Shown here: in pieces, positions 1-64,000 of the stretch
How positions within the stretch are numbered: position 1 is the first letter of the stretch
Layout of the letters: every line of letters begins with the position of its first letter
Assembly: GCF_013373795.3 (NCBI RefSeq)
Contig: NZ_CP088022.1
Location: 558,001-622,000, forward strand
Origin: Bradyrhizobium quebecense
Lineage (GTDB): Bacteria; Pseudomonadota; Alphaproteobacteria; Rhizobiales; Xanthobacteraceae
Direction: 5' to 3'
Length of the DNA: 64,000 nt
Notes under the pieces: generated by a model
The model's input: the letters and a program-made list of their open reading frames with translations, nothing else
Told to the model about the DNA's origin: nothing
The model's database searches: none
Program-made: the position numbers and the translations under genes

Positions 1-176
1 CACGGCTCGATTCCGACATGGTGATCGCGCATTGCCGCACCCTGATCGCGGGCTACAAATGCCCGCGATCGGTCGACATCCGCCTCGAGCCGCTGCCGCT
101 GACCGGCTCCGGCAAGATCATGAAGTCGGCGCTGCGCGAGGAGAAGTGGCAGGGCTATACGAGGTCGGTCAATTGA
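1..176 (+). CDS. AMP-dependent acyl-CoA synthetase, C-terminal fragment
   Basis: The reading frame is open from the left edge of the window (first full codon at 3) to TGA at 174-176, so only the last 57 residues are present. They match the C-terminal lid domain of acyl-CoA/acetyl-CoA synthetases: a segment ending LPLTGSGKIMKSALR carries the lysine of the family's A10 motif, which in known members contacts the adenylate. The enzyme would activate a carboxylic acid to its CoA thioester. It overlaps the next gene by one base, which indicates one transcript with the phosphotransferase. The substrate cannot be judged from this fragment. Confidence 0.85.
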   Translation, partial: RLDSDMVIAHCRTLIAGYKCPRSVDIRLEPLPLTGSGKIMKSALREEKWQGYTRSVN

Positions 177-1234
177 TGCAGGAGGCTACCAAACGATCCG
201 ATGATGTGTCGGAGCCCGTCCGCCCGGCCGTGGTGAACGACGACGCCGTGCGGACGGCGCTCGCGCAGCATCTGTCGCGAATATCTGGGAGCCGGACGGA
301 GATCACGAGCTTCGGCCGCAAATCGTCGGGCTTCTCCTGGATCACCTTTGTTTTCGTGGCGCGCTCTGCGGCTGACGGAGACCGCATGCTGATCCTGCGC
401 GTCGGTCCGCCGAATGGGCTGTTTGCGCCCTATTCGGTGCTGTCGCAGGTCTATGCGCTGCAGTCGCTTGCCGGCTCCGGCGTGCCGGTTCCGGCGCTGG
501 TGTCGTTTGAACAGGATGGCGCCGAGTTCGGCTTCCCGTTCTTCATCTGTAAGCATGTCGAGGGCGACGTGCCCGCACCATGGACGGCGAGCGAACTCGA
601 TCCGGACCACAAGCGCTCGATCGCCCGGCAATTCGTCGAGATCCTGGCGTCGCTGCACCGGATCGACCCGAGCGCAACCCCTTTTGCATCGCTGCAACAG
701 GGCGGAGAGCGCGCCGAAGTTCGCGCGATCGCCGGCTGGCGCGCGTCGCTGGCGCGTCCGACCGCGCGCTATTATCCGCTGCTCGATTGGGGCGGACGCT
801 GGCTTGAGGACAACTGCCCACAGCCGCCATGCCGCACCATCGTGCATGGCGACTACCGGATCGGGAACTTCATCGAGCACAATGGGCGGATCACCGCCAT
901 TCTCGATTGGGAGCTCACTCACCTCGGCGATCCCCATGAGGATCTGGCTTGGGCGATGATGCCGACCTTCAATGCCAGGAGCCGCAAGCTGTATGGCGTG
1001 CTCGAGCGCACCGAGGTGATCGATCTCTATCAGCGCGCCTCCGGCATTGCGGTCTCGGACAAGAGCCTCGCCTTCTACGAGGCCTACGCGCTGTATCAGG
1101 CGGCGGCGATCCAGATGTGTGCGGTGCGCGCCTTCGAGGTCGATCGCTTCAACGACCTGCGGCTTGCGGTGATGGCAAGCCAGATGCCCTCGATCGTGCG
1201 GGCCTTCGAGCGCGCATTGGAGGCCGCGGCATGA
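176..1234 (+). CDS. Phosphotransferase (APH/ACAD10-type kinase family)
   Basis: This 352-residue protein has the aminoglycoside-phosphotransferase kinase fold. The catalytic loop HGDYRIGN (H224, D226, N231) and the metal-binding DWE (D244) are intact. The ATG at 176 is chosen because it overlaps the upstream stop in TGATG fashion; a longer in-frame start at 32 would run inside the synthetase gene. Members sitting beside acyl-CoA synthetases and acyl-CoA dehydrogenases resemble the kinase part of ACAD10 and are thought to phosphorylate hydroxyacyl-CoA intermediates. That role fits the neighbours, but the substrate is inferred. Nothing here points to antibiotic resistance. Confidence 0.85.
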   Translation: MQEATKRSDDVSEPVRPAVVNDDAVRTALAQHLSRISGSRTEITSFGRKSSGFSWITFVFVARSAADGDRMLILRVGPPNGLFAPYSVLSQVYALQSLAGSGVPVPALVSFEQDGAEFGFPFFICKHVEGDVPAPWTASELDPDHKRSIARQFVEILASLHRIDPSATPFASLQQGGERAEVRAIAGWRASLARPTARYYPLLDWGGRWLEDNCPQPPCRTIVHGDYRIGNFIEHNGRITAILDWELTHLGDPHEDLAWAMMPTFNARSRKLYGVLERTEVIDLYQRASGIAVSDKSLAFYEAYALYQAAAIQMCAVRAFEVDRFNDLRLAVMASQMPSIVRAFERALEAAA

Positions 1235-1740
1235 GTGCATCCTTCGAGCGGCTGGTCGACGGCATCATCGATGCCCTGCAAATCCACGTCGTGTCGAACA
1301 GCAACGATGATTTCGTCCGCGGCCAGGTGTTCTCCGCGATCTACGCGCTGAATGGCCTGAAGCTCGCGGCCGACTGGAAGGCCGGACCGCTGCTCGAGCA
1401 GGTGCGTCTGCAGGACGATACTTTTGCTGCGGTCGAGCGATTGGCGGATGGCGCGGCGCATCCGGAGATCCCAGCGACGCCGCGCCTCGCGAGCGACATC
1501 TCCGACGCTGCCGCGATCGAGGCATTGCGCGACGAAGGCGACCGGCGGCTGGGGCAGCTTCTGCTCTGGGCGAGCGGCGCGGACGCGCGTGCGGCCAATC
1601 GCGATGCCGCGGCCGAGATCGAGCGGCTGCTACGGCGTTCGATCTGCGACCAGCTCAAGGTCGAGCTTGCGACGACGCCGAAGTCGATGTTGCAGCAGAT
1701 CGCGGGCGGCGAACGCGATGGCGGCGCGGCGCAGGGCTGA
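1231..1740 (+). CDS. Conserved hypothetical protein of a fatty-acid/CoA operon
   Basis: The 169-residue product is soluble, mostly helical-looking and rich in Ala, Arg, Asp and Glu, with no signal peptide or membrane segment. The ATG at 1231 overlaps the stop of the phosphotransferase by four bases (ATGA), so translation is probably coupled and the two proteins may act together. I recognise no catalytic motif and assign no function. Its place between a CoA-linked kinase and a dioxygenase operon suggests an accessory role in acyl-CoA metabolism, which is inference only. Confidence 0.75.
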   Translation: MSASFERLVDGIIDALQIHVVSNSNDDFVRGQVFSAIYALNGLKLAADWKAGPLLEQVRLQDDTFAAVERLADGAAHPEIPATPRLASDISDAAAIEALRDEGDRRLGQLLLWASGADARAANRDAAAEIERLLRRSICDQLKVELATTPKSMLQQIAGGERDGGAAQG

Positions 1741-1854
1741 GGCAGTCACGCAGCGGTCCACCCGGAATTGCATCATTGCGCGCTGCTCCGGAACTCAGCC
1801 GCGGTGTTTGCAAAGAAGCTTGCCGGCCCGTCTCACACGTGTTATTAATTAACC

Positions 1855-1873
1855 GAACGGTTGTCCGGATTAT
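1855..1873 (+). promoter_or_regulatory. Putative TetR operator/promoter element in front of the dioxygenase operon
   Basis: The element reads GAACG-N6-CGGATTAT and lies 54 bases before the dioxygenase start. The same element, in the same orientation to its gene, is at 16221-16239 before the opposing transporter operon. The 5' side forms a partial inverted repeat, AACCG-AA-CGGTT (1851-1862). The obvious candidate regulator is the TetR protein encoded at 16399. Binding is inferred. Confidence 0.45.
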
Positions 1874-1927
1874 TATTGGCGGCCGGTGAAGGCATCCGCG
1901 CAAGCGGCCGGCGAGGGAGACGGAGCG

Positions 1928-3187
1928 ATGAACATGATGACCGGCGTCTCGCCATGGGAGCGATTGATCCGGCCCGACCGGGTGCATGGATCGCTCTATA
2001 CAGATCCCGAGATCTTCGAGGCCGAGCTCAAGAACATCTGGTACCGGACCTGGGTCTATGTCGGGCACGAGAGCGAGGTACCGAACGCCAACGACTACGT
2101 CGTCAAGTCGATCGGTCCGCAATCCGTGATCATGACGCGCGACGAGCAGGGCAAGGTCAATCTGCTGCTCAACCGCTGCTCGCATCGCGGCAACCAGGTC
2201 TGTTCCTTTGAGCGCGGCAATGCGCGCTCGTTCACCTGTCCGTTCCACTCCTGGACCTTCGCCAATGACGGCCGCCTGGTCGGCTATGCCTTTCCCGACG
2301 GCTATGAAGGACAGGACAAGTCGCAGCTCGCGCTCGGGCGGGTGACGCGCGTCGAATCCTACCGCGGCTTCGTGTTCGGCTCGTTCGCGGCCGATGGTCC
2401 GACCCTGAAGGAGCATCTCGGCGGCGCCGCCGAGACCATCGATCGGCTGGTGCGCACTTCGCCGGAGGGCGAGGTCGAGATCACCGCGGGCTTCCTCAAG
2501 CACCGCGTCAAGGCGAACTGGAAGTTCATCCTGGAGAACGAGTGCGACGGCTATCACCCGGCCTTCGTGCACACGTCGATCTTCGGCGTCGCCGACAGCA
2601 TGATCGGCAAGCTCTACGGCGGCACCTCGACCGCGCTGACGCGCGATTACGGCAACGGCCATACCGAGATCGATTTGCGTCCCGAGTTCCGCAAGCGCGA
2701 CGCGCCGATGAGCTGGTTCGGCACCAGCGAGGAACGGCTGCCCGACTACACCGCGCGGATGAAGACCGCCTATGGCGACACCGCGGCGCGCGAGATCATG
2801 ATCGATGGCACGCCGCATGTAATGATTTTCCCGAACCTGTTCATCGCCGAGATCCAGATGTTCGTCATCCAGCCGCTCGGCGTCGACGACAGCGTGCAGC
2901 ACGTCACCGCGCTGCAGTTCAAAGGCGCGCCCGATCTGAACCGGAGGCTGCGCCAGCAGACCATGGGCTCGGTCGGCCCGGCCGGCTTCCTGCTGGCGGA
3001 TGATTCCGAGATGTATGAGCGCTGCCATCGCGGCGTGCTGGCGCGCAATCCGGAATGGATATTCCTCGGCCGCGGCGAGAAGCGCCAGCGGCAGGACGAA
3101 CTCGGCTTCACGGTCGGCCACGTCACCGACGAGGTGCCGTCGCGCGGCATCTGGGCCCATTATCGCAAGCTGATGGAGGCAGCCTGA
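1928..3187 (+). CDS. Aromatic ring-hydroxylating dioxygenase, alpha subunit (Rieske type)
   Basis: The 419-residue protein has the two-domain build of large subunits of Rieske non-haem iron oxygenases. The Rieske cluster ligands are C84, H86, C104 and H107 (RCSHRG and CPFH). The mononuclear iron site follows the pattern D207, H210, H215 inside ECDGYHPAFVH, with an Asp near 359 as likely third ligand. It would insert both atoms of O2 into an aromatic or cyclic acid, using electrons from a ferredoxin/reductase not encoded nearby. The ATG at 1928 has an AGGGAG ribosome site; an in-frame GTG at 1886 is less likely. The beta subunit follows with an overlapping stop/start. Overall look is benzoate-dioxygenase-like; substrate unknown. 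Confidence 0.9.
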   Translation: MNMMTGVSPWERLIRPDRVHGSLYTDPEIFEAELKNIWYRTWVYVGHESEVPNANDYVVKSIGPQSVIMTRDEQGKVNLLLNRCSHRGNQVCSFERGNARSFTCPFHSWTFANDGRLVGYAFPDGYEGQDKSQLALGRVTRVESYRGFVFGSFAADGPTLKEHLGGAAETIDRLVRTSPEGEVEITAGFLKHRVKANWKFILENECDGYHPAFVHTSIFGVADSMIGKLYGGTSTALTRDYGNGHTEIDLRPEFRKRDAPMSWFGTSEERLPDYTARMKTAYGDTAAREIMIDGTPHVMIFPNLFIAEIQMFVIQPLGVDDSVQHVTALQFKGAPDLNRRLRQQTMGSVGPAGFLLADDSEMYERCHRGVLARNPEWIFLGRGEKRQRQDELGFTVGHVTDEVPSRGIWAHYRKLMEAA

Positions 3188-3684
3188 TGCTGTCGCGCGA
3201 GAGCAGCGCCACATTGATGAGCGCCATCACCGCCTTCCTCTATCGCGAGGCGCGATTGCAGGACGAGCATCAATACGAGGCCTGGGAAAAGCTCTGGACC
3301 GACGACGGCGTGTATTGGGTGCCGGCCAACGGCGCCGACATCGATCCGGAGCGGCAGATGTCGATCATCTACGACAACCGCTCGCGGATCGCGCTGCGCG
3401 TCCGCCAGCTGATGACCGGCAAGCATTTCACCCAGACGCCGCAGTCGAACCTGCGACGGCTGATCTCCAACATCGAACTGATGGACGAGCAGCCGGACAA
3501 TGGCGACATCGCGGTCGCCAGCAACAGCCTGATCTTCGAATCGAGCCTCCGCGACGACATGCTGTGGGCGGCGCGCAGCGAATACCGGCTGCGCCATGTC
3601 GATGGCGAATTGCGGATGGCCAGCAAGAAGGTCATCCTCGTCAACAACGACAAGGCGATCTACACGCTGTCATTCCTGGTTTAG
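3187..3684 (+). CDS. Aromatic ring-hydroxylating dioxygenase, beta subunit
   Basis: The 165-residue protein has the cystatin/NTF2-like fold typical of small subunits: an N-terminal helix pair with FLYREARLQDE, then YEAWEKLWTDDGVYWVPA, and a C-terminal strand pattern ending in a short hydrophobic tail. Such subunits are structural and assemble as a3b3 hexamers with the alpha subunit. The ATG at 3187 overlaps the TGA of the alpha gene (TGATG), so synthesis of the pair is coupled. Length is normal for the family. The pair being adjacent strengthens both calls. Confidence 0.88.
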   Translation: MLSRESSATLMSAITAFLYREARLQDEHQYEAWEKLWTDDGVYWVPANGADIDPERQMSIIYDNRSRIALRVRQLMTGKHFTQTPQSNLRRLISNIELMDEQPDNGDIAVASNSLIFESSLRDDMLWAARSEYRLRHVDGELRMASKKVILVNNDKAIYTLSFLV

Positions 3685-3697
3685 GGAAGGTTTCGCC

Positions 3698-4492
3698 ATG
3701 ATCCACAAGGGCCCCGTTCTGCTCGACATCGCCGACGGCATCGCGCGGCTGCGGCTCAACCGGCCTGACGCGGCCAACGGCATGAGCGCCGAACTGTTGA
3801 GCGCGCTGTGCGACGCCATCATGGTCTGCCACGGCCATCCCGACCTTCGTGTCGTGGTCCTGAGCGGCGAGGGCGCGAATTTCTGTGCGGGCGGCGATGT
3901 CCGCGCCTTTGCCTCCAAGGGCGAGAAGCTGCCGGACTATATCCGGCAGGCCACCGCGTATCTGCAGAATGCGGTGAGCGGATTGCTGCGGCTGGAGGCG
4001 CCGGTGATCGCCTCGGTGCAGGGCTTTGCGGCGGGCGGCGGCGGCTTCGGCCTGGTCTGCGCCTCCGACATCGTGATTGCGGCGGAGTCGGCAAAATTCC
4101 TCGCCGGTGCGACGCGGGTGGCGATGGCGCCGGATGCCGGCGTCTCCGTCACGCTGTCGCGGCTGGTCGGGTTGCGGCGGGCGATGTCGATCCTGCTGAC
4201 CAACCCGGTGATCCCGGCTGCGGAAGCACTGCAGATGGGCATCGTCACCAAGGTCGTACCCGATGCCGAGCTTGCCGATGCATCGCTCGCGCTGGCGCGC
4301 GAGCTCGCGGCTGGCGCGCCGAAGGCGCTGGCGGCGACCAAACGGCTGGTCTGGGCCGGCACCGGCACCAGCATCGAGCAGTGCCTGTCGGAGGAGGCGC
4401 GCACCGTTGCCGAGCTCTCGGGAATGGCCGACGCGCGCGAAGGGCTCGCCGCCGTGATCGAGCGACGCAAGCCCGTCTTCACGGGGCGCTGA
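3698..4492 (+). CDS. Enoyl-CoA hydratase/isomerase family protein (PaaG-like active site)
   Basis: This is a 264-residue crotonase-fold enzyme. The oxyanion-hole segments FCAGGDV and GFAAGGGGFG are present. Both glutamates used by classical enoyl-CoA hydratases are absent: the GGGCE position reads GGGGF and the QPE position reads AGA. Instead it has PDAG, where PaaG-type isomerases carry their catalytic aspartate. An isomerase acting on a ring-derived CoA ester is therefore more likely than a simple hydratase; this is inferred from motif alignment by eye. It lies 13 bases after the dioxygenase beta gene. A longer in-frame start at 3596 is rejected because it lies inside that gene. Confidence 0.85.
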   Translation: MIHKGPVLLDIADGIARLRLNRPDAANGMSAELLSALCDAIMVCHGHPDLRVVVLSGEGANFCAGGDVRAFASKGEKLPDYIRQATAYLQNAVSGLLRLEAPVIASVQGFAAGGGGFGLVCASDIVIAAESAKFLAGATRVAMAPDAGVSVTLSRLVGLRRAMSILLTNPVIPAAEALQMGIVTKVVPDAELADASLALARELAAGAPKALAATKRLVWAGTGTSIEQCLSEEARTVAELSGMADAREGLAAVIERRKPVFTGR

Positions 4493-4495
4493 GAC

Positions 4496-5248
4496 GTGGT
4501 GGGCACCTTGCCGTTCGGGCGTCTCGATGGCCGCCGCTCCTTCGTCTCCGGTGGCGCGCGCGGCATCGGCGCGGCGATCGTCCGCAGCTTTGCCGGCGCA
4601 GGCGCCAGGGTCGTGATCGCCGATCTCGACGTCGCCGCGGCCTCGGAACTTGCGCGCGAGACGGGCGCTGTGGTTGCCGGGCTCGACGTCAGCGATGCCA
4701 CCGCCGTGCAGGCCGTGATAGCGCAGGACGGCCCGTTCGACATCGTCGTCAACAATGCCGGCGTCGATCAGCACGCATTCTTCACCGACACCACGGCGGA
4801 TGATTGGGCGCGGCTGATCGCGGTCAATCTCACCTCGGTGCTGGCCTGCACCCACGCCGCGCTGCCGGCGATGCAGGCGGCACGGTTCGGCCGCGTCATC
4901 AATGTCACCTCGGAGGCTGCGCGGCTCGGCTCCAAGGGCGGCGCGGTCTATTCCGCGGCCAAGGGCGGCGTGATCTCCTTCACCAGGAGTATCGCGCGGG
5001 AGAATGCACGCTTTCGCATCACCGCGAACGCGATCGCGCCGGGACCGATCCGCACGCCGATGCTGGAGCAAGCCGTCGCAAAGGGCGGCGATAAGATCCT
5101 GCAGGCGATGACCGGCGCGACACTGCTCGGCCGGCTCGGCGAGCCGGAGGAGGTTGCGGCGGCCGCGCTGTTCCTGGCCTCCGACCAGGCGGCCTATATC
5201 ACCGGCGAGACGCTCGGCGTGTCCGGCGGTATGGGCATTGGCGGCTGA
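4496..5248 (+). CDS. Short-chain dehydrogenase/reductase (SDR)
   Basis: A 250-residue classical SDR. The cofactor motif SGGARGIG (18-25), NNAG (86-89), N111, S139 and the YSAAK pair Y152/K156 give the complete catalytic set. IADLD after the second strand, with an acidic residue, favours NAD over NADP. In a dioxygenase operon it would most simply oxidise a cis-dihydrodiol or a 3-hydroxyacyl-CoA. The start is GTG at 4496 with a second GTG at 4499, three bases after the previous stop. The substrate cannot be read from sequence. Confidence 0.88.
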   Translation: MVGTLPFGRLDGRRSFVSGGARGIGAAIVRSFAGAGARVVIADLDVAAASELARETGAVVAGLDVSDATAVQAVIAQDGPFDIVVNNAGVDQHAFFTDTTADDWARLIAVNLTSVLACTHAALPAMQAARFGRVINVTSEAARLGSKGGAVYSAAKGGVISFTRSIARENARFRITANAIAPGPIRTPMLEQAVAKGGDKILQAMTGATLLGRLGEPEEVAAAALFLASDQAAYITGETLGVSGGMGIGG

Positions 5249-5249
5249 G

Positions 5250-6185
5250 ATGGCCAGCACAGGCAACGATATCGCCATCACGCCGGTCGATCGCGCAATC
5301 GAGCGCCTGCGCGCGATCTATCGCGGCTGGACCCGCGACACATCAGTGGCGCAGATGCGCAGCGATTGGGATGCGGCCTTTGCCGGCTGCTCGGTGCCGG
5401 TGAGGTGCGAGCCGGTTTCCGCCGGCGGCGTTGATGGCGAATGGCTCGTGCCGTCCGGCGCACCGCGCGGCAAAGCGGTCCTCTATTTTCACGGCGGCGG
5501 TTTTCGCATCGGCTCGGTCACCTCGCATCGCGACCTAGCCGCGCGAATTGCCGATGCGTCCGGCTGCCGTGTGCTTTCGATCAATTATCGCCTGGCGCCG
5601 GAGCACCGGTTTCCGGCGGCGCTCGATGATGCGCTGATTGCCTATCAGTATCTCCGCGGTCAGGGACTGCGTCCGGCCGATATTGCCTTCGCCGGGGACT
5701 CGGCCGGCGGCAATCTCGTGCTCGCTGCAATGCTGGCAGCGAGAGACCGCGGCCTGCCGCTCCCCGCCGCCGGCGCGCTGATGTCGCCCTGGACCGATCT
5801 CACCGCTGCTGGCGCGAGCTACGAGAGCAGGGCCGAGGCCGATCCGATCCACCAGCGCACAATGATCCTGGCGCTCGCCAAGAACTATCTCGGCAAGGAC
5901 GGCGATCCCCGTAATCCATTGGCCTCGCCGCTTCATGCCGATCTCAACGGTCTGCCGCCCCTCCTGGTTCAGGTCGGAGACCGCGAGACCGTGCGCGACG
6001 ATTCAGTGGACCTTGCCGCGCGCGCCAAGGCTGCCGGCGCCGACGTCGAGCTGCAGGTCTGGGACGGAATGATCCACGTCTTCCAGATGTTCCCCGAGAT
6101 TCCGCAGACGCGAGAGGCGATCGCATCCCTTGCAGTTTTTCTGCGCAACCATCTTCACATCGGCCATGAGAGGGCGCCACAATGA
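5250..6185 (+). CDS. Alpha/beta hydrolase (hormone-sensitive-lipase family)
   Basis: The 311-residue protein has the HSL signature HGGG at 81-84 and the nucleophile elbow GDSAGG with S151. The acid lies within VGDRETVRDDS (E246 or a neighbouring Asp) and the histidine is H276 in GMIHVF. It would hydrolyse a carboxylester or thioester, perhaps releasing a product or a dead-end CoA ester of this pathway. The ATG at 5250 is one base after the SDR stop, and its 3' end overlaps the acyl-CoA dehydrogenase start by four bases. No signal peptide is seen, so it is cytoplasmic. Confidence 0.88.
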   Translation: MASTGNDIAITPVDRAIERLRAIYRGWTRDTSVAQMRSDWDAAFAGCSVPVRCEPVSAGGVDGEWLVPSGAPRGKAVLYFHGGGFRIGSVTSHRDLAARIADASGCRVLSINYRLAPEHRFPAALDDALIAYQYLRGQGLRPADIAFAGDSAGGNLVLAAMLAARDRGLPLPAAGALMSPWTDLTAAGASYESRAEADPIHQRTMILALAKNYLGKDGDPRNPLASPLHADLNGLPPLLVQVGDRETVRDDSVDLAARAKAAGADVELQVWDGMIHVFQMFPEIPQTREAIASLAVFLRNHLHIGHERAPQ

Positions 6186-7375
6186 ACGTCATGACCTCGG
6201 ATCCGCGCCACCTCACCGAAAGCGAGTTCCATTTCCCGGAGCAGCCCAACCTGCCCGAGGAGCTGCGCATGCTGCGCGAGCAGGTTCGCCGCTTCTTCGA
6301 GAAGGAAGTGGTGCCGCATGCCGACGCTTGGGAGCGCGACGGCAAGATCCCGCGCGAGATCTATCGCCGCATGGGTGCGCTCGGCTTCCTCGGCATGCGC
6401 CATGCGGCCGAATATGGCGGCACCGACATGGGGCCGCTGGCCTCGATGGTATTCGCCGAGGAACTCGGGCGCTCGAGCTTCGGCGGCTTCACCTCGTCGA
6501 TCCTGGTTCATACCGACATGTCGGCGGTGCACATCAGCCTGCGCGGCACGCCGGAGCAGAAGCAGAAATATTTGCCGGCGATCATCCGCGGCGAGACGGT
6601 CTGTTCGATCGCGGTGACCGAGCCGGACGCGGGCTCCGACGTCGCAGGTCTGAAGACGCGCGCGCGGCGCGACGGCGATAGCTGGGTGATCAACGGCGCC
6701 AAGATGTTCATCACCAATGCGGTCTATGGCCACATCCTGATCGTCGCCGCGCGCACCGATCCGCATGCCAAGGGCAGCCGCGGCATCTCGCTGTTCATCG
6801 TCGAGCGCAACACGCCGGGCATCACGGCGACCAAGCTCGACAAGCACGGCTGGCTCTGCTCGGATACCGCCGAGATTTCATTCCAGGACGTGCGCGTCCC
6901 GGCGGAAAACCTGCTCGGCGAGGAGAACAAGGGTTTCTATGGCATCATGGAGACCTTCCAGAACGAGCGCATCTGCATCGGCGGCATCTGCGCCGGCGAG
7001 TCCGCCAAGGCGATCGAGCTGACGACGAATTATGTGAAGACGAGACAGGCGTTCGGCGGGCCGCTCTGGAACCAGCAGGGCGTGCGGCTGAAGCTCGCCC
7101 AGCTCGCGGCGAAGGCGGCCGCGGCGCGCGCACTGGCCTATCAGGCGGCCGAGCTTGCGGCGGCCGGTCAGGAGTGTCTGCGCGAAGTGTCGATGGTGAA
7201 AGCGCTGTCGCCGGAGGTGCTGCACGAGGTCGTGCATGGCTGCCTGCAACTGCATGGCGGCTCAGGCTTCATGCGCGGCACCCCGATCGAGCGCATGGTG
7301 CGCGACGCGCGGGTGCTGACGATCGGCGGCGGCGCCACCGAGGTGATGCTGGAAGAGGTTGCCAAGCGGATGTAA
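6182..7375 (+). CDS. Acyl-CoA dehydrogenase
   Basis: A 397-residue flavoprotein with the usual order of N-terminal helices, middle beta domain (SIAVTEPDAGSD; WVINGAKMFITN) and C-terminal helices (RQAFGGPL; GGSGFMRGTPIERMVRDAR). The position that holds the catalytic Glu in medium-chain enzymes, in the GG-x-G-F loop, is Gly here. A glutamate is present at E262 in FQNERIC, where isovaleryl-CoA and long-chain dehydrogenases keep their base. This points to a branched or bulky acyl-CoA substrate. It is the last gene of the plus-strand dioxygenase operon and needs an electron-transfer flavoprotein from elsewhere. Confidence 0.9.
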   Translation: MNVMTSDPRHLTESEFHFPEQPNLPEELRMLREQVRRFFEKEVVPHADAWERDGKIPREIYRRMGALGFLGMRHAAEYGGTDMGPLASMVFAEELGRSSFGGFTSSILVHTDMSAVHISLRGTPEQKQKYLPAIIRGETVCSIAVTEPDAGSDVAGLKTRARRDGDSWVINGAKMFITNAVYGHILIVAARTDPHAKGSRGISLFIVERNTPGITATKLDKHGWLCSDTAEISFQDVRVPAENLLGEENKGFYGIMETFQNERICIGGICAGESAKAIELTTNYVKTRQAFGGPLWNQQGVRLKLAQLAAKAAAARALAYQAAELAAAGQECLREVSMVKALSPEVLHEVVHGCLQLHGGSGFMRGTPIERMVRDARVLTIGGGATEVMLEEVAKRM

Positions 7376-7387
7376 AGAGGGCGGCCG

Positions 7388-8134
7388 TTAAGTCGCCGCC
7401 GCCTTACCCTGGCCGACCGTCTGTGCCGCGATCCCTGGCTTCAGCCGCCAGTCCTCGCCGAAATCTGCGAGCGGATGGAAGAACAGCGGCTCGGTGGTCT
7501 CGAGCTGCCGCAGCCGCTCGGCGTAGCCGTCGAGATAGCGGCGCCGCGTCGCCTCGTCGACGAAGTTCACCGAATACGACACGAAGGGCGGCAGTACCTT
7601 GCAGCCGGCATAGGCCAGGGTGCCGTTCTGGATCGGCCACAGCACCACATCGAGTGCGCCGATCAGCCCGTCGGGCGCGCACATCCCGGGATAGGCGGCG
7701 GTCGAGGTCACGACCATGGCACGTCGGCCGGCGAGGCCGCCGGTGTCGTAACGGCGGCCGGCGCCATAGACCGCGCCGTTGACAAACACGCGGTCGATCC
7801 AGCCCTTCATGATCGCGGGAACGGAGAACCACCACAGCGGAAACTGCAGGATCAAGAGGTCGCACCACAATAGCTTCTCGATCTCAGCGACGATGTCGCC
7901 GCTGAGCGACTCCTGTTGCAGATTGTATTTCTGCTCGCGATCATATTGCAGCCGGTCGGGGAACCGCCGCTCGCCGAAGTCTTCGGCGGTCGCCACCGGG
8001 TTGAAGCGCATGGCGTAAAGATCGGAGATCCTGACCGTATGCCCGAGCGCGGTCAGTTCCGCCACCGACCGCGCCAGCAGCGCAGCGTTGAAGGATTGCG
8101 CCTCCTGATGGGCAAAGACGATCAGGACCTTCAT
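7388..8134 (-). CDS. NAD(P)H dehydrogenase (quinone)-like flavodoxin-fold protein
   Basis: The 248-residue protein begins MKVLIVFAHQEAQSFNAAL, the phosphate-binding loop of the NQO1/MdaB/KefF flavodoxin-fold family. It continues with the flavin-contacting segment FPLWWFSVPAIMKGWIDRVF. Family members use FAD or FMN and NAD(P)H for two-electron reduction of quinones and similar compounds. It is the last gene of the minus-strand transporter operon, four bases after livK, so it may reduce a quinonoid intermediate of the imported compound. It is convergent with the acyl-CoA dehydrogenase; only 12 bases separate the two stops. Confidence 0.85.
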   Translation of the reverse strand: MKVLIVFAHQEAQSFNAALLARSVAELTALGHTVRISDLYAMRFNPVATAEDFGERRFPDRLQYDREQKYNLQQESLSGDIVAEIEKLLWCDLLILQFPLWWFSVPAIMKGWIDRVFVNGAVYGAGRRYDTGGLAGRRAMVVTSTAAYPGMCAPDGLIGALDVVLWPIQNGTLAYAGCKVLPPFVSYSVNFVDEATRRRYLDGYAERLRQLETTEPLFFHPLADFGEDWRLKPGIAAQTVGQGKAAAT

Positions 8135-8138
8135 CGTT

Positions 8139-9299
8139 CTAGTTCACCGGCTTGAAGCTGAGCGTCGCCGTATCGGCCTGCATGATCTGCAGCTTCTGGT
8201 TGGAGAAGCGGACGCCGGGGCCGAAGCCGATCGGCGCCATCACGCCCGTCTCGACATTTTTGGTCTTCTCCAGCTCCGCGATGGTGCAAGCCCACGTCGG
8301 TTGCTTGCCGCAGCGCTCGATCGCTGCGATCAGGACCTTCGCGGCGGCATAGCCAGTCATGGTGTAGCGGTTGATGCCCTTGAACTCGGCCTCCGACACC
8401 AGCGGTTTGGCCTTCTCCAGAAATGCCTTGCCGGCTGCGCCCGCGAACGGTTCGACATAGTCGACCGCATAGATGCCGTCGCCGGCCGGGCCCATCAGCT
8501 TCAGCACCGGTTCGATGCGGCCGGGCCAGAAAATGCCGGTCACCGGCTTGATGCTGAGCTTCTCGAGCTCCTTCATCATCGCGATGTTCTCGCCGATGAT
8601 GCCGCCGGCCAGGAACACCTCGGCGCCGGAATCCTTCAGCTGCAGCATGTCGGACGAGAAGTCCTGCTGGCCCTTCTTGTAGTTGCCGCTGTAGACGACG
8701 TTCAGCTTCTTGGCCTTGACGACGGTATCGAAGCCGTCGCGCACGGTGATGCCGTAATCGTCGTCCTGGGTGATCAGGCCCCATTTCTTGCCGGGATTCT
8801 TGTCGGCGAGGAAATTGACGAGGTGGATGATGCCTTCCTCGTAGGATTGGCCGACCACGAACACGTTCTTGCGCGGCGGCTCCCACAGGAATTTCACCGG
8901 CGCGACGTCGATCACGGTCGGGATGCCGGATTTCTCCAGCACCGGCATCACAGCGATCGACTGGCCCGAGCCGGAGATGCCGATCATCGCGAACACTTTG
9001 TCGACGTCGATCACCTTCTTGACGCCCTGGATGGTTCGCGCGGTGACATAACCGTCGTCCTCCAGCACGTATTTGATCTTGCGGCCGTTGATGCCGCCGG
9101 CGGCATTGGCCTCGGCGATTGCGATCTTGTGGCCGATCGAGGCCGCGACGCCGAGCAGCGCCGGCGGGCCGGTCAGGGGTTCGACGTCGCCGATCAGGAT
9201 CTCGGTGTCGGTGATGCCGGGGTCGGCGGCGGCAACGGGACCGATGCCAAGGCAGGCCGTGGAAAGCAGCAGCGAAGCCGCCGCCAGATGTCTGATCAT
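8139..9299 (-). CDS. Branched-chain-amino-acid-type ABC transporter substrate-binding protein
   Basis: A 386-residue periplasmic binding protein of the LivK/type I fold. Residues 1-24 form a signal peptide ending AAA. The mature part starts with the characteristic DTEILIGDVEPLTGP and has the GVKKVIDVDKVFAMIGISGSG ligand-cleft region. It follows the livM-like gene and has a GGAGGAG ribosome site. Relatives linked with acyl-CoA ligases often bind aromatic or alicyclic acids rather than amino acids, and the neighbourhood supports that. The actual ligand is unknown. Confidence 0.88.
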   Translation of the reverse strand: MIRHLAAASLLLSTACLGIGPVAAADPGITDTEILIGDVEPLTGPPALLGVAASIGHKIAIAEANAAGGINGRKIKYVLEDDGYVTARTIQGVKKVIDVDKVFAMIGISGSGQSIAVMPVLEKSGIPTVIDVAPVKFLWEPPRKNVFVVGQSYEEGIIHLVNFLADKNPGKKWGLITQDDDYGITVRDGFDTVVKAKKLNVVYSGNYKKGQQDFSSDMLQLKDSGAEVFLAGGIIGENIAMMKELEKLSIKPVTGIFWPGRIEPVLKLMGPAGDGIYAVDYVEPFAGAAGKAFLEKAKPLVSEAEFKGINRYTMTGYAAAKVLIAAIERCGKQPTWACTIAELEKTKNVETGVMAPIGFGPGVRFSNQKLQIMQADTATLSFKPVN

Positions 9300-9335
9300 T
9301 GTCTCCTCCTCATGGTGCTGTGTCTCTTTTATTGG

Positions 9336-10381
9336 TTAGTAGCGCAGCGGCCAGTGCACCCAGGTCCGCTTGATGTCGTGCCAGGCGCCGACCAGCCCGC
9401 GGGGCTGGAAGCGCAGGAACAGGATGATGACGAGGCCGTAGAGCATGCTCTTCAGCTCCTGCGCGCCGGTCGTGAAGGTCGCGTCCATCTGAGCGCTGAA
9501 CAGGCTGAAGACGAGCCTTGTCGCTTCCGGCAGCAGCACGATCAGGACGGTGCCGAGCACGGCGCCGAGCGCCGAACCGAGCCCGCCGACGATGAGGATC
9601 GCCAGCGCCTCGATCGAGAGCAGGAACGGAAAGCCCTCGACGCTGACAAGGAGAGGTAGATGCCGTAGAGCGCGCCGGCGATTCCGATGATGAAGGCCGA
9701 TGTGACGAAGGCGAACAGCTTGTAGGCGTGCAGGTTGATCCCCATGACGCGGGCCGCGGTGTCGTTGTCCCTGATCGCGACGAAGGCACGGCCGATCCGG
9801 CTGCGGCGGATGTTGAGGGTGGCGAATAGCGTCGAGGCTGCGAAGGCGAGGCAGAGATAGGTGAAGGCGGCGTCGCTGTCGAAGCTGATGCCGAAGATCT
9901 CCGGCCGCTGCACCTGGATGCCGCGCGCGCCGTTGGTGAGCCAGCGCATCTCCAGAATCACGGTGTTGATGATGAAGGAGAAGGCGAGTGTGGTGATGGC
10001 GAGATAGAGCCCCTTCAGCCGCAGCGACGGCGCGCCGACGATCAGGCTTGCCAGCGCCGGCACCACGCCGGCGCCGAAGAAGCCGACCAGCGGCGGCATG
10101 TGGTACTTCGAGACCAGCACCGCGTAGGCATAGGCGCCGGTGACGAGGAAGCCGACATGGCCGAGCGAGATCAAGCCGGTGTAGCCGGTCAGGATGTTGA
10201 GCCCGAGCGCGCCGGTCACCGTGATCAGGATGATCATCAGGAACGACAGCGCGTAGGAATTCAGCAGATAAGGTGCTGCAATCAGCGCCAGCAGCAGCAC
10301 GGCCGACCATAGCCACACCGGCGGTGAATCGATCAGCGCAACCAGTTCGCCATAGCTCTGCTTGTAATCACCGGTGCGCAT
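9336..10381 (-). pseudogene. livM-type ABC permease, interrupted by a -1 frameshift
   Basis: The N-terminal two-thirds, from ATG at 10381, is a typical LivM permease: several membrane spans, GLNILTGYTGLISLGHVGF, and the cytoplasmic RAFVAIRDNDTAARVMGIN loop. After IAGALYGIYLSL (near 9650) the frame turns into arginine/serine-rich nonsense and stops at 9542. The proper C-terminal spans (SIEALAILIVGGLGSALGAV onward) continue in the other frame to TAA at 9336. One base appears missing between about 9645 and 9658. It may be a real inactivating mutation or a sequencing/assembly error. The neighbouring transporter genes are intact, which favours error or very recent decay. Confidence 0.85.
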
Positions 10382-11253
10382 CAGACCCTCTCGATGTCGC
10401 GTTCGCCGAAGATGCCGAACGGGCGGATCATCAGCACGACGATGATCATGGCAAAGCCCGCCACCTCCTTCATGCCGGAGCCGAGATAGCCGCCGGCGAG
10501 GTTTTCGGTGATGCCGATCAGGAGGCCGCCGAGGCCGGAGCCGAGCACGGCGTCGAGCCCGCCCAGGATCGTGGCCGGAAACGCCTTCAGGCCGAGCTGG
10601 AACATCGCCGGCGACAGGTCGTAGGACAGCGCGAAGAACACGCCGCCGATGCCGGCGATCACCGACGACGCGGCCCAGGCCAGCGCATGGACCTTCGTGG
10701 CGCTGATGCCCATCAAGAGCGCGGTGCGATCGTCGGCCGCGACCGCGCGCATCGCGACGCCGACCTTGCTGTAGCGAAAGAACGCCCAGATCGCAGCGAG
10801 CAGCAAAAGCAGCGTGACGATGACGGCGATTTGCCCGGTGCGCACGCCGATGCCGCCGAGATGCACGATGCCGCGGCCCATGCCGACATCGAGGCCGTGC
10901 GGATAGGCGTCCCAGATGAAGTTGATGGCCGAGCGCAGGATCACCGCGAGCCCGATCGTGACCATCACGGTGGCGAACACCGGCTCGCCCAGCATCGGCC
11001 GCATCACCAGGCGCTCGATGATGAGGCCGAGCAGGATTGCGGCCAAGATCGCGCCCGCCGCGACGACGAACACATTGCCGCTGACCGTGGTCGAGATCGT
11101 CCAGGCGATATAGGCGGTGATCATGGTCATCTCGCCCTGCGCGAAATTGACCAGCCCGGTAGATTTGTAGATCACGGCAAAGCCCATCGCGATCAGGCCG
11201 TAGATCGCGCCGATCGCCAGCCCGGAGATCAGGAGCTGGATGAGATACTGCAT
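10381..11253 (-). CDS. livH-type ABC transporter permease
   Basis: This 290-residue membrane protein begins MQYLIQLLISGLAIGAIYGLIAMG, the usual LivH start. It contains about eight hydrophobic spans and the family loop RAVAADDRTALLMGIS, equivalent to the EAA contact with the ATPase. It pairs with the livM-like permease, with which it shares one base. The start ATG directly follows the TGA of the acyl-CoA ligase gene and has a GGAGGG ribosome site. Together with livF and livG it builds an importer of the HAAT family. Confidence 0.9.
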   Translation of the reverse strand: MQYLIQLLISGLAIGAIYGLIAMGFAVIYKSTGLVNFAQGEMTMITAYIAWTISTTVSGNVFVVAAGAILAAILLGLIIERLVMRPMLGEPVFATVMVTIGLAVILRSAINFIWDAYPHGLDVGMGRGIVHLGGIGVRTGQIAVIVTLLLLLAAIWAFFRYSKVGVAMRAVAADDRTALLMGISATKVHALAWAASSVIAGIGGVFFALSYDLSPAMFQLGLKAFPATILGGLDAVLGSGLGGLLIGITENLAGGYLGSGMKEVAGFAMIIVVLMIRPFGIFGERDIERV

Positions 11254-13188
11254 TCAGCCCTCCGACTGGTAGATGATGGCGAGCTCGCGCGCGAACTTCT
11301 TCTCGATCATGGCGCGGCGCACCTTCTGCGTGGCGGTGAGCTCGCCATCGTCGTGGTCGAGCTCTTTCTCGAGGATCGCGAAGCGGCGGATGTTCTCGAC
11401 CCGGGCGAAGCGCTTGTTGGTCTCGTTGACGATCCGCTCGACCAGCTCGTGCACTTCAGGCAGCTGCGACAGCGACTTGTAGTTGGTGTAGGCCAGCGCC
11501 CGATCGCGCGCCCAGCGCCCGACATTGTCGTAATCGACCTGGACAATCGCGCCGAGGTATTTTTTGGCCTCGCCGACCACGATCGCTTCCTTGATGAATT
11601 CGGAATCCTTCAGCGCGTTCTCGATTTCCGACGGGGCGATGTTCTTGCCGCCGGCGGTGATGATGATCGCCTTCTTGCGGTCGACCACGGCGATCTCGCC
11701 ATTGTCGAGCACGTCGATGATGTCACCGGTGCGCAGCCAGCCGCCTTGTTCGAGCGAAGCGGTGGAGGCCTTCTCGTCGAGGAAGTAGCCCTTGAAGACG
11801 CCGGGGTTGCGCAGCAGGATCTCGCCGTCGCTATCGAGTTTCCATTCGGTCTGCGGCAACGGCACGCCGCAGCCGCCGATCCGGTGATGGCTTTCGGTCT
11901 GGATGAAGGCGACGCCGCCGCTTTCGGTCAGCCCATAGCCCTGCGAAACCGGACGGCCGATGATGTCGAAGAAGCGCAGCGTCTCCGGCGAGATCGATGC
12001 GCCGGCGCAGAGCCGGTGCCGGCTGTAAGCGAAGCCGAGATGACGCTGCAAATTGCGGAACATCAGGAGGTAAAGCAGCCCGTAGGCGGCGTGATCGAGC
12101 CAGCCTTCCTTGCCGGTCTGCCGGCGGTCGGACAGCGTGCGGCCCCAGCCGAGGCAGGCCTTGGTGAAGCCCTGCCGCAGCCGGCCGCTCTCGCCGAGCC
12201 TGAACAGGAAGCCTTGCTGCAGCTTTTCGTAGATGCGCGGCACACCGACGAAGAAAGTTGGTGCAATCTCGCGGATGTTGATCGCGACGGTGTCGATCGA
12301 TTCTGCAAAGGACACGGTGCCGCCGAGCACCAAATGCGTCACCGTGCCGTAGCAGCGCTCGGCGACGTGGCACAGCGGCAGATAGCTCACCGCCTCGAAC
12401 CGCTTGTCGGCAATGCCGACGGTCTTGGCGTAGGCATAGGCGGCGTAGACGAGATTGCGGTGGGTCAGCATCGCGCCCTTGGGCGGGCCCGTTGTGCCCG
12501 AGGTGTAGACGAGGATACAGACATCGTCGGGTGCGCCCTGGCTGATCAGGCGGTCGAGGGTGGCGTTAGCCTCCGGGTTCGCGTCGGCGTAGGCCTTGCC
12601 GCGTTCGCAAAGCGCTGCGAACGACATCAGCTCGGACTGGCGGTAGTGCCGCAGGCCCTTCATGTCGATGCAGACGATGGCCTCCAGATCCGGCAGGCCG
12701 CCATTGCTGGCCATTGCGTCGAGCACTTTGTCGGTCTGCTCCTGATCGCCGGTGATGACGACCCGGGCGCCGGAATGCTTGACGATATATTGCAGCTCGA
12801 CCCAGGGATTGGTCGGATAGATGCCGACCGCGACCGCGCCGATCATCTGGGCGCCAAGATCGGCGTAAAACCATTCCGGCGTGTTTTCGCCGGCGATGGC
12901 AACGCGGTCGCCGGGCCTGATCCCGAGCGCGAGCAGGCCGAGCGCGACCGCGCGCGCGGTCTCGTAATAGTACCGCCAAGAATAGGGATTCCAGATGCCG
13001 TAGTCCTTCTCCCGCAGCGCCAATGCGTCGCCATGCATGACGGCGCGCTGCCGCAGCAATTGCGGGATGGTGATGGCGGCATCCGCAAGCGTCGCCTGCA
13101 GCGCGTCGGTGCCTGCCGCAGGCGCGCTGTGCGCGGCGCTGGCTTGCAGCGGCGGATGCGTGGTGCGCAGGCTGTCCATCGTCGACAT
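11254..13188 (-). CDS. Long-chain-type acyl-CoA synthetase (AMP-binding)
   Basis: A 644-residue adenylate-forming enzyme. The P-loop YTSGTTGPPKGAML, the QGYGLTESGG motif, the LRTGDIIDVLDNGE segment and ITAGGKNIAPSEIEN are in the expected order. Size and motifs match FadD15/bubblegum-type ligases that use long or bulky carboxylic acids. Being embedded between livG and livH, it most likely traps the imported acid as a CoA ester as it enters the cell. The ATG at 13188 overlaps the livG stop; an in-frame GTG three bases earlier is also possible. Confidence 0.88.
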   Translation of the reverse strand: MSTMDSLRTTHPPLQASAAHSAPAAGTDALQATLADAAITIPQLLRQRAVMHGDALALREKDYGIWNPYSWRYYYETARAVALGLLALGIRPGDRVAIAGENTPEWFYADLGAQMIGAVAVGIYPTNPWVELQYIVKHSGARVVITGDQEQTDKVLDAMASNGGLPDLEAIVCIDMKGLRHYRQSELMSFAALCERGKAYADANPEANATLDRLISQGAPDDVCILVYTSGTTGPPKGAMLTHRNLVYAAYAYAKTVGIADKRFEAVSYLPLCHVAERCYGTVTHLVLGGTVSFAESIDTVAINIREIAPTFFVGVPRIYEKLQQGFLFRLGESGRLRQGFTKACLGWGRTLSDRRQTGKEGWLDHAAYGLLYLLMFRNLQRHLGFAYSRHRLCAGASISPETLRFFDIIGRPVSQGYGLTESGGVAFIQTESHHRIGGCGVPLPQTEWKLDSDGEILLRNPGVFKGYFLDEKASTASLEQGGWLRTGDIIDVLDNGEIAVVDRKKAIIITAGGKNIAPSEIENALKDSEFIKEAIVVGEAKKYLGAIVQVDYDNVGRWARDRALAYTNYKSLSQLPEVHELVERIVNETNKRFARVENIRRFAILEKELDHDDGELTATQKVRRAMIEKKFARELAIIYQSEG

Positions 13189-13988
13189 CACGCGCCTGCC
13201 TTCATCGCTTCGGCGCGCTGGCCGCCGAGATAGGCCTCCGCGACGGCCGGATCGCGCCTGACCTCGTCGGGCGTGCCTTCGGCGATCTTACGGCCGAAAT
13301 TCAGCACATGGATACGGTCGGAGATGTCCATCACGATGCGCATCTCGTGCTCGATCATGACGACGGTGATGCCGAGGTCGTCGCGGATGTCGAGCACGAA
13401 GCGCGCGATGTCCTCGGTCTCCTCCTGATTCATGCCCGAAACCATCTCGTCGAGCAGCAGCAGTTTCGGCTCGCAGGCAAGAGCGCGCGCGAGCTCGACG
13501 CGCTTCTGCTGGCCGTAGGACAGCGTGCCGACCACGGCGTCCCTGATATGCTCGATCTCGAGGAACTCGATGATGTGCTCGACGCGCTGGCGGGCCGCGA
13601 TTTCTTCCTTACGGGTGCGGCCGAAGAACACAACGGCATCGAGTACGGTCGAGCGCAGATGGGTGTGGCGGCCGGTCAGGATGTTCTCGACCACGGTGCC
13701 GTGCTTGAACAGCGCCAGATTCTGGAAAGTGCGGCCGATGCCGACAGCGGCGAACTTCCACGGCGAAATGGTCGAAAGGTCGATGCCGTCGAAGGTGATC
13801 CGGCCGCCGCTCGGCCGCAGCACGCCCGAGATCATGTTGAACAGCGTGGTCTTGCCGGCGCCGTTCGGGCCAGTCACGCTGCAGATATCGCCCGCCGCGA
13901 CTTCAAGGCTGACATCGGCGACCGCCTGCAGGCCACCGAAGCGTTTTGAGAGGTTATCGATCGCAAGCAGCGCCGTCACGACAGCCAC
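13188..13988 (-). CDS. livG-type ABC transporter ATP-binding protein
   Basis: The 266-residue ATPase has Walker A GPNGAGKTTLFN, the signature LSYGQQKRVELARAL, Walker B LLLLDEMVSG and the switch histidine IEHEM. The long insert between Walker A and the signature is typical of LivG. The start is GTG at 13988, overlapping the 3' end of livF by 13 bases; a GTG nine bases later is an alternative. Note that the residue after Walker B is M rather than P and the next segment reads MNQEE, as is usual for LivG proteins. Confidence 0.9.
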   Translation of the reverse strand: MAVVTALLAIDNLSKRFGGLQAVADVSLEVAAGDICSVTGPNGAGKTTLFNMISGVLRPSGGRITFDGIDLSTISPWKFAAVGIGRTFQNLALFKHGTVVENILTGRHTHLRSTVLDAVVFFGRTRKEEIAARQRVEHIIEFLEIEHIRDAVVGTLSYGQQKRVELARALACEPKLLLLDEMVSGMNQEETEDIARFVLDIRDDLGITVVMIEHEMRIVMDISDRIHVLNFGRKIAEGTPDEVRRDPAVAEAYLGGQRAEAMKAGA

Positions 13989-14830
13989 CGCTTGCGGCGC
14001 TTGTAATGCTTGACGTCGCGCAGGCTCTTGCGGCCCGCGGAGGAGACGCCGAGGTAGAATTCCCGAACGTCCTCGTTGGCGGTGAGCTTCGCGGCCGTGC
14101 CGTCGAGCACGACGCGGCCGGTCTCCAGGATGTAGCCGTAATCGGCGATATCGAGCGCGCGCTGCGCGTTCTGCTCCACCAGCAGCACGGTCATCTTCAG
14201 CTCGTCGCGCAGGCGGACGATCACCTCATAGATGCGGTCGATGATCAGAGGCGCGAGGCCGAGCGACGGCTCATCGAGCGCCAGCAGCGCCGGATCGGTC
14301 ATCAGCGCGCGGCCGATCGCGAGCATTTGCTGCTCGCCGCCGGACATGTAGCCGGCGATCTGGTCGCGCCGCTCATAGAGTCGCGGAAACAGCGCAAACA
14401 CCTTGTCGCGGCGCTCGCGCGCCTCGGCGCCGGTCCTGGTGTAGCCGCCCATTTGCAAATTCTCGTCGATGGTCAGCGCCGCGAACACCCGGCGGCCCTC
14501 CGGCACCTGCACGATGCCGCGGCGCACCAGCTCGTCCGGCGCGAGGTGATGCACCTCGTCATTGCGGAAGCGGATGCTGCCGTTCTCGATCGCGCCTTCC
14601 TCGGTATAGAGGATGCCGGACATCGCCTTCAGCAGTGTCGACTTGCCGGCGCCGTTGGAGCCGAGCAGGGCGACGATGTTGCCTTCGGGCACCGCGATCG
14701 AGACATCGCGGATCGCCTCGATGGCGTTGTCGTAGACGATGCGGATGTTGCGGAATTCGAGCAGGCACTCCCGCGCCGGCGCGGCCTGGGGCGCTACCGG
14801 CGGCGTCGGATGCGGAATGGTCGTCGGCAT
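13976..14830 (-). CDS. livF-type ABC transporter ATP-binding protein
   Basis: A 284-residue ATPase with Walker [13 protein letters not shown], the signature MSGGEQQMLAIGRAL, Walker B LLALDEPSLGLAP and VEQNA. It has a proline-rich N-terminal extension of about 25 residues and a basic tail ending KHYKRRKRWLS, both unusual additions to the short LivF core. The ATG at 14830 is the first start after the FAD oxidoreductase stop. Much longer in-frame reading to 16093 is an artefact of high GC. It provides, with LivG, the ATPase pair of the importer. Confidence 0.9.
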   Translation of the reverse strand: MPTTIPHPTPPVAPQAAPARECLLEFRNIRIVYDNAIEAIRDVSIAVPEGNIVALLGSNGAGKSTLLKAMSGILYTEEGAIENGSIRFRNDEVHHLAPDELVRRGIVQVPEGRRVFAALTIDENLQMGGYTRTGAEARERRDKVFALFPRLYERRDQIAGYMSGGEQQMLAIGRALMTDPALLALDEPSLGLAPLIIDRIYEVIVRLRDELKMTVLLVEQNAQRALDIADYGYILETGRVVLDGTAAKLTANEDVREFYLGVSSAGRKSLRDVKHYKRRKRWLS

Positions 14831-14835
14831 CGCGT

Positions 14836-16146
14836 TTAGACCCGGCCGGCCGACCGGCGCGGTCGCGCGGCGAAGATCGCATCGGTCACGATCTTGGCGG
14901 TCTCGGCGCAAGCCTGGGTGCCGCCATTGCCATACTGCTTCACCGCGTCGCCAACGCACCACAGGCCTTCGATGCCGGTCTCGCGCGGCAGATCGTAACC
15001 AGCGCAGCTGCGTTGCGCCGGCCAGTCGTCGCGCATCACCCGGATCGAGAGGATTTTCGCCTGATCGAAATTGGCGAACTGCTCGCGGAGGTCCTCGAGC
15101 GCGAGCGCGACCTCGGCATCCGCGTCGAAATCGCCGAGCGCCGGCACCGGCACGGCGTAGGCGACGTAAAGATGCCAGCCCGGCAGAGCGAGTTCCGGGC
15201 AGGTGGCGGAGAGGTTCGCCATGTTGCAGAGCCGGCGCGTCTTGCCGAAGGTGACGATGCCGGGATGGTTGATCAGCGGCTCGCGGCTCGCGACATTGAT
15301 CACGATATTGGCGGCCGGGCGAAGGTCGTTCTTCACCTTGGCGATGTAATCCGCTGGAAAGACCTCGCTGCCGGCAAGCGCGACAGTGGCCTTCGGTCCC
15401 GCGTTGCTGATGACGAGATCGGTGTCGATCCGCACCCGCTCGCCATTCCTGAGAACGGTAACGCCTTCGACGCGGCCGTTGGCGGTGTGGATCGTGGTCG
15501 CCGGCGTGCCGAGCCAGATGTCGCCATTGCGCTTGATCGCGCCGCCGAGGCTGTTCCAGACGCCGATCGTGCCTTGCGGGCAGAAGCCGAACTTCTTGAA
15601 AGCGCCCTTGCTGGTGAAATAGGTGAGGAAGGCGCGGGCCGGCAGCTCGGCGGCGTTGCAGGCAAAGATCGCCGCGCAGAGGTTGCGGAACAGCGCGTGC
15701 ACTGTCGAGTTGCTGGTGTAGCCCTTCAGCCAGTCCTCGGTCGATTGCCGCCCGTCGGGCAGGTTGCCGGAGCGGGCGTCGGCGAATTTCTCCAGGATCC
15801 GCGAGGCCTGCTTGGTCAGTTGCCCGAGCAGCAGCGACCAGCCGCCGCGGCCGACATCGATCACCTTGCCGTCGATGAAGAATGAGCTCGCAGGCTCCGG
15901 CGCGCGGATATCGAGCGGCGCACCGACGGTGTGGAAGGTCTCCTCGAACACGCCGCCGAACTCGATCGCGATTGCGCCGATATTGACCTTGAAGCCGTCG
16001 ATCTCCTCGGTCGAGGCGCGCCCCCCGAGCCGGTCCTTGTCGTCGACGACGAGGGTATGAAGCCCGCCATGGGCGAGACGCGCCGCGGCGCACAGCCCGC
16101 CGGCGCCGGCTCCGATCACGACAGCATCGACCTTATGAGCATCCAC
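14836..16146 (-). CDS. FAD-dependent oxidoreductase (phytoene-desaturase/amine-oxidase superfamily)
   Basis: The 436-residue protein opens with a dinucleotide-binding fold, VVIGAGAGGLCAAARL (G12-G17), followed by DKDRLGGRAST, the family's GG-R-xx motif. It closes with GLWCVGDAVKQYGNGGTQACAE, the second FAD contact. The GTG at 16146 is chosen because a GGGAGG ribosome site precedes it by six bases; an upstream ATG at 16191 lacks one. It is the first gene of the minus-strand operon. The fold is shared by carotenoid desaturases and retinol-saturase-like enzymes, so it may dehydrogenate or isomerise an alicyclic or isoprenoid-like acid. That is inference. Confidence 0.85.
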   Translation of the reverse strand: MDAHKVDAVVIGAGAGGLCAAARLAHGGLHTLVVDDKDRLGGRASTEEIDGFKVNIGAIAIEFGGVFEETFHTVGAPLDIRAPEPASSFFIDGKVIDVGRGGWSLLLGQLTKQASRILEKFADARSGNLPDGRQSTEDWLKGYTSNSTVHALFRNLCAAIFACNAAELPARAFLTYFTSKGAFKKFGFCPQGTIGVWNSLGGAIKRNGDIWLGTPATTIHTANGRVEGVTVLRNGERVRIDTDLVISNAGPKATVALAGSEVFPADYIAKVKNDLRPAANIVINVASREPLINHPGIVTFGKTRRLCNMANLSATCPELALPGWHLYVAYAVPVPALGDFDADAEVALALEDLREQFANFDQAKILSIRVMRDDWPAQRSCAGYDLPRETGIEGLWCVGDAVKQYGNGGTQACAETAKIVTDAIFAARPRRSAGRV

Positions 16147-16220
16147 GCGCAGCCTCCCTCGATGCCGCCGGGTTGGCCCCGGCATGCGCAATCCACTTGC
16201 TTGATGATGGTCACGATAAT

Positions 16221-16239
16221 ATAATCCGACCGGTCGTTC
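16221..16239 (-). promoter_or_regulatory. Putative TetR operator/promoter element in front of the transporter operon
   Basis: Read on the minus strand this is GAACG-N6-CGGATTAT, the same element as at 1855-1873. Here the core contains the perfect 10-bp palindrome CGACCGGTCG at 16227-16236. It lies 74 bases before the FAD oxidoreductase start and about 160 bases before the divergent TetR gene, so it could control both. Confidence 0.5.
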
Positions 16240-16398
16240 AAATTATTTTTTGACACAGGTCAATGATCCCGCAGCGCCAGGGTTGATGAGTTCTGGTGGA
16301 CGGTGCCCGCAAAGGGGAGGAGAGCGCGACGGCTATAGTATAGAGAGACGGAAGCCGCCCGATTCCGGCGGCGTTAGCGGTGGACGAGAGAGACGGGT

Positions 16399-17034
16399 AT
16401 GGCGCGGACGCGCTCAGAAAACTACGACGAGATCCAGCGGGGCATTCTCACCACCGCCTGCGGCCTGTTCGCGCGCCAGGGCTACATGCGTGCCTCGATC
16501 GCGGACCTCGCGGACGCCTGCAAGCTGTCGCGCGGCGCGCTGTATCATTATTTCGACTCCAAGGAAGCGATCCTGTTCGCGATCCTCGATGCGCATATCC
16601 GCGAGATGATCGCGGACGTGGAGGTCGCGATGGCCGGCAAGGCGGCAACGCTGGAGCAGTTCCGTGCCGCGATCCAGGCCATCGTCGCACTGAATGCGCG
16701 CTCGAGCGACGAGCAGCGCGTCATCCTCAACGACCTCTCGTTCCTCGGTGAGACCGAGCAGGATGCGATCAAGGCGCTGGAGCGCCAGCTCGTCGACACG
16801 GTCTCGGAGCTTCTGGTCAAGCTCGACAAGGAAGGCAAGATCGTCAGGCGGACCAAGAAGATCTACAGCATGATGCTGTTCGGCATCCTGAACTTCAGCC
16901 ACACCTGGTACGACCCGAAGGGTGGCGTCGACCCCAGCGAGTTCGCCGACATGGTGGTGGACCTGTTCCTGTACGGCTTCACCATGCCGGTGCCGGTCAA
17001 GGACGCCGCGCGGCCGCTACGCCAGCGCGCGTAG
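16399..17034 (+). CDS. TetR/AcrR family transcriptional regulator
   Basis: A 211-residue regulator. The N-terminal helix-turn-helix is clear: GILTTACGLFARQGYMRASI, then LADACKLSRGALYHYFDSKEAIL with the YHYF recognition-helix end typical of TetR proteins. The C-terminal part is a helical ligand pocket with a TetR_C-like pattern seen in regulators of acyl-CoA pathways. It is divergent from the transporter operon, and two copies of a shared element lie before the island's operons. It is therefore the likely repressor of the 1.9-16.2 kb island, with a CoA ester or the free acid as plausible effector. Confidence 0.9.
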   Translation: MARTRSENYDEIQRGILTTACGLFARQGYMRASIADLADACKLSRGALYHYFDSKEAILFAILDAHIREMIADVEVAMAGKAATLEQFRAAIQAIVALNARSSDEQRVILNDLSFLGETEQDAIKALERQLVDTVSELLVKLDKEGKIVRRTKKIYSMMLFGILNFSHTWYDPKGGVDPSEFADMVVDLFLYGFTMPVPVKDAARPLRQRA

Positions 17035-17198
17035 GACCATCGCGGCGAGCGACGATCTTGATCACCTTGTCTGCACATGATCGTGAAGGCTGCGAGCGTC
17101 TCCCGCGCGTAACGCGCGCGCGGCGCGCCGCGTAGTTTGCCACGAACGCCGTAACCGCGGCTGATGGTGGCATCGCAGCGAGGGAAGAAACATCCCGC

Positions 17199-17687
17199 AT
17201 GAATCTGTCGTTCAACATCGCCGAACAAGGCGAGGGGTCTTATCGTCTGCTCACGATCCTGCGCTGGGTCATGGTGGTGATCTTCGTGTCGTTCGGCATG
17301 CAGAAGTTCACGCTGCAATCGGCGCAAGGCATCGTGCAATTCATCAGCAACAGCCCGTTTGTCTCGTGGCTGTCGGTGTTCGGCCTTCGCGGCGAGGCCT
17401 ATGTGCTCGGCGTCACCGAGTTCGGCATCGCCGTGCTGCTTGCCGCCGGCGCGTTCAGCCCGATCCTGTCCGCGATCGGCGCATTGATGGGCGTGATCAC
17501 CTTTGCGGTGACCTGGTCGTTCTTCTTTACGACACCCGGGGTGGTGAAATGGAGCCTGTCGACCGACCCGATGGCCTGGAACCTGGCCGGCGAGTTCCTG
17601 TTCAAGGACATCGTGCTGCTCTGCGTCTGCCTCGTGCTGCTGCTGGCGTCGTTGCCGCGGTCGATCGTCCGGTTGCGAAGCGGATAG
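17199..17687 (+). CDS. DUF417/YkgB (RclC-like) inner-membrane protein
   Basis: The 162-residue protein has four hydrophobic spans: about 18-36, 65-83, 85-108 and 132-150. The F-GMQKFT segment after span one and FLFKDIVLL before span four are recognisable features of the DUF417 family, which includes RclC of the E. coli reactive-chlorine-resistance set. No rclA or rclB relative is next to it. The exact function is unsettled. It is a single gene, 164 bases after the TetR gene and with its own weak ribosome site. Confidence 0.75.
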   Translation: MNLSFNIAEQGEGSYRLLTILRWVMVVIFVSFGMQKFTLQSAQGIVQFISNSPFVSWLSVFGLRGEAYVLGVTEFGIAVLLAAGAFSPILSAIGALMGVITFAVTWSFFFTTPGVVKWSLSTDPMAWNLAGEFLFKDIVLLCVCLVLLLASLPRSIVRLRSG

Positions 17688-18216
17688 GCGCGCGCCGTGC
17701 GTTCAATAGTTAAGCCATGCTTAACCACGGCATCGCGCGCGCCCTGCATCGGGAACAGGACAATCCGTCGCATGCAGCCGTGTCTTGCAAATCGAATCCC
17801 ATGGGCATATGCAACCCTTGATTGACGAATTGTTGCTAGTAAGAAACCGTCCCCGGGTTGGGAGCGGAATGTGGCGAAGTCAGACATATCGGCGGCGAGT
17901 CCGGCAAGCGTCGGTATTGCCTCTCCGTCGCTGCACATTTCTCGTATTTTCAAACGTCCCGCATTTTTTAGTTCCATTGCAGTTCCCGCGCCGTGGCTGG
18001 AGTGGGAGGGCGGTCGCGATCGCGGGTTCCGGGAGTGACCGCCGGAGCAGCGATCGGGCCGCCGTTCCCCAGCCGGAACGGGTCACGGTGCAAGACGCGC
18101 GATCGTGAATTCGGACACGTGGGTTCCATCGCTAGGATCGCGATGTCGCCATCTCTCGATGGCTGAACAGGTCCACCCGCGGGTCATACCGCAACATCGT
18201 CCCGAATTCGTTCTAC
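17688..18216 (+). other. Intergenic stretch without a convincing gene
   Basis: These 529 bases have scattered short frames in several phases, none with a ribosome site or family resemblance. The composition is less GC-biased near 17700-17960. A short GC-rich inverted motif lies near 18000-18060, but no repeat family or RNA was recognised. Confidence 0.4.
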
Positions 18217-19347
18217 ATGAGACAATGGCTCTTCGTCCGGATCGCGGCCGTCCTGCTTGCCGTTGCCGCTAGCGTGCTGACGGCAGCGCGGGCTGATTCC
18301 GACATGGATGCGCAGATCAGGGACATCGTCACGACGGAACTGGCGCCAACCGCGACCGCGGCCGATCCGGGCGGCCTTGCCGCGGCGGTCTATGCCGGCG
18401 GTCGGGTCGCCTTCTTCAACTACGGCTTCGCCGACGCTGCCGCAAAGCGGCCGGTCACCTCGGACACGCTGTTCAATCTCGCCTCGTTGCGCAAGCTGTT
18501 CGAGGCGACACTGGTTGCCCTCGGCACCGAGCGCGGCGAATTGCGGCTGGACGATCCCGTCGGCAAGTATCTGCCGGAGTTGCACGGCGACTATATCAGC
18601 CGCGTCACGGTCGGCGAGCTTGTCGACCATACATCGGGGCTGCTGCTGCCAACCGATCATCCGCCCTGGCCGAACGAGGCCTTCAGCCGCGATCAGTTCA
18701 TCGCGATGCTCAATGCCTGGACGCCCCAGAAAGGAGAGCAGCCGGGCAAGCAGCGCATCTACAGCCACGCCGGCTATGTCCTGCTGCAACTGGTGCTGGA
18801 GCAGCGCTATCGCATGCCGATCACGACGTTGATCGAGAGCCGTATCCTCAGGCCGCTCGGCATGACCTCGACCTTCGTTCCGGATCGTGGCGAGGACAAT
18901 CGCGCGGCGATGGCGCCGGAGATCATGCAGCGCATGGTCCAGGGCTACTCCCATGACGGAACGGCGATCGGTCCACCCGGCAATCAGCAGAGCTATTACG
19001 ATTTTTCCGGCACCGGCCAGATGTTCTCGTCGGCGCGCGATCTCGGCATGCTGCTGCGCGCCTGTCTCGACGGCGCGGTGATCGATCCCGAATTGCGCGC
19101 GGCATTGCAGATGACCATGCGCGAGAGTTTTCGTGTCGATGCGACGTTCGGGCAGGCGATGGCGTGGGAGCATGTGCGGCTGGACGGTGTCACCGTCATC
19201 GACAAACCCGGCGGTCTCAACAATGCCTCGGCCTATATCGGCCTGGTGCCGGCGCGCCGGTTCGGCATCGTGCTGCTCGCCAATCGCGGCGACTATCCGC
19301 ACGAGATCGCGCGCTACAGGATCCTGCCGGCACTCGCGCGACTTTGA
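18217..19347 (+). CDS. Exported serine hydrolase of the beta-lactamase (class C)/esterase fold
   Basis: The 376-residue protein has a signal peptide (about 1-26, ending ARA) and the catalytic set of the penicillin-binding-protein/beta-lactamase fold. S90-L-R-K93 is the SxxK motif, Y182-S-H184 the YxN-type motif, and DKPGG near 330 replaces the KTG box. Such proteins include esterases, D-aminopeptidases and peptidoglycan-related enzymes, and resistance should not be assumed. No clear ribosome site precedes the ATG. It is a lone gene between two non-coding gaps. Confidence 0.82.
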   Translation: MRQWLFVRIAAVLLAVAASVLTAARADSDMDAQIRDIVTTELAPTATAADPGGLAAAVYAGGRVAFFNYGFADAAAKRPVTSDTLFNLASLRKLFEATLVALGTERGELRLDDPVGKYLPELHGDYISRVTVGELVDHTSGLLLPTDHPPWPNEAFSRDQFIAMLNAWTPQKGEQPGKQRIYSHAGYVLLQLVLEQRYRMPITTLIESRILRPLGMTSTFVPDRGEDNRAAMAPEIMQRMVQGYSHDGTAIGPPGNQQSYYDFSGTGQMFSSARDLGMLLRACLDGAVIDPELRAALQMTMRESFRVDATFGQAMAWEHVRLDGVTVIDKPGGLNNASAYIGLVPARRFGIVLLANRGDYPHEIARYRILPALARL

Positions 19348-19498
19348 TCAAAACCAAGATACTTTAGCTATGCCGCGTGCCAATCCGATGACACGGCCTG
19401 CGCGGCCGAGCAGGGGATGCATGCAAAAATCGTCATGGCGCGGAACCGCGATCGGCTATACAAACCGGTAGCTTCTTCTCCTGCTTGAAGAGGCTGAT

Positions 19499-19831
19499 AT
19501 GACTGATTTACAAAATTCTGATTTGCACGCCCCTGATTTGCATACTTGGCTTTCGCAACAGCCGCACGGCTTGCGAACCTACCGGACCCTCCAGGAAAAA
19601 CTCGAGACCTTGAGCAGGCATCAGCCGGAGCAACGGGCCATGTGCCGGCTGCTGAGCGGTCTCGTCGGCAACTACATCGAGGCTTTTGACGAGGAGCCGC
19701 TGCCGGTCGCGGTCGCCGACCGCGCCTATGGCCGCCTGCTCGATCTGGTCGCGAGCCTCGATCTCAAGGGCAATCCCGACCGGCGCCTCGCCGACATCAA
19801 CCGCATCGCGTCCTGCGATCTGTTGAATTGA
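19499..19831 (+). CDS. Small hypothetical protein beside the glycogen genes
   Basis: A 110-residue soluble protein with an acidic, leucine-rich character and repeated LHxxDLH near the N terminus. An AAGAGG ribosome site precedes the ATG. It ends seven bases from the convergent stop of glgA. I do not recognise the family; its position near glgA-glgC is suggestive but not evidence of a role in glycogen metabolism. Confidence 0.65.
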   Translation: MTDLQNSDLHAPDLHTWLSQQPHGLRTYRTLQEKLETLSRHQPEQRAMCRLLSGLVGNYIEAFDEEPLPVAVADRAYGRLLDLVASLDLKGNPDRRLADINRIASCDLLN

Positions 19832-19838
19832 TCGCGCG

Positions 19839-21293
19839 TCATCCTCGCGCGGCGGCGAGCTCGCGGTAGAGCGCGGCGTAGCGGCCGGCGCGATTGTGCC
19901 AGGAGACGTCGGTGGCCATGCCGGCCTGCTGCAGCCGGCGCCACGTCACCTTGTCGTTGAACAGCAGGTTCGCTGTGCGCAAGCCATGGGCGAGCGCTTC
20001 CGAGGTCACGGGTGCAAACTTGACGCCGGTCGCAGCACTGCCGGTGACCGCGGCTTCGTCGAAGCCCTGCACGGTGTCGGCAAGGCCGCCGACATTGGCA
20101 ACGATCGGGACCGCGCCGTAGCGCAGCGCGCACAGCTGGGTGAGGCCGCACGGCTCGAACCGCGACGGCACCGCGAGCGCATCCGCGCCTGCCTGGATCA
20201 GATGCGCCAGCGCCTCGTCATAGCCGATCACGACCGCGATCCGCCCGGGGTTGTCGCGCGCCAGCTCGGCGTAGCGATCCTGCAGATCGCGATCGCCGCT
20301 GCCGAGCAGCGCGAGCTGAATGCCTTCGCCGAGCAATGTCGGAATGTTCTCCAGCAGCAGGTCGAGCCCCTTCTGCCATGACAGCCGGCTGATGACGCCG
20401 AGCAGCATCGCGTCCGGTGCCGGATCAAGCCCGAAGCGCTGCTGCAGCGCCGCCTTGTTGGCTGCGCGCCCCACCATTTGTCCGGCGCTGAAGCGCGCGG
20501 CGATGTCGGGATCGGTGGCCGGATTCCACACATCGATGTCGATACCGTTGAGAATGCCGCTCAGCACGTCGGAGCGTTCGCGCAACAGGCCGCCGAGCCC
20601 CATGCCGCCTTCGTCGCTCTGGATCTCCTGCGCATAAGTCGGCGACACCGTGGTGATGCGGTCGGCGAATTGCAGGCCGGCTTTCAATAGGCTGATGGTG
20701 CCGTAATATTCGACCCCGTGAAGCGAATAGGCCTCACCCGGAAGACCAAACGCAGCCAGCATGTCCGGCGAGAATTGCCCCTGATAGGCGAGATTGTGCA
20801 CGGTCATCACCGTGCCCGGCCGCGGCTGCTCACCGTAATGCAGATAGGCCGGCGCGAGCCCGGCCTGCCAGTCATGCGCATGCACGATGTCGGGGACGAG
20901 GCCCTCGATCGCACCCCGGCCGATTTCGGCCGCCATCCGCGACAGCGCCGCAAATCGGATGCCGTTGTCGGGCCAGTCGCGTCCGTCGGGACCGACATAG
21001 GGATTGCCGGGGCGCGCATAGAGATGCGGCGCGTCGAGCGCAACAAGATCGAGGCCGTCATGGGTACCGCCGAGCACGCGGATCGGCCCGCCGTAAAATT
21101 CTCCCCAGTTCAGCAGCGTCTCCGCGGAGGTCAGCGCCTTGAGCACATCGGGATAGCCAGGCACCAGCGTCCGCGTCGTGACGCCGTGCTGCTTCAGCGC
21201 CGCCGGCAGCGCGCCGACCACGTCGGCGAGGCCGCCGGTCTTGACGATCGGGTAGACTTCCGAGGCGACCGCGAGGACGCGGATGGGCGTCAT
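19839..21293 (-). CDS. glgA: Glycogen synthase
   Basis: The 484-residue enzyme starts [25 protein letters not shown]; the KTGGL motif (K18-G21) binds ADP-glucose in bacterial glycogen synthases. [16 protein letters not shown] and the C-terminal active-site segment [11 protein letters not shown] with its EPCGLT motif are intact, placing it in glycosyltransferase family 5. It elongates alpha-1,4-glucan from ADP-glucose. The ATG at 21293 overlaps the TGA of glgC by four bases, giving a glgC-glgA operon. Length is normal for the family. Confidence 0.95.
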
Positions 21294-22552
21294 GTCGGGA
21301 GCCTGTCGATCATCGGTTGCGTGATCAGCGTGATCCCGTTCTCGGTGGTGCGGAATCGCTTGCCGTCGAACTCGGGATCCTCGCCGACCACCAGCCCTTC
21401 CGGAATCCGCACGCCGCGATCGATCACGACATTTCTGAGCCGCGCGCCGCGGCCGACATTCACATAGGGCATGATCACCGCGTTCTCGACATTGGCGTAG
21501 GAATTGACGTGAACGCCGGTGAACAGCAGCGACCGGCGCAGCGCGGCGCCCGAGATGATGCAGGCGCCCGAGACCAGCGAGGTCACCGCCTGGCCGCGCC
21601 GTCCGTCCTCGTCGTGGACGAATTTGGCGGGCGGGGTGATCTCGGCATAGGTCCAGATCGGCCATGCGCGGTCGTAGAGATCGAGCTCCGGCACGACGTC
21701 GGTGAGATCGATGTTGGCGCCCCAATAGGCGTCGACGGTGCCGACATCGCGCCAGTAGGAGCGGGGATCGTCGCCGGAGCGGACGCAGGAATCGTTGAAC
21801 TGATGCGCCACCGCGCGGCCGTGCTTGACGATATAGGGGATGATGTCCCTGCCGAAATCGTGGTTGGAATTCGGATCGGCGGCATCGCGGCGCAATTCGT
21901 CGAACAGGAATTGCGAGTCGAACACGTAGATGCCCATGCTGGCCAGCGACTTGTCGGGCTTGCCGGGCATCGGCGGCGGATCGGCCGGCTTCTCCAGGAA
22001 CGACTGGACCAGGCCGTTGTCGTCGACATGCATGATGCCGAAGCCGCTGGATTCGGTGCGCGGCATCTCGAGGCAGCCGACCGTGACGTCGGCGCCACTC
22101 TCGACATGCTGCTTCAGCATCACCTCGTAGTCCATCTTGTAGATGTGGTCGCCGGCGAGCACCAGGATGTATTTGGTGCCGTGCGCCTCGAGGATATCGA
22201 TGTTCTGATACACGGCGTCCGCCGTGCCGAGATACCAGTTGGTCTCGGAGACGCGCTGGCTTGCCGGCAGGATGTCAAAACTCTCGTTTCGTTCCGGGCG
22301 GAAGAAGTTCCAGCCGCCTTGCAGATGTCGGATCAGGCTGTGCGCCTTGTACTGGGTCGCCACCGCGATGCGGCGGATGCCCGAGTTCACGGCGTTGGAG
22401 AGCGCGAAATCGATGATGCGGGACTTGCCGCCGAAATACACCGCCGGCTTGGCGCGCCTGTCGGTGAGCTCCTGAAGTCTGCTGCCGCGTCCGCCGGCCA
22501 GCACATAGGCGAGGGCGTGACGCGACAATGGTTCATTTCCGACACTTCTCAT
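21290..22552 (-). CDS. glgC: Glucose-1-phosphate adenylyltransferase (ADP-glucose pyrophosphorylase)
   Basis: A 420-residue enzyme with the nucleotidyltransferase loop [13 protein letters not shown], the substrate lysine in [24 protein letters not shown] and [12 protein letters not shown], then the C-terminal left-handed beta-helix. It makes ADP-glucose from glucose-1-phosphate and ATP, the committed step of glycogen synthesis. The start is taken as the second ATG (22552): GGGAGG abuts the first ATG (22558) with no spacing but is six bases from the second. The gene is first in a two-gene operon with glgA. Confidence 0.95.
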
Positions 22553-22799
22553 GGTCATCCTCCCAGAACTTCAGGCGTGGCCCCGCTACCTTCTCTTGTC
22601 CGGAAGGCCTGATCGGGCGCCAACGGGGCCGATCGGAACGTAGCAAGCGCGCCCCGGTTGGGCAAAGCGGGATGGCGGATTTTCGTTCCCCGGATCCCGG
22701 CCTCTGAAGATCGGGGTTGCGGGCCGGTTAAGGCTATTGACGGCGCGCGATTTCGGCCTAGAGCAGGCCTGCGCATTTCCTGCCCAAGGCCGGCATCTC

Positions 22800-24032
22800 A
22801 TGACAGTTTTGTCCGTCACGCCCCAGAACATCCGTGCAATGCTGCTGCTGCGCCACGAGATCGCGCTGCTCGACGTCAGGCATGAGGCCGAATTCGCCAC
22901 GGGCCATCCGCTGTTTGCCGCCAACATGGCGGCCGGCCGGATCGCGCTCGAAGCCGAGCTGCGACTGCCGCGCAAGGACGTGCCGATCGTTCTCTATGAC
23001 AATGGCGAGGGACTGGTCGCTGCCGCGGCTGGCGAGTTGCAGGCGCTGGGCTACAGCAACGTTGCGGCGCTCGCCGGCGGCCTGCAGGGCTGGAAGGCGG
23101 CCGGCTACGAGGTGTTCGAGGACGTCAATTCCTACGCCAAGGCCTTCGGCGAGTTGGTCGAGTCGCGCCGGCACACGCCCTCGCTGAGCGCCGACGAGGT
23201 CGCCGCGCTGATAGCCGACAAGGCCAACATCGCGATCCTCGATGTCCGCCGCTTCGACGAATATGCCACCATGAACATCCCGGGCTCGGTCAGCGTGCCC
23301 GGCGCGGAGCTGGTGCTGCGCGCAGGGAGCGCGGCACCCGATCCCGACACCACCATCATCGTCAACTGCGCCGGCCGCACCCGCTCGATCATCGGCACGC
23401 AGTCGCTGATCAATGCCGCGCTGCCCAACAAGGTGTGGGCGCTGCGCAACGGTACGATCGGCTGGACGCTCGCGAAACACGATCTCGAACACGGCGCCGG
23501 CCAGCGCGGTGGCATCGGGCCGTTCGCGGGGGCCGCCGACAATGCACGCGAGGTCGCCTATCGCGCGGGCGTCCGCCACATCGGCGCGGCTGAACTCGCC
23601 GCGCTGGAAAAGGACGCACGCCGCACGCTGTATCGCTTCGACGTGCGCGACGCCGAGGAGTACGCCGCAGGCCATCTGGCCGGCTTCCGCCATTATGCGG
23701 GCGGCCAGCTGGTGCAGGAAATCGATATGGCCGCGCCGGTGCGCGGCGCCCGCATCGTGCTGACCGACGACAAGAGCATCCGCGCCGACATGACGGCGTC
23801 CTGGCTCGCGCAGATGGGCTGGGAGGTCTATGTGCTCGACGGCTGCTATAACGGCCCGCTTGAAGTCGGACAGTCGCGTGTCGTGCCGAGGCCCGATCCC
23901 GCGCACCGCTACCGGCGTCCCTATGAAAGCACCGGCGTCGCGGAGCAGGCGATGCAGGCCTATCTCGATTGGGAGTACGGCCTTGTCGACCAGCTGCGCC
24001 GCGACGGCACGCATGGGTTTTATGTGATCTAG
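22800..24032 (+). CDS. Multi-domain rhodanese-like protein
   Basis: The 410-residue protein contains at least three rhodanese-like domains, at about 1-106, 125-225 and 265-365. Only the second has an active-site cysteine, C190 in NCAGRTRS, which suggests sulfurtransferase activity there. The equivalent loops of the first (D67, YDNGEG) and third (TDDKS) domains hold Asp instead, so those repeats are probably structural. Substrate and partner are unknown. The ATG at 22800 is preferred over an in-frame start at 22737. No signal peptide is seen, so the protein is cytoplasmic. Confidence 0.85.
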   Translation: MTVLSVTPQNIRAMLLLRHEIALLDVRHEAEFATGHPLFAANMAAGRIALEAELRLPRKDVPIVLYDNGEGLVAAAAGELQALGYSNVAALAGGLQGWKAAGYEVFEDVNSYAKAFGELVESRRHTPSLSADEVAALIADKANIAILDVRRFDEYATMNIPGSVSVPGAELVLRAGSAAPDPDTTIIVNCAGRTRSIIGTQSLINAALPNKVWALRNGTIGWTLAKHDLEHGAGQRGGIGPFAGAADNAREVAYRAGVRHIGAAELAALEKDARRTLYRFDVRDAEEYAAGHLAGFRHYAGGQLVQEIDMAAPVRGARIVLTDDKSIRADMTASWLAQMGWEVYVLDGCYNGPLEVGQSRVVPRPDPAHRYRRPYESTGVAEQAMQAYLDWEYGLVDQLRRDGTHGFYVI

Positions 24033-24553
24033 CGGATGACGTGGTGACGGCGGTGCGACCGCATCGGATGCGATAGCCTGCCGTCGCAGGGGCGCACTGC
24101 CAAAATATCGAAAACAACCCCATGCAAAGTAGCCGGTGGCTGCCGGGGGACACGGCAACTTGACTCGTCGGGCAAATCAGCGGCATTCTTCCATTATTCA
24201 GAAATCGTGGCACACGTCCCTCGCATGGGAAACCTTGGCGCGTCGCTTCCTTGTGGCCATCCTTCGAGACGCCCGCCGTTGGCGGGCTCACAGGGTGACG
24301 GGGTGATTGCTCAGCTTGCTCAGTGTCATCACCCGCTCATGCGGGTGATCCAGTATTCCAGAGGTGTCAGTATTCGAACTGATAGGCCGCGGCGTACTGG
24401 GTCGCCCGGTCGAGCCGGGCGATGACAGCGATGGACGAGGATATACGGCCACGCTCCGGACGACGCTTCGCGTCGTTCGTCGCGTGTCGACCTCCCTCGC
24501 AAGCGGGAGAGGTATAGTGAGTCAGTGGAGGGAGATCGCGATACTCTCGGTCT
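24033..24553 (+). repeat. Intergenic region with several palindromic repeats, no gene
   Basis: Two clear hairpins lie here: ATCACCCGC/GCGGGTGAT with loop TCAT (24328-24349), and TCGCCCGG/CCGGGCGA with a five-base loop (24402-24422). A further degenerate piece near 24490-24512 resembles the CCCTC...GAGGG family seen at 36877 and 47994. These look like a mosaic of dispersed intergenic elements. The rhodanese and SMP-30-like genes converge on this stretch, so the hairpins may also end transcription. Confidence 0.6.
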
Positions 24554-25621
24554 TCACTTCGGCAGCACCACCGGCGTCAGCTTGAACGGGCCGGGGTCCT
24601 TGCCCTTGTTGTCGCCGATCACGTAGGACAGTTTGCCTTCGGCGACCCAGCCGACATCGCCGACCTGCGTCACCGAGACCGGCTCGGCCAGACCATCCTT
24701 GATGGTGTCGATGGTGGCATCGCCGCCCTTCACGGTGACCTTGTCGAGCTTGCCATTGCCTTCGATCAGCAGGAAGCCGCCGCCATGGGCGCGCAGCGCG
24801 TCGGCGTGGTCGAGCGGCCGCGACGGCTTGAGCTCCGTCACGGCGCCGGCCTTGCCGTCCTTCATCTCGATCTTGAACAGCTTTGCCGGAACGAAGGTCG
24901 TGACATAGAGGTTGCCGTCGGCGCCGATCGCGATGCCGTCGAGCCCGACGCCGTCCTTGGCCGGCGCGAGCTGCGGATCGGTCGCGAAGGTCGCGAGCGC
25001 CGTGCCGCCGGGCTTCACGCTGTAGACGAAAGGCGCGAAGGAATCGCTGACATAGGCGGTGCCGTCGGCGCCGACCACGATGTCGTTGCAGAACGATTTC
25101 GGATCGGTCAGGGCAAAGCTGCCCTTCGGTGCGCCGCTCTTCAGATCGAAGGTCTTCAGCCAGGCGCCCTTGACGTCGCTCGGCCCCGCGACGCCCATGG
25201 CGCTGATGTCGTTGGAGCAGACACAGAGTGTTCCGCTCTTCTCGTCGGCGAGCACGCCGAGCGTCGAGCGGCTGTCTGCAGCACCCGGCTTGACCAGTTG
25301 CTCGGCCTTGCCGCCGGCGATCTTGGTCACCCCGCCATGGTTGAAGCTGCCGACATAAAGCGTACCGTCGGAGGTCGAGGTCACGCTCTCCGGGAAACTC
25401 TTGTCGGGAACTCCGACCGGAGCGGTTTCGGCGCGGGCTATACCGGCCATGCCGAGCGCAAGGATGGTGGCCGCGGCGCGCGCTAGATTCTTATTTTGAC
25501 GCGTTTTCTTCACGCGAACCGGCATCCACTTCGCTCGAAAACGCTCCGCCGATGCGCGGCGGATCTTGAGCAGTTCTCCCGTTGCGCGCGGATGTCCCGC
25601 GTCGCCGTTCTTTTTTATCAT
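24554..25621 (-). CDS. Exported SMP-30/gluconolactonase-like beta-propeller protein
   Basis: The 355-residue frame ends in a six-bladed propeller of the SMP-30/strictosidine-synthase type, with repeats such as PESVTSTSDGTLYVGSFNHGG, CNDIVVGADGTAYVSDSF and DGIAIGADGNLYVTTF. A signal sequence with hydrophobic core AAATILALGMAGIARA is present, but about 45 residues precede it from the ATG at 25621, which has a GAGGAA ribosome site. Residues 27-40 are encoded by a dispersed palindromic element (25501-25544). Shorter starts at 25525 (ATG) or 25513 (GTG) give a normal signal peptide but lack a ribosome site. Catalytic function is not evident; sugar-lactone hydrolysis is only a possibility. Confidence 0.75.
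   Translation of the reverse strand: MIKKNGDAGHPRATGELLKIRRASAERFRAKWMPVRVKKTRQNKNLARAAATILALGMAGIARAETAPVGVPDKSFPESVTSTSDGTLYVGSFNHGGVTKIAGGKAEQLVKPGAADSRSTLGVLADEKSGTLCVCSNDISAMGVAGPSDVKGAWLKTFDLKSGAPKGSFALTDPKSFCNDIVVGADGTAYVSDSFAPFVYSVKPGGTALATFATDPQLAPAKDGVGLDGIAIGADGNLYVTTFVPAKLFKIEMKDGKAGAVTELKPSRPLDHADALRAHGGGFLLIEGNGKLDKVTVKGGDATIDTIKDGLAEPVSVTQVGDVGWVAEGKLSYVIGDNKGKDPGPFKLTPVVLPK
25501..25544. repeat. 44-bp dispersed palindromic element, copy 1
   Basis: The unit is bounded by GCGTTTTC (25501-25508) and its complement GAAAACGC (25537-25544), with a second inner pairing. A near-identical copy is at 60095-60138. The copy lies inside the reading frame of the SMP-30-like gene. Elements of this type are common between genes in Bradyrhizobium. 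Confidence 0.8.
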
Positions 25622-25830
25622 GATCGCGTTTCCTCAATGAACCTGGTTGGACCAGGCAGGAATTGTGAGGCGATCGTCTCCGGTCGATGGTTGTTGTCTG
25701 CAGGGTTCCCGACCGGATTGTTCACCCGCCTGCCTTGTCGTCTCGATATATACGCTAGTATATAGCGCAAGGAAAGCTGCAGAGAGAGGAAGCTGCGGAG
25801 CGGGAAGCTGCGACGGCCGGAGGGCGCGTC

Positions 25831-26034
25831 ATGGAGTGGGAACTGGCGTCACGCCACCGATGCGTGTGCTGCGGCGGCGTCATCGATGGGCTGGCCGACG
25901 ATGGTGCGATCGGATTCGAACCGCGGATCGGCCTGTTTGCGGATGAGCGTGCGTTCGTCCGCAACGAATGCACCGCGAGCTTGATCGCGGCAGCAGCACG
26001 GCGCAGGCAGGAAGTGGTTCGGCGGAAGTCGTAA
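25831..26034 (+). CDS. Small hypothetical protein with a Cys-rich start
   Basis: A 67-residue frame preceded by GGAGGG seven bases before the ATG, which is the main argument for it being real. Residues 10-16 read RCVCCGG, with one further Cys near residue 48, possibly a small metal site. The C-terminal third is basic and helical. Codon third positions are moderately GC-rich. No family was recognised and it is flanked by non-coding sequence, so it may still be spurious. Confidence 0.42.
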   Translation: MEWELASRHRCVCCGGVIDGLADDGAIGFEPRIGLFADERAFVRNECTASLIAAAARRRQEVVRRKS

Positions 26035-26051
26035 AGCGAAATGCTTCTGGT

Positions 26052-26140
26052 TCCGTCATTGCGAGGAGCGCAAGCGACGAAGCAATCCATCTATCCCCAT
26101 GCGGCGAGATGGATTGCTTCGCTGCGCTCGCAATGACGGA
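26052..26140. repeat. 89-bp dispersed palindromic repeat
   Basis: Outer arms TCCGTCATTGCGAG and its exact complement (26127-26140) enclose inner arms AAGCAATCCATCT / AGATGGATTGCTT, forming a long two-part hairpin. It ends 15 bases beyond the stop of the minus-strand serine hydrolase gene and could act as its terminator. The sequence type is a familiar intergenic repeat of this bacterial group. Confidence 0.85.
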
Positions 26141-26155
26141 GCTGCCGATCTTCAC

Positions 26156-27454
26156 TCAATCCGGGCTGAACGCTTCGTACACCAGCTTCCGGAACGCCGG
26201 CGTGATGCGCTGGCGTTCGTTCTGGGTTTGCTCGAGCATGATGTAGATCATGTCGAGCTTCGGATCGACGCCGAAATAGGTGCCGCTGCCGCTGTCCCAT
26301 TTCAATTCGCCGATCGAGCCGGGCGGCGGTGGCTTGGCGATGCCGGGATCGGTGCGCACGGCGATGCCGTAGCCGTAACCGAAGCCGTCGCCCGGAAAGT
26401 ACCAATAGTCGCGGCCGACGCCGGAGCCCGGCCCGATATGGTCCGTCGTCATGGTCTTGAAGGCGGCAGGGCTGAGATAGCGCTTGCCGTCAAGCTCGCC
26501 GCCGTTGAGCAGCATCTGCGCGAACCGTGCATAATCGAGGATGGTCGACACCAGGCCGCCGCCGCCGGATTCCCACTCCGGATGCACGCGCCGGTCGTTC
26601 TCCCCCGCGATCAGGATCGTGTCCGAGGGCAGCGGCTCGGCCAGCCGCGTCCGTTCGGTCTCCGCATCGAGCACGTATCTGGTGTCGTTCATCTTCATCG
26701 GATCGAAGATGCGCTCCTTCTCGAACTGATAGAGCGTCTTGCCCGTGACGATCTCGATCACCCGGCCGAGCACATCGGTGGAATGACCGTAGCGCCACAT
26801 CGTACCCGGCTGCCGCGACAGCGGCAGCTTGGCGAGCCGCGCGACGAATTCCTTGTTGTCGAACTTGCCGTCGAACAGATGCCCTGCGCGGTAGAGCTTC
26901 TGGATCCAGTCGGCGCCGATATATTCGTAGGTGATGCCCGAGGTATGCCGCATCAGGTCCTCGATGGTGACCGGGCGGATCGGCGGCACCAGTTCGAGCT
27001 TGCCGAGATCGTTGCCGCCATCCGGCTCGATGCCGACCTTCACGTCGGCGAACGCCGGAATGTATTTCGACAGCGGATCCTGCGGCGACAGCCTGCCTTC
27101 GTCGACCAGCATCATCGCGCCGGTGTTGGTGATCGGCTTGGTCATCGAATGCAGGGCGAACATCGTGTCCGGCCGCATCGGCGACTTGGTCGTGACGTCA
27201 CGATAGCCGAAGGTCTTCAGATAGACCGGCTTGCCGTGCTGCTGGATCAGGATGGCGGCGCCTGGAATTGTTCCTGTCGCAACCTCGTTGTTGAAGAACG
27301 CGGTGATGCGTTCGAGCTTGTCCGGCGACGGGGCAGGGGCCTCGGTGGCGCGCGCCGCACTTGATGTGACAAGTGCAAGACACGCGATCGTGGTCACTGC
27401 CTCACGGAGCGTCCGCACGGCAGTGTGGAGTGCTCGATCGTATCCGCATGACAT
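26156..27454 (-). CDS. Exported serine hydrolase, family VIII esterase/beta-lactamase fold
   Basis: The 432-residue protein has an N-terminal signal region (hydrophobic core about 18-33, ending ARA) preceded by some 17 polar residues. The SxxK motif is S103-M-T-K106, the second motif Y222-G-H224, and WDSGSGTYFGVDP near 385 matches the W-x-G-x-GT segment of EstB-like esterases in place of KTG. It probably cleaves short esters or amides in the periplasm. It is unrelated in detail to the 18217 protein despite the shared fold. Nothing shows a resistance role. Confidence 0.85.
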   Translation of the reverse strand: MSCGYDRALHTAVRTLREAVTTIACLALVTSSAARATEAPAPSPDKLERITAFFNNEVATGTIPGAAILIQQHGKPVYLKTFGYRDVTTKSPMRPDTMFALHSMTKPITNTGAMMLVDEGRLSPQDPLSKYIPAFADVKVGIEPDGGNDLGKLELVPPIRPVTIEDLMRHTSGITYEYIGADWIQKLYRAGHLFDGKFDNKEFVARLAKLPLSRQPGTMWRYGHSTDVLGRVIEIVTGKTLYQFEKERIFDPMKMNDTRYVLDAETERTRLAEPLPSDTILIAGENDRRVHPEWESGGGGLVSTILDYARFAQMLLNGGELDGKRYLSPAAFKTMTTDHIGPGSGVGRDYWYFPGDGFGYGYGIAVRTDPGIAKPPPPGSIGELKWDSGSGTYFGVDPKLDMIYIMLEQTQNERQRITPAFRKLVYEAFSPD

Positions 27455-27559
27455 TGAAAGCCGCCCCTGCCTGATGCCCTGAACGCCGCAGTTCTAGCGC
27501 AGGCGCCCCCGCACCATAATCATTTTCGGGCGAGTTTATTCCCTCACGATGGTTGAAAT

Positions 27560-28936
27560 TTATACAATTTGCGTGGCGCCGACCGGCGTGCGCACGGCGT
27601 TCGACAGCACCTGCAGCGCCTGGCTCAGTTCGGCGCGATTGCGCGCGGCGCCGATCGAGACGCGCAAGCCGCGCGGCGCGGCATCGCCGGCCGCAAAGGC
27701 GTCTTCGCCGACCACGGCAAGGCCATTGCGCATAAGATGCGACAGCAGGTCGGTGCCGTCGAAATGTTTTGGCAACGGCACCCAGAGATGGTGGCTCGCC
27801 GGCCGCGCCGCGTAGCTGACGCCTTTGAGGAAGCGGGCCGCGAGCTGCTGGCGCGCGGCCGCCTCGTTGCGGATGGCGCGGATGATGTCGGCGGCGACGC
27901 CGGAGCGCAGCCATTGCGTCACCAGCGCGACCATCAGCGATGGCGGCATCTGCATGGTGGCCTGCATGCCGGCGCGCATCCGTTGTTCGGCGGCGGCATC
28001 CGGCGCCAGCAGATAGGCGACGCGCAAGGCCGGGGCGATGCATTTCGCGATGCTCGCGGCAAGGTAGGTGCGTTCGGGAATCAGCGTGGCGATCGGTGCC
28101 ACCTGCGGTTCGAGCGGGCCGTAGACGTCGTCCTCGATCAGGACGCAGCCGCGCTTCCTGATGATGTCGGCGATCGCCTTGCGTCTGATCGCGCTCATCG
28201 TCGCCGTGGTCGGATTCTGCTGCGTCGGCACCAGATAGACGGCCTTCGGCTTGAGCTTGCGGCAGGCGTCGTCGAGCGCGTCGGGCCTGGCCCCCTCGGC
28301 GTCCATCGCAACACCCACGAGGCGGACATCGAGCCGCGCGGCCGCGGCCTTGATGCCGGGAAACGTCAACGCCTCCGTCACCACGACATCACCGGGCGAC
28401 GTCAGCGCCAGCAGCGCGTTGAAGATGATCGCCTGCGATCCCGGATAGATCACGATCCGCTCGGCCGATGCCTGCGGCACGCGCGGCTGCAGCCAGGCAG
28501 CGCCGGCGTCGCGCTCGTCAGCGGTGCCGCCGGGACGCGCATAGCCGAGATAGGCGGAGAACCCGGCCTCGGAGCGGATGGTGGCAAGTCCCTGCGCGAT
28601 CCGCAGATCGAGATTGGCCTCGACCGGCTGCGGCGGCAGATTCATCGACAGGTCGATGTTGACGGGGGCGGGCAGGTCGGACGCCGCGCGCGCGGTGGTC
28701 TCCGAGACGAAAGTGCCCTGGCCGACCCGGGCGTCGAGCAGCCCGCGCCGCCGCGCCTCGCCATAGGCGCGCGTCACCGTGGTGAGATCGATGTCGAGCG
28801 CCGACGCCAGCGCGCGATGGGTCGGCAGCCGCTGGCCGCGCACCAGCCGGCCGCTCGCGATATCGGCGGCGAGCGCATCGACGATGCGCAGGAACATCGG
28901 GCCGTGCCATTCGGAAACTGTAGGGATCCAGTCCAT
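27560..28936 (-). CDS. MocR-type regulator (GntR DNA-binding domain fused to aminotransferase fold)
   Basis: A 458-residue fusion protein. Residues 1-75 are a GntR winged helix (LPTHRALASALDIDLTTVTRAY). The rest is a fold-type I aminotransferase domain with the PLP lysine in SIAKCIAPALRVAY. The ATG at 28936 gives the usual start MDWIP...GPMFLRI of this family, so it is preferred over an upstream GTG at 28972. MocR proteins sense PLP or amino compounds and usually regulate a divergent gene. Here that neighbour is the DUF983 gene, and two direct repeats lie between them. Confidence 0.88.
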   Translation of the reverse strand: MDWIPTVSEWHGPMFLRIVDALAADIASGRLVRGQRLPTHRALASALDIDLTTVTRAYGEARRRGLLDARVGQGTFVSETTARAASDLPAPVNIDLSMNLPPQPVEANLDLRIAQGLATIRSEAGFSAYLGYARPGGTADERDAGAAWLQPRVPQASAERIVIYPGSQAIIFNALLALTSPGDVVVTEALTFPGIKAAAARLDVRLVGVAMDAEGARPDALDDACRKLKPKAVYLVPTQQNPTTATMSAIRRKAIADIIRKRGCVLIEDDVYGPLEPQVAPIATLIPERTYLAASIAKCIAPALRVAYLLAPDAAAEQRMRAGMQATMQMPPSLMVALVTQWLRSGVAADIIRAIRNEAAARQQLAARFLKGVSYAARPASHHLWVPLPKHFDGTDLLSHLMRNGLAVVGEDAFAAGDAAPRGLRVSIGAARNRAELSQALQVLSNAVRTPVGATQIV

Positions 28937-28958
28937 GCAATTCGGCAATTTGTCTTTG

Positions 28959-28987
28959 ATTGTATGCTCCACAATTCATATTGTATG
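28959..28987. promoter_or_regulatory. Direct-repeat operator candidate for the MocR regulator
   Basis: ATTGTATG occurs at 28959-28966 and again at 28980-28987, exactly 21 bp apart, which is two helical turns. It lies in the 81-bp gap between the MocR gene and the divergent DUF983 gene. Known MocR regulators bind direct repeats spaced by whole helical turns. Confidence 0.55.
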
Positions 28988-29017
28988 GATCATCAGATCA
29001 GGTCAAGGACAACGACA

Positions 29018-29452
29018 ATGACCGAGACGGTTTCCCTTCCCAAGGCGATGTGGCGCGGCTTCACGATGAAGTGCCCGAACTGCGGGCGCGGCCATCTGTT
29101 CGGCCGCTTCCTCAAGGTGGCGGATCATTGCGAGGCGTGCGGCGAGGACTTCACCCCGCAGCGCGCGGACGATTTCCCGGCCTATCTCGTGATCGTCGTG
29201 GTCGGCCACGTCGTGGTGCCGGCGCTGCTCTGGATGGAAATGACCTACGCGCCGCCGGCCTGGCTGCAACTGGCGATCTGGCTGCCGTTCACGCTGTTCA
29301 GCGCGCTCGGACTGCTGCAGCCGACCAAGGGCGCGATCGTCGGCCTGCAGTGGCAGCTTGCTATGGAAGGGTTTGCGGCGACGCGGCGTGTCGCCGCGCC
29401 GGTGCGGGCGCGGACCAACGCCGGCTCTGTAGGGCGGATTAGCGGAGCGTAA
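29018..29452 (+). CDS. DUF983 zinc-ribbon membrane protein
   Basis: The 144-residue protein begins with a zinc ribbon, C19-x2-C22 and C38-x2-C41 (CPNCGRG, CEACG). Two hydrophobic spans follow at about 52-72 and 82-100, as in DUF983 proteins of alphaproteobacteria. Their function is not established. The last residues, about 138-144, and the stop codon lie inside a palindromic repeat (29433-29458), so the C terminus may have been replaced. The gene is divergent from the MocR regulator and probably its target. Confidence 0.82.
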   Translation: MTETVSLPKAMWRGFTMKCPNCGRGHLFGRFLKVADHCEACGEDFTPQRADDFPAYLVIVVVGHVVVPALLWMEMTYAPPAWLQLAIWLPFTLFSALGLLQPTKGAIVGLQWQLAMEGFAATRRVAAPVRARTNAGSVGRISGA

Positions 29453-29458
29453 TCCGCC
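29433..29458. repeat. Short palindromic repeat overlapping the DUF983 stop
   Basis: GGCGGATTA (29433-29441) and TAATCCGCC (29450-29458) pair around an eight-base loop. The TAA of the DUF983 gene is part of the right arm. A related, slightly decayed copy is at 32391-32419. Confidence 0.75.
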
Positions 29459-29478
29459 GTTCTACTCGCGAGAAAGAT

Positions 29479-29506
29479 GGTGGGTTATGCCTTCGGCTAA
29501 CCCACC
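29479..29506. terminator. Hairpin between convergent genes (terminator-like repeat)
   Basis: GGTGGGTTA and TAACCCACC form a nine-bp stem with a ten-base loop that itself contains GCC-TTCG-GC. It lies between the convergent DUF983 and MFS genes. No T tract follows, so termination is a guess; it belongs to a common intergenic repeat type. Confidence 0.5.
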
Positions 29507-29514
29507 CTACGAAA

Positions 29515-30762
29515 TCAAATCGGATGATGATGCGGCCGGAACATGCGGCCCTTTTCCGTCACCAGGACGACGGCGAGCGCGGCCAACGTGCAGAGGAAGA
29601 AGCCGGTCGCGAATGGCAGCAGCGTGCCGTCGTAATCCTGGCCGATCGTGGTGCCGACGCCGATCCCGAGGAGGGTGGTGATGGTGCCGTAGAGCGATGA
29701 CGCGGTGCCGGCGATCTTGCCCTGCGGCTCCATCGCGAGCGCCGTGAAGTTTGCCATCATCAGCCCGAACGCGAACATCATCAGGCCGGCCAGCACCATG
29801 AACAGCGGCAGCGACAGCGTGTCGGTCTTCACGGCGAGGAACAGCGCGCCGGCGACCACGGCAAAACCGGTCAGCGCGGCGTGCGAGATCACCCGCATGC
29901 CGATCCGGCCGACGATGCGCGAATTGAGGAAGCCGGCGATCGCGACGCCGACCGCGCACGCCGCGAAGGCGACCGGGAAGTAATGCCCGAGCTTGAAGAT
30001 CTCGGTAAAGATCTGCTGCGAACAGAACACGAAGGCAAACAGCGAGCCCTGCACGCCGCCGGCGGCGAGCGCGTAGCCGAGCGTCTGGCGGTTGGTGATG
30101 GTCTGGCGGAACGCGGACAGCACCTCGGGGATCGCCAGCGACTTGCGCAATTCGAGCGGCAGCGTCTCGGGCATTCGCATCGCGCTCCAGGCCAGCGCGA
30201 TCACGCCGTAGATCATCAGCAGCACGAAGATGCCGCGCCAATGCGTCAGCAGCATCACCGCCTGGCCGAATGACGGCGCGATCACGGGCACGGCGATGAA
30301 CACCATCATCGCCAGCGACATCACGCTCGCCATGCGCCGTCCAGCGTAGCAGTCGCGCACGATCGAGGTGGCGATCACGCGGGTTGCCGCGGTGCCGAGC
30401 CCTTGCAGCGCGCGCGCCAGCAGCAGCGTCTCGAACGAGGGTGCCATGATCGCGAGCAGGCCGGCGATGGTGTAGACGGTCATGCCGCCGAGCAGCACCG
30501 GGCGGCGGCCGAAGCGGTCCGACAGCGGGCCCATCACGAACTGGCCGACGCCGAAGCCGACCAGGAAGATCGACAGCACCATCTGCGGACGGTTGGCGTC
30601 GGCGATCTGGAACGCGGAACGGATGTTCGGCAGCGCCGGCAGCATCATGTCCATCGCCAGCGGGTTGAGCGCCATGATGGAAGCGATGACGACGACGAAT
30701 TCGGGAAAGCCCATCGGGCGGTGGCCTGAGGACACCCAGGCATCGGCATTGATGTCAGACAC
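29515..30762 (-). CDS. MFS drug-resistance transporter, Bcr/CflA family
   Basis: A 415-residue protein with about twelve hydrophobic spans. The Bcr/CflA signature is present: LALNPLAMDMMLPALP-like start, GPLSDRFGRRPVLLGG between spans 2 and 3, and ARALQGLGTAATRVIATSIVRD. These proteins export drugs or metabolites such as bicyclomycin, chloramphenicol or dipeptides in exchange for protons. The start is GTG at 30762, with AGAGG seven bases upstream. It is a single-gene unit; the exported compound cannot be predicted. Confidence 0.88.
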   Translation of the reverse strand: MSDINADAWVSSGHRPMGFPEFVVVIASIMALNPLAMDMMLPALPNIRSAFQIADANRPQMVLSIFLVGFGVGQFVMGPLSDRFGRRPVLLGGMTVYTIAGLLAIMAPSFETLLLARALQGLGTAATRVIATSIVRDCYAGRRMASVMSLAMMVFIAVPVIAPSFGQAVMLLTHWRGIFVLLMIYGVIALAWSAMRMPETLPLELRKSLAIPEVLSAFRQTITNRQTLGYALAAGGVQGSLFAFVFCSQQIFTEIFKLGHYFPVAFAACAVGVAIAGFLNSRIVGRIGMRVISHAALTGFAVVAGALFLAVKTDTLSLPLFMVLAGLMMFAFGLMMANFTALAMEPQGKIAGTASSLYGTITTLLGIGVGTTIGQDYDGTLLPFATGFFLCTLAALAVVLVTEKGRMFRPHHHPI

Positions 30763-31040
30763 TTAGAACCTCTTGGAGATGCCTAGCATAGCGGTCGTGC
30801 TGCATTGCACAATCGTCGTTTTGGGATGGGAGACCGTCGGCGGCGGGTGAGGTAGCCGGGTCATGGAACCGGCCGCGCGGCCGCCGGCTGGTGCTATATC
30901 GTTGCTTCTGCAACTATTTTGCTCGTCCTGCGCGGGAAGCTCTGCTATCCCGGTACCAGCTCCGTGCGGGACAGGCGCATCGCGGCCGATCATGCCCGCA
31001 CGGCCAAGAACGGGCTCAAGAACGGGTTTGGGGAGGCCAA

Positions 31041-32375
31041 ATGTCCATCGAAGTCTCCGCGCGCTCGCGCGGCGCTACGCTGTCGGATGAGGAGCGCAAG
31101 GTCCTCACCGCAACGCTCGTCGGCACCACGATCGAGTGGTACGACTTCTTCGTCTACGCCCAGGCGGCGGGCCTGGTGTTCGGCGCGCTGTTCTTCGCGC
31201 CGATGAACGCGAACAATCCGCTGCTGGCGCAGATCGTCTCGTTTGCGACGCTCGGCCTCTCATTCCTGTTCCGCCCGTTAGGGGCCATCGTCTGCGGCCA
31301 TCTCGGCGACCGCTTCGGGCGGAAGAACATGCTCGTCGTCACGCTGCTGCTGATGGGCGCTGCGACCGCGCTGGTCGGCCTGCTGCCGACCTACGCGCAG
31401 ATCGGCGCCTGGGCGCCGGCGCTCCTTATTCTGCTCCGCATCCTGCAGGGCTTTTCGGCCGGCGGCGAGTGGGGCGGCGCGGCGCTGATGTCGGTGGAAT
31501 CGGCGCCTCGCGACAAGCGCAGCTTCTTCGGCTCGTTCCCGCAGATCGGCACGCCGCTCGGCATGATCCTGGCAACCGGCGTGTTGTGGGCGCTGACAGC
31601 TTCGCTCGGCAAGCAGGCGATGATCGAATGGGGCTGGCGGATTCCGTTCCTGCTCTCGATCCTGCTGATCGTCGTCGGCATCGTGATCCGCCGCACGGTC
31701 GAAGAGTCTCCGGTGTTCCTGGCGATGCAGCGCCGGCATAAGGAATCCTCGGCGCCGCTGCGCGAATTGATGCGCAACCACAGCAAGGAGATCCTGCGCA
31801 CCGCGTTGATCTTCATGGCCAACAATGCGGCCGGTTACATCCTGATCGCGTTCATCATCAGCTATGGCACCAACACGCTGAAGATGCCGTCGGAACAGCT
31901 GCTTCTGATCGGCACGCTGGCGGCGGTGAGCTGGTTCATCTTTACGCTGCTCGGCGGCATCCTCGGCGACAAAATCGGCCGCGTGCGCTGCTTCCAGATC
32001 GGCTATGGGCTGATGGTGCTGTGGGCGGTGCCGATGTGGTTTTTGATCGACAGCAAGAATTTGCTGCTGTTCTTCGTCAGCGCCGTCGGCCTCACCATCG
32101 CGCTCGGTCTGTCCTATGGCCCGCAGGCGGCGCTCTATGCCGAGCTGTTTCCGGCCAAGGTGCGCTATTCCGGCGTCTCGATCGGCTACGCGCTCGGCGC
32201 CATCTTCGGCGGCGCCTTCGCGCCGATGATCGCGCAATGGATCATCGGCACCTACGGCCAGTCCTGGCGCGTCGGCGTTTATATCGCGGTGCTGTCGCTG
32301 ATCTCGCTGATCACGGTGTCGACCATCAAGGATCCGCAGGGCGTCGATCTCAACGTGAATGACGCGGGCGCGTAG
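31041..32375 (+). CDS. MFS transporter, metabolite:H+ symporter (MHS) family
   Basis: The 444-residue protein has twelve spans and the MHS hallmarks GTTIEWYDFFVYA in span one and GHLGDRFGRKNMLV after span two, with GGEWGGAAL in span five. Relatives such as KgtP, ProP and ShiA take up organic acids or osmolytes with protons. The ATG at 31041 follows GGGGAGG by four bases; in-frame starts further upstream (30891) are not needed. It stands alone, with a palindromic repeat after its stop. Confidence 0.9.
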   Translation: MSIEVSARSRGATLSDEERKVLTATLVGTTIEWYDFFVYAQAAGLVFGALFFAPMNANNPLLAQIVSFATLGLSFLFRPLGAIVCGHLGDRFGRKNMLVVTLLLMGAATALVGLLPTYAQIGAWAPALLILLRILQGFSAGGEWGGAALMSVESAPRDKRSFFGSFPQIGTPLGMILATGVLWALTASLGKQAMIEWGWRIPFLLSILLIVVGIVIRRTVEESPVFLAMQRRHKESSAPLRELMRNHSKEILRTALIFMANNAAGYILIAFIISYGTNTLKMPSEQLLLIGTLAAVSWFIFTLLGGILGDKIGRVRCFQIGYGLMVLWAVPMWFLIDSKNLLLFFVSAVGLTIALGLSYGPQAALYAELFPAKVRYSGVSIGYALGAIFGGAFAPMIAQWIIGTYGQSWRVGVYIAVLSLISLITVSTIKDPQGVDLNVNDAGA

Positions 32376-32390
32376 TGGCTCTGTAGATGG

Positions 32391-32419
32391 GGTGGATTAG
32401 CGTCAAGGCGTAATCCGCC
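32391..32419. repeat. Palindromic repeat after the MHS transporter gene
   Basis: GGTGGATTA (32391-32399) and TAATCCGCC (32411-32419) form a stem with one G-T pair, a relative of the repeat at 29433. It starts 15 bases after the transporter stop and may help end transcription. Confidence 0.6.
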
Positions 32420-32504
32420 TCCTTGTCGCGGTAGATTACGCCCTTGCCTACAGCGTGAACCCAAATTCGAAGGGTCGGCGGACGTCGCTTCTGTACGCAT
32501 TCTG

Positions 32505-32692
32505 AACGCGAACCAGCGGTAAATCGTCCTCGATGGCGGCAAAGTCGTTCGGCAGCAGGCGCCACGAGCAGCCCGCTCGCGTGACACAGAAGATGCCGTT
32601 GATGATCTCGCGCGGCCTGCCTGTCGCGCTAGGCTTTGGCAAGTGCGGCGCGATCAGCGCCACTCTGCGTACGTCAGATCGGTCTGGTACCG
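32505..32692 (-). mobile_element. IS5-family transposase remnant
   Basis: Read on the minus strand, fragments match the N-terminal region of IS5-type transposases in order: DLTYAEW, then ALIAPHLPKP, GRPREIINGIF, TRAGCSWRLLPNDF, then IYRWF. They fall in three frames, so at least two single-base indels have broken the gene, and the catalytic DDE part is missing. It is a dead fragment just before the cyclase gene. Confidence 0.6.
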
Positions 32693-32840
32693 GGTGACAA
32701 TGCGGTTATGCTAGTGTCGAATAGTTGGCGTCCACCCGGCGAATCCAGATTGGCTCGGGAAGCCCCTGGAAATCACGGCGGGTGCCAAAGACACAACCCA
32801 TTTTCAAGAACTGCCTTTGACAAGGCCCAGGGGATTGAAA

Positions 32841-35800
32841 TTGGACATCGACGGTTGGCTCCGTGGGATCGGCCTCGCCCAGTATGCCGAGATGTTCCGT
32901 GCCAACGACATCGACATCGAGCTGCTAGGCCGGCTGACCAACGACGACCTCAAGGACCTCGGCGTCGCATCGCTTGGTCATCGCAAGAAGCTGCTGGAAG
33001 CTATTGCCGGGCTTGCCGCCGTTCCGGTGTCGCTGCAGCCTGCGTTGATTGGACCGAAGGCGCAGGATGCTGCCGAGCGCCGCCAGGTCACGGTGATGTT
33101 CGCGGACCTTGTCGGCTCGACAGCCCTCTCCACCCGTATGGACCCGGAAGACCTGCGCGATATCATCTTCGCCTACCAGAAATGCGTCGCCGAAGCCGTG
33201 CGCCGCTTTGGCGGGTTCGTGGCCAAGTACATGGGCGACGGCTTGCTCGTGTATTTCGGCTACCCGCAGGCGCATGAGGACGACGCCGAGCGGGCAGTGC
33301 GGGCGGGGCTGAAACTGGTCGCTGCGGTGAGCGCACTCAAGTCACCCGTTTCGTTGCGAACCCGCGTCGGCATTGCAACCGGCCTCGTTGTAGTCGGCGA
33401 CCTGATCGGATCGGGGGAGGCACAGGAGCGCGGCATCGTTGGCGAGACGCCGAACCTCGCGGCGCGTTTGCAGGGGATCGCCGAGCCGAACATGGTCGTC
33501 ATCGCGGAGAGCACGCGAAAACTTCTCGGCAATCGCTTTGAGCTCACGGACCTCGGGCCGAAGGATCTTAAGGGCATCGGCGGGCTGGTACGGGCCTGGG
33601 CCGTGCTCCGGACGAGTTCGGTGGCAAGTCGCTTCGAGGCGCTGCACGCGGCCGGCCTGACCGCGCTGGTCGGGCGGGAAGAACAATTCGAGTTGCTGCA
33701 ACGGCGCTGGTCGAGAGCAAGGACCGGCGAAGGCCAGGTGGTGCTCATTTCCGGCGAGGCCGGTATCGGTAAATCACGACTCACGGCCGCGCTGCTGGAA
33801 AGCCTCGCCGGCGAACCGCACAAGCGCTTGCGCTATTTCTGTTCGCCGCAGCATACTGACAGCGCGCTTTATCCGGTCATCGGGCAGATGGAGCGCGCCG
33901 CGGGCCTAGCGCACGACGACACCCCGCAAGCTAAGCTCGACAAGCTCAATGCCGTCCTCGCGCAGACGTCAACCTCCATCCCGGACGTCGCGCTCTTGGC
34001 CGAGATGCTGTCGCTGCCGAATGATGGACGATATACCGCGCTTGAGCTGACTCCGGAACAGCGCCGGCAAAGAACCCTGGAGGCCTTGACGACACAACTC
34101 GCCGGATTGGCCGGGCGGCAGCCGGTGCTGATGATCGTCGAGGATGCACATTGGGTCGATCCGACGAGTCTGGAAGTGTTCGGTCGGACGGTGGACCAAA
34201 TCAAGACTCTCCCGGTGTTGCTCATCGTGACTTTCCGTCCCGAGTTCAGCGCGCCCTGGGCCGGGCAATCGCATGTTACCAGCCTGAAGCTGAACCGGCT
34301 TGCGGAGAACGAAGCAACCGCCATCGTTGCAGGCCTGGTCGGCAGCAGGCAGGTGCCGGCAGATGTCGTGGCCGAGATCATCGACCGCACCGACGGTGTC
34401 CCGTTGTTCGTAGAGGAAATGACCAAGGCGGTGTTGGAGGCTGAGAGCGAAGGCGAAGCACGAGGGACCGCTGCTGCGGTCCCATCCTCGGTCCTGGCTG
34501 TCCCTTCAAGCTTGCACGCAACGCTGATGGCGCGACTTGACCGCCTTGGGTCAGCGAAGGAGATCGCACAAATCGGCGCAGCGATTGGGCGGGAATTTTC
34601 GCATGCCTTGCTGGCCGCCGTTGCGATGCGGAACGAGCGCGGCCTGTGTGCTGCGCTGGATCAACTCCTGGACGCTGGGCTGTTATTCCGGCAGGGCGTG
34701 CCGCCCGCAGCCTCCTATCTGTTCAAGCACGCGCTGGTGCGCGACGCCACCTACGGCTCTCTTTTGCGCGAGCCGCGTCGCAACCTGCACGCTCGCATAG
34801 CGGGGGCCATGGAAGGCGCTTTCCCGGAAGCCGCTCAAAATCGCCCCGAGTTGTTGGCGCACCACTACTCGGAGGCAGGAATGATCGAGCGGGCAGCGAA
34901 GCTCTGGGGAATTGCCGGCCAGCGCTCAATCTCTCGCTCTGCGCTGGCCGAGGCAGCCGCTCAACTGAGCCGCGCGGTGAGCCAGATGGCAAGCCTGCCA
35001 GAGACATCCGCGCTGCGCCGCGAGCAGATCAAGTACCAGATCGAGCTCGTGACCGTCCTTATGCATGTCAAAGGTTATGGGGCGCCGGATACCAAGGCGG
35101 CGGTCGATCATGCCCGCCTTCTGATCGAGAAGGCCGAGGCGCAGGGTGAGCCTTCCGAGGACCCGCTGTTGCTGTTCTCCGTACTCTACGGCGCCTGGGT
35201 GCTTAATGTGGCCGCGTTCAACGGTGAAGCTGCCGGCGCTCTTGCAACCCAGTTCATGGCCCTCGCCGAAAAGCAACGGATTACGGGACCGCTGATGCTT
35301 GCGCACCGTATGGTCGGAATGACCGCGATGTCCACCGGGACCAGGTCGCAGGACGAAGGCATCTTGATCGGGCGCTCGCGCTTTATGATCCCGCGGAGCA
35401 CCGCGCACTGGCAACGCGTTTTGGCACCGACGCAAGGGTCGCTATCCTGGAGTGGCGTTCGCGGACGCTATGGCTCCAGGGTTACCCCGATGCTGCCCTC
35501 AAGGACGTCGACGAGTCGTTTAGGGGGGCGCGAGAGATAGGTCAGGCTGCCACGCTGATGCATGCTCTGGCCCATTCGATTGCCACCCTGATTCTCTGTC
35601 GTCATTACAAGTCTGCAAGCGTCCGAGCAGCCGAACTCGTCGATCTGGCGGAAGAAAAAGGCTCTTTGTACTGGAAGGCGAATGGATTGATCTGGCAGGG
35701 CTGCCTGTCGGCGCTGACTGGCCGGTCGTTGGATGCGATCGAGATACTCACCACAGCAGCCGCAGCTTACCGATCGACCGCGGCAACAATTTATATGCCT

Positions 35801-36202
35801 TTCGTGTCGCTGCACTTGGCGCGCGCCCATGCGGAACTAGGGAACTTCCCTAACGCCTGGCATCACATCGACGATGCGATCGCAGGAGCGGAAAGGAGCC
35901 AGGAAAAATGGGCCGAGTCGGAAATGCACCGTACCGCTGGCGAGATCGCGCTGATGCTTGCTGAGGCCGACGAGACCAAGGCCGAAGCCTGTTTCGAGCG
36001 CTCCCTTACGGTGGCGCGCGGACAGAAGGCCAAATCATGGGAACTTCGCACGGCAACAAGCCTTGCACGGCTCTGGCGCGACCAAGGCAAGCGACCGGCG
36101 GCCCATAATCTTCTTGCCTCGATCTACGGCTGGTTCACCGAGGGCTTCGATACGCTCGATTTGAAGCAAGCCAAGGCACTACTGGACGAGCTGAACACCT
36201 GA
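32841..36202 (+). pseudogene. SAM-adenylate/guanylate cyclase-STAND ATPase-TPR protein, frameshifted
   Basis: The first frame (to 35540) encodes a SAM domain (about 1-60) and a class III nucleotide cyclase domain (FADLVGST, D89; YMGDG, D133; GETPNLAARL). These are followed by an AAA/STAND ATPase domain with Walker A GEAGIGKS (K311) and Walker B MIVEDAHW, then helical repeats. After MSTG (near 35338) the frame becomes nonsense. The genuine continuation, from HLDRALALYDPAEH through the TPR-like tail to 36202, is one base out. A single G lost from a GGGG run would explain it. TTG at 32841, six bases after AGGGGA, fits the family start. The complete protein would be about 1,120 residues. Confidence 0.8.
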
Positions 36203-36224
36203 CAAATCAATTTCGAAACGGCCT

Positions 36225-36860
36225 CTAGGCGCACCCGACCATCGCCTTCAGCTTTTTGACCGCGCTGTCGGGTGTCGTCAGCACCTCGCGGCCGGTGACT
36301 TCCGCGACGCGCTCGGCCGCCGGCGCCATGCTGTATTGCGCGAGCGCGATCAGGTCGCAGTCGCGCAAATCCCTGGCTGCCTCGACCACGATGCGATCAT
36401 GCTCGGCCCGGTCGCCGCGATCGAGCGCCGCCAGCGCTCCCTCGGCGAGTTTCGGCACCAGCATGACCGACGCTGGAAACTCCGGCGGCATCGACATCAG
36501 CGTCGGCGGGAAGGTCGAGAGCAGGCCGATGCGCTTTCCCTTCGCGACTGCCTGTTCAATCATCGCCTCGTTCGGCTTCAGCACCGGCATCGGTGCGTGT
36601 GCGCGCGCCACCGCCTCGATGCAGGGGCCGAACGCCGAGCAGGTGAAGAGAATTCCGTCGGCGCCGGTGCTGACGGCGTAGCGGCCCATCGTGAGGAAAC
36701 GCTCGGTCATGCGCTCGCTGAGCTTGCCGTCGCGCGCAAGGTCAGCCGACAGGCTGTCGTCGAGCAGGTTCATCAGCCGCGCCTCCGGCCAATGGCGTGC
36801 GAACGAGGCCTCGATCGGGACGATCGAATGCTTCAGTGCGTGAATGAGGGTGATACGCAT
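36225..36860 (-). CDS. Aspartate/glutamate racemase family protein
   Basis: The 211-residue protein has the first half-site of the Asp/Glu racemase superfamily, FTCSAFGPC with C74. The second catalytic position reads LIALAQYSMAP and has no cysteine, so a two-base racemase mechanism looks unlikely. Decarboxylase or isomerase members of the superfamily use one Cys. The ATG at 36860 is chosen because the in-frame extension to 36932 is encoded by a hairpin repeat. It lies downstream of the aminotransferase and Aap-type binding protein on the same strand. Confidence 0.8.
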   Translation of the reverse strand: MRITLIHALKHSIVPIEASFARHWPEARLMNLLDDSLSADLARDGKLSERMTERFLTMGRYAVSTGADGILFTCSAFGPCIEAVARAHAPMPVLKPNEAMIEQAVAKGKRIGLLSTFPPTLMSMPPEFPASVMLVPKLAEGALAALDRGDRAEHDRIVVEAARDLRDCDLIALAQYSMAPAAERVAEVTGREVLTTPDSAVKKLKAMVGCA

Positions 36861-36876
36861 CGATGTTTCTTGTTCT

Positions 36877-36905
36877 CCCTCTCCCCGCTCTTCGCGGGGA
36901 GAGGG
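36877..36905. repeat. GC-rich hairpin repeat between binding-protein and racemase genes
   Basis: Arms CCCTCTCCCCGC (36877-36888) and the exact complement (36894-36905) enclose a five-base loop. Related units occur at 47994-48016 and 48135-48157. Its position inside the minus-strand operon could reduce read-through into the racemase gene. Confidence 0.8.
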
Positions 36906-36952
36906 TTGGGGTGAGGGGCTCTTTCCCCGCAATCGGGGCGAGGTAAGAAGCG

Positions 36953-37963
36953 TTACTTGAACGGGATCGCGTACATCAACCCGCCCTTGCTCCAGGTGCC
37001 GTTGAGGCCGCGCTCGAGCTTCAAGGGGCTCGCCTTGCCGACATTGCGCTCGAAGATCTCGCCGTAATTACCGCCCGCCTTGATCGCGGCGACCAGCCAT
37101 TTGTTGTCGAGGCCGAGCCGACTGCCGAGATCGCCGGACGCGCCGAGCAGGCGCTGGATCGCCGGGACCTGCGACTTCGTCATCTCGTCGACATTGGCCT
37201 GCGTGACGCCGAGCTCTTCGGCCTCGACGAGGCCGTAATGCAACCAGGTGATGATGTCGCTCCAGACCTCGTCGCCGTTGCGGGTGAACGGGCCGAGCGG
37301 CTCCTTGCTGATGGTCTGCGGCAGCACGACGTAATCTTCCGCCTTTGGCGCGGCGGTCGCGACCGCGCCGGCGAGCGCCGAAGCGTCCTGGGTCATGGCA
37401 TCGCAGCGGCCGCCGAAGAAGGTCTGGTACATGGTGTCGGGACGGTCGAACACCAGCGGCTTCCAGTCGATGCCGTTGGCGCGGCCGTAATCGCCGAGCG
37501 TCACCTCATGCGTGGTGCCCTGCGCGACGCACACCGTGGCGCCCTTGAGATCCTTCAGCTCCTTCACGCCGAGGTCCTTCTTCACCACAAAACCCTGGCC
37601 GTCGTAGAAATTGACCGGGCCCTGGCGCAGGCCGAGCGTGGTGCCGCGCAGATAGGTCTGCGTCGAGTTGCGGTAGAGCACGTCGATCTCGCCCGACTGC
37701 AGCGCGGTGAAGCGGTTCTGCGCGGTCAGCGCGACGTAGCGCACCTTATTGGCATCGCCGAGGATGCCTGCGGCAAGCGCGCGGCAATAGTCGACATCGA
37801 GGCCCTTGAAGTTGCCCTGTGAGTCCGGCGCCGAGAAGCCGGCAAACCCGGTCGAGACGCCGCACACCAGCGTGCCGCGCTGCTTGACGGTGTCGAGCGT
37901 CGCCGCGCTTGCGCCCGTGATGCTTGCGGCGAGCAGGCTCGCCGCGACCAATATTTTCCTCAT
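36953..37963 (-). CDS. General amino-acid ABC transporter substrate-binding protein (AapJ type)
   Basis: A 336-residue periplasmic protein with signal peptide 1-20 (ending ASA). The mature start TLDTVKQRGTLVCGVSTGFAGFS and the segment GLDVDYCRALAAGILGD are typical of AapJ/BztA binding proteins of broad amino-acid importers. It follows the aminotransferase gene by 12 bases. Its cognate permeases are probably the two encoded divergently at 40327 and 41528. The ligand is likely an amino acid; which one is not evident. Confidence 0.88.
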   Translation of the reverse strand: MRKILVAASLLAASITGASAATLDTVKQRGTLVCGVSTGFAGFSAPDSQGNFKGLDVDYCRALAAGILGDANKVRYVALTAQNRFTALQSGEIDVLYRNSTQTYLRGTTLGLRQGPVNFYDGQGFVVKKDLGVKELKDLKGATVCVAQGTTHEVTLGDYGRANGIDWKPLVFDRPDTMYQTFFGGRCDAMTQDASALAGAVATAAPKAEDYVVLPQTISKEPLGPFTRNGDEVWSDIITWLHYGLVEAEELGVTQANVDEMTKSQVPAIQRLLGASGDLGSRLGLDNKWLVAAIKAGGNYGEIFERNVGKASPLKLERGLNGTWSKGGLMYAIPFK

Positions 37964-37975
37964 CCTGTCCTCCTC

Positions 37976-39337
37976 CTAATGACCAACATCTTTCAACGCG
38001 CTGTCTACCGCAGCGCCGAGCCTTTCGACGATCATGTCGATGTCGCCGGAAGTCGCAATATAGGGCGGCGCGAGCAGCACATGGTCGCCGCGCTGGCCGT
38101 CGGCGGTGCCGCCCGACGGATAGCAGCCGAGCCCGCCGGCAAACGCTGTGGACTTGATCCGCTGATGCAGCTTCAGCTTGGGATCGAACGGCTGCCGCGT
38201 GCCGCGGTCGGCGACCAGCTCGATCGCCCAGAACAGGCCCCGGCCCCTGATGTCGCCGACATGGCGGTGATTGCCGAAGCGCTCGGTGAGCCGCTGCTCG
38301 AGCTGGCGGCCGCGCTCCTTGACCTGGTCGAGCAGCTTCTCCTCACTGATCACCTTCTGCACCTCGAGCGCGGCAGCGCAGGCGAGCGGATGCGCGAGAT
38401 AAGTGTGGCCGTGCTGGAACGCGCCGGAGCCGTTGCGCACGGTGTCGACGATTGTACCGCTCGCAAGCATCGCACCGATCGGCTGGTAGCCGCCGCCGAG
38501 CCCCTTGGCGACCGCCTGGATGTCGGGCGCGATGCCTTCCTGCTCCCACGCATGCAGCGTGCCGGTGCGGCCCATGCCGCACATCACCTCGTCGAGGATC
38601 AGGAGCGCGCCGTGACGGTTGCAGATCTCGCGCACCGCCTTGAAGTAACCTTCCGGCGCCGGCACGCAGCCGGCGGTCGCGCCGACCACGGGCTCGGCGA
38701 TGAAGGCGGCAACGTTCTCGGGGCCGAGCCGCTGGAATTCCGCCTCGAGCTCGGCGGCGAGCCGCGCCACAAACGCGGCCTCCGATTCATCGTCGCGCTT
38801 CTCGTGATAGGCGAAGGCCGGGGTGACATGGCTGAACGCCGGCGACAACAGCGGCGCATAGGGCTCGCGTCGCCAGGCATTGCCGCCGGCCGACAGCGCG
38901 CCCAGCGTGTTGCCGTGATAGCTCTGGCGGCGCGCGATGAAGCGGGCGCGCTTCGGCTCGCCGCGCTCGATGAAATATTGCCGCGCCAGCTTGATCGAGG
39001 CCTCGATCGCCTCCGACCCACCGCTGACGAAGTAGACATAGCCGAGACCGCCGGGCTCGTGGCCGACCAGCCGCTTGGCGAGCTCTTCCGCGGGTTCCGA
39101 GGAGAAGAAGCCAGTATGCGCATAGGCTAGCTTTGATGCCTGCTTGGCGATCGCGGCGAGAATCCGCGGATGCTGATGACCGAGGCAGGACACCGCGGCG
39201 CCGCCGGAGGAATCCAGAATGCGGTGGCCGTCCTCCGCGATCAACCAGACGCCGTCGCCGCCGACCGCTTTCGGCGGGGTTTCGCGCAGGCTGCGATGCA
39301 TCACGCGGCTCTTGTTGGCGGCCAAGGGGACTGCCAT
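37976..39337 (-). CDS. Class III PLP-dependent aminotransferase
   Basis: The 453-residue enzyme has the full class III layout: FVSGGSEAIEASIKLARQY, SYHGNT, LILDEVMCGMGRTG, and the PLP lysine in AVAKGLGGGYQPIGAML. FQHGHTYLAHPLACAAAL completes the active site. Members act on omega-amino acids, diamines or beta-alanine-like substrates with pyruvate or 2-oxoglutarate. It begins five bases after the RpiR-type regulator and precedes the binding protein, so uptake and transamination are linked. The amino donor is unknown. Confidence 0.9.
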   Translation of the reverse strand: MAVPLAANKSRVMHRSLRETPPKAVGGDGVWLIAEDGHRILDSSGGAAVSCLGHQHPRILAAIAKQASKLAYAHTGFFSSEPAEELAKRLVGHEPGGLGYVYFVSGGSEAIEASIKLARQYFIERGEPKRARFIARRQSYHGNTLGALSAGGNAWRREPYAPLLSPAFSHVTPAFAYHEKRDDESEAAFVARLAAELEAEFQRLGPENVAAFIAEPVVGATAGCVPAPEGYFKAVREICNRHGALLILDEVMCGMGRTGTLHAWEQEGIAPDIQAVAKGLGGGYQPIGAMLASGTIVDTVRNGSGAFQHGHTYLAHPLACAAALEVQKVISEEKLLDQVKERGRQLEQRLTERFGNHRHVGDIRGRGLFWAIELVADRGTRQPFDPKLKLHQRIKSTAFAGGLGCYPSGGTADGQRGDHVLLAPPYIATSGDIDMIVERLGAAVDSALKDVGH

Positions 39338-39342
39338 GACAC

Positions 39343-40218
39343 TTATCCTTTCTCGACAAAATATTGCGACATCGCGGCAAGCCGGCCCTCGGTCTCCTCC
39401 AGCTTGCGCTTCGCACCCGCGCCGCCCAGCGTGAAGGCGACGGCGGCCAGCGACTGCGCCACCGCAATCGCGCCGGTGAGGCTCGGGAAGAAGCCGGGCG
39501 AGGAGGCGGCCTCGAACAGCAAGCGATGATCGGCGCCCTCGGCCATCGGCGCGCTGATCGTGTCGGCGATCGCGATCAGCGTGGCGCGCGCCTGATGCGC
39601 CGCACGCGCGGTCTCGACGCTGACAAATGTGTAGGGCGCAAAGCCGATCACGACCACGGCGTCGCCGGAGCGGAAGGCGCCGTGGTCGAGATCGAACGGG
39701 CCCGAACCGCCGACAAGCTGCACGGCATCGGGGCGGAACAGGCGAAGCTGGTAAGTCAGGAGTTCCGCAACGCTGCGGCAGCTGCGAAAGCCGGTGATCC
39801 AGATCCGATCAGCGGCGTGCAGCGCCCGCGCGGCGTCGGCGATCGCGCTCGCGGAAATCCGTGCAAGCCCCGCGGCTTCCGCCTCGAGCTTGTCGTGCAC
39901 CAGTTTGACATCGGCATTCGGCCCGGCGCGGCGGCCCTTGGCGCGGCCGGAGAAGGGCGAGCCCTGCGCCGGCCGTCGCGCCTCGGTGAGTGCGGCGCGC
40001 AATTCGTCCCAGCCGGAATAGCCGAGCGCCTTGGCAAGACGGGTGAAGGATGCAGGATCGGCGCCGGCGACCGAGGCGAGCTCGCGCATCGAGCGGGTGG
40101 TGGCGTCGAAATCATTGGCTGCGACAAAGCGCCCGACTTCCTGCAAACGCATCGGCAGCGACGGCAATGCACTGCACAATTCGTTCAGGGGCGATGGTTT
40201 CGGCTGACCCTGGGCCAT
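39343..40218 (-). CDS. MurR/RpiR family transcriptional regulator
   Basis: A 291-residue regulator with an N-terminal RpiR helix-turn-helix (about 12-85: SMRELASVAGADPASFTRLAKALGYSGWDELR) and a C-terminal SIS domain (about 130-265). SIS domains bind phosphosugars or similar ligands. It heads the minus-strand operon of aminotransferase and binding protein. A 12-bp inverted repeat sits directly before its start, between it and the divergent permeases. It most likely controls both arms of this block. Confidence 0.88.
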   Translation of the reverse strand: MAQGQPKPSPLNELCSALPSLPMRLQEVGRFVAANDFDATTRSMRELASVAGADPASFTRLAKALGYSGWDELRAALTEARRPAQGSPFSGRAKGRRAGPNADVKLVHDKLEAEAAGLARISASAIADAARALHAADRIWITGFRSCRSVAELLTYQLRLFRPDAVQLVGGSGPFDLDHGAFRSGDAVVVIGFAPYTFVSVETARAAHQARATLIAIADTISAPMAEGADHRLLFEAASSPGFFPSLTGAIAVAQSLAAVAFTLGGAGAKRKLEETEGRLAAMSQYFVEKG

Positions 40219-40222
40219 GAAA

Positions 40223-40259
40223 CATATGTTGCACGAATATCAATTTGGTGCAACATATG
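40223..40259. promoter_or_regulatory. Inverted-repeat operator candidate for the RpiR-type regulator
   Basis: Perfect 12-bp arms, CATATGTTGCAC (40223-40234) and its complement (40248-40259), are separated by 13 AT-rich bases. It lies five bases before the regulator start and about 70 before the divergent permease. The AACATATGTT in the left arm is itself palindromic. Confidence 0.65.
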
Positions 40260-40326
40260 AAGTGCGCAGCCCCGAATACGCTCTTGCGCATGGCAGAAGA
40301 TCGCTTCTCACTGGGATCCTTGTGCT

Positions 40327-41526
40327 GTGACGACATCGACGCCGAAACGCACTCCCGCCCGGGCTCCAAGTCGGTCCTGGCGGCTTTCGCTGAGCGATCC
40401 CCGTGTCGCCGGCCTGTTCTGGCAGGTCCTGGTGGTCGCCATCGCGGTCGCCATCGTCGCCTGGCTGTGGTCGAACGCGGTCCATAATCTCTCGGTGCGG
40501 CGCATATCGACCGGCTTTGCCTTCCTCGGCCGCGAAGCCGGCATGCCGATCGCGGATTCCTGGATCGATTACTCGCCGAAGAACACTTACCTGCGCGCCT
40601 TCATCGTCGGCATCGTCAACACGCTGCGCGTCGCTGTCATCGGCGTCGTGCTGGCGACCGTGATCGGCACGCTGGTCGGCATCGCGCGGCTGTCGTCGAA
40701 CTGGCTGCTGGCGCGGCTTGCCGCTGTTTATGTCGAGGTGCTGCGCGACCTGCCGCTGCTGCTGCAGCTGTTGTTCTGGTACGTGCTGATGCAGGGGCTG
40801 CCGGCGGCGCGTCAGGCGTGGAAGCCGGTCGAGGGCGTGTTCCTCTCCAACCGCGGGCTGATCTTGCCGTCGGTCCCGTTGCAGGAGGCCAATTGGTGGA
40901 CGATCCTTGCGCTGGTCGTAGGCCTCGTCGTGCTCCATCTCGTCAGGCGCCGCCTGATCGCGCAGCAGATGCTCGACGGCAAGGCGCGGCCGGCCTGGCC
41001 TTACGCGCTCGGCCTCGTGGTCGCGCTGCCGGCGCTGGTGTCGTGGCTCTCGGGCGCGAGCTGGAGCATCACGCTGCCGGAGCTGCGCGGCTTCAACTTC
41101 GTCGGCGGGCTCACCCTGGCACCGGAATATTTTGCGCTGCTGATCGCGCTCGTCACCTACACCTCGGCGTTCATCGCCGAGATCGTGCGCAGCGGCATCC
41201 AGGCGGTGCCGCGCGGCCAGTGGGACGCCGCCAAGGCGCTCGGGCTGAAGCGCAGCTTCGTCTTGCAGCAGATCGTGCTGCCGCAGGCGCTGCGCGTCAT
41301 CATCCCACCGATGACCAGCCAGTATCTGAACCTGACGAAAAATTCGTCGCTTGCGGTCGCGGTCGGCTATCAGGACATCGTCTCGATCGCCAACACCACA
41401 CTGAACCAGACCGGGCAGGCGATCGAGTCGATCGCGCTGATCATGATGGTGTTCCTCACCATCAGCCTCGGCATCAGCCTGTTCATGAACTGGTACAATG
41501 CGCGGATCGCGCTGGTGGAGCGCTGA
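40327..41526 (+). CDS. Amino-acid ABC transporter permease (AapQ/BztB type)
   Basis: The 399-residue protein is of the long HisM-type permease class found in Aap/Bzt importers, with the large periplasmic insert between early spans. The ATPase-contact loop reads IQAVPRGQWDAAKALGL. A polar, Arg/Pro-rich N terminus of about 30 residues precedes span one. The start is GTG at 40327. It is followed one base later by the second permease. No ATP-binding subunit gene is adjacent, so it must borrow one or use one elsewhere. Confidence 0.87.
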   Translation: MTTSTPKRTPARAPSRSWRLSLSDPRVAGLFWQVLVVAIAVAIVAWLWSNAVHNLSVRRISTGFAFLGREAGMPIADSWIDYSPKNTYLRAFIVGIVNTLRVAVIGVVLATVIGTLVGIARLSSNWLLARLAAVYVEVLRDLPLLLQLLFWYVLMQGLPAARQAWKPVEGVFLSNRGLILPSVPLQEANWWTILALVVGLVVLHLVRRRLIAQQMLDGKARPAWPYALGLVVALPALVSWLSGASWSITLPELRGFNFVGGLTLAPEYFALLIALVTYTSAFIAEIVRSGIQAVPRGQWDAAKALGLKRSFVLQQIVLPQALRVIIPPMTSQYLNLTKNSSLAVAVGYQDIVSIANTTLNQTGQAIESIALIMMVFLTISLGISLFMNWYNARIALVER

Positions 41527-41527
41527 C

Positions 41528-42649
41528 ATGAGCTCGGTCGCGCACCTTCCGCAGGATCCGCTGCCGATCGGGCCGCGGCCCGCACCACGGGCGCTCGGTG
41601 GACATCTCACCGCGTGGCTGCGCGCCAATCTGTTCGCCTCGATCCCGTCCAGCATCATGACGCTGCTGCTGCTGTTCGTGCTCGGCAAGGCGTGCATCGG
41701 CCTCTGGCAATGGGGTATTGCCAACGCGGTCTGGATCGTTTCCGGCAACGACAGCAGCGCCTGCCGGGCGCTGCGCGGCGTCGGCGCCTGCTGGGCCGTC
41801 GTCCCCGAGAAGTACCGCTTCATCCTGTTCGGCACCTATCCGTTCGACGAGCAGTGGCGGCCGGCGCTCGGGGTCCTGATCTTCATCGCGCTGTTCGCGG
41901 TCTCGAGCCGCCGCAGCTTCTGGCGCAAGGAGCTGTTCCTGCTGTGGGCCGCGGCCTTGAGCGCGATCGGATGCCTGATGTGGGGCGGCTTCCTCGGCCT
42001 CACCTTTGTCACACAGGACCGCTGGGGCGGGCTGCCGGTGACCTTGATCCTCGCGACCTTCGGATTGGCGTTGGGCTTCCCGCTCGGCATCCTGGTGGCG
42101 CTCGGCCGACGCTCGAAGCTGCCGGCAATCCGCTCGCTCTGCGTGCTCTATGTCGAGCTGATCCGCGGCGTGCCGCTGATCAGCTTGCTGTTCATGGCGA
42201 GCGTGATGTTCCCGCTGTTCATGCCCGACGGCGTCAACATCGACAAATTGCTGCGCGCGCAGATCGCCTTCATCCTCTATGCCGGCGCCTACCTAGCGGA
42301 GGTCGTGCGCGGCGGCCTGCAGGCGGTGCCGCGCGGACAGTATGAGGCCGCCGATGCGCTCGGGCTGTCCTACTGGGAGAAGAACGCGCTGATCGTGCTG
42401 CCGCAGGCGATCCGCCACGTGATCCCGCCGCTGGTCAACACCTTCATCGCCTTCTTCAAGGACACCAGCCTGGTCCTGATCATCGGCATCTTCGACCTCT
42501 TGACCACCGCCAAGACCGCAATCGTCGATCCGGCCTGGCAGTCGTTCAGCGTCGAGGTCTACGTCTTCGTCGGGGTGATCTACTTCGTGTTCTGCTTTGC
42601 GATGTCGCGCTACAGCCGCGGCCTCGAGGCACAGCGCGGGACCAACTGA
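41528..42649 (+). CDS. Amino-acid ABC transporter permease (AapM/BztC type)
   Basis: A 373-residue permease with the EAA-type loop LQAVPRGQYEAADALGLSYWEK and the C-terminal FKDTSLVLIIGIFDLL typical of AapM. It is the partner of the preceding AapQ-like protein and the two would form the membrane channel. The usual aapP ATPase gene does not follow; instead a hairpin and a GntR-type regulator do. The ATG at 41528 lies just after the TGA of the first permease gene. Confidence 0.87.
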   Translation: MSSVAHLPQDPLPIGPRPAPRALGGHLTAWLRANLFASIPSSIMTLLLLFVLGKACIGLWQWGIANAVWIVSGNDSSACRALRGVGACWAVVPEKYRFILFGTYPFDEQWRPALGVLIFIALFAVSSRRSFWRKELFLLWAAALSAIGCLMWGGFLGLTFVTQDRWGGLPVTLILATFGLALGFPLGILVALGRRSKLPAIRSLCVLYVELIRGVPLISLLFMASVMFPLFMPDGVNIDKLLRAQIAFILYAGAYLAEVVRGGLQAVPRGQYEAADALGLSYWEKNALIVLPQAIRHVIPPLVNTFIAFFKDTSLVLIIGIFDLLTTAKTAIVDPAWQSFSVEVYVFVGVIYFVFCFAMSRYSRGLEAQRGTN

Positions 42650-42694
42650 GCGATCGTCTCTCGCCAATTCCTGAATGTTGGGTCGGCCGTCATG

Positions 42695-42712
42695 CCCGGG
42701 ATGAGCCCCGGG
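42695..42712. terminator. GC hairpin after the Aap-type permeases
   Basis: Two CCCGGG blocks (42695-42700 and 42707-42712) pair around a six-base loop, 45 bases after the permease stop. There is no run of T, but the position at the end of the transporter operon fits a terminator or an intergenic repeat. Confidence 0.4.
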
Positions 42713-42763
42713 TACGATGACCTTTTTGGGGCGATCGCCCCTTGCCAAGCCGTCTCAATCCTA

Positions 42764-42777
42764 TTTATGATCATAAA
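42764..42777. promoter_or_regulatory. Palindrome abutting the GntR-type regulator start
   Basis: TTTATGATCATAAA is a perfect 14-bp palindrome ending one base before the ATG at 42778. No ribosome site is visible there. The position suggests an autoregulatory operator that would also block initiation when occupied. Confidence 0.5.
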
Positions 42778-43572
42778 ATGGATAAATTGGCTCTCCCCTC
42801 CCTAGACCCGTCGCGGCGCGCCTCGATCAAGCGCAAGCGCTCGGACGCGGTCGCCGATCTGATCCGCAGCCACATCTTCCAAGCCGGCTTGCAGCCGAAC
42901 GACCGGCTGCCGCAGGAGGTCGAACTGATCGAGATGTTCGGCTGCAGCCGCTCGACCATCCGCGAGGCGCTCAAATCATTGGAAGTGCAGGGGCTGGTGC
43001 AGAACACCACCGGTCCCGGCGGCGGCGCGCGGGTGGCGCCGGTGTCGATCAACCGGATCGTCGGCCTGCTCAGCAACTATTTCTATTTCCAGTCGATCAG
43101 CACTGCGCAGATCTACCAGATCCGCCGCCTGATCGAGCCGGAGCTCGCCTTCAGCGTGGTCGGCCACCTCACAGCGGCGCATTTCGCGGCGCTCGACAAG
43201 GCGATCGCGGTGCAGGAGCATCATCCCGGCGGCATCGCGGACTGGGAGCACCACCGCCACGCCGAGATCGATTTCCACGACATCCTGATCGAGGCCTGTC
43301 CCAATCCGCTGCTCGGCCTGGTCGCCCGCTTCGTCAACGAGGCGATCCGGCATTTGATCGGCAAGCTTGGCGTGCAGGAATTCGCATCCAGCTTCACCTG
43401 CGAGAACATCGAGTTTCACAAGCGCCTGATGGCCGCGTTCCGCTCCGGCAATGCCGCGCGCGCTCGGCGCGTGATGCTCGACCATGTGCTGAGCGCCGAA
43501 GCCGTGGTGGTCCCCGCGGAAGATCGCCGCATGGATCTGCCCGTCTTTCACCAGCCGTTGCGGCTCGACTGA
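42778..43572 (+). CDS. GntR-family (FadR/FCD subgroup) transcriptional regulator
   Basis: A 264-residue regulator. The winged helix occupies about 20-85 (LPQEVELIEMFGCSRSTIREALKSLEVQGLV), followed by an FCD domain with RRLIEPELAF, EIDFHDILIEACPN and FHKRLMAAF. Its acidic and histidine residues form the usual metal/ligand pocket for carboxylates. The ATG at 42778 is chosen over a TTG at 42742. It stands between the permease genes and two amidase genes, so amide- or amino-acid-derived carboxylates are plausible effectors. Confidence 0.88.
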   Translation: MDKLALPSLDPSRRASIKRKRSDAVADLIRSHIFQAGLQPNDRLPQEVELIEMFGCSRSTIREALKSLEVQGLVQNTTGPGGGARVAPVSINRIVGLLSNYFYFQSISTAQIYQIRRLIEPELAFSVVGHLTAAHFAALDKAIAVQEHHPGGIADWEHHRHAEIDFHDILIEACPNPLLGLVARFVNEAIRHLIGKLGVQEFASSFTCENIEFHKRLMAAFRSGNAARARRVMLDHVLSAEAVVVPAEDRRMDLPVFHQPLRLD

Positions 43573-43616
43573 ACCGCATCGGCTGACTGCTGCATCACGC
43601 GTTGGAGGAAACAACA

Positions 43617-45035
43617 ATGGTCTCGCGGCGCGAGAATGAATTGTGGAGCTGGTCGGCCGTCGATCTGGCGCGCGCGATCGCGACGCGTGTGATCTCGAGC
43701 CGGGAAGCCGTGCAATCCAGCCTCTACCGGATCGCGCAGGTCAATCCGGCGTTGAACGCCATCGTCGAGGTGCTCGCCGATGAAGCGCTGGCTGCGGCGG
43801 ATGCGGCGGATGAAGCGGTGAAATCCGGCGCGGAGCTCGGCGTGCTGCACGGCGTGCCGGTCACAATCAAGGTCAATGTCGATCAGCGCGGCCACGCCAC
43901 CACCAACGGCGTCGTCGCCTTCCGCGACGTCATCGCGACCGACGACAGCCCGGTGGTCGCGAATTTCCGCAAAGCGGGTGCCGTGATTGTCGGGCGCACC
44001 AACACGCCGGCGTTCTCGCACCGCTGGTTCACCAACAACGATCTGCACGGCGCGACCTACAATCCCTGGAGCCGGCGGCTGACGCCGGGCGGCTCCAGCG
44101 GTGGCGCCGCATCGGCCGTCGCTTCCGGCATGGGCGCGATCGCACACGGCAATGATTTCGGCGGCTCGATCCGCTATCCCGCCTATGCCTGCGGCGTCGC
44201 CGGCCTGCGTCCGACGCCGGGACGAATTCCCTCGTTCAATCCATCGGCGACTTCCGATCGTCCGATCACGGCGCAGATGATGTCGGTGCAGGGGCCGCTC
44301 GCGCGCTCGGTCGCCGATTTGCGCACAGGCCTCGCCGCGATGGCGCGGCCTGACGCGCGCGACGGCACATGGCTGCCGGTGCCTCTGCAAGGCGCGCCAC
44401 TCAAGCGTCCGGTCGGCGTTGCGATCGCGGCGGCGCCGTTCGGAGACGAGGCGCCGGAGGTCAGCGCGGCGGTGCGCGCCGCCGGACGCTGGCTCGCCGA
44501 GGCCGGCTTTGCCGTGGAGGAGGCCGTGCCGCCGCGGCTCGCGGAGGCTGCCGATCTCTGGCATCGCCTCGTCATCAATGAGGAGCGGCGCGTGCTGGCG
44601 CCGATGATCCGCAAGTTCGGCGACGATCGGAGCCGCTACAATCTGGACTGCCATATTGCGTATGCGCCTGAGCTCGACGGGGATCAGGTGCTGGCCTGCT
44701 TCGAGCAGCGGCTGGCGATTGTGCGGGCCTGGCAGCTGTTCCAGGAGCGTTGCCCGGTCATCATTCTGCCGGTCTCGGCGCAACTGCCGTTCCGCTTCGA
44801 TCAGGATCAGGAGGACGCAACGGCGGTGCGGGCGCTGCTCGATGCGCAGCGGCCGCTGCTCGCCGTCCCCGCGCTCGGCTTTCCATCGGTCGTGGTGCCG
44901 ACGGGGACCGCCGGCGGCGTGCCGGTCGGTGTGCAGGTGATCGCCCGCCGTTTCCGCGAGGACGTCTGTCTCGCCGTCGCCGAGGTGATCGAGGCGCGTG
45001 CGTCGACGCTGACGCCGATCGATCCGCGCGACTGA
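43617..45035 (+). CDS. Amidase signature family protein, copy 1
   Basis: The 472-residue enzyme has the Ser-cisSer-Lys triad: K85 in PVTIKVN, S160 in GGSSGG, and the nucleophile S184 in GGSIRYPA, 24 residues on, as in other family members. It hydrolyses an amide to acid and ammonia. GGAGGAAA precedes the ATG at 43617 by seven bases. It is followed by a second amidase of similar length after 39 bases. The acyl group accepted is unknown; the transport context suggests an amino-acid or small-acid amide. Confidence 0.9.
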   Translation: MVSRRENELWSWSAVDLARAIATRVISSREAVQSSLYRIAQVNPALNAIVEVLADEALAAADAADEAVKSGAELGVLHGVPVTIKVNVDQRGHATTNGVVAFRDVIATDDSPVVANFRKAGAVIVGRTNTPAFSHRWFTNNDLHGATYNPWSRRLTPGGSSGGAASAVASGMGAIAHGNDFGGSIRYPAYACGVAGLRPTPGRIPSFNPSATSDRPITAQMMSVQGPLARSVADLRTGLAAMARPDARDGTWLPVPLQGAPLKRPVGVAIAAAPFGDEAPEVSAAVRAAGRWLAEAGFAVEEAVPPRLAEAADLWHRLVINEERRVLAPMIRKFGDDRSRYNLDCHIAYAPELDGDQVLACFEQRLAIVRAWQLFQERCPVIILPVSAQLPFRFDQDQEDATAVRALLDAQRPLLAVPALGFPSVVVPTGTAGGVPVGVQVIARRFREDVCLAVAEVIEARASTLTPIDPRD

Positions 45036-45074
45036 ACCAACAACAAAGCACTCAACACAACCGGAGAACAACAC

Positions 45075-46505
45075 GTGACGAATGCACCGATCTGGCAATG
45101 GTCCGCCGTCGAGACGGCCGCGGCGATCAGGAACAACGAAGTGACCTCGGAGCAGGTGGTTCGCGCCCATCTCGACCGCATGCACGCGGCCAATCCGGCG
45201 CTCAACGCCGTCGTCATCGATCTCGGTGACGCTGCGCTGAAGGCCGCCAAGGCGGCCGACGAAGCGCTGACGGCAAGCAAAGGGAAGGGCGGCGCCGTCG
45301 GATCGCTGCACGGCGTGCCGGTCACGATCAAGATCAACATCGACGTCGAGGGCCAGGCCAATTCGAACGGCGTGGTCGCCTTCAAGGACAATATCGCGCC
45401 GGGCGATTCGCCGGTGACGGCCAATCTCAAGAAGGCCGGCGCAATCATCATCGGCCTGACCAACACGCCGGAATTCTCGCTCCGCGGCTTCACCGACAAT
45501 CCGCTGCACGGCCTGACGCGCAATCCCTGGAATGCCGACGTGACCTGCGGCGGATCTTCGGGCGGCGCCGGCGCGTCGATCGCGGCCGGCATCGGCACCA
45601 TCGCGCATGGCAACGACATCGGCGGCTCGTTGCGCTGGCCGGCGCATTGCAACGGCATCGCCACCATCAAGCCGACCCAGGGCCGAATTCCGGCGTTCAA
45701 TCCCAGCGCCACCGCAGAACGGCCGCTGATGGCGCAGTTCATGTCGTCGCAAGGACCGCTGGCGCGCCACGTCGCCGACGTGCGCCTCGGCCTCGAGGTG
45801 ATGGCGCAGCGCGACCCACGCGATCCCTGGTACGTGCTGGCGCCGTCGACGGGGCCGAAGCCGGCCGCACCGGTCAAGGTCGCGCTCGCAAGGATCCCTG
45901 AAGACATGGCGACCGATCGCGGCGTGATCGCGCTTCAGCGCAAGGCGGCCGATCATCTGGCCGATGCGGGCTATGCGGTCAGCGAGGTCGAGGTGCCCGA
46001 TCTCAACAAGGTCTGGCAGCTCTGGTGCGATCTGATCATGACCGAGACCCGCGTCCTGCAGCAGGACCAGATGCTGGCGACGACGAGTGCCGACTTCCAG
46101 AAGACGTTCCGCGGCTTCATGGCGCTGGCCAACCCGCTCGACCAGGCCGGCTACATGAAGGCGATCGCCGAGCGGTCGCGCCACATCAGGAATTGGATGA
46201 TGTTCCTCGAGCAGTATCCGCTGGTGCTGATGCCGACCTCGGTGCGCCAGACGCCGGAGGTCAATGCCGATCTCGGCGGCGACCAGCGCGTCAAGGAGTT
46301 GTTCTGGAACGACCTGCGCTTCATTTCGTCGATGAACGTGCTGGGGCTGCCGGCGGCCGTGGTGCCGGTCGGCCTGCATGAGGGATTGCCGGTCGGCGTC
46401 CAGATCGTCGGCTCGCGCTATCGCGAGGACATGTGTCTCGATGCGGCCGAGGCGATCGAGCGCAAGGTCGGCATCCTAGTCAGGCAATTGTGGGAGCGGC
46501 GCTGA
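45075..46505 (+). CDS. Amidase signature family protein, copy 2
   Basis: A 476-residue paralogue of the preceding gene with K86, S161 and S185 as triad. Local similarity to copy 1 is high in the core (LHGVPVTIK, GRIPAFNPSAT) but loops differ, so it is an old rather than a recent duplication. The start is GTG at 45075, with a GGAGAA ribosome site. A long hairpin follows its stop. Two amidases side by side suggest related substrates or different parts of one pathway. Confidence 0.9.
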   Translation: MTNAPIWQWSAVETAAAIRNNEVTSEQVVRAHLDRMHAANPALNAVVIDLGDAALKAAKAADEALTASKGKGGAVGSLHGVPVTIKINIDVEGQANSNGVVAFKDNIAPGDSPVTANLKKAGAIIIGLTNTPEFSLRGFTDNPLHGLTRNPWNADVTCGGSSGGAGASIAAGIGTIAHGNDIGGSLRWPAHCNGIATIKPTQGRIPAFNPSATAERPLMAQFMSSQGPLARHVADVRLGLEVMAQRDPRDPWYVLAPSTGPKPAAPVKVALARIPEDMATDRGVIALQRKAADHLADAGYAVSEVEVPDLNKVWQLWCDLIMTETRVLQQDQMLATTSADFQKTFRGFMALANPLDQAGYMKAIAERSRHIRNWMMFLEQYPLVLMPTSVRQTPEVNADLGGDQRVKELFWNDLRFISSMNVLGLPAAVVPVGLHEGLPVGVQIVGSRYREDMCLDAAEAIERKVGILVRQLWERR

Positions 46506-46537
46506 GGCGATTTCGAAACCATCCGGCACTGTAAAGG

Positions 46538-46565
46538 ACGCCGCGGCGAGATCTCGTCGCGGCGT
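46538..46565. terminator. Near-perfect 28-bp palindrome after the amidase genes
   Basis: The palindrome is centred on AGATCT, with arms beginning ACGCCGCG and ending CGCGGCGT. The only mismatch would be a G-U pair in RNA. It lies 32 bases after the amidase stop. No T tract follows, so it is a terminator candidate or a protein-binding palindrome. Confidence 0.55.
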
Positions 46566-46724
46566 TCGCATGATCGGCGACGCGCGCGTGTCGGCGCCCC
46601 GGCCATGTTCCTCCTCCCGGAATTCTCGCGCGGAATCGCAGGGCGCCATGCCGGCCACGGGGTTGTCGGCGATCCCTGATTGCTTCAGGAGATCATTCGA
46701 ACCATCCGAACCTTTGGGAACGAA

Positions 46725-47945
46725 ATGTCCATCACGAAACGCTCGCCTGTCCTGGTCGTAATCGCCGCCGCGTGTCTCTCCCTTGCGGCCGGCGCTGCTC
46801 GCGCGGAGGATGGCGTCCTGCGTGTCGGCATCATCACCGACATGAGCGGGCAATACTCCGACGGCAACGGCCCGGGATCGGTGATCGCGGCGCAAATGGC
46901 CGCGGAGGAGATCGGCGGCACGGTCGCCGGACGCAAGATCGAGATCATCTCCGCCGATCACCAGAACAAGCCTGACGTGGCGACCGGCATCGTGCGCAAC
47001 TGGATCGACAACAAGGGTGTCGACGTGATCGCCGAAGGGGTCAACTCCGCGGTGGCGCTCGCGATCCAGACGGTGACCCGCGAACGCAAGAAGCTTTTTC
47101 TGATCTCGGGCTCCGGTTCATCCGACCTCACCGGCAAGCAATGCTCGCCGACCAGCGTGCAGTGGACCTACGACACCTATGCCTCCTCGAACGCGACGGC
47201 GAAGGCCGTGGTTGCGCGTGGCGGCACGCCCTGGTTCTTCCTCACCGCGGATTACGCGTTCGGCCAGGCGCTGGAGCGCGATGCCAGCAAGGCCGTGACA
47301 TCGGCCGGCGGCAAGGTGCTCGGCGCGGTTCGGCATCCGTTCGACACCGCCGATTTCTCGTCCTTCCTGCTGCAGGCCCAGTCCTCCGGCGCAAAAATCC
47401 TGGCGCTCGCCAATGCCGGCTCCGACTTCCGCAACGCGGTGTCGCAGGCCGACGAGTTCAACATCCGCGCGAGCATGCAGCTCGTCGCGCTGCAGGTGAC
47501 GCTTACCGACGTGCCGGCGCTTGGCCTCGCGCATGCGCACGATCTGCTGTTCACCGATTCCTTCTATTGGGATCGCACGCCCGAGACCCGCGTCTTCGCC
47601 CAGGAATTCTTCAAGCGCCATGGCGCGATGCCGACGGCCTACCAGGCCGGCGTCAACTCGGCGCTGCGGCACTACTTCAAGGCGGTCGCGGCGACCAACT
47701 CGGTGGATTCGGAGACCGTGATCGCGCAAATGCGCAAGACCCCGGTGAATGATTTCTTTGCCCAGAACGGCGTGGTACGCGAGGACGGCCGCATGGTGCA
47801 CGACATGTATCTGATGCGCATCAAGAAGCCGGAAGAGTCCAAGAGCAAGTGGGATCTCTACGAATATCTCGCGACGGTGCCGGGCGACCAGGCCTTCCGT
47901 CCGCTCGATGAAGGCGGCTGCCCCTACGTCGCCAAGGCGCATTAG
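46725..47945 (+). CDS. Orphan Liv-type ABC substrate-binding protein
   Basis: The 406-residue protein has a signal peptide (1-27, ending ARA) and a type I periplasmic-binding fold: LRVGIITDMSGQYSDGNGPG, then KLFLISGSGSSDLTGKQCSP, where HAAT proteins bind the ligand carboxylate. The ATG at 46725 gives the natural signal peptide. No Liv permease or ATPase lies nearby, and the Aap-type permeases upstream belong to another class. It may deliver its ligand to a distant Liv system or act in sensing. Confidence 0.87.
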   Translation: MSITKRSPVLVVIAAACLSLAAGAARAEDGVLRVGIITDMSGQYSDGNGPGSVIAAQMAAEEIGGTVAGRKIEIISADHQNKPDVATGIVRNWIDNKGVDVIAEGVNSAVALAIQTVTRERKKLFLISGSGSSDLTGKQCSPTSVQWTYDTYASSNATAKAVVARGGTPWFFLTADYAFGQALERDASKAVTSAGGKVLGAVRHPFDTADFSSFLLQAQSSGAKILALANAGSDFRNAVSQADEFNIRASMQLVALQVTLTDVPALGLAHAHDLLFTDSFYWDRTPETRVFAQEFFKRHGAMPTAYQAGVNSALRHYFKAVAATNSVDSETVIAQMRKTPVNDFFAQNGVVREDGRMVHDMYLMRIKKPEESKSKWDLYEYLATVPGDQAFRPLDEGGCPYVAKAH

Positions 47946-47993
47946 GGAGCGAGACGCCGCAGAATGCTGTGAGGTGAGCACGCCTCTCAGGCT

Positions 47994-48157
47994 CCCTCTC
48001 CCCTTGCGGGAGAGGGTGGGGAGAGGGGTGGCCCCGGGCGAGCTGAACGATCAGGGCACCAACCGCGCAATCGCGTTCACTCATCGCTGTGACGAATTCG
48101 GAGAGAGCCCGTCGTGTGGCACCCCTCTCCCTAACCCTCCCCCGCAAGGGGGGAGGG
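47994..48157. repeat. Pair of GC-rich hairpin repeats in opposite orientation
   Basis: CCCTCTCCC/GGGAGAGGG (47994-48016) and CCCTCCCCC/GGGGGAGGG (48135-48157) are related hairpins lying in inverse orientation about 120 bases apart. The 330 bases from 47946 to 48275 hold no gene. The family also occurs at 36877. Confidence 0.75.
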
Positions 48158-48251
48158 AACCCGGCCGCCGGTGCGTCCCTCACGCGCGCCCACTGAGTTG
48201 CCCGACGGCGCAAGCCCCTTCGCTTTCGCTGCGCCCTCTTCAGCATTCGAT

Positions 48252-48274
48252 GTCGTCCCTGCGAAAGCAGGGAG
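48252..48274 (+). repeat. Left half of an intergenic palindrome split by the IS30 element
   Basis: This 23-bp segment (GTCGTCCCTGCG onward) is the exact reverse complement of 49412-49434 on the other side of the IS30 copy. The right part also contains the GGGACCCATTACC typical of the inner region of this repeat family. The element therefore appears to have inserted into a pre-existing palindromic repeat. Confidence 0.7.
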
Positions 48275-48275
48275 A

Positions 48276-49329
48276 TGGAGTCACGTTTGAAGTGCAACGA
48301 TTGATTTGAGTTTGGAGAATGCCTCGGCGGGGGTCTTGAAGTCGAGGCATTTGCGTGGGGTATCGTTGAGGCGCTGAGCGAGGCGCCTGAGGGCGGCTGC
48401 CGTGATGAACCTGAGGTCAGTTTTGCGTGGCAGAGAGCGTCGTAAGCGCCCGATGGAGTTTTCCACGCCGCCTTTTTGCCAGGGACTATGGGGATCGCAG
48501 AAGAAGGTTTGGACGCCGAGGGCGTTGTGAAGCCTGTGATGCTCGGCGAACTCGGTTCCGTTGTCGAAGCTGATGGTTTTACGGATCGCCTGTGGAAGCT
48601 TGCCGAGTTGACGGGCGATGGTCCGAGCGGTGAGGACAGCTTTCCCATCGCGTGGGTGCAGCACGATGCTGAAGCGGGTTTGTCGCTCGTGGAGAACCAG
48701 CAATCCTTGGCCATATCGCGCGAACAGCATGAAGTCGGCTTCCCAATGACCCGGCGTCCCGCGGCCTTCGACCTCGGAGGGTCGTTCATCGATCGAGCGC
48801 CGTTGTTTAATGAAGCTGGCAGGGCTGCCGCCTGGGCGTCGCCGGCGCCCTCGCCTGAGTTTATGGCGCGGCAGCAGGCGGTGCCAGTAATCCTTCTGGG
48901 CCGTACAATGATAGATGAAACGATAGATTGACTCGTGGCTGATCATGACGCGACCATGTTCTCGCGCCAGTCGACCAGCGATCTGCTCCGGCGAATGTCC
49001 CATCGCAAGGCTTTTGCCGACGCAGTCCCGCAGGGCCGGCTGGCGCGCCAGCTTGAAGCGGCCATCCTGCCGTCGCCGACGTTCGGCCAATTGTTGAGCC
49101 CGGACCGGTTCGTAACCGCCCTTCCAGACCTTGGTAGGCCGCGAGTTGCGCTTCAGCTCCCGACTTATCGTCGACGTCGCGCGGTCAAGCGCAGACGCAA
49201 TATCGTTTTGAGATTTACCGCCTACATGCAGGCGGTAAATCTCAACGCGCTCTTCAAGGCTGAGCTGGCCATAACATTGTCCCATCGCCACAACACCCTA
49301 GCAGGTGTTGCACTTGTGTCGTGAACCCA
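48276..49329 (-). mobile_element. IS30-family insertion sequence
   Basis: The element is about 1.05 kb and holds one transposase gene. Its ends are imperfect inverted repeats of about 23 bp sharing TCACG-N4-AAGTGCAAC: left at 48276-48298, right at 49307-49329. Exact ends and target duplication are uncertain by one to three bases. The transposase stop codon lies within the left end. Confidence 0.8.
48281..49291 (-). CDS. IS30-family transposase
   Basis: The 336-residue protein has the N-terminal helix-turn-helix of IS30 transposases (LSLEERVEIYRLHVGGKSQNDIA). Its catalytic DDE core has D in GHWEADFM, D in ISFDNGTEF and E in WQKGGVENSIGRLRR. It catalyses cut-and-paste or copy-out transposition of its own element. 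Length and motifs are intact, so the copy may be active. It is on the minus strand, against the flanking genes. Confidence 0.92.
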   Translation of the reverse strand: MAMGQCYGQLSLEERVEIYRLHVGGKSQNDIASALDRATSTISRELKRNSRPTKVWKGGYEPVRAQQLAERRRRQDGRFKLARQPALRDCVGKSLAMGHSPEQIAGRLAREHGRVMISHESIYRFIYHCTAQKDYWHRLLPRHKLRRGRRRRPGGSPASFIKQRRSIDERPSEVEGRGTPGHWEADFMLFARYGQGLLVLHERQTRFSIVLHPRDGKAVLTARTIARQLGKLPQAIRKTISFDNGTEFAEHHRLHNALGVQTFFCDPHSPWQKGGVENSIGRLRRSLPRKTDLRFITAAALRRLAQRLNDTPRKCLDFKTPAEAFSKLKSIVALQT

Positions 49330-49502
49330 AGGGACCCATTACCACGAATGGTTATTGTTGCGCGCCGCTGGAACGACGAGTCCCCTTAACAACATCCGCC
49401 GCGGAGTATGGCTCCCTGCTTTCGCAGGGACGACGGCTGTGATGAAATCAAGCGGAATGTAATCGTGGCGGCCGTAGCACGGCGCTCATATCGAGAGGCA
49501 AC

Positions 49503-50255
49503 ATGACCAACACCATCGAGGCTCCCGACGGCGGCTACCGCTTCATGCCCGGCGTCAGTCAGTATTCCTGCGGCGTCGGTGCGCTGCCCGGCTATGCCAT
49601 CGAGCGGGTCAGGTTCTCCGAACCGGTACCCTTGAGCGCGGGTTTTGAACGGATAGCCGAGATCATCAGGGACGCGGGCCGCCCGTTGACGGCGTTCGCT
49701 GCCTGCGAACTGCGTTCGCCGGCGCCGTTCACCGAGGACGGGTTCAAGGCGTTCAACGAGATCTACATCAAGACGTTGATCGCCTGGGGCGTGATGCGCG
49801 ACGGCGTCAATCCGGTGGCCCGCAGCAACGTCTGTCCAAAGCTCGATCCGCCCGCCGAGCCGTCGTTCCACGCGTTCTGCTACACGGTGCCGGCGGCGAA
49901 GGATGCACCGACGAGCTTCGTCGTCGCCGGCAGCGGCGAGTCGGTCGAGGGCAAGGCCAATTATCGCGATCATACTGTCGCGCCCGGCGACACCAGCCCG
50001 GCCGGCATCCTGGCGAAGGCCAAATTCGTGCTTGGCGAGATGGAACGCCGGATGAGCGCGTTCGGCGGCTCCTGGCGCGACACCACGGCGGTGCAGCTCT
50101 ATACAGTGCACGATGCCTATCCGGTGCTCGAAAGCGAGCTCGGCCGCCGTGGCGTGCTTCGCAATGGCCTGACCTGGCATTTCGACCGGCCGCCGGTGGT
50201 TGGATTAGACTATGAAATGGACTGCCGGCGCGTGCAACTCGAACGCGTGGTGTGA
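49503..50255 (+). CDS. CnbZ/Rid-like protein of unknown substrate
   Basis: A 250-residue soluble protein starting DGGYRFMPGVSQYSCGVGALPG, with EIIRDAGRPLTAFAACELRSPAPF. It recalls proteins annotated as 2-amino-5-chloromuconate deaminase CnbZ and seems to be made of two Rid-like halves, but I am unsure of that relationship. If right, it would deaminate an enamine/imine. That would suit the downstream oxidase and RidA genes, 124 bases away. A GAGAGG ribosome site precedes the ATG. Confidence 0.6.
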   Translation: MTNTIEAPDGGYRFMPGVSQYSCGVGALPGYAIERVRFSEPVPLSAGFERIAEIIRDAGRPLTAFAACELRSPAPFTEDGFKAFNEIYIKTLIAWGVMRDGVNPVARSNVCPKLDPPAEPSFHAFCYTVPAAKDAPTSFVVAGSGESVEGKANYRDHTVAPGDTSPAGILAKAKFVLGEMERRMSAFGGSWRDTTAVQLYTVHDAYPVLESELGRRGVLRNGLTWHFDRPPVVGLDYEMDCRRVQLERVV

Positions 50256-50379
50256 TGTATCGGTCGCGTGACGCATCAAAAGCGCGTGTGGGCCCATGTG
50301 TAAGCGCGTGCGCTTTCTTGACACGGGTCGCGTCAACCGTTTCCCTTCGCCATCGAAATCAGCGGCTGGGTGAACGCGG

Positions 50380-51972
50380 GTGCAGAACGAATCTGTGATC
50401 AGGCGGCGGGACTTGCTGGCGCTGATCGGGACCATCGCCGGCAGTTCGGCGATGTATCAGGCGATGACGAGCCTCGGCTTCGCATCCGAGTCCGCCTACA
50501 AGGGGCCACTCAAGCTCGCGGGCGACGTGAAGGGCGCTTCGGTGCTGATTCTCGGCGCGGGGCTTGCCGGCATGACGGCGGCGCTGGAACTGCGCAAGGC
50601 CGGCTACAAGGTCCAGATCCTCGAATTCAACAGCCGCGCCGGCGGCCGCAACTGGTCGATCCGCGGCGGTGACAGCTTTACCGAGCTCGGCGGCTTCAAG
50701 CAGACCTGCCAGTTCGAGCAGGGGCTCTATCTCAATCCCGGCCCGTGGCGGATTCCCTATCATCACCGCGCGCTGCTCGATTACTGCCGCCGGCTCAACG
50801 TGACGCTGGAACCCTTCATCCAGCTTAACCACAATGCCTATCTGCACGCGACGCGTGCATTCGACGGCAAGCCGCAACGCTTTCGCAGCATCAAGGCGGA
50901 CTTCCAGGGCGGAGTGTCGGAGCTGCTCGCGAAAGTCAGCCAGCAGGGCCGGCTCGACGAATTCGTCAGCAAGGAAGACCAGGAGATCCTGCTGCAGGCG
51001 CTGCGCGAGTGGGGCGCACTGGACCGCGACTACAAGTACAATGCCAATCTCCGCTCGGCCGACGTGCGCGGTTATGCACGCGATCCCGGCGGCGGCCTGA
51101 TGGGCGATCCGCTGCCCAGCGACCCGATCTCGCTGCAGGAACTGCTGCGGTCGCGGATGTGGCGCTATGTGCAGAGCTTCGCCCACTACGATTTCCAGAC
51201 CACCATGTTCCAGCCGGTCGGCGGCATGGACATGATCGGCAAGGCGTTCGCGCACGAAGTCGGCGATCTCATCCGCTATAATGCCAAAGTCACGCAGATC
51301 CAGCAGAACGGCTCCGGCGTCACCGTGAGCTATGTCGACACCGCCAGCCCATCCGCGGTGCAGCAGGCGACCGCCGACTGGTGCATCTGCACCATCCCGC
51401 TGCCGATCCTGAGCCAGCTGCCCATCGACGTCGGCGGGCCGATGAAGAATGCGATCGATTCCTTGCCCTACGCCGCCTCGGTGAAGGTCGGGCTGCAGTT
51501 CAAGCGGCGGTTCTGGGAGGAGGATGAGGCGATCTACGGCGGCATCAGCTACACCGACCTGCCGATCCGGAACATCGGCTATCCGAACTATGGTTTCAAC
51601 CGCGGCGGCCGCGGCGTCCTGCTCGGCGCCTATTTGTATGAGGGCGCCAATTCCTTCGAGTTCACGGCGATGACGCCGGCCGAGCGGGTCGCCAGCGCGG
51701 TCGAGTTCGGCGCCAAGATCCATCCGCAGTACAAAAGCGAGTTCGAGAACGGCGTCGCGGTGGCGTGGCATCGGGTGCCGTTCACGCTCGGCTGCGCCGG
51801 TGAATGGACGGAGGCCGGGCGGGCGCAGCATTACCGCAATCTCTGCCAGATCGACGGCCGCATCGCGCTGGCGGGCGAGCACGCTTCGCAACTGCCGGCC
51901 TGGCAGGAGGGCGCAATCCTGTCCGCGCTCGATGCGATTACCCGATTGCACGAACGCGTGGTGAAGACATGA
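50380..51972 (+). CDS. Tat-exported flavin monoamine/L-amino-acid oxidase family protein
   Basis: The 530-residue protein begins with a twin-arginine signal (RRRDLLALIGTIAGSSA, residues 8-24), so it should fold around FAD in the cytoplasm and be exported. The FAD fold is clear: GAGLAGMTAAL (59-69), then GGRNWSIRGG and the C-terminal RIALAGEHASQLPAWQEGAI, as in monoamine oxidases, L-amino-acid oxidases and tryptophan monooxygenase. The start is GTG at 50380. Its last codons overlap the cytochrome c gene by four bases. That coupling suggests it hands electrons to the cytochrome rather than to O2, producing an imine. Confidence 0.85.
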   Translation: MQNESVIRRRDLLALIGTIAGSSAMYQAMTSLGFASESAYKGPLKLAGDVKGASVLILGAGLAGMTAALELRKAGYKVQILEFNSRAGGRNWSIRGGDSFTELGGFKQTCQFEQGLYLNPGPWRIPYHHRALLDYCRRLNVTLEPFIQLNHNAYLHATRAFDGKPQRFRSIKADFQGGVSELLAKVSQQGRLDEFVSKEDQEILLQALREWGALDRDYKYNANLRSADVRGYARDPGGGLMGDPLPSDPISLQELLRSRMWRYVQSFAHYDFQTTMFQPVGGMDMIGKAFAHEVGDLIRYNAKVTQIQQNGSGVTVSYVDTASPSAVQQATADWCICTIPLPILSQLPIDVGGPMKNAIDSLPYAASVKVGLQFKRRFWEEDEAIYGGISYTDLPIRNIGYPNYGFNRGGRGVLLGAYLYEGANSFEFTAMTPAERVASAVEFGAKIHPQYKSEFENGVAVAWHRVPFTLGCAGEWTEAGRAQHYRNLCQIDGRIALAGEHASQLPAWQEGAILSALDAITRLHERVVKT

Positions 51973-52379
51973 TGGTGCGGACAGGAACATCGGTTATCGC
52001 GGCGCTGGCACTAGCGTCGGCGACCGCAGCCTTTGGGCAGGACAGCGGGGTGACCAAGCGCACCTTCTCTTCAGGCTACCGTTTCGTGGAGATGACCGGC
52101 GAGGAGCTGTTCGGCAATGTCTGCCAGGGCTGTCACATGCCGGATGCGACGGGCGCGAGCGGCGCCGGCACCTATCCCTCGCTCGCCGGCAACAAGAATC
52201 TCGAGACCGGCAGCTATCCGATCTACCTCGTCGTCAACGGCCGCCGCGGCATGCCGGCGTTCGGCGACATGATGACCGATGGTCAAGTCGCCGCTGTTGT
52301 GAACTATCTGCGAACGCATTTCGGCAACACCTATCAGGACGCGGTGACGACCAAGGACGTCCAGGACGCCCGCCGCTAA
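51969..52379 (+). CDS. Small periplasmic c-type cytochrome
   Basis: A 136-residue protein with signal peptide 1-23 (ending FGQ), one haem motif C52-Q-G-C55-H56 and a likely distal ligand M95 in GMPAFGDMM. This is a class I cytochrome c. The ATG at 51969 overlaps the stop of the flavin oxidase (ATGA), and ridA follows 19 bases later. It is the natural electron acceptor for the exported flavoenzyme, passing electrons to the respiratory chain. That role is inferred from gene order. Confidence 0.88.
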   Translation: MMVRTGTSVIAALALASATAAFGQDSGVTKRTFSSGYRFVEMTGEELFGNVCQGCHMPDATGASGAGTYPSLAGNKNLETGSYPIYLVVNGRRGMPAFGDMMTDGQVAAVVNYLRTHFGNTYQDAVTTKDVQDARR

Positions 52380-52398
52380 CCACTTTGGAGAGAGTTCG

Positions 52399-52887
52399 AT
52401 GAAATTCATCGGTATTGCACTGGGCGCCGCGCTGTCGGCGATGGCGACCGCTGCCTCGGCTGATGTGGTCAGGCATCCGATTCCCAACTCGACATTCCCG
52501 ATCGCGCAGGCCGTGACCGTCACCGGCAACACCACGACGGTCTATGTCAGCGGCCAGGTGCCGCCGGTCGCCAACAAGGATGCCGATCCGTCGAGCCCGC
52601 AGGCCTATGGCGACACCAAGACCCAGACCGTCGGCGTGCTCAACCGCATCAAGGCCATTCTGGAAGGTCAGGGGCTCGGCATGGGCGATGTCGTCAAGAT
52701 GCAGGTGTTCCTGGTCCACAACACGGCTGCGCCGATGGACTTCAAGGCTTTCATGGAGGGCTACACCCAGTTCTTCGGCGGTAGCCAGCCGAACCTGCCG
52801 GCGCGCTCGGTGGTCGGCGTCGCCGCGCTCGCCAATCCCGGCTTCCTGGTCGAGATCGAGGTGATTGCGGCCAAGGACGCCAAATAA
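52399..52887 (+). CDS. Exported RidA/YjgF/UK114 family protein
   Basis: The 162-residue protein has a signal peptide (1-21, ending ASA) followed by a Rid domain. The key arginine is R136 in ARSVVGVAAL and the acidic residue E152 or E154 lies in VEIEVIA, as in enamine/imine deaminases. Most RidA proteins are cytoplasmic, so the signal peptide is notable. Located directly behind an exported amine oxidase and its cytochrome, it would hydrolyse the released imine to ketone and ammonium in the periplasm. Confidence 0.85.
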   Translation: MKFIGIALGAALSAMATAASADVVRHPIPNSTFPIAQAVTVTGNTTTVYVSGQVPPVANKDADPSSPQAYGDTKTQTVGVLNRIKAILEGQGLGMGDVVKMQVFLVHNTAAPMDFKAFMEGYTQFFGGSQPNLPARSVVGVAALANPGFLVEIEVIAAKDAK

Positions 52888-53017
52888 GGACGCCAAATGG
52901 CGTGCGCGAAAGCGCGGAGCATGCGCGCGGAAATTGAAGGGCTCGCCGTCTTGCCAAAGCGCGTGCCGCCTGTCTGAATTCATCTCCAATCAGGTGGTGG
53001 AATTCTGGGAGAGCACG

Positions 53018-54436
53018 ATGTCGCACAAGGCCCGAAACATGGTTCGATCGCTGCAGATCGCGGCGGCGTTCGCTCCGGTCCTGCTCGTGTCCGGCGCCGG
53101 CGCGCAGGGACTGACCGAGCAGCAGCAATTTGCCCGCGGCATCTACCAGGAGCTGGTCGAGATCAACACGACCACCGCGACCGGCGATACCCAGAAGGCG
53201 GCGGAAGCGATGGGCGTGCGGCTGCGCGCGGCGGGCTTTCCCGAGGGCGACGTCCACGTGTTCTCGCCCGCCCCGCACAAGGGCAATCTGGTGGCACGGC
53301 TGCACGGCTCCGGTGCGCGCAAGCCGATCCTGCTGGTCGCCCATATCGACGTCGTCCCCGCCCTCCGCGAGGACTGGTCGGTCGATCCGTTCAAACTCAC
53401 CGAGCAGGACGGCTATTTCTATGGCCGCGGCTCGAGCGACGACAAATACATGGCGTCGGCCTTCATCACCAACCTGATCCGCTACAAGAAGGAGGGCTAC
53501 AAGCCGGACCGCGACATCATCGTCGCGCTCGAGACCGACGAGGAGATCCTCGATGCCAACGGTCTCGGCATGCAGTGGCTGATCAAGAACCACCGCGACC
53601 TGATCGACGCCGAGTTCGCGCTCAATGAAGGCGGCGGCGTCGGCCTGAAGAACGGCAAGGCGATCCGCAACAGCGTGCAGACCAGCGAGAAGGTCTCGAT
53701 CGGCTACCAGCTCACGGTGAAGGATCGCGGCGGGCACTCATCGCTGCCGCGCAAGGACAATGCGATCTATCGGCTCGCCGAAGGCCTGGTGCGGCTCTCC
53801 AAATACGACTTCCCGATGAATCTCAACGAGACGACGCGGATCTATTTCACCAAGACGGCCGAGGTCGACAAGTCGCATGCCGACGATATCAAGGCGATCC
53901 TGGCGCCGCAGCCTGACCCGGCGGCGCTGGCGCGATTGTCGGAGAATCCCGGCTACAACGCGCAGCTCCGCACCACCTGCGTCGCGACCATGCTGGAAGG
54001 CGGCCACGCCATCAATGCGCTACCGCAGCTGGCAACCGCCAAGGTGAATTGCCGGATTCTGCCCGGCGAGCCGGTCGAAGGCGTTCAGGCGACGATCGAG
54101 CGCGTGCTCGCCGACAAGCAGATCGAAGTGACCCCGACCGGCAAGGCCGTGTTGAGCCCGCCTTCGCCCTTGAACGAAGAGATCATGGGATCGGTCGAGA
54201 AGCTGTCGAAGGAGTTCTGGCCGAATGCCGAAATCGTCCCCGTGATGAGCACCGGCGCCACCGACGGCAGCTATCTGCGCAATGCCGGAATTCCGACCTA
54301 TGGTCACTCAGGGCTCGGCGCCGATGTCGACGACAACCGGAACCATGGCAAGGATGAGCGCGTGCTCGTAAAATCATTCTACGAGGGCGAGGAGTATCTC
54401 TATCGCCTGGTCAAGATGCTCGCCGGCGGGAAATGA
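53018..54436 (+). CDS. Exported M20-family metallopeptidase
   Basis: A 472-residue enzyme with signal peptide 1-29. The di-zinc site of M20 peptidases is visible: H109-x-D111 (AHIDVVP), D141 in RGSSDDK, the catalytic pair E175-E176 in ETDEE, and a C-terminal His in GHSGLG. The dimerisation domain lies about 215-330. It cleaves a peptide or N-acyl amino acid outside the cytoplasm. The ATG at 53018 is preceded by GGGAGAG. It could feed the neighbouring amine oxidase with free amino acids. Confidence 0.87.
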   Translation: MSHKARNMVRSLQIAAAFAPVLLVSGAGAQGLTEQQQFARGIYQELVEINTTTATGDTQKAAEAMGVRLRAAGFPEGDVHVFSPAPHKGNLVARLHGSGARKPILLVAHIDVVPALREDWSVDPFKLTEQDGYFYGRGSSDDKYMASAFITNLIRYKKEGYKPDRDIIVALETDEEILDANGLGMQWLIKNHRDLIDAEFALNEGGGVGLKNGKAIRNSVQTSEKVSIGYQLTVKDRGGHSSLPRKDNAIYRLAEGLVRLSKYDFPMNLNETTRIYFTKTAEVDKSHADDIKAILAPQPDPAALARLSENPGYNAQLRTTCVATMLEGGHAINALPQLATAKVNCRILPGEPVEGVQATIERVLADKQIEVTPTGKAVLSPPSPLNEEIMGSVEKLSKEFWPNAEIVPVMSTGATDGSYLRNAGIPTYGHSGLGADVDDNRNHGKDERVLVKSFYEGEEYLYRLVKMLAGGK

Positions 54437-55254
54437 TGGCTGACAACAAGGCAAAGATGCGGGTTGCGGTCGCCGGCCTCGGCGCGATCGGCACCGACGT
54501 CGTCAAGGCGCTCGATCAGGGCATCGAGGGCCTGACGCTGGTTGCGGTGTCGGCGAACAGTCCGGACAAGCACCGCGGCTGGATCGCCGAGCTCAAATCT
54601 GCGCCGAAGCTGGTGCCGATCGATGAGCTTGCCGAGCTCGCCGACATCGTGGTCGAGTGTGCGCCGAGCAAGCTGGTGCGCGCGATCGTGGCGCCGGTGG
54701 TCGAGCGCGGCAAGACCGCGGTCCTGCTCAGCGTCGGCGCGCTGTTGCAGAACGAGGATCTGGTCGACCTCGCGAAGGCGCATGGCGGCCAGATCATCGT
54801 GCCGACCGGCGCGCTGATCGGGCTCGATGCCGTGACTGCGGCTGCGGTCGGGACCATCCATTCGGCAAGGCTCGTGACGCGGAAGCCGGTCGCGGGCCTC
54901 ATCGGCGCGCCGCATCTGGTCGAGAACAACATCCGGATCGATGACATCACCGAGCCGCTGCGCATCTTCGAGGGCAGCGCGCGCGATGCGGCAAAGGGCT
55001 TTCCGGCCAATCTCAACGTCGCGGTGGCGCTGTCGCTCGCCGGCATCGGCCCCGATCGCACAAGGGTCGAGATCTGGGCCGATCCGACCGTGACACGCAA
55101 CACCCACCGGATCGAGGTCGATTCCGATTCCGCGCGGTTCTCGATGATGATCGAGAACATTCCCTCGGAGAACCCCAAGACCGGCCGCATCACGGCGCTA
55201 TCGGTGATCGCCTGCCTGCGCAAGCTGCGCGCGTCCTTGCGGATCGGGACGTGA
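54433..55254 (+). CDS. L-aspartate dehydrogenase (NadX type)
   Basis: The 273-residue protein has a Rossmann start VAVAGLGAIGTDVVKAL and the C-terminal domain of aspartate dehydrogenases: FPANLNVAVALSLAGIG, then ADPTVTRNTHRIEV with the family histidine. These enzymes oxidise L-aspartate to iminoaspartate with NAD(P). Iminoaspartate can enter NAD synthesis in place of the NadB product or hydrolyse to oxaloacetate. It overlaps the M20 gene by four bases and the nicotinamidase start by one base. The NAD-linked neighbour supports a role in NAD metabolism. Confidence 0.82.
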   Translation: MMADNKAKMRVAVAGLGAIGTDVVKALDQGIEGLTLVAVSANSPDKHRGWIAELKSAPKLVPIDELAELADIVVECAPSKLVRAIVAPVVERGKTAVLLSVGALLQNEDLVDLAKAHGGQIIVPTGALIGLDAVTAAAVGTIHSARLVTRKPVAGLIGAPHLVENNIRIDDITEPLRIFEGSARDAAKGFPANLNVAVALSLAGIGPDRTRVEIWADPTVTRNTHRIEVDSDSARFSMMIENIPSENPKTGRITALSVIACLRKLRASLRIGT

Positions 55255-55874
55255 TGAAGATCGGGCCCGACGATCTCTTGCTGATCATCGACGTGCAGAA
55301 CGATTTCTGCCCGGGCGGCGCGCTGGCGGTGGCCGACGGCGATGCCGTCGTGCCTGTCGTCAACCGGCTCGCCGGGCGCTTCGATCACGTCGTGCTGACC
55401 CAGGACTGGCACCCGGCAGGCCACAGCTCGTTTGCGAGCTCGCATCCAGGCGCGGCGGCGTTCTCCTCGGTCACCATGCCCTATGGGCCGCAGACGCTGT
55501 GGCCGGATCATTGCATCCAGGGCACAGTCGGCGCCGCGTTTCATCCCGACCTCGCAACCGACCGGGCCGAGCTGGTGATCCGCAAGGGGTTTCGGGCCGC
55601 GATCGATTCCTATTCGGCGTTCTGCGAGAACGACCGCAAGACACCGACCGGGCTCGCCGGCTATCTGCGCGAGCGCGGCCTCAAGCGCGTCGTGATGGCC
55701 GGGCTCGCGACGGATTTTTGCGTTCAATATTCAGCGCTCGATGCGCGGCGGCTCGGGTTCGAGACCACGGTCGTGCTGCCGGGCTGCCGCGCCATCGATC
55801 TCGGCGGTTCGCTTGCTGCCGCCACGGCGGCGATGCGCGAGGCCGGCGTGGCGCTCGTCGAGGAGATTCCCTGA
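55254..55874 (+). CDS. pncA: Nicotinamidase
   Basis: A 206-residue isochorismatase-fold hydrolase with the full nicotinamidase set: catalytic D13, K111 and C156 (GLATDFCVQ), and metal ligands D51, H53, H57 in DWHPAGHSSF. It converts nicotinamide to nicotinate and ammonia for NAD salvage. The ATG at 55254 overlaps the aspartate dehydrogenase stop (TGATG); a GTG three bases earlier is possible. Gene order with aspartate dehydrogenase joins a de novo and a salvage step. Confidence 0.9.
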   Translation: MKIGPDDLLLIIDVQNDFCPGGALAVADGDAVVPVVNRLAGRFDHVVLTQDWHPAGHSSFASSHPGAAAFSSVTMPYGPQTLWPDHCIQGTVGAAFHPDLATDRAELVIRKGFRAAIDSYSAFCENDRKTPTGLAGYLRERGLKRVVMAGLATDFCVQYSALDARRLGFETTVVLPGCRAIDLGGSLAAATAAMREAGVALVEEIP

Positions 55875-55962
55875 GCACGGCCGGGCCGGGGCAAAAACCA
55901 TTGTTTTGACTGGCCTTTTGTTCTAATCCCCAGCCGTTGATGATCACGCCAGCGGAGCTTTC

Positions 55963-56949
55963 GTGTCGGGACAGGTTTTGCGGATAGGGACGCGCAAGAG
56001 CGCGATGGCGCTCGCGCAGACGGACGAGGTCGCGCGGCTGCTGCGCGCGTCGGCGGGCGACCTTGCCGTCGAAATCGTCACGTTCGAGACCCGCGGCGAC
56101 CAGGACCAGACCAGCAAGCTGTTGCGTCACGGCGGCAAGGGCGGCGCCTTCGTCGCCGAGATCCGCGAAGCCATGCGTGCCGGCACGCTGCAGGCGGCGA
56201 TGCATTCGCTGAAGGACGTGCCGGGCAATGAGGAGACGCCGGGTCTCGTCCTCGCCGCGATGCTGCCGCGCGATGCGGCCAATGACAGCCTCGTGTTGCG
56301 GCCGGGCCTGACGTTGGATGCGTTTCGCGCCTCGCGCGGCAAGGGCTTCATGATCGGCACCAATGCCGTGCGCCGCGCCGCCTATCTGCGGCGGCTGTTT
56401 CCGGAGGCGATGGTCATTCATTTCCGCGGTGCCGCCGACACGCGAATTGCAAAACTCGATCGCGCTGCCAAGCAGCGGCTGCCCGATGGCGGCGAGGTGG
56501 GGCCGGCGGATGCGCTGGTGATGGCGCGTTCCGGCCTCGAGCGCATCGGCATGACCGCGCGCATCGCGCATGATTTCTCCGTCGACGAGATGCTTCCGGC
56601 GGTCGGTCAGGGCATCGTCGCGGTCGAATGCGTCGAGACCGACTGGGCGACGCGGGCGCGCCTCGCCGGCATCGACAATGCGCCGTCGCGGCTCGCCGCC
56701 GAGGCCGAGCGCGAGGTGCTGTGGGTGCTCAACGGCCATTGCAATTCGCCGATCGCCGGCCACGCCACGCTCGCCGGAAACGAGATGACGCTGCGGGCCT
56801 CCGTGCTCGACGAGGCCGGTGCCGGCTTCATCGAGGTGACGCGGCGCGGACCGGCGGACCGGCCGCGCGAACTCGGTCGCGCCGTCGGGATGGAGCTGCT
56901 CGCGAAGGGTGCCGCCGAGATCATCGCCCGCACCCGGGTGGACGAGTAG
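55963..56949 (+). CDS. Divergent porphobilinogen deaminase (HemC-like) paralogue
   Basis: The 328-residue protein keeps the core HemC residues: TRKSAMALAQ near 10-19, HSLKDVP with catalytic D85, IGTNAVRRAAYLRR, AVGQGIVAVEC, and C260 in GHCNSPIAG, the usual attachment point of the dipyrromethane cofactor. Several positions differ from what I expect in a housekeeping alphaproteobacterial HemC, such as GTNAVRR for GT-SLRR. No other haem gene is nearby. It may be a second isoform or serve a different tetrapyrrole. The start is GTG at 55963. Confidence 0.78.
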   Translation: MSGQVLRIGTRKSAMALAQTDEVARLLRASAGDLAVEIVTFETRGDQDQTSKLLRHGGKGGAFVAEIREAMRAGTLQAAMHSLKDVPGNEETPGLVLAAMLPRDAANDSLVLRPGLTLDAFRASRGKGFMIGTNAVRRAAYLRRLFPEAMVIHFRGAADTRIAKLDRAAKQRLPDGGEVGPADALVMARSGLERIGMTARIAHDFSVDEMLPAVGQGIVAVECVETDWATRARLAGIDNAPSRLAAEAEREVLWVLNGHCNSPIAGHATLAGNEMTLRASVLDEAGAGFIEVTRRGPADRPRELGRAVGMELLAKGAAEIIARTRVDE

Positions 56950-56975
56950 CGTCCGCCGTCGTCGCGATCGATTGC

Positions 56976-57764
56976 TCAGGCAATGTCGGCGAAATCGCCG
57001 TGCCGGCCCTTGCCGGCCGCGAAGCGGCGTGCGCCGGCCTCGGTCTCGCCGCTCGCAACCGTCGCAAGCCCGAGACGGAATTCGTTCAGCGTGGCCTGGT
57101 CCCAGCCGAGCTCCCATTGCTCGATCGCGGAGAGCCGGTCGCTGCGCAACGCCGCTTGCGGCAGGCGGCACAGATCCTGGGCGAGGTTGCGCGCCTCGGC
57201 GAGCGCCGTGCTAGGTGCGACGACGCGGTTGGCGAGCCCGATCCGTCCGGCTTCTTCGCCGGAGACGCCACGTCCGGTGAGGATCATGTCCATCGCGCGG
57301 CTGTGTCCGATCAGCCGCGGCAGGCGCACGGTGCCGAGATCCATCAACGGCACGCCGAAGCGCCGGCAATAGACGCCGAAGGTGGCGTCGCGCGCGGCGA
57401 CCCGGAGATCGCACCAGATCGCAAGCTCGAGCCCGCCCGCCACGGCCGGCCCCTCGACTGCGGCGATCACCGGCTTCGACAGCTTCATCCGGGTCGGGCC
57501 CATCGGGCCATCGCCGTTCTCGACACGGTGGCCGCGATGACCGGCCGCGGTACGCTTCAGGTCGAAGCCGGCGCAGAACGCGCCGCCAGCGCCGGTCAGG
57601 ATCGCGACCGACAGCGACGGGTCGCGATCGAAGCTACGAAAGGCCTGTGCCAGGCCCTGGGCGGTCTCCGGATTGACCGCGTTGCGCGCCGCGTCATAGC
57701 GATCGATGGTCACGATCGCGATGGCCTGCTCGGTTCGGTATTTGACGGTCGGGTGGTCCAGCAT
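56976..57764 (-). CDS. Crotonase/enoyl-CoA hydratase family protein
   Basis: A 262-residue crotonase-fold enzyme with oxyanion-hole segments FCAGFDL and GPAVAGGLELA. The first classical glutamate (GLELA) is present. The second is replaced in FGVYCRRFGVPLMDLGT, which has Asp further on, so hydratase activity is not certain. It lies 32 bases downstream of the second Rieske oxygenase gene and is probably co-transcribed. It converges on the hemC-like gene. The substrate is unknown. Confidence 0.85.
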   Translation of the reverse strand: MLDHPTVKYRTEQAIAIVTIDRYDAARNAVNPETAQGLAQAFRSFDRDPSLSVAILTGAGGAFCAGFDLKRTAAGHRGHRVENGDGPMGPTRMKLSKPVIAAVEGPAVAGGLELAIWCDLRVAARDATFGVYCRRFGVPLMDLGTVRLPRLIGHSRAMDMILTGRGVSGEEAGRIGLANRVVAPSTALAEARNLAQDLCRLPQAALRSDRLSAIEQWELGWDQATLNEFRLGLATVASGETEAGARRFAAGKGRHGDFADIA

Positions 57765-57796
57765 GCTCGGTCCTCGGTCCGCAGTGTCGGAGCGGA

Positions 57797-58927
57797 TCAG
57801 CGGGCGCCAGTGCGGCTCTCGATGATCGCAGCCAGGTTCTGGTGAAAATGCCTGATCGCGCCCTCGAACAGGCCGAAGGTGAAGTGGGCATTCGCCCGCG
57901 CTGCGAGCCCGCGCTGCGCGGCGCGGGCCATCTCGCGATCTTCGGCCGCGCCCGCGGTGACGAAGTCGCGTCCCTGGGCGACCGCGGCACGGCCATCTTC
58001 CGCGGCGATCCGGTTCGACAGCGTGTAGGTGACGAGCCGGGTGCGGTCCGCGGCGAGCGGCTCGAGCACCGTCATCAACCGGTTGGTCGGAAAGGTCGAC
58101 AGCATCACGTTCGGAAACAGGTGATAGACATGCGTCAACATGCCGGTCGTGCTGCGCTCGCCCGGGGGCACATTGCGCAGCTTCTCGATGCGCCGATAGG
58201 GGAAGCTGATCCGGCTGTTGCGGCCGAAGGCTTCGATCACGTTGAGATTGTCGTATTGCAGCGGATAGAACGTATCCTGGTGAGTCGATCGGATGTGGTA
58301 GCCTTCGAGGAAGCCTTCAGCAACGATCTTCCAGTTGGCCTCGACCTCCTGCGAGGTGGTCGCGTAGAGCGTCCAGTCGTCACCGAATAGCGCTGGCGTG
58401 TCGCTGGCGTCTGACGTTGCGGCGGGATCGTCCTGCGAGACGAACACCAGGACGTCGCGCTCGATGCAGGTGACCGGCACGAGGCCGTGCGTGCTCTTGT
58501 CGAGGCCGGGAAAGCCGTATTCATCGGGGATGCCGCGGAGCCGGCCGTCGAGGCCGTAGGTCCAGCCGTGATAACGGCAGGTCAGTGCCTTCCGGCAGCC
58601 GGCGCCGTCCACCAGCTGCACGCCGCGGTGGCGGCAAGCATTGCGGAAGGCGCGCGCGACGCCGTCCGCGCCGCGGATCGCGACAACGGGCGTCATCGCC
58701 GCGTCACGCGCGACATAGGCGCCGATCTCCGCGAGCGCAGCCGACGGGCAGAACGGCGTCAGCGTGCGGCGGAACACATGTTCGATCTCGGCCGCGAAGC
58801 GCTCCTGCGACAGATAATGCTCGACGGCTTCATGCCAGACGCCGTCGCTGAGATCGGTCGATTTGGCGTCGATATGCCTGAGGATGCGGTCGATGATCGA
58901 CGCTTCGTCCGCGAGCTGTGTCGTCAT
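57797..58927 (-). CDS. Rieske ring-hydroxylating oxygenase, alpha-type subunit
   Basis: The 376-residue protein has Rieske ligands C98, H100, C117 and H120 (CRHRG, CRYHGW). The mononuclear iron segment is E208, H211, H216 in FLEGYHIRSTH, with Glu where most members have Asp. No beta subunit gene is present, as in homotrimeric oxygenases that demethylate or hydroxylate small substrates. The ATG at 58927 follows GGGAGGA; an upstream in-frame ATG at 59044 overlaps the regulator palindrome and is rejected. It is divergent from a LysR gene. Confidence 0.87.
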   Translation of the reverse strand: MTTQLADEASIIDRILRHIDAKSTDLSDGVWHEAVEHYLSQERFAAEIEHVFRRTLTPFCPSAALAEIGAYVARDAAMTPVVAIRGADGVARAFRNACRHRGVQLVDGAGCRKALTCRYHGWTYGLDGRLRGIPDEYGFPGLDKSTHGLVPVTCIERDVLVFVSQDDPAATSDASDTPALFGDDWTLYATTSQEVEANWKIVAEGFLEGYHIRSTHQDTFYPLQYDNLNVIEAFGRNSRISFPYRRIEKLRNVPPGERSTTGMLTHVYHLFPNVMLSTFPTNRLMTVLEPLAADRTRLVTYTLSNRIAAEDGRAAVAQGRDFVTAGAAEDREMARAAQRGLAARANAHFTFGLFEGAIRHFHQNLAAIIESRTGAR

Positions 58928-59023
58928 CGCCGTCCTCCCGCCGTGTTGGCCGGGCTTGCCGCCGGTCCGCTTCGAGCGACAGGATTTCGTATTGTGCCCC
59001 ACATGACAAGCGAAACGAGCCGG

Positions 59024-59050
59024 GTTCGGATGAATGACATTCATCCGAAC
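59024..59050. promoter_or_regulatory. 27-bp perfect palindrome in the LysR/Rieske divergent promoter
   Basis: Left arm GTTCGGATGAATG (59024-59036) and its exact complement (59038-59050) flank a single A. It lies 97 bases before the oxygenase start and 48 before the LysR start. It is the expected site for the LysR-type regulator. Confidence 0.7.
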
Positions 59051-59097
59051 TTACTTTTCGCGCGACATCGACGTCGGCCGGCCGCTAGGATCGGCTG

Positions 59098-60048
59098 ATG
59101 GGCAGGAACAATCCGAGGCCGGGGCGCCGGCCACCGTCGCAGGGGAGGGACGACCTCGCCGCTGCAAGCCTCCGGCCGGCGCATCTGCTGGCATTGCAGG
59201 CGTTCGATGTCGCAGTCAGGCTCGGCAGCTTCAAGGAGGCCGCGGGCGTGCTGAACGTCAGCGCCTCGGCCATCAGCCACCGTATCCGCAATCTCGAAGT
59301 CCATCTCGGCGTCGCGCTTTTTCACCGCGCCCATCGCGTTGTTAGACCGACCCATGCCGGCGAGAAGCTGGCCGCTGCGACCGGCCGCGCCTTCGCGCTG
59401 CTGGCGCAGGCGGAGTCGGCCGTCGAGGCGGCCGGCCAGCACCGGCTGCGGCTGAAGGTGCTGCCGCAATTCGCGTCGTCCTGGCTGATCCCGCGGCTGT
59501 CTTCGTTCCTCACCCAGCATTCCGGGATCGATCTCGCGATCGAGACCTCGAACCGCAATGTCGATTTCGACACCGAGACTTTCGACGCCGGCATCAGCTT
59601 CGGCCCCGACAAGCCCGAAGGCGTCGTCGCAAATCGCCTGATGGAGGTGAGGACCGTTCCGGTCGGTGCGCCGGCGCTGGCGCGGCGGTTGAAGCTGCGC
59701 ACCGCAGGCGACCTCGGCCGCACCGCCCTGATCCATGTGACGACATTCCCCGCAGCCTGGCCGCTCTGGTTCAGGCATGCCGGCGAACCAGTGCCGCCCG
59801 CAACGCGCGCGATCTCGGTCGACAGCTTTGTGGCCGCGCTGCAGGCTGCCGAACGCGGCGCCGGCGTGGCGCTCGCGCTGGAACCCTTCATCGGGGAAAG
59901 TGAGCGGCGCGGTACGATCCGCCGGCTCTTTCCGGTCGGCCATGTGACCGGCAGCTATTGGCTGGTTCATCCGCCGGGTGCGCAGCGCAATCGCGCGCTG
60001 CAGACATTCAAGAAGTGGCTGCTGGTCGAGCTCGCGAGGCCCGACTAG
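59098..60048 (+). CDS. LysR-type transcriptional regulator (GcvA-like subgroup)
   Basis: A 316-residue regulator with a LysR winged helix at about 30-90 (LLALQAFDVAVRLGSFKEAAGVLNVSASAISHRIRNLE) and an effector domain from about 115. The HLGVALFHRAHRVV-LTxAG pattern and the overall spacing are typical of the GcvA subgroup. It is divergent from the Rieske/crotonase genes across a perfect palindrome, so it probably controls them and itself. About 20 Gly/Arg/Pro-rich residues precede the DNA-binding domain. Confidence 0.88.
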   Translation: MGRNNPRPGRRPPSQGRDDLAAASLRPAHLLALQAFDVAVRLGSFKEAAGVLNVSASAISHRIRNLEVHLGVALFHRAHRVVRPTHAGEKLAAATGRAFALLAQAESAVEAAGQHRLRLKVLPQFASSWLIPRLSSFLTQHSGIDLAIETSNRNVDFDTETFDAGISFGPDKPEGVVANRLMEVRTVPVGAPALARRLKLRTAGDLGRTALIHVTTFPAAWPLWFRHAGEPVPPATRAISVDSFVAALQAAERGAGVALALEPFIGESERRGTIRRLFPVGHVTGSYWLVHPPGAQRNRALQTFKKWLLVELARPD

Positions 60049-60084
60049 CGCTTCGGTTCCGATCCGATCAGTACCGAAGCTCTC

Positions 60085-60828
60085 TCATTCTGACGTGTTT
60101 TCTTCACGCGAACCGGTGTCCACTTCGCTCGAAAACGCTCTCGCCCGCAACGGCCAGCTGCCGATGATGCGGAAGCGGGATGCGCTGTCGGCTTGCTTGA
60201 ACAGCGCGATGCGGTCGATTGCGAGCGTCGCAAGGTCGATCACCGCGAACCGCTCGCGCAGCCGCGCCACGATCGGGCCGCGCCGCTCCTCGCTCAGGCG
60301 TCCCGTCAGGGTCATGTGGAAGCGAAATTCCTCCATGACGTAAGGATAGCCCCAGCGATCCAGATAGTCGCGCTGCCGCTCCGTGAGCCGTTCGGGCCTG
60401 CGCCGCGCGCGATCTTCCGGCGTCAGCGGCGGACGGAAGGCGTCGAATTCGGTGACGCAATCGGCGGCAAGCTGTTGCAGATCATCCGAGCGGCTCGCCG
60501 GGATCACGGCAATGAAGCCGCTGATGGCATCGACCACAGGCGCGATCACGGGAATGTGCCGCCCGCGCCCGGCGAAGGCAGCGCAAGCGTCGACAAGCTC
60601 GGACTCGTTCGTGCCATCGGCGAGCGCAGTGGGTGCCTTCAGCGTGGCGTGGAAGCCGTATTTGCGCGGGTCCTCCGTCACCTCGCGCCAGTCCGGCGCG
60701 ACGCCATCGGGAAACGGCAGGTCGTCGCCCGACACGGCGTCGTAGCCGAGCAGCGTCGAGCCGAAGCGGTGCAGGGCGCTGTCGGGCGACGGCGCATAAT
60801 AGATCGCGTAGCGCGGAGTGTTGGCCAT
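60085..60828 (-). CDS. DUF1045 phosphonate-metabolism 2H phosphoesterase-like protein
   Basis: The 247-residue protein belongs to the DUF1045 family found in phn clusters. It shows the two HxT motifs of the 2H phosphoesterase fold, H60-A-T62 (FHATLKAP) and H171-M-T173 (FHMTLTG). In the C-P lyase pathway it would act on a phosphoribosyl intermediate. Its last 18 or so residues and approach to the stop are encoded by a palindromic element (60095-60138), so the C terminus looks altered. It follows phnM by 20 bases on the same strand. Confidence 0.85.
   Translation of the reverse strand: MANTPRYAIYYAPSPDSALHRFGSTLLGYDAVSGDDLPFPDGVAPDWREVTEDPRKYGFHATLKAPTALADGTNESELVDACAAFAGRGRHIPVIAPVVDAISGFIAVIPASRSDDLQQLAADCVTEFDAFRPPLTPEDRARRRPERLTERQRDYLDRWGYPYVMEEFRFHMTLTGRLSEERRGPIVARLRERFAVIDLATLAIDRIALFKQADSASRFRIIGSWPLRARAFSSEVDTGSREENTSE
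60095..60138. repeat. 44-bp dispersed palindromic element, copy 2
   Basis: Bounded by GTGTTTTC and GAAAACGC, this copy differs from the one at 25501-25544 by only a few bases. It lies within the 3' end of the DUF1045 frame, 46 bases from the convergent LysR stop. Confidence 0.8.
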
Positions 60829-60848
60829 GGCAGCAGAATAGGTCCTGA

Positions 60849-62021
60849 CTATGCTGCCGCAACCGTTTTGCGCGGGGCGAGCGAGTGAACGAGGCAGCTC
60901 GCATCAGCCAGATGCACCAGCCGTCCGGCTGATATTACGGCGACGATGCGCGGCCGCTGCGGCACCTTGTCGTCGACGACGATGATGTCGGCGCGGCGGC
61001 CCGCGGCAATCACGCCGCGATCGGCAAGCCCGGCCGCGCGTGCCGGCGCCGACGAGATCAGGTCCCAGGCCTTGGTGAGCGGCAGGATGCCATCGGCGGC
61101 GAGGCGGAACGCGGCGAGCAGTTGCGCCGGATAATAGTAGTCCGACGCCAGCACCGAGCAGAGGCCCTGTGCGATCATGTCGGATGCCTTGGTCCAGCCG
61201 GTGTGGCTGCCGCCGCGCACCACATTGGGCGCCCCGAACACGATGAAGTCGCCCGCGGCCGCGGCATCGCGCGCGGTCTCTTCATTGACGGGGAATTCGG
61301 CGATCGTGGCGCCGAGCGCGCGAAACTCCTGGCGCATCGCCGGGGTGTTGTCGTCATGCGAGAGCATCCGAATGTTCGCCGCGCGTGCTGCGGCCGCCAG
61401 TCGTGCGATCGAGGCGGGCACCACGGGACGGCGCGCCACGATCCGATCGAGCATGTCGTTGACGGCTTCGACGGAGAGCCCGGTGCGTTCGGCCAGCTGG
61501 TTGCGCTTCTTCGGCTTGACGTTGCTGTGGTCGTTGAAGGCGAACAGGTCGATGCGGCCTTCGGTGAGCCATTGAATGATCTCGGCTTCGGCTTCGAGAT
61601 TGTGGGTCTCGTGACGCAGGTGGAAGCGCGTATCGGCGGCGAGCTGCGGCCGCAGCGCCTCGATCGCATCGAGCAGCTTGCGCGCGTTCTCCGCGCTGCG
61701 CAGGCCGGGCTCCCACGACCAGGTCGTGCCATGGAAGACGGTGGTGATGCCGTTGGCGATCGCTTGCCGGTCGCTGTCGATCAGCGCCACGTCGGTCGGG
61801 AAATCGACGCCGGGGCGCGGCATCATCTGCCGCTCGAACGCATCGCCGTGCAGATCGATGATGCCGGGCAGCACCAGCAGGCCGCCGGCATTGATGTGGA
61901 GCGCGGCGCGGCCCTGTTCGGCGTCGAGCGCGCCGATGTCGCGGCCTGAGGTCCGCAGCGAGGTCTCGACCAAGGCACCGTCAACCAGCGCGCGTCCGCC
62001 CTCGATGAAAATGTCCGTCAC
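60849..62021 (-). CDS. phnM: Alpha-D-ribose 1-methylphosphonate 5-triphosphate diphosphatase
   Basis: A 390-residue amidohydrolase-fold enzyme with metal ligands H58 and D60 in LHGDAFERQMMPRPGV, ETHNLEAEAE, FNDHSN and MLSHDDNTP, all characteristic of PhnM. It removes pyrophosphate from the triphosphate intermediate of the C-P lyase pathway. The start is GTG at 62021 with a GGAG site. It lies 14 bases after the hexapeptide acyltransferase stop and heads towards DUF1045, so these three genes form one transcript. Confidence 0.93.
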   Translation of the reverse strand: MTDIFIEGGRALVDGALVETSLRTSGRDIGALDAEQGRAALHINAGGLLVLPGIIDLHGDAFERQMMPRPGVDFPTDVALIDSDRQAIANGITTVFHGTTWSWEPGLRSAENARKLLDAIEALRPQLAADTRFHLRHETHNLEAEAEIIQWLTEGRIDLFAFNDHSNVKPKKRNQLAERTGLSVEAVNDMLDRIVARRPVVPASIARLAAAARAANIRMLSHDDNTPAMRQEFRALGATIAEFPVNEETARDAAAAGDFIVFGAPNVVRGGSHTGWTKASDMIAQGLCSVLASDYYYPAQLLAAFRLAADGILPLTKAWDLISSAPARAAGLADRGVIAAGRRADIIVVDDKVPQRPRIVAVISAGRLVHLADASCLVHSLAPRKTVAAA

Positions 62022-62035
62022 GATACGGTGCTCCG

Positions 62036-62683
62036 TTATTTATTCCGTGATTGGGATACGGCCTCGGCCTCGTACTTGTCGAGAAATTCCTCGACCGCGA
62101 GCGTGCGGAAGTCGGGCAGGACACGACGAAGTGTTTCGTGATCCCAGTCCCACCACGCGAGGGCTGTGAGGCGATCCGCTGCTGTCTCGGAGAAGCGCCG
62201 CTTGACCGGACGCGCCGGATTACCGGCAACGATGGTGTAGGCGGGCACATCCTTGGTCACGATCGCGCCTGCAGCGACGACAGCGCCGGTTCCGACGTTC
62301 CGGCCCGGCAGCAGGATCGCACCGTGACCGATCCAGACATCATGGCCGATATGCACGCGATGCGCACGTCGCCAGTTGAAGAAGTCGGTGTCGTCGCTCT
62401 CGCCGGGAAAATAGGCGCTGGCGCGGTAAGTGAAATGCGCCTGCGTCGCGCGATGCATCGGGTGGTTGCCGGGATTGATGCGGGTCATCGCCGCGATCGA
62501 GCAGAACTTGCCGATCGAGGTGTAGGTGATCTGGCTGTCGTTCACGACGTAGGAATATTCATCCATGCTGACTTCAAGCAGGATGGTGCGCGCGCCGACT
62601 TCGGTATATTTGCCGAGCTTGCTCTCGCGCACCGACGCAGTCGGGTCGATCGTCGGCACAACCGAGAGTGTTTTTCCGGCCAT
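62036..62683 (-). CDS. Phosphonate-cluster hexapeptide-repeat acyltransferase
   Basis: The 215-residue protein has left-handed beta-helix hexapeptide repeats ([52 protein letters not shown]) and closes with [15 protein letters not shown]. It matches the acetyltransferase-like family associated with phn genes. The ATG at 62683 is preceded by GGAGG at five bases and gives the usual family start; an upstream ATG at 62764 lies inside a Pho-box-like repeat. The acceptor is not known; acetylation of aminoalkylphosphonates is possible. Confidence 0.83.
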
Positions 62684-62762
62684 CAGGGCCTCCGCAAATT
62701 TTGCAAATCGTTGGCTTCCGGGGAGATGCGGGCTCGTCATCGGGACGCTTGATGACAACATC

Positions 62763-62780
62763 ATGACGTTGCGATGACGT
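62763..62780 (-). promoter_or_regulatory. Pho-box-like direct repeat for the minus-strand phn genes
   Basis: On the minus strand ACGTCAT-CGCA-ACGTCAT gives two seven-base units with an 11-bp period, matching the layout of Pho boxes (CTGTCAT-N4-CTGTCAT) at five of seven bases per unit. It lies 80 bases before the acyltransferase start. Confidence 0.45.
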
Positions 62781-62829
62781 CAAACGAACGGCAGAGGAGG
62801 GGTGTGGACGATCGCCGCACTGCAATGTC

Positions 62830-62847
62830 ACGTCACATAACTGTCAA
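62830..62847 (+). promoter_or_regulatory. Pho-box-like direct repeat for phnC-phnD
   Basis: ACGTCAC-ATAA-CTGTCAA has the 11-bp period of a Pho box; the second unit matches CTGTCAT at six of seven bases. It lies 46 bases before phnC. PhoB control under phosphate starvation is the expected regulation. Confidence 0.45.
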
Positions 62848-62893
62848 GCACCGGGGATAGCGATGGCCCAACGCGACGCGGTTGGAGCATTGC

Positions 62894-63709
62894 ATGCTGG
62901 TGGTGGAAGGTTTGACGTGCCGGTTCGGCACAAAGGCCGCAGTCGATAACGCATCCTTTTCGATCGCGCCGGGCAGCTTCGTCGGCGTGATCGGCCGCTC
63001 CGGTGCCGGCAAGTCGACATTGCTGCGGATGATCAACCGTCTCGCCGATCCGACCTCCGGCCGTATCCTGTTCGAAGGCACTGACGTGACGGCGTTGCGC
63101 GGCAAGGCGCTGCGGCAGTGGCGGGCGCGCTCGGCGATGATCTTCCAGCAATTCAATCTCGTCGGCCGCCTCGACGTGCTGACCAACGTGCTGATGGGAC
63201 GGCTTGCCCAGATCCCGTCCTGGCGTTCGCTGGCGCAGGTCTGGCCGGAGCAGGACAGGGTGCTTGCGCTGTCCGCTCTCGAGCAGTTCGACATCGCCCA
63301 GCTCGCGGCGCAGCGCGCCGACCAGCTCTCCGGCGGCCAGCAGCAACGGGTCGCGATTGCCCGCGCGCTGGTGCAGGAGCCCGACATCATTCTTGCCGAC
63401 GAGCCGATCGCTTCGCTCGATCCGCGCAACACCAAGATCGTGATGGATGCGCTGCTGCGCATCAACAAGCATTTCGGCATCACGGTGCTCTGCAACCTGC
63501 ATTCCCTCGACCTGGCGCGAACCTATTGCGATCGCCTGATCGGCATGGCGGCGGGTCGCGTGGTGTTCGACGGCGCCCCCGCGGCGCTGACCGACCATAT
63601 TGCCCGCGAGCTCTATGACCTCGAGGCCAATGACGTCATGGGCGCGGCACCGCTGCCCGAGCCCGATGGCGCAACTGCTCCGGCGCTCGGCACCGCAGCC
63701 GCGGCCTGA
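62894..63709 (+). CDS. phnC: Phosphonate ABC transporter ATP-binding protein
   Basis: The 271-residue ATPase has Walker [12 protein letters not shown] (K40), the signature [15 protein letters not shown], and Walker [31 protein letters not shown] after the Q-loop is characteristic of PhnC. The last 25 residues are a loose Pro/Ala-rich tail. The ATG at 62894 is preceded by GGAG at seven bases. It energises phosphonate uptake; phnD follows after 75 bases and the permease genes are expected beyond the window. Confidence 0.92.
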
Positions 63710-63784
63710 GCGGCGCATTTTCGAAAAACAGGGCAACCGGGCATTTCGCCCGGCCAACAGGCGTAACTACCAAAGAGGGGTAAC

Positions 63785-64000
63785 ATGATCACTCGTCGCA
63801 TCATTCTGGCCGGCGCCGCTGCGCTGGCATTTGCAGGATCGGCTTCGGCCGAGGACTGGAAGACCAAGTATCCGGAGATTACCTTCGCGGTGATTCCCGC
63901 CGAAAACGGGTCCGGCGTTACCGAGCGCTACGGCCCGCTCACCGAATATCTGTCGAAGGAACTCGGCATCAAGGTGACCCTGCGCGTCGCCAACGACTAC
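63785..64000 (+). CDS. phnD: Phosphonate ABC transporter substrate-binding protein, N-terminal part
   Basis: The first 72 residues are present before the window ends. A signal peptide (1-22, ending ASA) is followed by EDWKTKYPEITFAVIPAENG and TERYGPLTEYLSKELG, typical of the start of PhnD periplasmic proteins. The gene follows phnC and has a GAGGGG ribosome site. It would capture phosphonates for the importer. Confidence 0.88.
   Translation, partial: MITRRIILAGAAALAFAGSASAEDWKTKYPEITFAVIPAENGSGVTERYGPLTEYLSKELGIKVTLRVANDY

What the first reader, a model, noticed from the sequence alone, without database searches (positions are those of the whole stretch)
50380..52887. Proposed periplasmic amine-oxidising chain: Tat flavoenzyme, cytochrome c and exported RidA
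Seen: a flavin amine-oxidase-type protein with a twin-arginine signal, a one-haem cytochrome c overlapping it by four bases, and a RidA protein with a Sec-type signal 19 bases later. Known: amine and amino-acid oxidases make imines; RidA proteins hydrolyse imines/enamines; c-type cytochromes take electrons in the periplasm. Inferred: the three form one unit in which an amine is oxidised without releasing peroxide, electrons go to respiration, and RidA clears the imine. An exported RidA has a clear reason to exist only in such a setting. I am not aware of this exact set as a described system.
Basis: partly seen in the sequence, partly recalled or inferred. Interest (0 to 1): 0.72.

Follow-up and report, generated by a model that had tools for sequence, protein, structure and literature searches.

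The report
Exported amino-acid oxidiser, cytochrome and RidA
A soil bacterium carries three neighbouring genes for exported proteins that most likely strip electrons from amino acids outside the inner membrane and clear the reactive by-product; a closely similar gene set was already described in 2016, so this is a well-supported new example and not a new system.

Summary
In detail: Tat-signal flavoenzyme (50380-51972), one-haem cytochrome c overlapping it by 4 bases (51969-52379), Sec-signal Rid protein 19 bases on (52399-52887), in a Bradyrhizobium. The flavoenzyme belongs with L-amino acid oxidases (best solved match 2jae, 1e-92), so an amino acid, not a simple amine, is the likely substrate. 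The set is in print: lao-cccA-ridA of Gluconacetobacter diazotrophicus (PMC5053998), with the same roles proposed. Cytochrome use by other flavin amine oxidoreductases (PMC12224317) and imine hydrolysis by Rid3 proteins (PMC5619798) are shown elsewhere. New here: (1) of 80 relatives, 76 keep an intact cytochrome gene and 56 a Rid; 44 monohaem-linked rows lie on one side of one branch of a 61-row tree. (2) In 398 genomes all 25 places with this Rid type are within 5 kb of such a flavoenzyme; beside 66 other Rid ORFs only one weak, distant match was seen. (3) 23 of 25 such Rids look exported; in a genus taken to be Pseudomonas, 31 signal-less Rids accompany flavoenzymes with mostly degraded Tat signals. 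Most likely a periplasmic L-amino-acid dehydrogenase with its own acceptor and imine hydrolase. Activity is untested.

The parts
50380..51972 (+). LAAO-type flavoprotein amine oxidoreductase with Tat signal (RRRDLLALIG); substrate-carboxylate Arg at residue 124 (role recalled), Lys 369, Tyr 418, Trp 463, Trp 508
   Evidence: ORF; PF01593 8.7e-51; best PDB match 2jae 1e-92 over residues 46-528; conservation in 61 homologues
51969..52379 (+). monohaem cytochrome c with Sec-like signal; CQGCH at 52122-52136
   Evidence: ORF and 4-base overlap; PF13442 7.6e-13; orthologue with intact CXXCH in 76 of 80 loci
52399..52887 (+). exported Rid protein of the Rid3 type; signal peptide about 52399-52461; catalytic Arg 136 (52804-52806)
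   Evidence: PF01042 2.6e-22; best PDB matches 9bka PSPTO3006 1.2e-31 and 9bkc PFL1385 1.1e-24, both listed as Rid3 in PMC5619798; Arg 136 in 40 of 40 rows, 39 distinct
53018..54436 (+). M20-family peptidase with Sec-like start, probable fourth member of the unit in the Bradyrhizobium group
   Evidence: PF01546 1.6e-31, NF006596 623.6 bits; found in 37 of 80 related loci, in 35 of them starting less than 1.5 kb after the flavoenzyme
49503..50255 (+). CnbZ-type deaminase just upstream; link seen only in Bradyrhizobium loci
   Evidence: NF049982 394 bits, cut-off 220; about 110-330 bases upstream in 24 of 80 loci

Best explanation
A periplasmic L-amino-acid dehydrogenase unit. The Tat-exported flavoenzyme oxidises L-amino acids to imino acids; its reduced FAD is re-oxidised in two one-electron steps by the co-encoded periplasmic cytochrome c, which passes electrons to the respiratory chain, so little peroxide is made; the Sec-exported Rid3 protein hydrolyses the imino acid to 2-oxo acid and ammonium. 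In Bradyrhizobium an exported M20 peptidase may supply the amino acids. Shown here: gene order, signal-like N-termini, families, catalytic residues, linkage, tree pattern, joint change of export state. Inferred: electron transfer to this cytochrome, imine hydrolysis by this Rid, substrate, link to respiration.
For: LAAO branch, with the carboxylate-binding Arg in 61 of 61 rows. Cytochrome gene intact in 76 of 80 relatives. In a tree of 61 rows, the 44 monohaem-linked ones lie on one side of one branch (SH-aLRT 98) and the 3 linked to a two-haem c4-like cytochrome on another (100). All 25 Rid3-type places in 24 of 398 genomes lie within 5 kb of such an enzyme, against one weak match 3.6 kb away beside 66 other Rid ORFs. 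23 of 25 of these Rids look exported: 22 of 24 by script, the window's own by eye. In the genus taken to be Pseudomonas, 31 loci have a signal-less Rid, 26 of them with 3-4 charged residues in the flavoenzyme's Tat stretch; 18 have a Rid with signal, all with 0-2. Rid3 proteins PFL_1385 and PSPTO_3006 act on LAAO-made imines (PMC5619798, passages). Other FAOs with Tat signal and adjacent CytC mostly reduce CytC much faster than O2 (PMC12224317). G. diazotrophicus lao insertion mutants make no IAA from tryptophan (in the one tested, cccA and ridA transcripts were lower too), and cytochrome-maturation mutants are reported there to make 5% (PMC5053998). TatC and CcmE are in the host.
Against: The closest solved relative, R. 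opacus LAAO, is an O2-using oxidase (recalled), so the branch can use O2. No kinetics exist for this enzyme that I found. In PMC12224317 the clade-1 enzymes with c4-type cytochromes reacted only modestly with them (290-2700 per M per s) and one monohaem pair (B. anthina) may use both acceptors. Rid is missing in 24 of 80 loci, 3 of which end too early to tell, so it is not essential. Four second copies in Bradyrhizobium kept the flavoenzyme but only a haem-less remnant of the cytochrome gene; dereplication removed them from the tree. In 7 of 24 Rid3 genomes no cytochrome gene was found beside the enzyme. The charged-residue measure is rough: rows L155, L156 and L157, outside that genus, also score 3. 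The change of export state is probably one event, so the 49 loci are not independent.
Confidence: 0.7

Rival explanations
1. A periplasmic O2-using L-amino acid oxidase that makes peroxide; the cytochrome serves another step or peroxide defence.
For: Nearest solved relative is roLAAO, an oxidase by recall; PMC12224317 found that most tested Tat-bearing FAOs without CytC react fast with O2, and 14 of 61 rows here have no cytochrome found beside them.
Against: A cytochrome is adjacent in all 44 rows of one side of the tree, and another group of 3 has a different, two-haem cytochrome; cytochrome-maturation mutants of G. diazotrophicus are reported to lose most of the pathway product.
Confidence: 0.13
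2. A dedicated auxin route: tryptophan to indole-3-pyruvate in the periplasm, for talking to the plant host.
For: The G. diazotrophicus operon is tied to IAA from tryptophan (PMC5053998); its published primers encode matching peptides at matching spacing; the window is from Bradyrhizobium.
Against: The family also occurs in Pseudoxanthomonas, Sphingomonas, Chelativorans and other genera, and here sits beside a peptidase gene, which fits nitrogen scavenging from many amino acids. This may be one use of a general enzyme.
Confidence: 0.1
3. The substrate is not a free amino acid (for example an amine, N-methyl or opine-like compound).
For: PF01593 enzymes are diverse; the monohaem-linked rows have residues of their own, such as W123 next to R124, L372 and E500. 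ORFs that resemble TonB receptors by eye lie near some relatives.
Against: The arginine and tyrosine that by recall hold the carboxylate in LAAOs are kept in 61 and 60 of 61 rows.
Confidence: 0.07

Closest known systems
lao-cccA-ridA operon of Gluconacetobacter diazotrophicus PAL5 (PMC5053998, passages read)
   Same: Same three genes, same order, Tat signal on the LAAO; same division of labour proposed there; primer-encoded peptides of all three genes match ours with spacing within about one residue.
   Different: There tied to IAA production by insertion mutants with lowered transcripts of all three genes; here also an M20 peptidase and CnbZ as neighbours; export of RidA is not discussed in the passages read.
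CytC-using flavoprotein amine oxidoreductases NicA2, Pnao and relatives (PMC12224317; abstract, passages and section 14 read)
   Same: Same superfamily, Tat signal, adjacent exported monohaem or c4-type cytochrome.
   Different: Ours is in the LAAO branch; that survey began from NicA2 BLAST hits and the words 'amino acid oxidase' do not occur in its text; no Rid partner in the passages read.
Rid3 proteins PFL_1385 and PSPTO_3006 (PMC5619798, passages read; PDB 9bkc, 9bka)
   Same: Same Rid type by sequence, catalytic arginine; shown to act on imines from L-amino acid oxidase.
   Different: 'Signal' and 'periplasm' do not occur in that paper's text; here the type mostly looks exported, and the PSPTO_3006 kind is the signal-less exception.
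Periplasmic LAO1 with LAO2/RidA of Chlamydomonas (PMC10805672, passages read)
   Same: Exported LAAO with a Rid partner, oxidising external amino acids.
   Different: An alga; makes hydrogen peroxide; no cytochrome partner in the passages read.
Rhodococcus opacus LAAO (2jae)
   Same: Full-length homologue, 38% identity, same conserved residues.
   Different: O2-using oxidase by recall; no cytochrome partner known to me.

Membership tests
L-amino acid oxidase branch of PF01593 | full-length homology to LAAOs | tested here: met
   The 13 best of 103 PDB matches (1e-92 to 1.8e-33) are LAAOs or LAAO ancestors by name, save 5ts5, named 'Amine oxidase'
L-amino acid oxidase branch of PF01593 | Arg and Tyr that bind the substrate carboxylate (roles recalled) | tested here: met
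   R124 in 61 of 61, Y418 in 60 of 61 rows
L-amino acid oxidase branch of PF01593 | oxidises L-amino acids | not testable with these tools
   needs enzyme assay
CytC-using FAO dehydrogenase | Tat signal plus adjacent Sec-exported cytochrome gene | tested here: met
   signals judged without SignalP
CytC-using FAO dehydrogenase | falls in clades 1-3 of PMC12224317 | not tested
   their sequences were not held; NicA2 is not named among the 60 PDB matches shown of 103
CytC-using FAO dehydrogenase | slow with O2, fast with its CytC | not testable with these tools
   needs stopped-flow kinetics
lao-cccA-ridA operon | three genes in this order, Tat-LAAO | tested here: met
lao-cccA-ridA operon | sequence kinship with GDI2456/2455/2454 | tested here: met
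   only through peptides encoded by the six published primers (YPSHGYF/QVIHPNY, AIYQHV/NYVRSH, ASTIYL/KLGKID), at matching spacing; the full sequences were not compared
lao-cccA-ridA operon | needed for IAA from tryptophan | not testable with these tools
   needs mutant
Rid3 subfamily | nearest to PFL_1385 and PSPTO_3006, loop insertions relative to RidA, catalytic Arg | tested here: met
Rid3 subfamily | imine deaminase activity | not testable with these tools
   needs assay
Proteus-type L-amino acid deaminase | DAO-family (PF01266) membrane enzyme (recalled) | tested here: not met
   PF01266 24.1 bits, below its 27.9 cut-off and only over residues 55-91; PF01593 174 bits

The most novel reading that the evidence does not exclude
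A lineage of periplasmic L-amino-acid dehydrogenases, apart from the nicotine-type enzymes, took on its own cytochrome (a monohaem one in one clade, a two-haem c4-like one in another); and Rid3 is in essence the imine hydrolase of this enzyme family, moving with it to whichever compartment it occupies, periplasm in most lineages and probably cytosol in one Pseudomonas lineage.
Probability: 0.55. Interest if true: 0.6.

Novelty: new member of a known kind. Interest (0 to 1): 0.42.

Why it matters
It would give the Rid3 subfamily a defined physiological partner and place, extend cytochrome-coupled flavin amine oxidoreductases to amino acids, and explain why cytochrome c maturation was reported to be needed for auxin production in G. 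diazotrophicus. It also offers a natural test of oxidase versus dehydrogenase determinants: seven positions set the monohaem-linked rows apart from the others (W123, R230, L372, P395, R481, E500, H524), though at R230 and H524 the oxidase roLAAO has the same residue.

Tried and rejected
Considered a MAO/NicA2-type amine enzyme: set aside because LAAOs head the solved matches. Considered that CnbZ is a second Rid-fold protein: profile comparison gave 4% probability (E 0.009) over 37 columns and there was no PDB match at E up to 1; left open, as six requests for a structure prediction found the machine full. A promoter scan of 49300-53100 found no sigma-70-like site, with 0.7 expected. A first signal-peptide heuristic on the control Rids chose wrong ORFs at some loci and was redone by coordinates; that version in turn cut off the lipoprotein-like starts of L177 and L178, so '3 of 66 exported' is my reading of both (L177, L178, L192; L180, L218 and L223 judged false). 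Paper searches for prior art: (8 of 10 allowed); no title or abstract start in their listings states that Rid3 is exported, but only open-licence PMC papers are held, listings were cut, and I read parts of five papers.

Rows dropped before counts: the tree used 61 of 122 flavoenzyme ORFs after removing those 82% or more alike, which removed the four cytochrome-less Bradyrhizobium copies; one row (L146_3912) was set to 'mono' by hand because its cytochrome lies just upstream on the same strand; the tree is a quick search with SH-aLRT only. Of 141 Rid matches in 24 genomes, 67 places other than Rid3 were fetched, not at random (the 30 loci that the search gave, plus 37 that I picked from six genomes, four of them repeats of the first 30); 66 had a readable ORF (61 distinct), 30 with 1.5 kb and 36 with about 4 kb of flank. 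In the genus taken to be Pseudomonas 50 of the 76 matches listed were read. 'No cytochrome' means no match to my profile in the locus and no CXXCH ORF of 85 aa or more in the 1.5 kb downstream; for the 50 Pseudomonas loci the profile alone.
Full report
What is there. The window lies in a Bradyrhizobium genome (98% protein identity to strain RD5-C2 and others; own genome G000, 9.17 Mb, with one strong copy of this enzyme). The three genes are as described: flavoenzyme 50380-51972 with a twin-arginine N-terminus, cytochrome c 51969-52379 overlapping by ATGA, Rid 52399-52887 after 19 bases. On the same strand, 130 bases after Rid, follows an M20 peptidase with a Sec-like start (53018-54436), then an aspartate dehydrogenase gene overlapping it by 4 bases. 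Upstream lies a CnbZ-type deaminase gene (49503-50255). TatC and CcmE, parts of Tat export and haem attachment, are in the genome.

What the flavoenzyme is. The best solved relative is the L-amino acid oxidase of Rhodococcus opacus (organism recalled), 2jae, E 1e-92 over residues 46-528, followed by LAAO ancestors and other LAAOs; identity in the alignment is 38%. The arginine that by recall binds the substrate carboxylate is R124 here and is present in 61 of 61 dereplicated homologues; K369, W463 and W508 are also in 61 of 61 and Y418 in 60 of 61. So the likely substrate is an L-amino acid.

What the Rid is. Its best solved relatives are PSPTO3006 and PFL1385, which PMC5619798 (passages read) lists in the Rid3 subfamily and shows to lower imine trapping when L-amino acid oxidase is the source. 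Against five other Rid proteins, ten homologues of its type share loop insertions with it, and the catalytic arginine is kept in all 16 rows and in 40 of 40 rows, 39 distinct, of a wider set. [quoted passage not shown]

Linkage among close relatives. The search for related loci gave the best 80 of 214 confirmed loci. A cytochrome with CXXCH follows the flavoenzyme in 76 of 80; in the other four (L012, L013, L016, L045, second copies in Bradyrhizobium strains that also hold the full set) only a haem-less remnant is left. Rid is found in 56 of 80; of the 24 without it, L053, L057 and L077 end less than 0.8 kb after the flavoenzyme. An RR motif is present in all 78 flavoenzymes whose N-terminus is in the locus; 75 of 76 cytochromes (not L077) and 53 of 56 Rids show a hydrophobic N-terminal stretch by a simple script, whose cut point missed the other three Rids. 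M20 is found in 37 of 80.

Linkage without choosing for it. Searching 398 genomes of the phylum with the Rid alone (E up to 1e-15) gave 25 places in 24 genomes. All 25 lie within 5 kb of an LAAO-type flavoenzyme. Beside it is a monohaem cytochrome in 14 of 24 genomes, a two-haem c4-like cytochrome in 3, and none was found in 7. 23 of 25 Rids carry a Sec or lipoprotein-like start (22 of 24 by script, the window's by eye); L131-L134 are lipoprotein-like. As a control, 66 other Rid ORFs (61 distinct) of the same genomes were examined: one had a weak, partial FAD-protein match 3.6 kb away, the others none, and three look exported. The sample was not random. A narrower search within the family taken to be Pseudomonadaceae found the Rid in 10 of 99 genomes; 9 of these have the flavoenzyme beside it, and the weakest match (G749, 2.4e-21, L206) has neither flavoenzyme nor signal. 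The module is patchy: 2 of 10 genomes of the window's genus in the 398 have the Rid. Taking the flavoenzyme as query in 385 genomes of the class (E up to 1e-60) gave 19 genomes; a cytochrome is adjacent in 9 and Rid within 5 kb in 10.

Evolution. In a tree of 61 flavoenzymes the 44 rows with a monohaem cytochrome are one side of a single branch (SH-aLRT 98), the three with a c4-like cytochrome another (100), and the 14 without lie outside both (quick search without bootstrap, unrooted). An RR or KR motif is found in 60 of 61 (not L163, whose start is unsure), so export is wider than the cytochrome link. Rid occurs with all three states: with 29 of 44 monohaem rows, 3 of 3 c4 rows and 8 of 14 rows without cytochrome. 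Seven columns set the monohaem rows apart: W123, R230, L372, P395, R481, E500, H524.

Rid goes where the flavoenzyme goes. In one genus, which I take to be Pseudomonas because its short Rid is nearly identical to PSPTO3006 where one search shows it, 73 of 298 genomes have the flavoenzyme. Of 50 loci read, 31 have a Rid of PSPTO_3006 type without signal, and there the 22 residues after the flavoenzyme's RRxx hold 3-4 charged residues in 26 and 1-2 in 5; 18 have a Rid with signal, and there they hold 0-2; one has no Rid. No match to the cytochrome profile was found in the 50. This is probably a single loss of export, five cases are not clear-cut, and the charge count is a rough measure (three rows elsewhere, L155-L157, also score 3), so it is a strong pattern but one event.

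Mechanism. Most likely the flavoenzyme oxidises amino acids in the periplasm, hands electrons singly to the cytochrome, and Rid3 hydrolyses the imino acid. The electron step is shown for other members of the superfamily: rate constants with their own CytC of about 1e4 to 1e6 per M per s against 24 to about 7000 with O2 in clades 2 and 3; but the clade-1 pairs with c4-type cytochromes reacted only modestly (290-2700), and one enzyme (B. anthina) may use both (PMC12224317: abstract, passages and section 14 read). The Rid step is shown for Rid3 proteins with a snake-venom LAAO. Neither is shown for this set.

Prior art. PMC5053998 (12 passages read) describes the G. diazotrophicus operon lao-cccA-ridA, its Tat signal, conservation in Caulobacter and Xanthomonas by OperonDB, loss of IAA in two lao insertion mutants (all three transcripts were lower in the mutant tested, so the effect cannot be given to lao alone), the report that ccm mutants make 5% of wild-type IAA, and the same proposed roles. 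The six primers printed there encode peptides that match our three proteins with spacing within about one residue. PMC10805672 (passages) cites it and describes a periplasmic LAO1 with LAO2/RidA in Chlamydomonas. What I did not find in the listings of the searches made is the statement that Rid3 is largely an exported subfamily tied to this enzyme and sharing its compartment.

Verdict. A real, functionally coherent unit, a new example of a known gene set with useful new comparative support. Interest 0.42.

Noticed in passing
L012, L013, L016, L045: Second Bradyrhizobium copies of the flavoenzyme, about 90% identical in DNA to the window's, with only a haem-less remnant of the cytochrome gene; downstream are a transporter-like ORF and, in L012, L013 and L016, one that looks like a 6-pyruvoyl-tetrahydropterin synthase (by eye).
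   Followed up: partly
window 48281-49291, minus strand: IS30-family transposase gene (NF033563 247.7 bits) between the binding-protein gene and the CnbZ gene; in related loci the binding-protein gene lies nearer to the flavoenzyme, so it may be a recent insertion.
   Followed up: no
window 54433-55874: Aspartate dehydrogenase (NF009825 452.8 bits) overlapping the M20 gene by 4 bases, then a nicotinamidase-like ORF (by eye): possibly an NAD-related pair read with the unit.
   Followed up: no
L131-L134, L151, L152: The Rid partner looks like a lipoprotein, i.e. membrane-anchored, in several genera.
   Followed up: partly
L177, L178, L192: Exported, lipoprotein-like Rid proteins without a flavoenzyme match within 1.5 kb; partner unknown.
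   Followed up: partly
L128, L138, L139, L143, L148: Large ORFs that resemble TonB-dependent receptors (by eye) lie next to or between flavoenzyme and Rid.
   Followed up: no
window 49503-50255: CnbZ-type deaminase; no aminomuconate-pathway genes were recognised among the nine neighbouring ORFs scanned; kept just upstream of the flavoenzyme in 24 of 80 loci.
   Followed up: partly
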